Positions 1 through 30,602 of a stretch of DNA of 30,602 nucleotides are shown here, one piece after another. The stretch spans positions 1-30,602 of the forward strand of contig MFYT01000091.1 of assembly GCA_001789205.1 (NCBI GenBank), in the 5' to 3' direction. The DNA is from Candidatus Raymondbacteria bacterium RIFOXYA2_FULL_49_16 (lineage in GTDB: Bacteria; Fibrobacterota; OXYB2-FULL-49-7; XYB2-FULL-49-35). The notes beneath the pieces were generated by a model. It was not told the DNA's origin. It saw only the letters and a list, made by a program, of their open reading frames with translations, and did not search any database. Each line of letters starts with the position of its first letter. Positions within the stretch are counted from its first letter, which is position 1. The position numbers and the translations under genes were made by a program.

Positions 1-300
1 CACACGCTCAGACTCAAGGGCGCTGATGAGCTGCGTAAGCTCCGCAATCACGGAAGACTGCTGAACCTTCAGGTATTTGGTGCATTCCTCGGCAAAGCTT
101 TCCCGAGCACGACTGTAATACAGGTCAAGCGTGTCTATGTGAAAGGTGCCGACATTGCCGGGAACATGCGCCTTCACTGTCACCCGCAAACGCTCCAGGT
201 TGTACGGAAGCAGGCCGGTAATGCGATAGTGAAGGACCGTACCGCTGAAGACAAGGCCGTCAGAATTTCGGGTAAGATTTGACGAACTTATATTTTCCAT
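1..300 (-). CDS. N-terminal 100 residues of a primase/toprim-like mobile-element protein (cut by window edge)
   Basis: An open frame runs from an ATG at 300 leftward to base 1 with no stop, giving 100 residues, so the gene continues outside the window. AGGAGGG (307-313, minus sense) lies 6 nt before the ATG, a very strong ribosome site. The middle of the fragment reads FHIDTLDLYYSRARESF, followed by a helical segment ending LISALESE. From memory, this pattern resembles a domain of CHC2/toprim DNA-primase-like proteins carried by mobile elements (usual form FHVDTLDLYSARQR). No zinc finger or catalytic residue is inside the visible part, so the product is an inference by resemblance. It is divergent from an XRE regulator, as in phage or integrative-element control regions. 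Confidence 0.5.
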   Translation of the reverse strand, partial: MENISSSNLTRNSDGLVFSGTVLHYRITGLLPYNLERLRVTVKAHVPGNVGTFHIDTLDLYYSRARESFAEECTKYLKVQQSSVIAELTQLISALESERV

Positions 301-329
301 GACATTCCCTCCTGAAGACGTCAAGGTTT

Positions 330-372
330 TTTCCACTGGATTTATTATACAGTATAATGTATATTTATTTAA
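330..372. promoter_or_regulatory. Divergent promoters sharing a perfect palindromic operator
   Basis: Rightward, TTTCCA (330-335) and TATAAT (353-358) are 17 bp apart. Leftward, the complement of 344-349 also reads TATAAT, with a weak TTAAAT box at 367-372 at 17 bp. Both -10 boxes are the outer parts of one perfect inverted repeat, ATTATAC-A-GTATAAT (344-358). A dimeric XRE repressor bound here would block both promoters at once. The boxes and palindrome are seen directly; autoregulation by the adjacent XRE protein is inferred. Confidence 0.55.
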
Positions 373-395
373 GTATGCAACTATTTTTTATACAA

Positions 396-797
396 ATGCC
401 GAAGAAGGAACAAACCGCCCAGATTCCCTTTGGAGAAAGGGTCAGGGCAATACGCAAAAAAAAGGGCATCACGCAGATGTCCCTTGCAGAGCGGTTGGAT
501 GTTACCCAGAGAGTGGTTTCATACTACGAGACCGAGCATGACAACCCATCGCTCGAACTGGTCGGTAAGATTGCCCGTGCGTTGGGCGTGACGCAGTTGC
601 AGCTCCTCAACTTCCGCGAAGAGCCGGTTCCCGAAGGGCCAACGCCCATACGGTCGCTGCAGCGGCATTTGAGTCTTCTGCCGGGCCTGCCCGTGGACGA
701 CCAGAAGTTTATCGCAAAAACCATAAACATGATTCTGGAAAGACACAAAATTCAGAACGGAGAATTTGCCCATGACATTGAAAGGTCACGTCGATAA
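396..797 (+). CDS. XRE-family HTH transcriptional regulator
   Basis: A 133-residue protein starting MPKKEQ. Residues about 11-68 form a classic Cro/C1-type helix-turn-helix: FGERVRAIRKKKGITQ, then SLAERLDVTQRVVSYYE, then PSLELVGKIARALGV. The remaining half is a short helical tail that may dimerise. Upstream ATGs at 357 and 375 stay in frame, but 357 lies inside the predicted -10 box, so 396 (about 30 nt after the expected transcription start) is preferred. No clear Shine-Dalgarno precedes any of them. The 3' end overlaps the antitoxin gene by 26 bp in another frame, suggesting translational coupling. It probably represses its own operon and the divergent primase-like gene through the 344-358 palindrome. 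Confidence 0.85.
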   Translation: MPKKEQTAQIPFGERVRAIRKKKGITQMSLAERLDVTQRVVSYYETEHDNPSLELVGKIARALGVTQLQLLNFREEPVPEGPTPIRSLQRHLSLLPGLPVDDQKFIAKTINMILERHKIQNGEFAHDIERSRR

Positions 798-972
798 CGG
801 CGTAATAATCCTCGACGAGCCCGTGAATCTGCCCAACGGGACCCGCGTAACTATCCAGTCCAAAGTTGGCAAGGTCAAGGACCCCTCCGGCATTGCCGGA
901 AGCTGGGTTGACGATCGGTCCGCCGAGGAAATCATCAAAGATATTTACGGCTCACGGCGTTCCAAGAGGTAA
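772..972 (+). CDS. VapB-like antitoxin (DUF104/AbrB-like)
   Basis: A 66-residue protein beginning MTLKGHVDNGVIILDEPVNL. This N-terminal strand pattern (a short sheet with VxLPxGxxVxI) is that of small antitoxins paired with PIN toxins. The C-terminal half (SAEEIIKDIYGSRR) is basic and probably wraps the toxin. ATG 772 is chosen because GGAGA at 759-763 sits 8 nt ahead; a TTG at 766 is an in-frame alternative. The gene starts inside the XRE gene and ends 2 nt before the toxin start, so the three are one transcript. Family placement rests on the N-terminal pattern and on gene order. Confidence 0.75.
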   Translation: MTLKGHVDNGVIILDEPVNLPNGTRVTIQSKVGKVKDPSGIAGSWVDDRSAEEIIKDIYGSRRSKR

Positions 973-974
973 CA

Positions 975-1373
975 GTGACGTATCTCCTGGACACGAATAT
1001 TCTCATTTACTGGACCAAAGGCGTCCCATCCGTTGTCGAGAACATTGTAAGCCGTGGCTTTAAAACGCTTGCGGCAAGTATCATCTCAAGAAGCGAACTC
1101 TATTACGGCGCTTACCGCTCCCATCATGTAGAAAAAAACCTGCAGACCATCAAGCATCTCTCGGAAGAGATACGATTCCTCCCGCTCAATGAAGATATCG
1201 AACGGCAATATGGCAAACTGAAAACCTCCTTACGGCGTGAAGCTAATCTCATTGATGACTTTGATATCCTGATCGCTGCAACGGCCATTATCAACGGCTG
1301 TATTCTGGTAACCAATAATGTGCAACATTTTTCAAGGATTGCGGAACTCAAGATTGAAAACTGGCTGACCTGA
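975..1373 (+). CDS. vapC: VapC-type PIN-domain ribonuclease toxin
   Basis: A 132-residue PIN-domain protein. The acidic metal-binding residues are visible: D6 in YLLDTNILIY, E41 in SRSELYYG, D94/D97 in LIDDFDILIAATA, and the TNN motif at 113-115 before HF. Length and motif spacing match the family, whose members cleave tRNA or rRNA when the antitoxin is lost. The start is GTG at 975, with AGAGG at 965-969 placed 5 nt upstream; the ATG-less start is supported because residue 6 must be the first catalytic Asp. It follows the antitoxin by 2 nt. All catalytic positions are intact, so the toxin is probably active; the RNA target cannot be told from sequence. Confidence 0.92.
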   Translation: MTYLLDTNILIYWTKGVPSVVENIVSRGFKTLAASIISRSELYYGAYRSHHVEKNLQTIKHLSEEIRFLPLNEDIERQYGKLKTSLRREANLIDDFDILIAATAIINGCILVTNNVQHFSRIAELKIENWLT

Positions 1374-2165
1374 TTCCCCCGCCCACCCTTCCGCAGCACT
1401 CCCCTGGCAAACGGCCGCCCCCTCGCCGCAGGTTTCCCCTTTGCATTCCCTTTCCTTGGCACTCCCTGGTCTTGGTAAGGGTGCCATATCTGTATCGCAA
1501 AGGGGCAACCAGCTCTGATAAAGGGGGCTACGGCTCACGTTCACCCCGCTCCTTTATGCGTCCGGCATCTGTCCAGTTCCAGCCGCAGTCGGCGCTCCCC
1601 TCTCGCTCTCCGTGCCTTATTGCATGCCTCGCCTGAAAGGCGGGCCAGGCACGCCCGGCCCGTGGGTCCCATATTCCCACGGCTAAAGGTGCGCACTTCC
1701 TCGCGCACTCCGGGCGTGGTGCAGCTCCCTTCCCACCGCCCCAGGGCTCCCATAACAAAAACCGGGACGGACGGAGCATTCTCAATCAATGCGGAGTCTG
1801 GACCGGTTTTTGTCTCCCATGCCGAAAACCATGCCAGCCTACGCTATTTTTATAATGCTCCGGCTGTCATGGTTTTCGCTTCCCCGAGCCAGACAATTGA
1901 ATCGCTGCGAGGTATGCTACGAGGCAGGACGCCGAGGACGTAGACCGTAAAGCGGCGGCGGATTCGCGCGTCCCCCTTAAGAGCCCCGGGAGCCGGACGA
2001 GCGACCGCCGGAACGATAGAGAGGCATTTCAATGGAGCAACGGACGGAAATACCTATTGACGCGATAATGGCAGAGGGTTGAGCGGGTCCGGGGCGGCAA
2101 AGGGGGAGTCAAATCAGAAACGGAATGGCGAAGGGCAAAGTGCGGGCTCTCAATCCATACAGTTT
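1374..2165. other. Gene-poor GC-rich stretch between VapC and the Rhs-tip module
   Basis: About 790 bp with no convincing gene. Several open frames exist on both strands (for example 1620-1943 plus and 1850-2032 minus), but they overlap one another, are rich in Arg, Pro and Gly, lack ribosome sites and match nothing I recognise. Base composition is clearly more GC-rich than the following 2166-3712. The middle holds two hairpins on a short direct repeat (listed separately). No transposase, tRNA or integrase remnant is visible. It could be a dispersed non-coding repeat or the decayed end of a mobile element. Confidence 0.6.
1747..1878. repeat. Two consecutive hairpins carrying a 67-bp-spaced direct repeat
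   Basis: Hairpin 1 has perfect 10-bp arms CAAAAACCGG (1756-1765) and CCGGTTTTTG (1803-1812). Hairpin 2 has 17-bp arms at 1823-1839 and 1862-1878 with one mismatch; the left arm is CGAAAACCATGCCAGCC and the loop is 22 nt. The left flank of each hairpin shares a motif, CTCCCAT-4nt-AAAACC, at 1747-1763 and 1814-1830 (14 of 17 identical, spaced 67 bp). There is no T-run after either hairpin, so these are not ordinary terminators. The class of element is unknown. Confidence 0.55.
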
Positions 2166-2876
2166 TCATTTTCTAATTGGAAATTGCATGGTTACATTCT
2201 TACCAGGATAATAAATTTCAAACTGTCCATTGCTGCTTGCGCAATATATGCATGCCAAACAATTCACCTTCTTACTATCGAGTAAATCCATCGCTAAAAA
2301 TAACCCCGCCATCGGTTGACCTGCTTCGTAAACAAAACTAGTCAGATCTGCCTCACGAATAAAGGATTCTAACGTCCTCTTATCCTTCGATAGAAGGTAA
2401 TACCCATTTAAAAAATTATTCGAGAATGACAGTAAAAACGTTATCTGCCCTTTTTCAAAAGAATATTCATTGACCACGTCATTGTTTTTCTTCCAGCTTC
2501 GGATTCTTTTATGCGTCACCTTATTGTTCGTTAGCCAGTTCTCTAATTCTTCGTGGTCTTTAAAACAAAATTTGAATCTATCCGACTCATAAAAAACGCT
2601 CTCTTCAACAAGTCGGCCATCCTGGTATCGTGAAAACGATTTGATTCTATTGTTCTTGTAATAGCTCGTTTCTTCTGAAATAGCCCCATTTCTTACAATC
2701 TTAAACCTTATGGAACCATCTGGGTAATACGAGAATGTACTGTCGTGGTCACTTTTTAAATTCGAGGAAAGCGCTTCTCGCAAATCATTTTCATATTTTT
2801 CAGATATTGGTTTCCCAGCCTGATCCGCAGACAGCGTAACACCTCCTGATATAAGTAATATGACCAATAACCTCAT
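2166..2876 (-). CDS. Exported MORN-like protein, probable immunity partner of the Rhs tip
   Basis: A 236-residue protein with an N-terminal signal peptide (MRLLVILLISGG, likely cleaved near LSA-DQ) and no lipobox. Residues about 47-97 carry strand repeats of the YYPDGSIRFK / YQDGRLVEESVFY kind, typical of MORN-variant 'YwqK-like' proteins that often occur as antitoxin or immunity proteins. The remainder is not recognised. Its ATG lies 5 bp after the stop of the Rhs-tip gene on the same strand, the standard place for an immunity gene. Export fits protection against a toxin delivered to the periplasm or acting at the envelope. Both genes are AT-richer than their neighbours, pointing to joint transfer. 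The immunity role is inferred from position. Confidence 0.6.
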   Translation of the reverse strand: MRLLVILLISGGVTLSADQAGKPISEKYENDLREALSSNLKSDHDSTFSYYPDGSIRFKIVRNGAISEETSYYKNNRIKSFSRYQDGRLVEESVFYESDRFKFCFKDHEELENWLTNNKVTHKRIRSWKKNNDVVNEYSFEKGQITFLLSFSNNFLNGYYLLSKDKRTLESFIREADLTSFVYEAGQPMAGLFLAMDLLDSKKVNCLACIYCASSNGQFEIYYPGKNVTMQFPIRK

Positions 2877-2881
2877 GAATT

Positions 2882-3712
2882 CTATCGCTCATCCCAATAC
2901 TGTTTTTCTCCCGTCACTGGATCGGTACCATAAAGTCTTCCACCAGTTTCAGGATCGCGTCCCGACTGCATCATGTTATTGGAATAATCACCCCAGTAGT
3001 CTGATTGCCGGAAAGCCTGATTTGAACTAAGGGTCGCTGCGGCATTTGCAAAACTACCAAAGCCACGTGCCACCCAATCTCCAAAAAAAGTTTTCATTCC
3101 TGAAAAATCATTAAGCTTTGTGTAAACATACGTTTCCATTCTCAAAGCAACAAATTGATTGCTAAAATATGCGGCCCTTCCTAACCAACTCATTCCGCTT
3201 TGAAATGCTTGCAACGATTGAAATCCATGTCCCCCTTCATGCCCAGTAGTATTTACCGTAGCTGCTGCTTCAATCTTTGCTCCACTCTTCGTCTGCGTAG
3301 TAATACCCGCGTAAATTTGTCCGTTACTTGTTTTCCCTTCCCATCCCGGAGAATGCAATGTCAGCTGAAGTTCAAACACCGGGTCATCAATTACTGATTG
3401 CCACCATGATTGAGCCACGGAACCCATCGCGTCCACTAATTTTGGTAAATTTTCTTGCGTATATTTAACTTCATCAGGAGTACCAATAGGAGTTACAAAC
3501 TTTCCGTTATTATCGGTATTGTTAAGAGGGTTATTCCAGCAATAAACAAACGGGCTCAGACCATTTGACACATCTGTGGGATTTGGATCGATTGATATCC
3601 ACCTGGCAATTTCGGGGTCATAGTATCTAGCGCCGAAATAATAGAAGTTTAAAAACAGGCTGATAGAGATATGAAAACTACCGTAAGTTATTGATTCTTC
3701 TCTTGATATCAT
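2882..3712 (-). CDS. Orphan Rhs tip: C-terminal end of the Rhs core plus putative zinc-metallopeptidase toxin domain
   Basis: A 276-residue frame. Residues 24-71 match the terminal Rhs core signature (YYFGARYYDPEIARWISIDP, then YCWNNPLNNTDNNGK). Everything upstream in a full Rhs protein (signal, YD repeats) is missing. Residues 72-276 are the variable tip, with HEGGH at 158-162, an HExxH zinc-site motif; E193 in RMETYVY is a possible third ligand, which would make it gluzincin-like. Polymorphic-toxin systems are known to use metallopeptidase tips. The first 22 residues (MISREESITYGS...) are read through the end of the TPR gene in another frame and are probably not part of any Rhs protein. There is no good ribosome site at 3712. 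It is best read as a displaced cassette or a reservoir of tip sequence, perhaps not expressed. Confidence 0.65.
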   Translation of the reverse strand: MISREESITYGSFHISISLFLNFYYFGARYYDPEIARWISIDPNPTDVSNGLSPFVYCWNNPLNNTDNNGKFVTPIGTPDEVKYTQENLPKLVDAMGSVAQSWWQSVIDDPVFELQLTLHSPGWEGKTSNGQIYAGITTQTKSGAKIEAAATVNTTGHEGGHGFQSLQAFQSGMSWLGRAAYFSNQFVALRMETYVYTKLNDFSGMKTFFGDWVARGFGSFANAAATLSSNQAFRQSDYWGDYSNNMMQSGRDPETGGRLYGTDPVTGEKQYWDER

Positions 3713-4418
3713 CAGCCTGCTGCGTGTCGGAGAGGGAGCGATAGAGAGCCTCCTTTAAAACAAGGCATTTCTTGATCCCTTGGACATGGTTTTTTATCCG
3801 ATAGAGCCGTTCACCTTCATCAGCCTGTTTGAGGGCATCCTTGGCCTCTCCCTGCGCTTTGAGTGCCCTAGCGGTGTAATATGCGACGTTTGCCAGGCCA
3901 AGCGGGTTTTTGCCTTTTTTGAGCTTTTTTTGAGCTTTCTCAAACAACGAGAGGGCCTCGTTGGGCTCGTTGCGGACAAGCTTCACACGGCCCCATCCAA
4001 TAAGCACAGAAGCGTATTCATACGCGGAAAGCAGGTCCTCGAGGTCTTCAACAGCATCTGCGGAAATATCAGTTGTCTCAGAGGGGAAGAAAAGCAGTTG
4101 TTCGTTAATGGCAGCAAGCGCGGCAAGCGACGGGTTTGCCTGGCTGGCCGCCTTTGCCAATCGAATATAACCCGCGGCAGAATCTAAATTGGCCAGACCA
4201 TAATAAACAGTGGCAAGATTGTTCAGACAAATTACTTCGCGTACATTGTCCGCTGAACGGAGCGCCTCGTTCAAATTTATCCTATACGAAGCCAAGGCGC
4301 CGCGCAGGTCGTTCTTAAAGTAGCAATCATAGCCCCGTTCGCCAGCATCAGAGCAGAATCCCGCTGATACAACGCAAAGGGCAATGGGCAAAATCGCATA
4401 AAAGGCGCGCAAACGCAT
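3678..4418 (-). CDS. Exported TPR-repeat protein at the end of the mla cluster
   Basis: A 246-residue protein with a signal peptide (MRLRAFYAILPIALCVVSAGFCSD). Helical tetratricopeptide-like pairs follow: YDCYFKNDLRGALASYRINL, NNLATVYYGLANLDSAAGYI, VAYYTARALKAQGEAKDAL. Such repeats usually bind a partner protein. The ATG is 1 nt after the mlaD stop, so the two genes are translationally coupled and this protein most likely serves the lipid transporter from the periplasm. The last 35 bp overlap the open frame of the Rhs-tip gene, marking the probable insertion boundary. No enzymatic motif is seen. Confidence 0.75.
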   Translation of the reverse strand: MRLRAFYAILPIALCVVSAGFCSDAGERGYDCYFKNDLRGALASYRINLNEALRSADNVREVICLNNLATVYYGLANLDSAAGYIRLAKAASQANPSLAALAAINEQLLFFPSETTDISADAVEDLEDLLSAYEYASVLIGWGRVKLVRNEPNEALSLFEKAQKKLKKGKNPLGLANVAYYTARALKAQGEAKDALKQADEGERLYRIKNHVQGIKKCLVLKEALYRSLSDTQQADDIKRRINNLR

Positions 4419-4419
4419 G

Positions 4420-5334
4420 CTATTCCTTATCGATAAAAATTGGCGGATCTTCAGATTCTTGTTTTATCTTGCTGCTAATGGGCCAGATTTTTTTGACTCC
4501 ATTCATAAGATCGTTGGTGTTTTGCATCAGACCTTGGCCCTGGTTTACGACAACAGGCATTTTGTCGAGAAGCGCGCTGATTTTTCCGGTTATCACATTG
4601 AGGGAATCGATGAGACCATTCGCTGATGCAAGAAATGATCCTACTTGGCCGAGCGTGCCTTCGGCAGTGGTCATGACCGCGGGAACACTGTCCATGACCC
4701 CATTTACCTTGCCCGTAATGTCGTTTAACTGAGCAATCAACTTGTTGCCGTGCCGCAACAAAGGAAGGGCCTCGGCCACCACAGCATCAAGCTGGCGGTA
4801 GAGATCGTCTTTTTGGACCAGCGCGCCTAGCGTGCCTTCACCTTTTTTGATTTTATCTATAATGACAGTCAAGTCGCTGAAAGCATTGAGTGTTTGCTGA
4901 AGAATGATATCGAGGCTGAGCATTTCCTTGGCATTTACCGTCATACCATCCTCAAGCATGGGGTAGTCTTTGGTTCCGGGAGAAATGGCGATGATGCGGT
5001 CTGAGATGGGAAAGCGCTCTTGGATAATAGTGGCCACGGAATTGTTCCTGATTAGATACTGGTACGAGATCTTGATCTGCATCACGACCTCTATCTTGTT
5101 CTCACTGTTGAAGCTGATTTCAGAGACCTGTCCAACGGTAATGCCGCTGATTTTCACCTTGGCGCCCACGTTCATGTCTGATTTGTCCTGGAATACCGTG
5201 TGCAACTGGTATTGGTCCACAAAAAGATTATTTTTCACCAGAGTGGCAAAAATAAGGGTAAGGAGCGCCAGTGTGGCAAAGATAAGAAAGCCACCGACAA
5301 AATATTCTTTATATACTACGTGGATACGCGCCAT
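4420..5334 (-). CDS. mlaD: MlaD-like MCE-domain lipid-binding protein
   Basis: A 304-residue protein with one N-terminal transmembrane helix (residues about 11-33, FVGGFLIFATLALLTLIFAT), then an MCE domain at about 38-118 that includes VGAKVKISGITVGQVSEI. The rest is a long alpha-helical tail. MCE proteins form hexameric rings that carry phospholipid between the inner-membrane ABC transporter and the outer membrane. The helical tail is longer than in E. coli MlaD and recalls larger MCE proteins that form needles or tubes. It lies directly after mlaF (45-bp gap) and is coupled to the TPR gene. Substrate and transport direction cannot be read from the sequence. Confidence 0.9.
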   Translation of the reverse strand: MARIHVVYKEYFVGGFLIFATLALLTLIFATLVKNNLFVDQYQLHTVFQDKSDMNVGAKVKISGITVGQVSEISFNSENKIEVVMQIKISYQYLIRNNSVATIIQERFPISDRIIAISPGTKDYPMLEDGMTVNAKEMLSLDIILQQTLNAFSDLTVIIDKIKKGEGTLGALVQKDDLYRQLDAVVAEALPLLRHGNKLIAQLNDITGKVNGVMDSVPAVMTTAEGTLGQVGSFLASANGLIDSLNVITGKISALLDKMPVVVNQGQGLMQNTNDLMNGVKKIWPISSKIKQESEDPPIFIDKE

Positions 5335-5379
5335 GATAACTCACCATTAAGATATAATTTACAGCGATTCAAGTAAAGC

Positions 5380-6132
5380 CTATATATTATCCATGAATTT
5401 TTTAATATAAGGGTCGCTGGTACCCCTCAGCTCTGCGGGCGTTCCTGAAAAAACGAGCGTCTTCTGGGCCACTACCAGAATGCGCGAGGCAATGTCAAGG
5501 GCTGTCTTGATATCGTGGGTGACAATGACCGACGTCACTCCAAAGGATCCGTGCAGCACACGTACAATATCGATGAGCATTGCCGCGTTAAGAGGATCAA
5601 GGCCCGAGGTGGGCTCGTCGTAGAGCATGATACCGGGCATAAGGGCGAGGGAACGGGCAACGGCCGAACGCTTCATAACTCCCATGGAAAGGGACGCGGG
5701 CATTGCTTTTTCATAGCCTTCGAGCTTGAGCAGACCGATCCTGCTGCGTACTATTTTGGTTATTTTTTCCTCGGGAAAGGCGGTGTGGTATCGCAGAGGC
5801 AGGGCTATATTCAGAAAGACGTTCATGTTGCTGATGAGCGCGGAATTCTGGAACACATACCCGATATCGAGCCGCGCGCGCAGGAGGTCTTCCCGAAGCA
5901 TCAGGGCGATATTCCGGCCTTTAATATATACGGAACCGGCATTTGGCTGGAGCAGACCGCAGCAGAGCTTGAGCATGGTGCTTTTGCCAAATCCGCACTG
6001 GCCCACAATGGCCACTGTCTCCCCTGAGCTAACAGAGAAGGAGACGTTTTTTAAAATCAGGTTGTTGCCGTACGAGAACGAGACATTCTCGAACCTGATC
6101 TCTTCTTTTTTATCCTGATAGTAGATTTGCAT
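5380..6132 (-). CDS. mlaF: MlaF-like ABC transporter ATPase with degenerate signature motif
   Basis: A 250-residue ATPase. Walker A is GQCGFGKST (44-52), the Q-loop is YVFQN (92-96), Walker B is GIMLYDEPTSGLDP (167-180) and the H-loop is VTHD with H206. The ABC signature, normally LSGGM/Q, reads LSMGV (148-152), keeping Ser and the second Gly but losing the first Gly. Since this motif contacts the gamma phosphate across the dimer, a slower or altered ATPase is possible. The start overlaps the end of mlaE by 23 bp, the usual coupling of permease and ATPase. No good ribosome site is seen at the ATG. The family call is firm; functional effects of the signature change are inference. Confidence 0.9.
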   Translation of the reverse strand: MQIYYQDKKEEIRFENVSFSYGNNLILKNVSFSVSSGETVAIVGQCGFGKSTMLKLCCGLLQPNAGSVYIKGRNIALMLREDLLRARLDIGYVFQNSALISNMNVFLNIALPLRYHTAFPEEKITKIVRSRIGLLKLEGYEKAMPASLSMGVMKRSAVARSLALMPGIMLYDEPTSGLDPLNAAMLIDIVRVLHGSFGVTSVIVTHDIKTALDIASRILVVAQKTLVFSGTPAELRGTSDPYIKKFMDNI

Positions 6133-6913
6133 AGAATATAAGCGTAACTATTGTATTTACAAAGACCGAGAATATAATCGAGTTGACTACCGCTTTAATC
6201 GTGGCCTGGGGAACTTCCTGGAACGAATACCCGATACTCATGGCGTGGTGGCAGCTGACCACGGAGATAATGGAGCCAAAGAGGATGCATTTAATTGAGC
6301 TGATTACAATATCGATGGTGGAAAGCTCGGCAAGGATCATCTGAAGGAAGACCGAGAAGGGAAGCGACACGATGATGGCCGAGAAAAGGAACCCGCCCAA
6401 AATAGCGATTGTATCAAAAACAAACATCAGGCCAAGCATGGAGATGACAAATCCAAGGAGGGCGGGCATGACGCGCACATGGATAGGATCAATGCCCATG
6501 ACCTCGAGCGCGTCAAGTTCGTTGGCCACTTTCATGTTTCCCAGGTAGGTGGAGAGCGCGGCGCCGGACCGGCCAATGACAATGAACGCGGTGACCAGCG
6601 GACCTAGTTCACGGATAATACCGATAACCATTATTTTACCGAGGAATTCCCCAGCGCCGAACTTGGGCGCCAGTGTGGTTGATTGTATGATGATGATACT
6701 GCCCACCATGAGACCTATGATTGAGACCAAAGGCACTGCTTCCACACCTGTAAAGAGGACCTGGAACATGACGTCATTTTTCAGCGTTATCCTGTTTTTG
6801 CTCCAATTCTTGAAAATGGAACTTAACGCTTCGAAAAAGAGCACGGCAAGACCCATGATATATCCGGTAAGAATGAGCACTTTTGAGCCCAGAAACGATA
6901 GGACAGAGAGCAT
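6110..6913 (-). CDS. mlaE: MlaE-like ABC transporter permease
   Basis: A 267-residue integral membrane protein with five or so hydrophobic helices. The hallmark region of the MlaE/Ttg2B family is intact at about 120-165: GIIRELGPLVTAFIVIGRSG, then LGNMKVANELDALEVMGIDP. It forms the inner-membrane core of the Mla phospholipid transporter with MlaF and MlaD. AGGG lies a little upstream of the ATG, 16 bp after the preceding gene, and the 3' end overlaps mlaF by 23 bp. Length is usual for the family. The order E-F-D is the standard one. Confidence 0.93.
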   Translation of the reverse strand: MLSVLSFLGSKVLILTGYIMGLAVLFFEALSSIFKNWSKNRITLKNDVMFQVLFTGVEAVPLVSIIGLMVGSIIIIQSTTLAPKFGAGEFLGKIMVIGIIRELGPLVTAFIVIGRSGAALSTYLGNMKVANELDALEVMGIDPIHVRVMPALLGFVISMLGLMFVFDTIAILGGFLFSAIIVSLPFSVFLQMILAELSTIDIVISSIKCILFGSIISVVSCHHAMSIGYSFQEVPQATIKAVVNSIIFSVFVNTIVTLIFYANLLSG

Positions 6914-6929
6914 TGTGTCTTTTTCCCTG

Positions 6930-8522
6930 CTATTTTTCAGCGCCTGTGTTAAAAGGTTTCACGGCTGAAATGAGTGAATGTACCGCATGTATCGCGGCCG
7001 CTTCAGCCTCCCTGGCATAGAAGGTCCGGTTGGCCCGGTATCCTCCGGCAAAACGGGTTTCGGGGACAATGTACGAGGTTGACCTGTCCATATTACCAGC
7101 CACTAGAAGAGAGACGTCCGGGTAGAGTTCGGCTATCTTTTTTCCCGTTTCATAAAAATAATCTCCTTGCAGCCCAAGGAGAAGTGTTTCGTTCATTCTG
7201 AGCGCGCGCATGGCCAAGGGCCCGGGGAACAGGTTCGCGTGCGCATTGTTGTACTGGTAGAACGCGTCAAGGAAAAGATCTTGGATGGCGCGTTTTGTTT
7301 CAATGGCAACGCTGGTTTTCCTGACCTGTTCCAATTGGATTCTGTATTTCTGCAGGTCCATATACAGTTCTCCGGCCGGTTCTTGAAAGGCCGGTTTTAC
7401 CGGAAGCGAGAGGGGCATGGTGTAAAACCATCCTTTTCGGAGCCGTTCCCACGAGGCTTTTTTAATATATTGGACCAGGGTCGCGCTTATTCGCAGACCA
7501 AAGCTGTGCGCATTGGGATGGGAAAAATTGTCTATATAGGGGATGAGGTCAGCACTTGGAGCGCGCAGGAATAGAAAGGCGCCCCCAAGCTTTTTTTCGA
7601 GAAAAGTGGTTGCATGGAAAATGTAGTCCGAGGATATGTCTCCCGCGAGTTCAGAGGGCGGGGTGACGCAGGGCAGATAAGGGGAAAGTATGAAACCGCC
7701 AATGATGTTCCGTTCCCTGTTTCTGAAAACAACCAGAGGCGTTCTCAGTCCCTTAACCGGGGTTGTGGTGATCGAGAGAGGGGGGAGGGCGAAGGTTGAG
7801 TCTGAGAGCGAGGCGAACCATTTGTTGGCGCGTTCGGTTGCATCGTATTGTTTATTCATGACCTGAGGCCCGCAGAGCGGTGGAAGGTCCATGATTCCCG
7901 CTTCAAGCGAAACTTGGCCGTAATTTGCCAGGGGCATGCCGCTATCCGGAAAAATGACGGTGAATTCCGCTTCTACTGGAGCGGCAAGCGCACTGGCCAG
8001 GGCGGCTGCCGCGCTTTTGGCAAGATCTGTTGGCGAAAGCGTATAGTTGTTGACCGCAGCGGTTGAAAAGACCGCAACAAACTGCCGCTGCATGCCAAAA
8101 CCGTGTTCGAGTGTATCATATATCGCTTCGAGCTGTTGCCCGGTAATCTGTGGAATTTCAACGGAAATTAAGGCGGCCTTCTGTTTTTTATCTGAGAAGA
8201 CCAGGGTCTTGAGAAATATCCTGTTTATGATTTTTCTGCGGAAATTGGGCTTGTTTTTCTCTTCAGGAAGAGAAAAATCGGCAAAGGGTCTGAGCAGCGA
8301 ATCAATCCTGGTTTCTTCGATATTCCATTTAGGCTGATGTCTGACTGAAGAGGTGATTTCAACTGAAGCTGCGCCGATCAAGGGAGCTGAACTGAAAACC
8401 AAGGAAGTTATATCCGTTTGGGCCGCGTCGGGAATACCATCGCGGCTGCGTTTCCAGATATCAGCGACAATGGTGACAAAAACGGCAACCGCCAGAATAG
8501 CGGCCAAAATGAATTTCTGCAT
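6930..8522 (-). CDS. Exported protein resembling a neutral ceramidase, lacking the metal-binding histidines
   Basis: A 530-residue protein with an N-terminal hydrophobic anchor or signal (residues 4-20). Residues about 430-501 (ALRMNETLLLGLQGDYFYE, LLVAGNMDRSTSYIVP, then FAGGYRANRTF) resemble the end of the alkaline/neutral ceramidase fold, where the usual form is a PGE motif, a 'GxxNdxxgYiP' segment and 'GGYE'. Residues 105-161 also align in pattern, but the family's THTHSGP metal-binding site is replaced by STAAVNNYT (153-161). The protein is therefore a remote and probably inactive or re-purposed member. It is the gene just upstream of mlaE (16-bp gap), so a lipid-binding role is tempting. 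The resemblance is by eye only. Confidence 0.55.
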   Translation of the reverse strand: MQKFILAAILAVAVFVTIVADIWKRSRDGIPDAAQTDITSLVFSSAPLIGAASVEITSSVRHQPKWNIEETRIDSLLRPFADFSLPEEKNKPNFRRKIINRIFLKTLVFSDKKQKAALISVEIPQITGQQLEAIYDTLEHGFGMQRQFVAVFSTAAVNNYTLSPTDLAKSAAAALASALAAPVEAEFTVIFPDSGMPLANYGQVSLEAGIMDLPPLCGPQVMNKQYDATERANKWFASLSDSTFALPPLSITTTPVKGLRTPLVVFRNRERNIIGGFILSPYLPCVTPPSELAGDISSDYIFHATTFLEKKLGGAFLFLRAPSADLIPYIDNFSHPNAHSFGLRISATLVQYIKKASWERLRKGWFYTMPLSLPVKPAFQEPAGELYMDLQKYRIQLEQVRKTSVAIETKRAIQDLFLDAFYQYNNAHANLFPGPLAMRALRMNETLLLGLQGDYFYETGKKIAELYPDVSLLVAGNMDRSTSYIVPETRFAGGYRANRTFYAREAEAAAIHAVHSLISAVKPFNTGAEK

Positions 8523-8583
8523 ACGCTACAAGCTACCAAACGCTGATGCGCAGAAACGGGCTTTTTCTATCGTTGTATGTTCC

Positions 8584-9378
8584 TCAGAAATCGAATTCAT
8601 TTGTGCTGCCGCCTGATCCGGATGCCGGTGCAGGCGCTGGTGCAGGCTCCGCTGCCGGTGGCGGGGGTTCGGGCGCTGGCGCCGGAGCCGGAGCCGGAGT
8701 AGCGGGAGCCGATGATCCCCATTCATTATCGGACGACGATGCCGCAGGGGTTTGCGCAGGGGTTGAGTAATCGCTGGTTGAATTGCTGCTTCCCCAGTCT
8801 GATTTGACAGGAGGATAGCTTGATTCTGATCCCGAAGAAGTACCGTAGCCGCCGTAGCTGCTTTCAGACCCCATGGAGCCACCCACGTTATCGTTCGATT
8901 TATTGTCAATCCAGAAATTGTATCCCATATCGGCAACGACATTTTCGCCAAAATCTTTTGCGTCAGAAACACCGGAAAAATTGCCAATGCGCACGCGATA
9001 ATAAGTACCGGTTAGATCGCCGGTCGGGTTTTGCACTTCCGCGACATAGGCAGCGTATCCCTCTTCTGTGAACTTGGTCGCAAGACGGTTCGCGGCTTTT
9101 CTGGAAACAAAGACCGAAACCTGAACAACATATTTACCGTTGTCCGAGAAATTGGGTGTATAGCGCGACGCAAGAGCGCTCTTTTTTTCAGCAGCGGTCT
9201 CTTTTGCCGGTATAGCGGCGGCAGTGTCTTTAGTAGTGGCCGGGGCAACGGTTTCAATATCGCTCAGCATATCGTCAGCCGGAAGCTCTTCTTCCTCTTT
9301 TTTGCCGCCGCAATTGACCATAAATCCTGCTACAAGAAGAACAGCCAAGACTCTGAACGTTTTTATCAGATCAAACAT
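8584..9378 (-). CDS. SPOR-domain lipoprotein with long Pro/Ala-rich tail
   Basis: A 264-residue protein. Hydrophobic residues 8-22 precede C23 (FMVNCGG), a plausible but non-canonical lipobox with Asn before the Cys. A SPOR domain covers about 82-158 (KYVVQVSVFVSRKAANRLA, YYRVRIGNFSGVSDAKDF). Such domains bind septal peptidoglycan stripped of side peptides. Residues 165-264 are low-complexity: Ser/Gly/Tyr first, then Ala-Pro repeats, suited to spanning the cell wall. A strong ribosome site (AAGGAGG) and a good promoter (9423-9450) precede it, so it may start the mla transcript. The 61 bp to the next gene show no terminator. Confidence 0.8.
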   Translation of the reverse strand: MFDLIKTFRVLAVLLVAGFMVNCGGKKEEEELPADDMLSDIETVAPATTKDTAAAIPAKETAAEKKSALASRYTPNFSDNGKYVVQVSVFVSRKAANRLATKFTEEGYAAYVAEVQNPTGDLTGTYYRVRIGNFSGVSDAKDFGENVVADMGYNFWIDNKSNDNVGGSMGSESSYGGYGTSSGSESSYPPVKSDWGSSNSTSDYSTPAQTPAASSSDNEWGSSAPATPAPAPAPAPEPPPPAAEPAPAPAPASGSGGSTNEFDF

Positions 9379-9422
9379 GCCTTACCTCCTTTTAAACCAT
9401 TGCCGTTTTTACGGATTTTACA

Positions 9423-9450
9423 ATTATAAAATTATTTATTATTTTGACAA
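9423..9450 (-). promoter_or_regulatory. Sigma-70-type promoter for the SPOR lipoprotein / mla cluster
   Basis: On the minus strand TTGTCA (9445-9450) and TATAAT (9423-9428) are separated by 16 bp of A/T-rich DNA, about 45 bp before the ATG at 9378. The -10 is a full consensus match and the -35 matches five of six. It lies in the only AT-rich gap between the hisB-side genes and the envelope cluster. Confidence 0.55.
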
Positions 9451-9463
9451 AAGCAATCCTTTT

Positions 9464-10537
9464 TTATTGCGGGAACCCTTCAAGAAGGATTTTTGCCTGT
9501 TCGGCATATGATGCCTTTGGATACTTTTTTATCAGTTTTTTCAGGATTTCCCGCGCCTCATCGGTTTTTCCCTCAAGAATGAGTTCCTTTGCCTGGTTGA
9601 AGAGCTTCTCCGCCTCCTGTTCGGCCACAGGGTCAATCGGAACAAGGCTTTTATCCTGGAGCAGAGAGCGGTCGATTTTATCGTTAAAACGATAGTTGGA
9701 GAAATCAATTGTCGCGGAGCCGGTTGTACCGTCGGTTTTTGTGAAGGTAAAGGTTTTTTTTCTGAATACGATGAAGGTTCCCTGTTTCGCATATTCGCCA
9801 TGGAACCTGATGAGCTCCCTGTTGTTTTTTTCTATGATCAGTTCCGCGGGGAGCGGCTTTCCATTCACGGTTTCGTAGAAAAAGGTGAACCTGTTATCGG
9901 TTTCTATAGGTTTTGCTCCTGTTTGTTCCAGAAGGACGATGGTGAGCGATTTGATCAGCTTCTCTTTTGGCGAGACGATCAGTCTCATGGCTTTGGTTTC
10001 GATGGTATGGGTGACACCGTTAAGGGTCTCAATTTTTTTTTCTATTACCCGGCCTTCTTTTGCCGTGAAATCGAGTTTGAGATGGGGCGCATCCTTGTAC
10101 TGCACCCACTTATATTCGACAGTAGTGTTCATTTTGAACGTTTGGAACCAGTTGAATTCACGCTTCGATTCAATTGATTCGATCACTTTATCAAAGGCCC
10201 GTACCGGCGTGAAGAGTTCGTCGAGCATCTGATTGAAAAAAAGAGGATAGTCCCGGTTGGCGAGGAGAAAGACAAAGCCTTTTTCCCGAGTGTAAAATTC
10301 CGCGAACCTGGGTTCGGATAGGTTTTTTTCTCGGGCCATCTGTTCAAGACTCTGACAGATGGATCCGGTTATTTTCGCATCGGCCTGATATGCCGTCAGG
10401 TCTTTCTGTTCAAACATGGCCGGAAACGAATGGAGTTGTTGCAGAAGCTCGTAGGGGTCTATGACCTGCTGCTGCCCGCATACCGCGGATATCGCAAACA
10501 GAACATGGGCCAGGGAACGGGACGAAAACCAGCGCAT
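9464..10537 (-). CDS. Exported protein of unknown function with TPR-like C-terminus
   Basis: A 357-residue protein with a signal peptide (SLAHVLFAISAVCG). The middle is mostly beta-strand with many aromatic and charged residues and includes IDFSNYRFNDKIDRSLL, which recalls the end of LolA/LolB-type lipoprotein-binding domains. The last 50 residues (AEKLFNQAKELILEGKTDEA, then ILKKLIKKYPKASYAEQA) form a single TPR-like pair as in YbgF/CpoB. It follows hisB by 2 bp but is functionally unrelated to histidine synthesis. A periplasmic lipoprotein-carrier role is only a guess; I do not recognise the whole protein. Confidence 0.7.
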   Translation of the reverse strand: MRWFSSRSLAHVLFAISAVCGQQQVIDPYELLQQLHSFPAMFEQKDLTAYQADAKITGSICQSLEQMAREKNLSEPRFAEFYTREKGFVFLLANRDYPLFFNQMLDELFTPVRAFDKVIESIESKREFNWFQTFKMNTTVEYKWVQYKDAPHLKLDFTAKEGRVIEKKIETLNGVTHTIETKAMRLIVSPKEKLIKSLTIVLLEQTGAKPIETDNRFTFFYETVNGKPLPAELIIEKNNRELIRFHGEYAKQGTFIVFRKKTFTFTKTDGTTGSATIDFSNYRFNDKIDRSLLQDKSLVPIDPVAEQEAEKLFNQAKELILEGKTDEAREILKKLIKKYPKASYAEQAKILLEGFPQ

Positions 10538-10539
10538 GA

Positions 10540-11130
10540 TTATAGAATCCCTTTTGTGGAAGGAATGTCATTGTTTCCTGTCAGTTTGACCGCTGCAGAA
10601 AGGGCGCGGGAAAAACTTTTAAACATTGCTTCAATGCAATGGTGGCTGTTACGTCCGTATTCAAGCGTAATATGAAGATTGCATTTTGCTGTGTCACTGA
10701 GCGCCTTGAAGAAGTCGTCAACAAGTTCAGTGGAAAAATGGCCGGGCCCGCTTGCGGAAGGGATGGTTCCATTGAGGACAAAGAAGGGCCTGCCGCCAAG
10801 GTCGATGACGGTACTGGCCAGCGCCTCGTCCATGGGCAGGGAAAAGGAACCGTACCGTGCAATGCCTTTTTTATCGCCTAATGCCTGTGTCAGCGCATCA
10901 CCCAGGCAGATGCCCACGTCCTCGACCGAATGATGGGCGTCCACTTGCAGGTCGCCCCTGCATTTCACAGTGAAATCGAACGACCCGTGCTTCGCGAAGA
11001 GGGAGAGCATGTGGTCGAAGAAACCGATGCCGGTATCTATCTCGTATGCGCCTGTGCCGTCGAGGCAGAGTTTTAGGAAAATGTCGGTCTCTTTTGTCTT
11101 GCGGGTAACAGAAGCTTCTCTTTTTACCAT
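10540..11130 (-). CDS. hisB: Imidazoleglycerol-phosphate dehydratase
   Basis: A 196-residue monofunctional HisB, the sixth step of histidine synthesis (imidazole glycerol phosphate to imidazole acetol phosphate), a cytoplasmic Mn enzyme. The metal-binding repeats are intact: FFDHMLSLFAKHG, DAHHSVEDVGICLG and the second half HHCIEAMFKSFSRAL. The family motif DxHHxxED is present. Length is normal and no phosphatase domain is fused. AAGGGACC precedes the ATG, and the gap to hisC is 10 bp. Only hisC and hisB of the pathway are here; the rest must lie elsewhere. Confidence 0.96.
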   Translation of the reverse strand: MVKREASVTRKTKETDIFLKLCLDGTGAYEIDTGIGFFDHMLSLFAKHGSFDFTVKCRGDLQVDAHHSVEDVGICLGDALTQALGDKKGIARYGSFSLPMDEALASTVIDLGGRPFFVLNGTIPSASGPGHFSTELVDDFFKALSDTAKCNLHITLEYGRNSHHCIEAMFKSFSRALSAAVKLTGNNDIPSTKGIL

Positions 11131-11140
11131 GGCAGGTCCC

Positions 11141-12193
11141 TTAGTTTTTGAGTTGCCGCCGCAGCGACTTTATGAGTTTTTCAGTCTGTTCGCTGGTGCC
11201 CACAGTGATTCGCAGACAACCCTGCAGCAGGGGATCGGAACTCCGGTCGCGTACCAGGATGCCGTTTTCCTTAAGTCCCTGTTCAATGGCTTTACACTTG
11301 TCGTTGAAGCGCGCAAGGATGAAATTTGCGTCAGAGGCAAGGGATTTAATTCCCATGGCGGTGAGTTCTTTTTGCAGTACCGCCTTGTTTGCGCGCACCT
11401 GCTCCGCATAAGCAAATGCGTAGTCTGGGTCGTCGAGGGCGGCCATGGCAAGCGTGGCGGTAAGCGCGCTGATGGAATAGGGACTGTGGGCCTTTGCCAT
11501 TGCGGCAATGTTTTCTTCGCATGAGATGATAATGCCCAGCCGAAGGCCGGCCATGCCGAACGCTTTTGAAAATGTCCGGAGAATAATAAGGTTGCGGTAT
11601 TTCTCGATGAGGTCCGCGGCTGTGGTCTTGTTGAATTCGTAGTACGCTTCGTCAAGGAGCACTAAACGGTCTTTCATTTTCTCTGCAATGGCGATAATAG
11701 CGTTGCGGGGTATCGAGGTGCCAGTGGGGTTGTTTGGGGAAACCAGGACTACGGCTTTTGTATCGGGTGTAAGCGCCATAAGCGTCTGTTCCACAGGAAA
11801 CGAGAGATCGGGATTATAAAGCACTTCAACAATCTCCAGGTCGAGCACTTGGGCGTAGAAAGTGAACATGGCAAAGGTGGGCACCGGGAGCACGATCCGG
11901 TTGCGAGCGTCGAGAAAGGTCTGAAAGACAGTCATGATTCCTTCATCTGACGCATTGGTGGGCAATATTCGGGAACTGGAGAGGCCCATAAATTCAGCCA
12001 GTTTTTTCCTGAAAGCATTGTACTCGGGGTAGGCGGCTATGGTGTGGCGGTCGATCTGTTTGAGCGCATCAATGACTTTTGGGGAACAGCCTTGGCTATT
12101 CTCGTTAAAATCGAGTCTGATATACGCTCGCCTGCCCTCAAGCGGCGGATTATAAGGCCGCATATTGCGGATTGCTGCTCGTGGTATCAACAT
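11141..12193 (-). CDS. hisC: Histidinol-phosphate aminotransferase
   Basis: A 350-residue class I/II PLP aminotransferase that converts imidazole acetol phosphate and glutamate to histidinol phosphate. Seen: RLDFNENSQGCSP near the N-terminus (substrate loop), YPEYNAFRKKLAEF, SPNNPTGT (152-159), LLDEAYYEF (179-187), and PLP lysine K210 in RTFSKAFGMAGLRLG. Length is typical. It comes directly before hisB, fixing its role in the pathway and arguing against a general aminotransferase. The ATG is 2 nt after the stop of a 44-residue membrane peptide gene, so translational coupling with that peptide is likely; no ribosome site of its own is evident. Confidence 0.95.
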   Translation of the reverse strand: MLIPRAAIRNMRPYNPPLEGRRAYIRLDFNENSQGCSPKVIDALKQIDRHTIAAYPEYNAFRKKLAEFMGLSSSRILPTNASDEGIMTVFQTFLDARNRIVLPVPTFAMFTFYAQVLDLEIVEVLYNPDLSFPVEQTLMALTPDTKAVVLVSPNNPTGTSIPRNAIIAIAEKMKDRLVLLDEAYYEFNKTTAADLIEKYRNLIILRTFSKAFGMAGLRLGIIISCEENIAAMAKAHSPYSISALTATLAMAALDDPDYAFAYAEQVRANKAVLQKELTAMGIKSLASDANFILARFNDKCKAIEQGLKENGILVRDRSSDPLLQGCLRITVGTSEQTEKLIKSLRRQLKN

Positions 12194-12195
12194 GG

Positions 12196-12330
12196 CTACA
12201 AATAAATATGGCTTTCCACTTCTTTCAGAAGCTGGTCGATCTGTTTACAGAAGCCGTTGATTTCAATCGAGGTGTAGATAAAAAGGACAACGCTGCTTAT
12301 AAGTATCGCTACAAGCAATATATAGAACAT
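12196..12330 (-). CDS. Small single-pass membrane peptide (44 aa) between tatD and hisC
   Basis: An ATG at 12330 (minus strand) opens a 44-codon frame ending at TAG 12196-12198. The first 20 residues are a clean hydrophobic helix (MFYILLVAILISSVVLFIYT). The rest is an amphipathic, Lys/Glu/Gln-containing segment (GFCKQIDQLLKEVES). It starts 16 bp after the tatD stop and ends 2 bp before the hisC ATG, filling the gap neatly in the same direction. No Shine-Dalgarno is visible, which lowers confidence, although neighbours here also lack one. Function is unknown. Confidence 0.5.
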   Translation of the reverse strand: MFYILLVAILISSVVLFIYTSIEINGFCKQIDQLLKEVESHIYL

Positions 12331-12346
12331 ATACTAAGAAAATACA

Positions 12347-13141
12347 TTATTTCCCGGTAAAATCAAAATTTCCAGTAGAAACCAGTGGAAAAATCTGTTG
12401 AAGATTATTAATAAACAAGTTCTCAATATCCTTTTCGGTATTTCCGGGAAACAATTGGGCTATTTTCTTAATTATCAGTGGAATATGACACGGCTCGTTT
12501 CTTTTTCCGCGAAAGGGGATGGGTGCCAGGTAGGGACAGTCAGTTTCGGGTAATAGGCGGTCGAGGGGGAGCGTGCAGATGGTTTCGGCAAGCACCGTCG
12601 CTCCCTTGAAGGTGATGATGCCGGTCACACCAATGTGGTATCCGGCGTCAATGATTTTGCGTGCAATGGCAGCCGTGCCGGTAAAACAGTGAAAGAGGGC
12701 GTTCCTGATGCCGTGATCGCGCAGCATCTGCAGGGCTTCGGATTCAGCTTCACGTGAATGCACGACAATAGGCAGATTGCGGCGGCGAGCCAGAGATAAA
12801 AGTGTGGAAAAGACTTTTTCCTGGGTTTTTCGGTCAGTAGAGTCGTAATGAAAGTCGAGTCCTGCTTCACCAATGGCCACTACCTTTTCCCTGTCGCACA
12901 GGGCATCGATTGCCTGAAGGTCGGTTTCTTTGGCTTTGCTTGCTTCGTGGGGATGAATGCCTATGGTTGCATGGACCATGGGAAAGGTGCAAGCAAGTTC
13001 GATAGATTGGCGGGATGTTTGGAGGTCGGTGCCAGAACAGATGATCATTTTGATGCCAACGGCGGCCGCTCTCTCTATGACGATGGGAAGGTCGTCGTTG
13101 AATTCAGGATAGAAAAGGTGGGAATGGGAATCAACACTCAC
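12347..13141 (-). CDS. tatD: TatD-family metal-dependent hydrolase (DNase-like)
   Basis: A 264-residue TIM-barrel hydrolase. Metal ligands are visible: H6 and H8 in DSHSHLF, E in VAIGEAGLDFHYD (about 93), H in PIVVHSREAE, H in ALFHCFTG, and D in LLPETDCPYLAP. The last motif is typical of TatD/YcfH, which are 3'-5' exonuclease-type or D-aminoacyl-tRNA-related enzymes. The start is GTG at 13141; it must lie there because the HxH motif is at residue 6. It follows the RodZ-like gene by 4 bp. All ligands are present, so it is probably active. Confidence 0.93.
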   Translation of the reverse strand: MSVDSHSHLFYPEFNDDLPIVIERAAAVGIKMIICSGTDLQTSRQSIELACTFPMVHATIGIHPHEASKAKETDLQAIDALCDREKVVAIGEAGLDFHYDSTDRKTQEKVFSTLLSLARRRNLPIVVHSREAESEALQMLRDHGIRNALFHCFTGTAAIARKIIDAGYHIGVTGIITFKGATVLAETICTLPLDRLLPETDCPYLAPIPFRGKRNEPCHIPLIIKKIAQLFPGNTEKDIENLFINNLQQIFPLVSTGNFDFTGK

Positions 13142-13145
13142 GTGG

Positions 13146-14132
13146 TCACTGCTTTACGCCAGAGAGTTCTTCCCATTCGGCCTGCGTAATATAGGCAAGG
13201 CCATTAGCGTCGATTTTTACATAGCGGCCTTTTGCCGGATCGAAGGAGGCCAAGGTGTTGTTAGTTGATAGAGTGACTTTCCCTGAATGCCGTATCCAAA
13301 AATAGAGGGGGTTGTCGGAGGCGAAGGTTTTGCGGTCGCCTTTGCGAAAAATGTTGAACCAGATGGTTTTGTTCCGCCATGCGTTTATATAGGAACTATC
13401 GTCCGTGCAGGCGATAGTAACTTTTATTGATCCCTGTTTTTCGTTCCGGAAACGGTTTTGCTGGGCCAAAACTTCGTCCTTTGGTTCCTGGGCCAGAGGT
13501 TCTTCCGGCTCGGGGGCTGGCTCAAGCGCGTTGTTTTCAGCTTGCGCGCCACTCTCGGGGGTTATGACAGGCGCCGCGGATGGTTCGGGTTCGGAAAGTG
13601 AGGCAGTATCAGCGGCCAGAGAGTCGGTTAAGGACTCGGCAGCGGGCATCTGTTTTTCTTTTTGAGCGAGAATAAGGAGCAGAAAAACAAGAAGCAGGAG
13701 GCTTATGATGATGGCAAGATGCCGCATGGGCTTCTGGTGTTGGGCGATTTCCGCCTTTTCAATCTCCCGGGTTTCTTTCTTGACTGGTTTTTCCTCAGGT
13801 TCGCATTCCGGACCAGCGGTTGATCCCTGCTGACGTACGAACCGGGAGTAGATATCATCAGGATTGAGCCCCAGGTATTTTGCCACGCTTTTTATGAAAA
13901 TTTTCTGGTAGGTCTGGCCCGGGATTTTATTGAATTCGTCTTTTTCAATGGCGGCAATGTATTCGGCGCTGAGGCGCGTGTCCGCGGCCATCTTGTGCAC
14001 TTCGATACGGCTGCTGATCCTTATTTTCCGGAGATATTGGCCCAGCGTGTCCTGATCGATGGAGATGCCTTCAGCTGGATCGCCTTCGGTATGGCGCTCG
14101 CTGAGACCGTGGGATGAATTGTGTATGTCCAT
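13146..14132 (-). CDS. RodZ-like HTH / membrane protein
   Basis: A 328-residue protein with the RodZ layout. A cytoplasmic helix-turn-helix of the XRE type lies at about 28-98 (LGQYLRKIRISSRIEVHKMA, LSAEYIAAIEKDEF, YQKIFIKSVAKYLGL). One transmembrane helix follows at about 138-158 (AIIISLLLLVFLLLILA), then a Pro/Glu/Ala-rich linker and a beta-rich periplasmic domain of the DUF4115 type (KVTIACTDDSSYINAWRN). RodZ links MreB to the cell-wall elongation machinery. The start at 14132 overlaps the 3' end of maf by 62 bp; AGGA lies about 14 nt ahead. A later non-ATG start is possible, as the first 25 residues are not conserved-looking. Confidence 0.85.
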   Translation of the reverse strand: MDIHNSSHGLSERHTEGDPAEGISIDQDTLGQYLRKIRISSRIEVHKMAADTRLSAEYIAAIEKDEFNKIPGQTYQKIFIKSVAKYLGLNPDDIYSRFVRQQGSTAGPECEPEEKPVKKETREIEKAEIAQHQKPMRHLAIIISLLLLVFLLLILAQKEKQMPAAESLTDSLAADTASLSEPEPSAAPVITPESGAQAENNALEPAPEPEEPLAQEPKDEVLAQQNRFRNEKQGSIKVTIACTDDSSYINAWRNKTIWFNIFRKGDRKTFASDNPLYFWIRHSGKVTLSTNNTLASFDPAKGRYVKIDANGLAYITQAEWEELSGVKQ

Positions 14133-14721
14133 TACGTTTCTTTTCCTGGCGTACCCGGTTGAGGAAGGTCATAAGAAGCGCTGCCGGAAGGCCTACCACG
14201 GTGAAGAAGCAGCCATTGACGCGTTTGACGAATGAACCGCCCGCTCCCTGGATTCCGTATGCTCCGGCTTTGTCAAATGGTTCGCCGGTATTAATATAAT
14301 TTTTTATCTCCGTTTCTTCCAGTTTCCTGAAAAAGACCCTGGTTTTTTCATGAAAAACCTCACAACGGCCTTCGGGCAGCACGACCGCGGCCATACCGGT
14401 ATATACCGTATGCGCTGATCCGCTCAGCGCCCTGAGCATGGCGTATGCGTCGCGCCGGGAACGCGGTTTTTCCAGAATGCGTCCATTGTGGAAGACAATG
14501 GTGTCGAATCCGAGCACTATGCCCCGCCGCACTTTTCCGGAGGCGGTGCGCGCTTTGACAAGTGCAAAATGTTCAACGGTCTTTTCCGGGGAGCCGCAGT
14601 GGGTTTCGGGCTCGTTGTGATCGCCTTCGATAATGGCATGGGGAATGCCGAATTGCTTGAGAAGCGCACGACGCCGCGGCGATTGCGATGCCAGGTATAT
14701 TTTTCGGGGGAAACGGTACAT
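14071..14721 (-). CDS. maf: Maf/Ham1-like nucleoside triphosphate pyrophosphatase
   Basis: A 216-residue Maf protein that hydrolyses non-canonical or modified nucleotides (m5UTP, dTTP, m7GTP types) to the monophosphate. Motifs seen: LASQSPRRRALL (10-21), the catalytic GFDTIV (71-76), ILEKPRSRRDAYAMLRALSG and FDKAGAYGIQG. The last 20 or so residues (GHTQFIPRSQRAPYRRRSS) are basic, extend beyond the usual end and are encoded in the overlap with the RodZ-like gene, so they may be an uninformative run-on. The ATG directly abuts the stop of the upstream barrel gene (TAAATG). Confidence 0.93.
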   Translation of the reverse strand: MYRFPRKIYLASQSPRRRALLKQFGIPHAIIEGDHNEPETHCGSPEKTVEHFALVKARTASGKVRRGIVLGFDTIVFHNGRILEKPRSRRDAYAMLRALSGSAHTVYTGMAAVVLPEGRCEVFHEKTRVFFRKLEETEIKNYINTGEPFDKAGAYGIQGAGGSFVKRVNGCFFTVVGLPAALLMTFLNRVRQEKKRNGHTQFIPRSQRAPYRRRSS

Positions 14722-15831
14722 TTAGAACTTTATATCTGCCCCAAGCTGGATGAAATGGTATGACAGCGGGGAATCGTTTACATACAGCCCGAGTTCCTCA
14801 GCGTACCAGAGATAATCGAGATGGAAAATGAAATAATAGAGGGACATGCCCAGTGTGGGGTATCCCTGGTTGAGTCCCATCCGGAAGTCAAAATTAGTGA
14901 GCCGTATCTCGGCACCGGTGTTTATTTTTGTGAAGAAATTGGCGTGACGGAAGACATTGTGCAGCTCGAAGGTGGCTGATGCGTCGTCAATGAAATTGTA
15001 TTCCATGAGGGGAAGGATTTTGTACGCCATACCGACATTGAAGCGCGGGGAGAGAAAATCTTCCCCTATATATGCGAAGACATCTTGAATTGTGGCTGCG
15101 GCGCGAATGCCGCCGAAATAGAAGAGTCCGCCAATATCGAATCCAGGGCCGTATTTGTGGGTAAGCAGGGGATCAATGGCGCTCATCATATCATTATTAA
15201 AACGGTCGACGAATTCGAGTGTTTGGGTATAGCCCAGGGCAATATCATCGACAATATACCGATCAATCCATTTGAAACTGGCCCCGACGGCAAGGACCTT
15301 CATGAGGCGCCGGCACATGGAAGCGGTAAAGACCTGGTCCATCTGGGTGCCGATGAATATTTTTGGCACCAGCACGCCTGATTCGATCATGACGCGCGTA
15401 GGAACTGTCCAGTAGTAGCTGGCGCCATAGGTAAAACCGAGCGTACGGGCCATAAAACCCGCGTTGGGCAGCAGACCCACAGTGGACCATTTGCCGTCAA
15501 TAGAGTAGAGGTCGTCGTAGAATTGCTTATCAAGCGATTTCAGTCCATCGGTGCTGGTCAGTTTTTTCGAATGGTTGGTGACAAAAGACAGCAGGTCCAA
15601 GACACTGGGGCTTACATAGAGGCCAAAATTGACCGAAAGATGCATGTGTTCCATGTACATGTCGAGACAGGCCGGGTTTACGAGCATAGCAGAGGCGTCA
15701 TCCGCATTTGCAAGGTTGGCACCGCCCATTCCCATTGAACGAATGCCTGTAAAGGTACTCCGGGTTTCGGCAAACACTGAAAGGACGCAAAGCGCGCCCA
15801 CAAAACCTGTCAGAAGGTATTTTTTTATCAT
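14722..15831 (-). CDS. Outer-membrane beta-barrel protein, TraF_2/PorV-like
   Basis: A 369-residue protein with a signal peptide (MIKKYLLTGFVGALCVLSVFA) followed by the N-terminal signature GIRSMGMGGANLANADDASA and then alternating amphipathic strands, ending in a terminal Phe as outer-membrane barrels do. The N-terminal motif is shared by the FadL-like PorV/UPF0164 and 'TraF_2' groups, common in Fibrobacterota, spirochaetes and Bacteroidota. Its ATG overlaps the stop of the preceding lipoprotein gene by 4 bp (ATGA), so the two are made together. If it is PorV-like it could serve a type IX-like secretion route; the window's secreted protein with a C-terminal sorting-type domain would fit. That link is inference. 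Confidence 0.75.
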   Translation of the reverse strand: MIKKYLLTGFVGALCVLSVFAETRSTFTGIRSMGMGGANLANADDASAMLVNPACLDMYMEHMHLSVNFGLYVSPSVLDLLSFVTNHSKKLTSTDGLKSLDKQFYDDLYSIDGKWSTVGLLPNAGFMARTLGFTYGASYYWTVPTRVMIESGVLVPKIFIGTQMDQVFTASMCRRLMKVLAVGASFKWIDRYIVDDIALGYTQTLEFVDRFNNDMMSAIDPLLTHKYGPGFDIGGLFYFGGIRAAATIQDVFAYIGEDFLSPRFNVGMAYKILPLMEYNFIDDASATFELHNVFRHANFFTKINTGAEIRLTNFDFRMGLNQGYPTLGMSLYYFIFHLDYLWYAEELGLYVNDSPLSYHFIQLGADIKF

Positions 15832-17594
15832 GGTCTGTATACCGGTCCTGGCATGCCCAGAAGATTTTCCGGATGCGCTTGAAGGGTATCTTTTACAGCG
15901 TTCAAATAATTTATTCGTTCGATGGCGGACCAGTATTCATCACGGTGAATAAGATGGATGTCTCCGTCTTCGTCGATCCGGCCGTCACCGTCGTTGTCGA
16001 TACCATCTACATATTCTTCGTCTACACCCCAATCGCCAGCGAGCCATTCGCCGTAGGGCTGACCCGCGTTAATAGTGGCCATAATAGCGGCCCTGTTTTG
16101 TATCACATAGGCGCTGTCAATATGAGTGTTGTTGTAATCAATACGGCCATTACCATTGTAGTCTACCCAGACAAGGCGGCTGAGGTTCTTTCCAGCATAA
16201 GGACCGATGAGTGCAAATCGGCCTGAACCGTGGACAATGGAATCGCCTTGGGGCCGAATGGTAATGGCGCCCGCTGCCAGTGTATCTATGTTGATGAAAT
16301 CGCCATCGTTGTCTATGGTGTCCGTGGCTATGCGCGAATCCTCGTCCTTGATACCGTCGAGATCGTTGTCAGCATCGTCGAGTTGTTCCTCGTCAACGCC
16401 CCAGTCGCCTGCAATGAATTCTCCGCCATTAGGGCCTTTGAAAATATAATAGGCTTCGCTGCCTATTGAATCGAGGGCAAAGAACCCCCTGTTGTAATCG
16501 TATCCGGGAATATCGCGCATTGCTGCAAACGTATCCGACAAACACCAGTGGATGGCATTATTTTGAGGGTCGATCCAATCGATTTTATTGTTGCCGTCAA
16601 CGTCGATCCATATGGTCCGCTGCACAAGACTGTCATCGTTGGTGTCATAATAGTCGTAATCATTGTCTTTTTTATCGTTATAGTAATAATATTTTGCCTT
16701 TAGAATAATGGTATTCATCTGTTCCTTTGGGCCGCTCATCATGCCGGTATCCACGCCTTCGGCCGTGGAGGCATGTATTTCATCGTCGAGTTGGGTAATG
16801 GCCTCAAGCGAAATGTTCGCGGCATCGACAAGATCGTTGATCATGGCATTGATGTCCGTGGGGCCAGTGAACAGTTGTTTTACTGAATCTATATCAATCT
16901 CAATTGAGTCGATATTTTTCAAACCGTTGCCCATTATTTTGTATAGCTTACGTTCTTTGTTATACGGCCCATAGAAAGGAGTGAGTCTGTTGTCCGAGGG
17001 TTTTTGGTCCAGACTGACAAGCGCGGTATGCAGGGCTGAGAGCATGGTGAAATCGAGCAGTATTTTATCAGAGGTGAAATTTCCTTTTTCAGCCTGGCCG
17101 CCGAAGATGTTTAGAAGGCTGTTGTAGGCCTTTATGCAGGGTGAATAGAGGAAAACAAGCCGGTCGTACAGTGTGTCGAGGGCAGTGATGCCAACGATGC
17201 TGTCCCGGTTGACCGAAGAATCGAAATAGGCGGCAGTTCGGAGAATAACGGAATAATCAACGCCGGTGTCTGGAAAGAAAGGAAGTTTTTTCGTGTTTTC
17301 GTTTTGCAGTTCGTTTACCAGCATGGGCAGGATGATACCTTCGACGCGCAGCTCCATCTCCGCTTTGAGATACCAGCCGTCGCTGAGCCTGGGGTCGAGT
17401 TCAGTTGCCCGGGTATAATAGGCAAGGGCGGTTGTAAAGTCCTTGGCGTTCTTAGCCTCGTTTCCGAGTGAGATATTGCCGTCCGCGGTCTCTTTTTTGT
17501 TGTCGTCGGATGAGGGCCAGATACTTGTGCTGCAATTTGAGAAAAGAGCCAGCCCGGCGCAGACGATTGAGAAGAGGCATAAACGCTTAATCAT
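15828..17594 (-). CDS. Lipoprotein with TPR region and tandem calcium-binding (EF-hand/dockerin-like) loops
   Basis: A 588-residue protein starting MIKRLCLFSIVCAGLALFSNC, with a lipobox-like LFSNC (Cys 21). An ATG 24 nt further up is in frame but has no ribosome site, whereas GGGGA precedes 17594. A TPR unit follows (NAKDFTTALAYYTRATELDP). The second half holds five Asp/Asn-rich loops: DVDGNNKIDW, DNDLDGIKDED, DNDGDFINID, DYNGNGRIDY and DNDGDGRIDED. Two of these sit in a longer duplication with the shared core AGDWGVDEE. Such loops bind Ca2+ in thrombospondin-type-3 and dockerin proteins. It is co-translated with the barrel downstream (4-bp overlap). Function is not known; a surface-exposed partner of the barrel is likely. 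Confidence 0.75.
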   Translation of the reverse strand: MIKRLCLFSIVCAGLALFSNCSTSIWPSSDDNKKETADGNISLGNEAKNAKDFTTALAYYTRATELDPRLSDGWYLKAEMELRVEGIILPMLVNELQNENTKKLPFFPDTGVDYSVILRTAAYFDSSVNRDSIVGITALDTLYDRLVFLYSPCIKAYNSLLNIFGGQAEKGNFTSDKILLDFTMLSALHTALVSLDQKPSDNRLTPFYGPYNKERKLYKIMGNGLKNIDSIEIDIDSVKQLFTGPTDINAMINDLVDAANISLEAITQLDDEIHASTAEGVDTGMMSGPKEQMNTIILKAKYYYYNDKKDNDYDYYDTNDDSLVQRTIWIDVDGNNKIDWIDPQNNAIHWCLSDTFAAMRDIPGYDYNRGFFALDSIGSEAYYIFKGPNGGEFIAGDWGVDEEQLDDADNDLDGIKDEDSRIATDTIDNDGDFINIDTLAAGAITIRPQGDSIVHGSGRFALIGPYAGKNLSRLVWVDYNGNGRIDYNNTHIDSAYVIQNRAAIMATINAGQPYGEWLAGDWGVDEEYVDGIDNDGDGRIDEDGDIHLIHRDEYWSAIERINYLNAVKDTLQAHPENLLGMPGPVYRP

Positions 17595-17636
17595 GTTCCC
17601 CAATTTTATTATCCCCATTTCAGTTATAAATATATA

Positions 17637-17664
17637 ATAATATCAAAGAAATTACGCAATACAA
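17637..17664 (-). promoter_or_regulatory. Promoter for the TPR/calcium-loop lipoprotein operon
   Basis: On the minus strand TTGTAT (17659-17664) and TATTAT (17637-17642) are 16 bp apart in a very AT-rich gap. The predicted transcription start lies about 35 bp before the ATG at 17594. The gap separates the glutamate module from the envelope/histidine run, so a new transcript is expected here. A second overlapping TATTAT lies at 17634-17639. No terminator hairpin for the upstream gdh is evident. Confidence 0.4.
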
Positions 17665-17749
17665 TAATTTTTCCTGATTTAACAAGGATCTTGCCCGTGA
17701 CGATACCCTGGGATTTTATTACGGCAGAACTTCGCGTATCCAGTTTTGA

Positions 17750-19012
17750 TTATGGGAATATACCGCGTTCCTTATAGGCCTTTTCAAGAGAACTCAATGC
17801 GACAATATAGGCGGCCGTACGCGCATCTGTTTTATATTTTTGGGCTGTTTCGTACGTCTCTTTGAATGAAGCGGTGATTCTCTTGTACAGCTTTCCATCC
17901 ACTTCTTCAAGGTCCCACGATTCGCTCCGTTTGTTCTGGAGCCATTCAAAATAGCTGACAATAACCCCGCCTGAATTGCACAGGATGTCGGGAATAATTT
18001 CTATTTTTCTTTTTTGCAAGATAGAATCGCCTACGGGATCCGTAGGACCATTGGCGCCTTCGGCAACGATTTTAACATTGAGCAAGGGAGCTGTATGTTC
18101 CGTGATTTGGCTTTCGAGAGCGGCTGGAATGAAGATGTCGGCTTTTGTACGGAAAAAGGTTTCGCGATCAATGGCCTTTGCGCGCGGATACCCTTTTACA
18201 CCGTTGTTTTTCTCAACATAGACTGCCAGCTGATCAGGGTCGATACCGCTTGCGCACGCAATGGCGCCTGTAGCGTCTTCAACGGCCAGTAAAACCGCTT
18301 TCTGGGGTTTGAGCAGGCGAGCAGCCCACGAACCCACATTACCAAAGCCCTGTATTGTGTAGGTCGCTTTATTGAGCCGGAATTTCCTCATTTTCGCCCA
18401 TTCCTGGATGCAATAGACCACGCCTTGTCCTGTGGCCTTGGTGCGTCCCACGCTTCCTCCCGAGGCAAGGGGTTTTCCCGTTACAACATGGAGACAGTTC
18501 TTCCTTTCGTGGGGGGGGATTGAAGATAGATAGGTATCGAGTATCCAAGCCATGATCTGTGCGTTTGTGCCCATGTCAGGCGCCGGGATATCGTATTCAG
18601 GCCCGATGTTGTTGGCAATGGCATAGGTAAACCGCCGCGTAATATGCTCCAGTTCCTTTATTGAATAATGACCCGGATCCATCTGAATGCCGCCTTTTGC
18701 TCCACCGTAGGGAATGTGGCTCAGGGCGCATTTCCAGGTCATCCAGGCTGCGAGGGCGCGTACTTCGTCAATGTCGACAGAGGGATTGAAACGCAGGCCT
18801 CCTTTATAGGGGCCCAGGATATCGTTGTGCTGCACCCGGTAACCGGAGAACATTTCAATTCTGCCGTCGTCCATTTTGACAGGGAAATTGATACGCACTT
18901 CATTGGTGGATTTTGAAAGGATTGCCTGTATATCGGGATCGAGGCCCATAATACCAGCGGCTTTTTCCAACTGTTTGTTAACGCTCGCGTAGAGGCTGAT
19001 TTTCTTTTCCAT
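17750..19012 (-). CDS. gdh: Glutamate dehydrogenase (Glu/Leu/Phe/Val family, 420-aa type)
   Basis: A 420-residue enzyme interconverting glutamate with 2-oxoglutarate and ammonia. Seen: [11 protein letters not shown] (67-77), K94 in TWKCAL, catalytic K106 in PYGGAKGGI, PAPDMGTNAQIM, and the Rossmann motif GFGNVGSWAARLL. C-terminal ILCNSGGVIVSYFEW is typical of the RocG/GudB-like group, which is often NAD-linked and catabolic. AAGGAGA sits 6 nt before the ATG. It is the last gene of the glutamate cluster and only about 35% of its motifs' surroundings resemble the second GDH at 26.2-27.5 kb by eye, so it is not a recent duplicate. Cofactor choice is inferred from subfamily. Confidence 0.94.
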   Translation of the reverse strand: MEKKISLYASVNKQLEKAAGIMGLDPDIQAILSKSTNEVRINFPVKMDDGRIEMFSGYRVQHNDILGPYKGGLRFNPSVDIDEVRALAAWMTWKCALSHIPYGGAKGGIQMDPGHYSIKELEHITRRFTYAIANNIGPEYDIPAPDMGTNAQIMAWILDTYLSSIPPHERKNCLHVVTGKPLASGGSVGRTKATGQGVVYCIQEWAKMRKFRLNKATYTIQGFGNVGSWAARLLKPQKAVLLAVEDATGAIACASGIDPDQLAVYVEKNNGVKGYPRAKAIDRETFFRTKADIFIPAALESQITEHTAPLLNVKIVAEGANGPTDPVGDSILQKRKIEIIPDILCNSGGVIVSYFEWLQNKRSESWDLEEVDGKLYKRITASFKETYETAQKYKTDARTAAYIVALSSLEKAYKERGIFP

Positions 19013-19066
19013 GAAATATCTCCTTGGCGTTAAATATACATAGATACATGGGCCGGGGGCCAGGGG

Positions 19067-20077
19067 TCAGCGCTGTCCTGACTTCATTATTGCGATAACA
19101 TCCACGCCAAACGGGCAACGTTCAACACAGGCGCCGCATGCGGTGCATGATGCGGCATCCGCGATGCTGCCGGTCCTGGTTTCAATGGCCCGGATGGTTG
19201 CTCCGATATCAATGGCCGCAGGGCAGGGGAGACAGTGGTTGCAGTAAACGCATTCGCCTTGTACGCCGGTTTTTAGTTCCTGAAGAACCCGGGCATAATC
19301 TTTTTCGTGCGGAGAGGTCTTGAAATAGCGCAGTATCTCACTGAACTCGCTAACGTTTTTCGGCCCTGGCACAACACAATGAACGCCTGGTTGTGAAAGG
19401 GCAAAATTCAGGCACTGGATCAGTGAAATGACAACACCAGCCGTTTCCTTCTTCAGCAATTTGCCTCCGCCGAATGCTTTCATGGCAATGAGGCCTGTGT
19501 TTCGCGCCGCGCATGCGCGGAAGAGTCCCTGCGCATCAGCGGAAGCGCCGGCCATATTGACCGGAAACAGGAGTATATCGATTTCGTCGTGAGCAATGGC
19601 TTTGTGCGCCAGAGGAACCGCATGGTTGCTGAAGCCGAGAAATCGGGCCTTGCCCTCATGTACGAACCGTTTGGCAAGGTTAAAAAAATCACCCATGACT
19701 TTTATAAAATCGTTTTCCTTGTCGCAATTGTGCAGGAAAAGAACGTCAATGTAATCAATTTTTAATTTGTTCAGCAGGTCGTGAATGTATGTTTCGGAGA
19801 TTTTCAGGTTCCGGGTACGCCAATACTGGCCTTTTTTTTCAGCGGCGCCCAGATGACCCGCGATCATTATCTTGTCCCTGCCGCCCTGTATCGCAATGCC
19901 GATATTCTCGCGAAGTTCGGGTTGGGCAAAGAAGAGGTCAATGTAGTTGACGCCTGCGTCAAGCGCGGTCTTGACGACCGAGACCACGTTGGCGCGTGGG
20001 GTGTTGATAAGGTATTCGGTGCCCAGACCTATCCGGCTGACCGTTTGGCCGGTTTTACCAAGAGTGGTGTATTCCAT
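19067..20077 (-). CDS. Aldo/keto reductase-like protein with C-terminal [4Fe-4S] ferredoxin domain and altered catalytic site
   Basis: A 336-residue protein. Residues 1-265 follow the aldo/keto reductase barrel (YTTLGKTGQTVSRIGLGT at the start; IDYIDVLFLHNCD at 107-119; GFSNH). Of the catalytic tetrad Asp-Tyr-Lys-His, D47 and H116 are present, but the Tyr position is Q52 (IDLFFAQPE in place of DTAxxYG) and the Lys position is H75 (IAGHLG). The C-terminus has cysteines 276/279/282/285 and 311/314/317/321, the CxxCxxCxxxCP pattern of a 2[4Fe-4S] ferredoxin. COG1453-type fusions of this kind are known, and I recall a clostridial-like branch with the same substitutions. It lies 7 bp after gltD, so an electron-transfer role in the module is possible. 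Confidence 0.85.
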   Translation of the reverse strand: MEYTTLGKTGQTVSRIGLGTEYLINTPRANVVSVVKTALDAGVNYIDLFFAQPELRENIGIAIQGGRDKIMIAGHLGAAEKKGQYWRTRNLKISETYIHDLLNKLKIDYIDVLFLHNCDKENDFIKVMGDFFNLAKRFVHEGKARFLGFSNHAVPLAHKAIAHDEIDILLFPVNMAGASADAQGLFRACAARNTGLIAMKAFGGGKLLKKETAGVVISLIQCLNFALSQPGVHCVVPGPKNVSEFSEILRYFKTSPHEKDYARVLQELKTGVQGECVYCNHCLPCPAAIDIGATIRAIETRTGSIADAASCTACGACVERCPFGVDVIAIMKSGQR

Positions 20078-20084
20078 ACATTGA

Positions 20085-21515
20085 TTATAATTTTTTCACA
20101 TAGGCGTCGACCATGGCCGCGGTTTTCCGGCCGTCTACGACGGCGCGCACGACCAAGGATGCGCCTGACACGCAGTCGCCTGCGGCAAAAACACCAGGAT
20201 GCGATGTCATGCTGTTTTTATCAAGAACAATATTGCCCCGGCTGTCTGTGGCAAGGTCCAGGTCTTTTACCAGGGGACCATGCTCCACATGTATGAATCC
20301 CATTGCCAGGACAGCCATGTCAACATTGAGCGTGAATTCAGAGCCGGGCTTCTCCTTGAATGAGGGCGGTTTGCCTTCCTGGGACAATCCCCACTCAACC
20401 GCAACTGCGCGCAACCCGGAGAGCGTATTGTTTTTTTCCAGGAACTCCTTGATATTGACCGCCCAGAAGCGTTTGCACCCCTCCTCATGAGAGGTGCCGG
20501 TGCGCATGGTCTGGGGCCACTGGGGCCATGGATTGGATTCAGGTCGCTCCGCGGGGGGTTGTGGCAGAATTTCAAGCTGAAAGATCTCTTTTGCGCCCTG
20601 ACGTCTGCAGGTACCTACGCAATCGGCGCCTGTATCGCCACCGCCAATAATAGCCACGTTTTTCCCTTTGGCTGAAATGATGGTATTCAAGGGAATGGCT
20701 TCATTGTCGATGAGATGGTTTTGCTGGGTAAGAAGGTCCATGGCAAAATGGACGTTTTGCAGGTCCCTGCCCGGCACACGAAGATCGCGCGGTGTTGTTG
20801 AACCAGCGGCAAGCACAATGGCGTCGAACGAACGTTTGAGATATTTGACCGAAAGGTCGCTTCCAGCGCACACAGTGGTCTCAAACGTCACGCCTTCGGC
20901 CTTGAGTTGACGGAGTCTGCGGTCAAGGATCCATTTTTCGAGTTTAAAATCAGGAATGCCAAAGCGGAGGAGACCGCCGGGCTTACTATCCCGTTCGTAC
21001 ACAACCACGGTATGACCTGCGCGTACAAGCTGCTGGGCAACGGCAAGACCCGCGGGACCGGATCCAATGACCGCGATTTTTCTACCAGTCTTAAAGGGCG
21101 CAAGCAATGGCCTGATCCAGCCCGATTTCCATCCCTGCTCAACCAGACCCAGCTCGATCTGGCGTATGGTGACCGCTTCTCCATTGACCGCAAGAGTGCA
21201 TGCGGTTTCGCAAGGCGCTGGGCAGATGCGGCCAGTTATCTCGGGAAAGTTGTTGGTCTCGTGCAGAAGCTCGCATGCCTTTTGCCATTTCTTTCTGTAG
21301 AGGAGATCGTTGAAATCGGGTATTCTGTTGTTCAGCGGGCAACCGAAAGAATGGCAGAAAGGCACTCCGCATTCCATGCAGCGTGAAGCCTGGATTTCCA
21401 GTGTTCTCTCATCAAAAAGGCGCTCGATTTCAGAAAAGTCGTTTATCCGTTCATGCACCGGTCGTTTGTCCGGGAATGCGCGCCGGTGTTCCAGAAACCC
21501 TGTTGTTTTACCCAT
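20085..21515 (-). CDS. gltD: Glutamate synthase small (beta) subunit
   Basis: A 476-residue flavoprotein that takes electrons from NAD(P)H and passes them to GltB. The start at 21515 (MGKTTGFLEHRRAFPDKR) has GGAGG a few bases upstream and overlaps the end of gltB by 8 bp; an in-frame ATG further up lies inside gltB. Seen: the N-terminal [4Fe-4S] cysteines (CMECGVPFCH, GCPLNNRIPD, RICPAPCETAC), an FAD-binding GSGPAGLAVAQQL, an NADPH-type GGGDTGADCVGTC and a final AAGDCVSG. All are intact and length is typical. It is transcribed with gltB. Confidence 0.97.
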   Translation of the reverse strand: MGKTTGFLEHRRAFPDKRPVHERINDFSEIERLFDERTLEIQASRCMECGVPFCHSFGCPLNNRIPDFNDLLYRKKWQKACELLHETNNFPEITGRICPAPCETACTLAVNGEAVTIRQIELGLVEQGWKSGWIRPLLAPFKTGRKIAVIGSGPAGLAVAQQLVRAGHTVVVYERDSKPGGLLRFGIPDFKLEKWILDRRLRQLKAEGVTFETTVCAGSDLSVKYLKRSFDAIVLAAGSTTPRDLRVPGRDLQNVHFAMDLLTQQNHLIDNEAIPLNTIISAKGKNVAIIGGGDTGADCVGTCRRQGAKEIFQLEILPQPPAERPESNPWPQWPQTMRTGTSHEEGCKRFWAVNIKEFLEKNNTLSGLRAVAVEWGLSQEGKPPSFKEKPGSEFTLNVDMAVLAMGFIHVEHGPLVKDLDLATDSRGNIVLDKNSMTSHPGVFAAGDCVSGASLVVRAVVDGRKTAAMVDAYVKKL

Positions 21516-24500
21516 GAAACACCTCCTCAGTGGCGGAAACGGTCTCATCGTCCTTGTGCTCGGCCAATTTCATACGGGCGAGCGACGCCCGGTATTCGAT
21601 GGGTATCACTTTTACAAAGAGCGGAATGTGCGTCTCCCAGTTTTCCAAAATCATTTTTGCCCTAAGGCTGCCCGTATGCTTGAAATATGTTTCGATCCGC
21701 ACCCGGAGGAATTTTTTATCCTCGTCGAGCCATACGCTTTCGATGTCGACCATGTCCAGGTTGCAGCGGGTATCAAAGAGCTGCGATTCGTCATACACAT
21801 AGGCAACACCGCCGCTCATACCCGCGGCAAAATTATTGCCAGTCTGACCAAGCACCACCACGGTACCGCCGGTCATATATTCGCAGCCATGGTCACCCAG
21901 GCCTTCGAGTACCGCTTGGGCGCCGCTGTTGCGTACGGCAAAGCGTTCGCCTGCAATGCCGTGAATAAAGACCTCGCCGCCTGTGGCGCCGTAAAGCGCC
22001 GTGTTTCCTAAGATCACGTTTTCGTGCGGCAGGAACGAGGCGTCTTTAGGCGTGTCAATAATAATGAGGCCGCCGGACATGCTCTTTCCGAGATAATCGT
22101 TCGCATCACCTTCGACATGGATGGTGACTCCTGGTGCAAGGAAAGCGCCAAGGCTTTGTCCTGCCGATCCTTTGAGGAAAAGCCGGATGGTATCCGGCGG
22201 CAGGCCCGCAGGGCCATATGTGCGGACGATGTCCCCACTGAGCATGGCGCCCACGCTTCGATGTATGTTGCGAACTGGCAGGGCTATATTGACCTGCTCC
22301 TTTTTTTCAAGCGCGGACTGTGAAAGCCTGATTATTGTGTTGTCGAGTGCTGATTCGAGGCCTGCCTCGCGTCCCACGGTGCACGTGCGCGGGCCTTGGT
22401 TTGCCAGGTGCAGAAGCTTGTCAAAGTTGAGTGTCCGCGCTTTGAGATGCGGTATGTCCTTTTCCATGGTCAGTAGATCGGCCCTGCCGATCATATCCTC
22501 GAGCCGGGTAAATCCCAGGCGGGCCATGTATTCGCGTAATTCGCTGGCCATGAAGATGAGGAACCGCTCGACATATTCGGGTTTTCCCTTGAACCTGGCG
22601 CGGAGTGCAGGATCCTGTGTGGCCACGCCCATGACGCAGGTATTCAGGTGGCACTTGCGGAGCATGACGCAGCCCAGAGTGACCAGGAGTGTCGTCCCGA
22701 ACCCAAATTCTTCAGCGCCCAGTAATGCTGCCACGGCAAGGTCGCGGCCGGTTTTGAGCTGGCCATCTGTTTGCACCCGGATTTTGTCCCTGAGCTGGTT
22801 GGCAATAAGGGCGTGCTGCGTTTCAGCGAGCCCAAGTTCCCAGGGAAGGCCCGCGTATTTGATAGAGGTAAGCGGCGAGGCGCCTGTACCGCCATCGTGG
22901 CCCGAGATGAGCACAATGTCGGCCTTTGCTTTTGCCACACCGGCGGCTATGGTGCCAACACCGACCTCGGAGACTAGTTTGACAGACACCATTGCCTTAG
23001 GATTCACGCATTTCAGGTCGTATATGAGCTGGGCAAGGTCTTCGATGGAATATATGTCGTGATGCGGCGGCGGAGAAATGAGCGTGACGCCAGGTGTTGT
23101 ATGGCGCACCCGTGCAATTTCAGCACTTACCTTGTGTCCGGGAAGCTGGCCTCCTTCGCCGGGCTTTGCGCCCTGGGCTATCTTTATCTGGAGTTCATCC
23201 GCGTGAATGAGATAATCCGTCGTTACCCCAAAACGGGCTGACGCCACCTGTTTTACCCGTGATCGCATACTATCGCCGTTTGGAAGTGTGGCGTAGCGTT
23301 CCGGCGCTTCGCCGCCTTCACCTGAATTGCTGCGGCCTCCAGCCCGGTTCAAGGCAATAGCAATGGTTTCGTGCGCCTCTTTACTTAGAGATCCTAGGGA
23401 CATTGCCGAGGCAACGAAACGTTTTATAAGGGACTCTACTGGTTCAACCTGATCAATGGGAACCGGTGCGGTTGGCTTAAAAGTAAAGAGGCTGCGCAGC
23501 GTTACGTGCGCCCCTGATTGGTCGTTGATACGTTGTGAATACTGCTTGAATACGGCATAGTCGTTGGCGCGGGTGGCGTGCTGGAGCAAGTAAATGGTTT
23601 CCGGGGTCCAGAGGTGTTTCTCGCCTTCTTTCCTAAGCGCGTAGGTTCCGGAGATGCCGAGATTTTTTGGAGTCAGTCGGGTTTCAGGAAATGCGCGTGC
23701 GTGACGCGCGCATACCTCCATGGCGATTTCGTGCAGACTAATGCCTTCGACGCGTGAAGCGGTATTGCAGAAATATTCGTTTACAACCGCGGTTGAAATT
23801 CCCACAATTTCGAAGATTTGGGCGCCAAAATAACTTCGCAAAGTGGAAATGCCCATACGGCTGAAGGTTTTCAAAAGGCCTTTTTTTATAGCGCTGATAT
23901 AAAGGTCGTTCGCGTCGTTGGGCGAGAGCTCTTTTTCCAGCGCCTTTGTTTCGGCCAGCGCTCTAATAGTTGAGAAGGCCACATGCGGGCAGATTGCGTT
24001 TGCACCATATCCGGTAAGCAGGGCGAAGTGCATGACCTCCCGCGCTTCACCGGTCTCAACGATGAGGCCCACCGCTGGGCGCAGCCCTTTCCTGATGAGA
24101 TGATGGTGGAGTCCGGATGTTGCCAGAAGAACGGGAATGGCCGCGCTTGATTGATCCATTCTGGCATCGGTAATTACCAAGAGCGTGGCGCCTTCGGCAA
24201 TATACTTCTCGGCCTGGGCAAACATGGCATGCAAGGCTGTCTCGAGTTCAGCGCCCCCGCCTTTGGCCGGGAAGAGCGCGTCAAGGTTCCTGCAGACAAT
24301 TTCAGGATGGTTTGCGGTACGCAATCGCGCCATGTCTTCGGGCGTGAGAATCGGATGGTGGAGCTTGAGCCGCCTGCAATGTTCAGGCGTCTCTTCAAGC
24401 AGGTTTCGTTCTCTACCCACATAGCTCATGAGGGACATAACCAACTCTTCGCGCAATGGATCGATGGGGGGGTTTGTTACCTGGGCAAAGAGCTGTTTAA

Positions 24501-26076
24501 AATAGGAGAAGAGGAGCTGTGGCCTGTTTGAGAGTACGGCCAGCGCCGCGTCGTCGCCCATGGAGCCAACGGGCTCCTGGCCATAGGTGGCCATGGGACC
24601 TACCACGGCTTTTAACTCGTCCTCGGTATACCCGAATGCCACTTGTTTTCGAATGAGCATCTCAGGATTTTCAGGAGGGATTTCCGAAGGAGCAAAGAGG
24701 CCGCGCAGATCGATCCAGTTATCTTTGACCCAATGCCGGTAGGGGCTCTGTCTGCATATTTTCGCCTTTATCTCGTTGTCGGAAATTATCCGTTTCTGCG
24801 CCAGGTCGATCAGAAACATGCGGCCAGGCTGGAGTTTGCCCCGTGAAAGGATCTTGTCGCCGGGAAAATCGAGTACGCCTGTTTCAGAGGCCATGACCAC
24901 CACGCCTTCGCGGGTGCTGGTCCATCGCGCGGGCCTGAGCCCGTTGCGATCGAGCATGGCGCCGACATACCTGCCATCGGCAAAGACCATTGCCGCAGGG
25001 CCGTCCCAGGGTTCCATGATGGTGGAGTGGTATTCGTAAAACGCCCGTTTGTCCTGGCTTATGTGGAACTTTGTTCCCCATGGTTCGGGTATCATCATCA
25101 TCATGGCGTGGGGAATAGAGCGGCCGGCAGTGATCAGCAGCTCGAGTACGTTGTCGAATATAGCGGAATCACTGCCACGTTCATCGATGACCGGAAGTAT
25201 TTCCGTCAGTTCGGGACCAATGACGTCAGATTTCAGCGTGGCCTCCCGCGCTTTCATCCGGTTAATGTTGCCGCGCAGCGTATTGATCTCGCCATTGTGC
25301 GCCACAAATCTGAAGGGCTGCGCCAGGTTCCAGGTGGGAAGGGTATTAGTGCTATATCGTTGATGGACAAGGGCGAAAGAACTGGCAAAATCGGGATCTG
25401 AAAGGTCTGAATAAAATGATGAAAGCTGCGTACCGGTGAAAAGGCCTTTGTAGATAATGGTTTTTGCCGACATGCTGGCGATATAAAACTGGCTGGTGTC
25501 GTACTGAGTGATGGTGGTTACTGTCTTTTCGATGTTTCGGCGAATACCGTAGAGCTTTTGTTCAAACCGGTCAGGATCGGCCGCCCCGCGTTTAATAAAG
25601 CATTGTTTTATGGAGGGCATGGTCGACTTGGCTAAGTTTCCCAGGCAGGTGTCGTTTACTGGCACCTCTCGCCACGAGATTATCGACATGCCGCCATTGT
25701 TCACGGCTGTTTCAAAGGCGTTTTTACACAAGCGGGCGCAATCCTTGTTGGCGGGCATAAAGACCATTGCCGTAGCGTAGTCGTTCTGCGAAGGCAGGGT
25801 GATGAGTCCGGTGTTCATGATGCGCCGGAAAAAGGCGTCTGGAAGCTGAAGAAGCATGCCCGCGCCGTCGCCCGTTGATTTGTCTCCGCCGGTGGCGCCG
25901 CGGTGCTCGAGATTAATCAGGATTTTGAGCCCATTCTCAACAATTGAATGGAGGGGTCTGCCGTCTATTTTGACGATGAGACCAATGCCGCATGAATCGT
26001 GGTCATTCGCTGGGTCGTAGAGTCCGGCTGGCGCTGATTCGCCAGCCGCATTGCTGGTGTTCATAGTTTCTTGCAT
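21508..26076 (-). CDS. gltB: Glutamate synthase large (alpha) subunit
   Basis: A 1522-residue GOGAT large subunit that makes two glutamates from glutamine and 2-oxoglutarate. The start at 26076 (MQETMNTSNAAG) is preceded by AAAGGA 7 nt upstream; an ATG 42 nt further up has no such site. Class II amidotransferase: HDSCGIGLIVKIDG supplies the nucleophilic Cys after pro-peptide removal, with LEHRGATGGD and NGEINTLRGN downstream. The FMN barrel includes GGRSNSGEGGE and SGHDGGTGASPLTS, and the [3Fe-4S] cluster cysteines are in GCVMLRKCHLNTC. The C-terminal GltB domain has repeats of the GGxxxxxG type. All domains are complete, making this the longest gene in the window. Confidence 0.97.
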   Translation of the reverse strand: MQETMNTSNAAGESAPAGLYDPANDHDSCGIGLIVKIDGRPLHSIVENGLKILINLEHRGATGGDKSTGDGAGMLLQLPDAFFRRIMNTGLITLPSQNDYATAMVFMPANKDCARLCKNAFETAVNNGGMSIISWREVPVNDTCLGNLAKSTMPSIKQCFIKRGAADPDRFEQKLYGIRRNIEKTVTTITQYDTSQFYIASMSAKTIIYKGLFTGTQLSSFYSDLSDPDFASSFALVHQRYSTNTLPTWNLAQPFRFVAHNGEINTLRGNINRMKAREATLKSDVIGPELTEILPVIDERGSDSAIFDNVLELLITAGRSIPHAMMMMIPEPWGTKFHISQDKRAFYEYHSTIMEPWDGPAAMVFADGRYVGAMLDRNGLRPARWTSTREGVVVMASETGVLDFPGDKILSRGKLQPGRMFLIDLAQKRIISDNEIKAKICRQSPYRHWVKDNWIDLRGLFAPSEIPPENPEMLIRKQVAFGYTEDELKAVVGPMATYGQEPVGSMGDDAALAVLSNRPQLLFSYFKQLFAQVTNPPIDPLREELVMSLMSYVGRERNLLEETPEHCRRLKLHHPILTPEDMARLRTANHPEIVCRNLDALFPAKGGGAELETALHAMFAQAEKYIAEGATLLVITDARMDQSSAAIPVLLATSGLHHHLIRKGLRPAVGLIVETGEAREVMHFALLTGYGANAICPHVAFSTIRALAETKALEKELSPNDANDLYISAIKKGLLKTFSRMGISTLRSYFGAQIFEIVGISTAVVNEYFCNTASRVEGISLHEIAMEVCARHARAFPETRLTPKNLGISGTYALRKEGEKHLWTPETIYLLQHATRANDYAVFKQYSQRINDQSGAHVTLRSLFTFKPTAPVPIDQVEPVESLIKRFVASAMSLGSLSKEAHETIAIALNRAGGRSNSGEGGEAPERYATLPNGDSMRSRVKQVASARFGVTTDYLIHADELQIKIAQGAKPGEGGQLPGHKVSAEIARVRHTTPGVTLISPPPHHDIYSIEDLAQLIYDLKCVNPKAMVSVKLVSEVGVGTIAAGVAKAKADIVLISGHDGGTGASPLTSIKYAGLPWELGLAETQHALIANQLRDKIRVQTDGQLKTGRDLAVAALLGAEEFGFGTTLLVTLGCVMLRKCHLNTCVMGVATQDPALRARFKGKPEYVERFLIFMASELREYMARLGFTRLEDMIGRADLLTMEKDIPHLKARTLNFDKLLHLANQGPRTCTVGREAGLESALDNTIIRLSQSALEKKEQVNIALPVRNIHRSVGAMLSGDIVRTYGPAGLPPDTIRLFLKGSAGQSLGAFLAPGVTIHVEGDANDYLGKSMSGGLIIIDTPKDASFLPHENVILGNTALYGATGGEVFIHGIAGERFAVRNSGAQAVLEGLGDHGCEYMTGGTVVVLGQTGNNFAAGMSGGVAYVYDESQLFDTRCNLDMVDIESVWLDEDKKFLRVRIETYFKHTGSLRAKMILENWETHIPLFVKVIPIEYRASLARMKLAEHKDDETVSATEEVFHG

Positions 26077-26151
26077 GATGTGTCCTTTGAGAAAAAACAA
26101 TATAAATATACCATGCACATGAAAACATATTCATCCCCAGCAAGTACAATC

Positions 26152-26189
26152 CAGCTGCCCGTACCAGGTGGTCCCGGTATAGGCAGCTG
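26152..26189 (-). promoter_or_regulatory. Stem-loop in the gdhA-gltB gap
   Basis: Perfect 8-bp arms CAGCTGCC (26152-26159) and GGCAGCTG (26182-26189) enclose an inner TACC/GGTA pair and a small loop. On the minus strand it lies between the gdhA stop (26202) and the gltB start (26076). There is no T-run after it in the reading direction, so it is not a standard terminator. A processing site, attenuator or protein-binding site are possibilities. Confidence 0.5.
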
Positions 26190-26201
26190 ATTAAAAAATT
26201 A

Positions 26202-28468
<2,267 letters not shown>

Positions 28469-28656
28469 TGCGTCCCTAGTTATAAGATAAAATAATACAA
28501 TAACAATTCAGTATAATTTATACTTATACAAAATATATAATTATCATTAAGCCATATCAAGAACTATTTCTTGATTCCGGATTCACCATGGCGGAGAATG
28601 TTCTTGCCAATGTAGATGCGCACTATTTAATTTTTAATATAAAGGAACTCACAGGC
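28469..28656. promoter_or_regulatory. AT-rich divergent control region between lysR and the STAS gene
   Basis: A perfect inverted repeat GTATAA-T-TTATAC (28511-28523) lies in a very AT-rich stretch, a plausible LysR-type operator. On the minus strand TTGTTA (28501-28506) and TATAAC (28479-28484) are 16 bp apart and could start lysR, though the predicted start would leave only a few bases of leader. Nothing better than weak boxes is seen for the rightward STAS gene. Confidence 0.4.
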
Positions 28657-29355
28657 ATGAAACAGGCAAAGTTGCAAACCAAGAAGTTCAAAGACGCGCT
28701 TTTTATCCGGTATTCCGGCAACGACGAAGAAGATTTGCGGACTATTACCTCGGAAAACATCAAGAAGTGTATTGAGGAAAATAATACGGTGCTTGTGCTG
28801 GATCTCGAAAGTGTGAAACATTTTTTTAGCGTTTCCATCAGCCGCCTGGTCGAGGTGCTCAAAACCACTGAACGTATGAACGCGCGGCTTTATCTGGTTA
28901 ATGTTCCCGAATCCGTTCTCAAAGTCCTGAGCATGGTCAATATTATTAGCAAATTCAAAATTTACCGGTCCGATTACGAGTTCATTTCACAGTACGAGCA
29001 GGAAATCAAATCAAGTGGCGCTTCAGTACCCGAAGCCGGCAGCATGGACGACTTTTCTGTATCCCGTGAAAAACAGGGAAACCGGGAGATTGTTCGTATC
29101 ACTGATTCGCTGGTTGAGGAAATGCGCGGCTACAAGCTACTCGACGAAATTAAGACAGCTCTTGCCCAGGGTATCAAAAACATCGCGCTCGATTTCGCGA
29201 ATGTCGATTATGTCGATTCAGTCGGTATTGGAGTACTCATGGCAGCCTACAACGCGGCTATTGAAAAGGGCGTAGTAATCAAAGTGGAAAACGCAAACGA
29301 TATTGTCCGTCAGATCCTCAACGAAGCGGACATCGGCAAACAGCTTGGCTTGTAA
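28657..29355 (+). CDS. Two-domain STAS protein (anti-sigma-factor-antagonist-like)
   Basis: A 232-residue protein from ATG 28657 (MKQAKLQTKKF), with AAAGGA at 28641-28646. An in-frame ATG at 28588 would add 23 unpersuasive residues. Two STAS-like halves are visible. The second (KNIALDFANVDYVDSVGIGV, then NANDIVRQILNEADI) keeps the D-S-x-G motif whose Ser is the phosphorylation site in SpoIIAA-type antagonists. The first (VLVLDLESVKHFFSVSISRL, then VPESVLKVLSMVNI) has the fold pattern but FFSVS where DSSG is expected. It could act in a partner-switching cascade. No kinase, phosphatase or sigma gene lies next to it. Confidence 0.85.
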   Translation: MKQAKLQTKKFKDALFIRYSGNDEEDLRTITSENIKKCIEENNTVLVLDLESVKHFFSVSISRLVEVLKTTERMNARLYLVNVPESVLKVLSMVNIISKFKIYRSDYEFISQYEQEIKSSGASVPEAGSMDDFSVSREKQGNREIVRITDSLVEEMRGYKLLDEIKTALAQGIKNIALDFANVDYVDSVGIGVLMAAYNAAIEKGVVIKVENANDIVRQILNEADIGKQLGL

Positions 29356-29395
29356 TCGCTTGTTCCCAATTCTCCCAAAGGCATATTTCCCATCT

Positions 29396-29430
29396 AAAAA
29401 ACAGCAAGGGGCGGGCATGTGCCAACCCCT
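29396..29430 (-). terminator. Rho-independent terminator after the two tRNA genes
   Basis: On the minus strand a hairpin with outer arms AGGGG/CCCCT (29407-29430) and inner GGC-ACAT-GCC is followed, after a few bases, by six Ts (29396-29401). It lies just past the tRNA-Arg 3' end. Confidence 0.65.
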
Positions 29431-29443
29431 ATGCTCGTAACTG

Positions 29444-29517
29444 CACACCCTAAAGGATTCGAACCTTTGGCCTGCGGATTAGAAATCCGCTGCTCTATCC
29501 AGCTGAGCTAAGGGTGT
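29444..29517 (-). tRNA. tRNA-Arg (anticodon UCU)
   Basis: A 74-nt cloverleaf read on the minus strand. The acceptor ACACCCT (5') pairs with AGGGTGT (3'), discriminator G. The anticodon stem GCGGA/TCCGC holds loop TTTCTAA, so the anticodon is TCT. The T-loop GGTTCGAATCC is present. CCA is not encoded. It is 8 bp after tRNA-Pro and probably shares its transcript. Confidence 0.95.
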
Positions 29518-29525
29518 ATGAAATA

Positions 29526-29599
29526 TCGGGGCAGCAGGATTTGAACCTGCGACATCTTGGTCCCAAACCAAGCGCGCTACCGGGCTGCGCTATGCCCCG
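29526..29599 (-). tRNA. tRNA-Pro (anticodon UGG)
   Basis: A 74-nt cloverleaf on the minus strand. Acceptor CGGGGCA pairs with TGCCCCG, discriminator A. The anticodon stem CTTGG/CCAAG holds loop TTTGGGA, so the anticodon is TGG. The T-arm is GCAGG-TTCAAAT-CCTGC. CCA is not encoded. The upstream terminator at 29641-29670 implies that a promoter lies within 29600-29640. Confidence 0.95.
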
Positions 29600-29640
29600 T
29601 AATAGTTACTTATGTAAGCAACAGGCAGATAAACTAATTA

Positions 29641-29670
29641 AAAAAAGGCGGCTTTTGCAAGCCGCCTTTT
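29641..29670 (-). terminator. Rho-independent terminator of the secreted-protein gene
   Basis: Arms AAAAGGCGGCTT (29643-29654) and AAGCCGCCTTTT (29659-29670) form a perfect 12-bp stem with a 4-nt loop. On the minus strand it is followed by a T-run, about 22 bp past the stop codon at 29693. It also reads well in the plus direction. Confidence 0.85.
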
Positions 29671-29692
29671 GAATATTCCTTACAGTGACAGG

Positions 29693-30602
29693 TTATTTAA
29701 CAATGACCATTGATCCTTTTTTCACCAGATTTCCGCAAGAGAGCCTGTAGAAATAGAGGCCTGATGCGACCATTGCGCCTGTATTGTCCATGCCATTCCA
29801 GACAACCTTGTTTCTGTAGCCGTTTTTCACCTTGCCCTTTACCAGAGTGCGCACCAGCTGGCCTTTGATATTATAAATGCCGATGGTGTATGCCTGGACC
29901 GTTTTTTGCCCTGGTATTTCATAGGCAATGATGGTGGATGGGTTAAAGGGGTTGGGGAAATTGGCAATGGCCATCTCTATTATGCCTGCGTCGCCGTGGC
30001 CTTCGACACTGATCTGGCATGCGGGCGAAACATAGTTGGGCGAATAGGGGTCAGAAGTCTGGACCTGGATAGTATCCAGAAAATAGAATGTGTCGGTTCC
30101 GCCGGAAAGATCTGAAATATAGAGATAGCGGGTTGTGACCACCCATGAGGAATCGGCCCAGGTGGAAATGGAGTCGTGACGGTATTCACCTGTGCCTGTG
30201 GGCGGCGTAGTGCTAGCATCGTAGGAAACAAAGGCGAAACTGTCCACAGAACTGCTAAACAGGAATGCGGGCGTCAGATTTGCCGCTTTGTTTGAATCAA
30301 CCACCCTGACGAGCATGTCTGGATAGACCATGTATTCAACAAGTGTACCTATGTTCATTTTGAATGCGCCGGTACCCTGTGCCAGGTATTTACTGACCAC
30401 GATAAGGCCGATTGCCGGAGAGGTGTTTGCGGTTGCATTTATTCGGTTTGCCGCGTTGAACACGATGGCCGGGTTTATTTTGGGTTCGACTGAACCGTTT
30501 GTTGCGCCGATTTGGTACAGAGCCCATGTGCTCATTTTCTGGAAAATTGCGGTATCGCCATTTGAAACAACCACGAGCTGCACAGGCGCAGTATTGTCTT
30601 CG
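29693..30602 (-). CDS. C-terminal part of a secreted protein with FlgD-like/type IX-like sorting domain (cut by window edge)
   Basis: The frame is open to the window edge (reading E-D-N-T-A-P-V at the border), so the gene is 5'-truncated; 303 residues are visible. The last 90 residues carry NFPNPFNPSTIIAYEI, then YNIKGQLVRTLVKG, VVWNGMDNTGAMVASGLYFY and a final KKGSMVIVK. This is the FlgD-Ig-like C-terminal domain used by FCB bacteria as a T9SS-type sorting signal or an extracellular Ig-like end. The visible upstream part is beta-rich and not recognised, so the enzymatic or adhesive role is unknown. A strong terminator follows. The domain supports the proposed FCB affiliation. Confidence 0.85.
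   Translation of the reverse strand, partial: EDNTAPVQLVVVSNGDTAIFQKMSTWALYQIGATNGSVEPKINPAIVFNAANRINATANTSPAIGLIVVSKYLAQGTGAFKMNIGTLVEYMVYPDMLVRVVDSNKAANLTPAFLFSSSVDSFAFVSYDASTTPPTGTGEYRHDSISTWADSSWVVTTRYLYISDLSGGTDTFYFLDTIQVQTSDPYSPNYVSPACQISVEGHGDAGIIEMAIANFPNPFNPSTIIAYEIPGQKTVQAYTIGIYNIKGQLVRTLVKGKVKNGYRNKVVWNGMDNTGAMVASGLYFYRLSCGNLVKKGSMVIVK

What the first reader, a model, noticed from the sequence alone, without database searches (positions are those of the whole stretch)
2166..3712. Orphan Rhs tip with HEGGH metallopeptidase motif and an exported MORN-like immunity candidate
Only the last piece of the Rhs core remains, fused in frame to leader codons from the neighbouring TPR gene, and the variable domain carries an HExxH zinc site. 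The next gene, 5 bp away, is exported and MORN-like. Polymorphic-toxin theory (Rhs tip exchange) explains the layout. A metallopeptidase tip matched with an exported MORN-type immunity protein is an uncommon pair. The pair is AT-richer than its flanks.
Basis: partly seen in the sequence, partly recalled or inferred. Interest (0 to 1): 0.75.

Follow-up and report, generated by a model that had tools for sequence, protein, structure and literature searches.

The report
Stranded Rhs toxin tip with partner
A bacterial genome carries a cut-off Rhs toxin tip and its likely exported antidote behind an unrelated operon; the pair is of a known sort, but four such pairs scattered through this genome start at the same 22-base seam and lie beside the same rare palindromes, which hints at a movable cassette.

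Summary
ORF 2882-3712(-) is an orphan Rhs tip: only the last ~50 residues of the Rhs core (TIGR03696, E=3e-14) plus a 205-aa domain with HEGGHGFQ. A 236-aa gene follows 5 bp later, with a signal-peptide-like N-terminus. The pair is 40% GC against 49-53% in its flanks. The tip is not fused to the TPR protein: it starts out of frame inside that gene's last 35 bp and hairpin. The MORN label is not supported. No relative of the tip was found, and single-sequence models are too weak to show a zinc fold, so "metallopeptidase" rests on the motif. The surroundings say more. This genome has five Rhs core ends, no detectable YD repeats and no TssC. Four tips (C91 = window, C23, C40, C68) share an exact 22-bp seam (GARYYDP) that recurs once elsewhere in 84,980 genomes, while the codons beyond it diverge. 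Downstream lie low-copy palindromes (R1, R2) found next to these four tips and at one other locus. All five pairs are AT-rich with exported or membrane partners. Best reading: a dissociated Rhs tip-immunity cassette, probably silent here, encoding an envelope-acting toxin. Site-directed movement is suggested, not shown.

The parts
3503..3649 (-). End of the Rhs core (residues 22-70 of the tip ORF, YYFGARYYDPEIARW...NNTDNNG)
   Evidence: TIGR03696 E=3.4e-14; PHROG 10385, match starts at profile position 2046
3615..3636 (-). 22-bp seam TCGGCGCTAGATACTATGACCC ([F/I]GARYYDP), identical at the start of four tips of this genome
   Evidence: exact on C23, C40, C68, C91 only; one other exact match in 84,980 species genomes, in an ordinary rhs gene; none in viral contigs
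2882..3712 (-). Orphan Rhs tip ORF, 276 aa
2885..3499 (-). Variable tip domain (residues 72-276), putative zincin-type toxin domain
   Evidence: motif only; no Pfam, PDB, plasmid, phage, viral or phylum relative
3227..3241 (-). HEGGH (residues 158-162), followed by GFQ: HExxHxxQ
   Evidence: sequence; shuffle frequency 0.0016 for HExxH
3134..3136 (-). E193 (ALRMETYVY), possible third zinc ligand
   Evidence: inference from its position 35 residues after the first His; not tested
2166..2876 (-). Candidate immunity gene, 236 aa, exported; 5 bp after the tip stop
   Evidence: no significant family
2826..2876 (-). Signal-peptide-like N-terminus MRLLVILLISGGVTLSA
   Evidence: hydrophobicity; cleavage site inferred
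3678..4418 (-). TPR-repeat gene, last gene of an MlaD/ABC-type operon; upstream flank of the tip
   Evidence: TPR_12 E=2.7e-6 and MlaD E=5e-16 for the next gene
3651..3721 (-). Hairpin over the TPR gene's stop codon followed by a T-run (3651-3655); Rhs homology starts a few bases later
   Evidence: fold -22.1 kcal/mol, z=-3.3; not picked by the simple terminator scan, whose loop limit is 8
1751..1884 (-). 134-bp repeat, 95% identical to the segment downstream of the C23 tip pair; includes palindrome R2
1823..1878 (-). Palindrome R2 (GCGAAAACCATG...CATGGTTTTCGGC), also near C23, C68 and on C9
   Evidence: fold z=-5.7

Best explanation
This is a dissociated (orphan) Rhs tip-immunity cassette. 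At some time a tip with its immunity gene recombined at the most conserved box of the Rhs core (GARYYDP) and came to rest just behind the hairpin that ends an MlaD/TPR operon. Shown: the core remnant, the gene order, the low GC, the shared seam and the shared 3' palindromes. Inferred: the tip domain is a zincin-like peptidase (HExxHxxQ plus a later Glu) that would act in the envelope of a rival cell once rejoined to an Rhs core, and the exported partner neutralises it in the periplasm. Here it is probably silent or barely expressed, having no core, no export signal and a hairpin with a T-run upstream; it would serve as a reservoir for tip exchange.
For: TIGR03696 on residues 22-70. Five Rhs core ends in the genome but no YD repeat, with the control ringing in 8 of 14 genomes. 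All five pairs are 36-40% GC against 47-53% around them, and all five partners begin with a signal-like or membrane segment. Another tip carries peptidoglycan-hydrolase-like features: C40 has DCSG...GHVGVY and a weak hit to a phage minor tail protein family. Exact 22-bp seam in four tips, 39 of 42 seam codon comparisons identical against 51 of 112 downstream. Orphan tips as silent displaced fragments, usable after recombination, are established (PMC2935791, PMC3967940). HExxHxxQ-E is the signature of toxin-associated metallopeptidases and Tox-MPTase tips sit on RHS repeats (PMC3482391). HExxH toxins with envelope immunity exist (PMC6899460).
Against: No relative of the tip and no specific relative of the partner was found, so nothing shows that they travel together elsewhere. 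The structure model is unusable (pLDDT 43; best Foldseek hits are Rib domains at E=0.06). Known orphan tips lie in arrays behind a full-length rhs gene; none is seen here. The genome lacks TssC, so a T6SS delivery route is not evident.
Confidence: 0.66

Rival explanations
1. Site-directed tip cassettes: tip, immunity gene and palindromic 3' end form a unit that is inserted or swapped at the 22-bp seam by a recombinase or by short-homology recombination, so that the tips are scattered singly rather than in an array.
For: Same 22-bp start in four places with three different upstream sequences. In all four, Rhs homology starts at PHROG 10385 position 2044-2047. R1 occurs in only five places in the genome (C23, C68 twice, C40, C9) and R2 in four (C91, C23, C68, C9); four of the five loci lie within about 300 bp of a seam tip's partner. 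The window copy of the R2 segment is 95% identical to that of C23 over 134 bp.
Against: No recombinase was identified or searched for. R1 is missing in the window and R2 on C40. C9 has R1 and R2 without a tip. C40 and C68 are contig ends, so their upstream context is unknown. An insertion boundary was not proved by an empty site.
Confidence: 0.2
2. Plain decay: remnants of several former full-length rhs genes whose 5' parts were deleted, with no present role.
For: No core detected; C29 keeps more of the core but is truncated too; the window leader is out-of-frame TPR sequence.
Against: Both ORFs are intact over 276 and 236 codons and stay a toxin-immunity pair; breakpoints coincide at the seam rather than being scattered; synonymous identity is confined to the seam.
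Confidence: 0.2
3. Stand-alone TPR-coupled toxin: the tip is translated from its own ATG by coupling to the TPR gene and used without an Rhs core.
For: The ATG overlaps the TPR gene by 35 bp, a normal layout for coupled genes, and the ORF is intact.
Against: No export signal on the tip; the start codon lies in the 5' arm of a stable hairpin; the core remnant has no known use alone.
Confidence: 0.08

Closest known systems
Dissociated / orphan rhs-CT-rhsI modules (Enterobacteriaceae; PMC2935791, PMC3967940)
   Same: Core remnant plus non-homologous tip plus immunity gene, low GC, usually no translation start or export of its own
   [quoted passage not shown] Typhimurium LT2); here they are single, scattered, share only 22-30 bp of near-identical core DNA, and no core is in the assembly
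Tox-MPTase1-5, HopH1-type and PVC-metallopeptidase toxin domains (PMC3482391)
   Same: HExxH (HExxHxxQ as in PVC-metallopeptidase) in a C-terminal tip after RHS sequence
   Different: No profile match; fold not shown
Tpe1 / VgrG2b C-ter with Tpi1 / PA0261 (PMC6899460)
   Same: HExxH toxin acting in the periplasm, envelope-exposed immunity protein next door
   Different: T6SS effectors, VgrG-borne in the case of VgrG2b; no Rhs; no sequence similarity found in the PDB sequence search
MORN_2 repeat proteins (PF07661)
   Same: Partner residues ~47-110 have YYPDGS/YYKNNR-type repeats
   Different: Below Pfam cut-off; the similar proteins in the phylum are generic and not next to Rhs tips

Membership tests
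Orphan (dissociated) Rhs tip-immunity module | Short 3' fragment of the conserved Rhs core in frame with a variable tip | tested here: met
   TIGR03696 residues 22-70, E=3.4e-14
Orphan (dissociated) Rhs tip-immunity module | Adjacent downstream immunity gene specific to the tip | tested here: inconclusive
   Gene 5 bp downstream, exported; cognate function untested
Orphan (dissociated) Rhs tip-immunity module | Located downstream of a full-length rhs gene with matching core (true of the described arrays, not of stand-alone cassettes) | tested here: not met
   Upstream genes are TPR and MlaD; no YD repeats in the assembly. A core could be missing from the assembly
Rhs full-length toxin | YD-repeat shell | tested here: not met
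   YD_repeat_2x; TEN_YD-shell; weak control
Zincin metallopeptidase | HExxH motif | tested here: met
   residues 158-162
Zincin metallopeptidase | Zincin fold with third ligand | tested here: inconclusive
   model pLDDT 43, Foldseek uninformative; the order helix-strands-HExxH helix-helix is compatible but not evidence
Zincin metallopeptidase | Profile or sequence match to a known family | tested here: not met
MORN-repeat protein (MORN_2, PF07661) | Match above the curated cut-off | tested here: not met
   13.5 bits against 29.6
Integron gene cassette | attC with RYYYAAC...GTTRRRY ends and an integron integrase | tested here: inconclusive
   R1 ends read GTTTACATAA...TTATGTAAAC by eye, not attC core sites; integrase not searched

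The most novel reading that the evidence does not exclude
Rhs tips in this lineage move as discrete cassettes with fixed ends, a 22-bp seam inside the GARYYDP codons at the 5' end and a palindromic element at the 3' end, and can settle singly at gene ends away from any rhs core. That would be a physical form of the mobile tip pool predicted in 2009 (PMC2935791).
Probability: 0.2. Interest if true: 0.75.

Novelty: new variant of a known kind. Interest (0 to 1): 0.45.

Why it matters
How Rhs tips move between genes is open: the displacement model needs a mobile, core-tipped intermediate, proposed as an episomal circle, and asks how it would be generated (PMC2935791). A genome with four scattered tip pairs that share a 22-bp start and low-copy palindromic 3' neighbours offers defined ends to test for excision, circles or exchange. 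The tip itself would be a new toxin family with an exported partner.

Tried and rejected
Relatives of the tip: genome contigs, viral contigs, plasmids, phages, 60 and 167 genomes of the phylum. The only weak hit (G022, E=8e-4) is antisense to rpoB and spurious. Relatives of the partner: four weak phylum hits; the three whose surroundings I read are generic MORN-repeat proteins in other contexts; none in plasmids. Structure: both single-sequence models are poor. PF25023 as a core probe is insensitive (its control misses E. coli), so YD_repeat_2x was used. BLAST of the C91 and C68 tips shows no homology. R1/R2 as canonical integron attC: end motifs do not fit by eye. Rfam found nothing convincing in the window's 3' segment; the group II intron is on C40 only. 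PADLOC: no hit.

Full report
What is there. The window is a complete contig (C91, 30,602 bp) of a 5.43 Mb genome in 112 contigs; no relative closer than phylum was listed. On the minus strand an operon with an MlaD protein (E=5e-16) ends in a TPR gene (3678-4418). The tip ORF (2882-3712, 276 aa) starts inside the last 35 bp of that gene in another frame. A hairpin spans the TPR stop codon and is followed by a T-run at 3651-3655 (-22.1 kcal/mol, z -3.3). Rhs homology begins a few bases later. So the 'leader' is not TPR protein; it is out-of-frame DNA that happens to be open. Residues 22-70 are the end of the Rhs core (TIGR03696 E=3.4e-14; YenC2 and TccC chains in the PDB at the same residues). 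An ordinary rhs gene continues upstream as FTGKELDKETGLYYFGARYYDP, as in the Psychrobacter locus that carries the same 22-mer; in the window that part is absent.

The tip domain. Residues 72-276 carry HEGGHGFQ at 158-165 and a Glu at 193. HExxH arises in 0.16% of shuffles of this domain and HExxHxxQ in 0.011%. HExxHxxQ-E is the published signature of PVC-type metallopeptidases, and five Tox-MPTase families with HExxH are known as RHS tips (PMC3482391). No profile, PDB sequence, plasmid, phage, viral contig or phylum genome gave a relative. The single-sequence model has pLDDT 43 and its Foldseek hits are meaningless. The enzyme class therefore rests on the motif and on position. I infer a zincin acting in the envelope.

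The partner. The gene at 2166-2876 follows after 5 bp, has a signal-peptide-like start, and matches no family above cut-off; MORN_2 reaches 13.5 bits against 29.6. Phylum hits are generic MORN-repeat proteins in unrelated contexts. I keep 'exported immunity candidate' and drop 'MORN-type'.

The rest of the genome. Only five Rhs core ends were found: C91, C23, C40, C68 and C29. YD repeats are not found at all, with the same search ringing in 8 of 14 control genomes, and TssC is not found. C40 and C68 begin or end inside the same 93-bp leader, so an upstream repeat is missing from the assembly and a lost core cannot be excluded. All five tip-partner pairs are 36-40% GC in 47-53% surroundings, and all five partners start with a signal-like or membrane segment (for C23 the strongest segment lies at residue 60, with a weaker one at the start). 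Two other tips look like cell-wall hydrolases: C40 has DCSG and GHVGVY with a weak hit to a phage minor tail protein family (E=0.011), and C29 has a CNYA...HGHVA pattern (by eye). That makes an envelope target for the set likely, as an inference.

The seam. The sequence TCGGCGCTAGATACTATGACCC is identical at the start of four tips (C91, C40, C68, C23). In 84,980 species genomes it occurs exactly once more, and in viral contigs never. Among these tips 39 of 42 same-residue codon comparisons are identical inside the seam against 51 of 112 in the 40 codons after it (Fisher p=3e-8, comparisons not independent; with three independent leaders 19/21 against 27/58, p=6e-4). Upstream sequences are of three different kinds. 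Rhs homology starts at the same profile position (2044-2047 of PHROG 10385) in all four, with the caveat that only about 20 residues upstream are visible on C40 and C68. The likely reading is that recombination joined each tip at this box.

The 3' side. A 134-bp segment of the window (1751-1884) that includes the palindrome R2 is 95% identical to the segment behind the C23 pair; R2 also lies behind C68 and on C9. A second palindrome R1 lies behind C23, C68 (twice), C40 and on C9; a covariance model finds it nowhere else in the genome (150 of 799 first-look candidates were scored). Four of the five loci with R1 or R2 are thus within about 300 bp of a seam tip's partner gene. On C40 a group II intron (RT E=8.5e-41 with maturase domain; Rfam D1-D4 and Intron_gpII) sits inside R1: the flanks join to GTTACA|TAATCTGCGC, matching the R1 sequence of C23 and C68. 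PIN-domain genes follow at several of these places. Shared sequence on both sides of different tips suggests exchange of tip-immunity units between these sites. It does not prove a dedicated mechanism.

Comparison. Orphan tips are well known: displaced tips in arrays behind rhs genes (PMC2935791), silent until recombination with the main gene (PMC3967940), and stand-alone cassettes of toxin plus immunity gene (PMC3482391). What differs here is scatter, the very short shared core DNA, the 3' palindromes, and the lack of a visible core. The pairing of an HExxH toxin with an exported immunity protein has a tested precedent in VgrG2b C-ter/PA0261 and Tpe1/Tpi1 (PMC6899460), so it is not itself the surprising part.

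Verdict. An orphan Rhs tip-immunity cassette of a new tip family: a new variant of a known kind, moderate interest. The strongest lead is the common seam and 3' palindromes across four loci.

Noticed in passing
L027 (C40) 1662-3559: Group II intron with RT/maturase inserted exactly inside the arm of palindrome R1; exons join to GTTACA|TAATCTGCGC.
   Followed up: yes
L028 (C68) 12858-13700: The C68 tip has AFELGNVQNQM, which looks like an HELGH-type motif with both His lost; no homology to the window tip by BLAST.
   Followed up: partly
L030 (C29) 7346-8923: Rhs end fused to a choice-of-anchor-like stretch (SDGAPDIGAYE) rather than YD repeats, N-terminus apparently broken; tip looks like a cysteine amidase (by eye).
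   Followed up: no
window 766-1373: AF2212-like/PIN toxin-antitoxin pair next to the 3' repeat; PIN-domain genes also lie near the repeats on C68 and near the C29 tip, and a PIN-like gene without a Pfam hit on C40 and (apparently frameshifted) on C9.
   Followed up: partly
L038 (C9) 6450-7340: R1 and R2 together with a stretch 80% identical to window 1433-1722, but no Rhs tip: perhaps an empty or decayed site.
   Followed up: partly
window 1399-1722: GC-rich noncoding stretch, about 80% identical to a part of C9, with misleading ORFs on both strands.
   Followed up: no
L027 1-93 and L028 13617-13709: Two contigs end in the same 93-bp leader, so a repeated sequence upstream of two tips is missing from the assembly.
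   Followed up: partly
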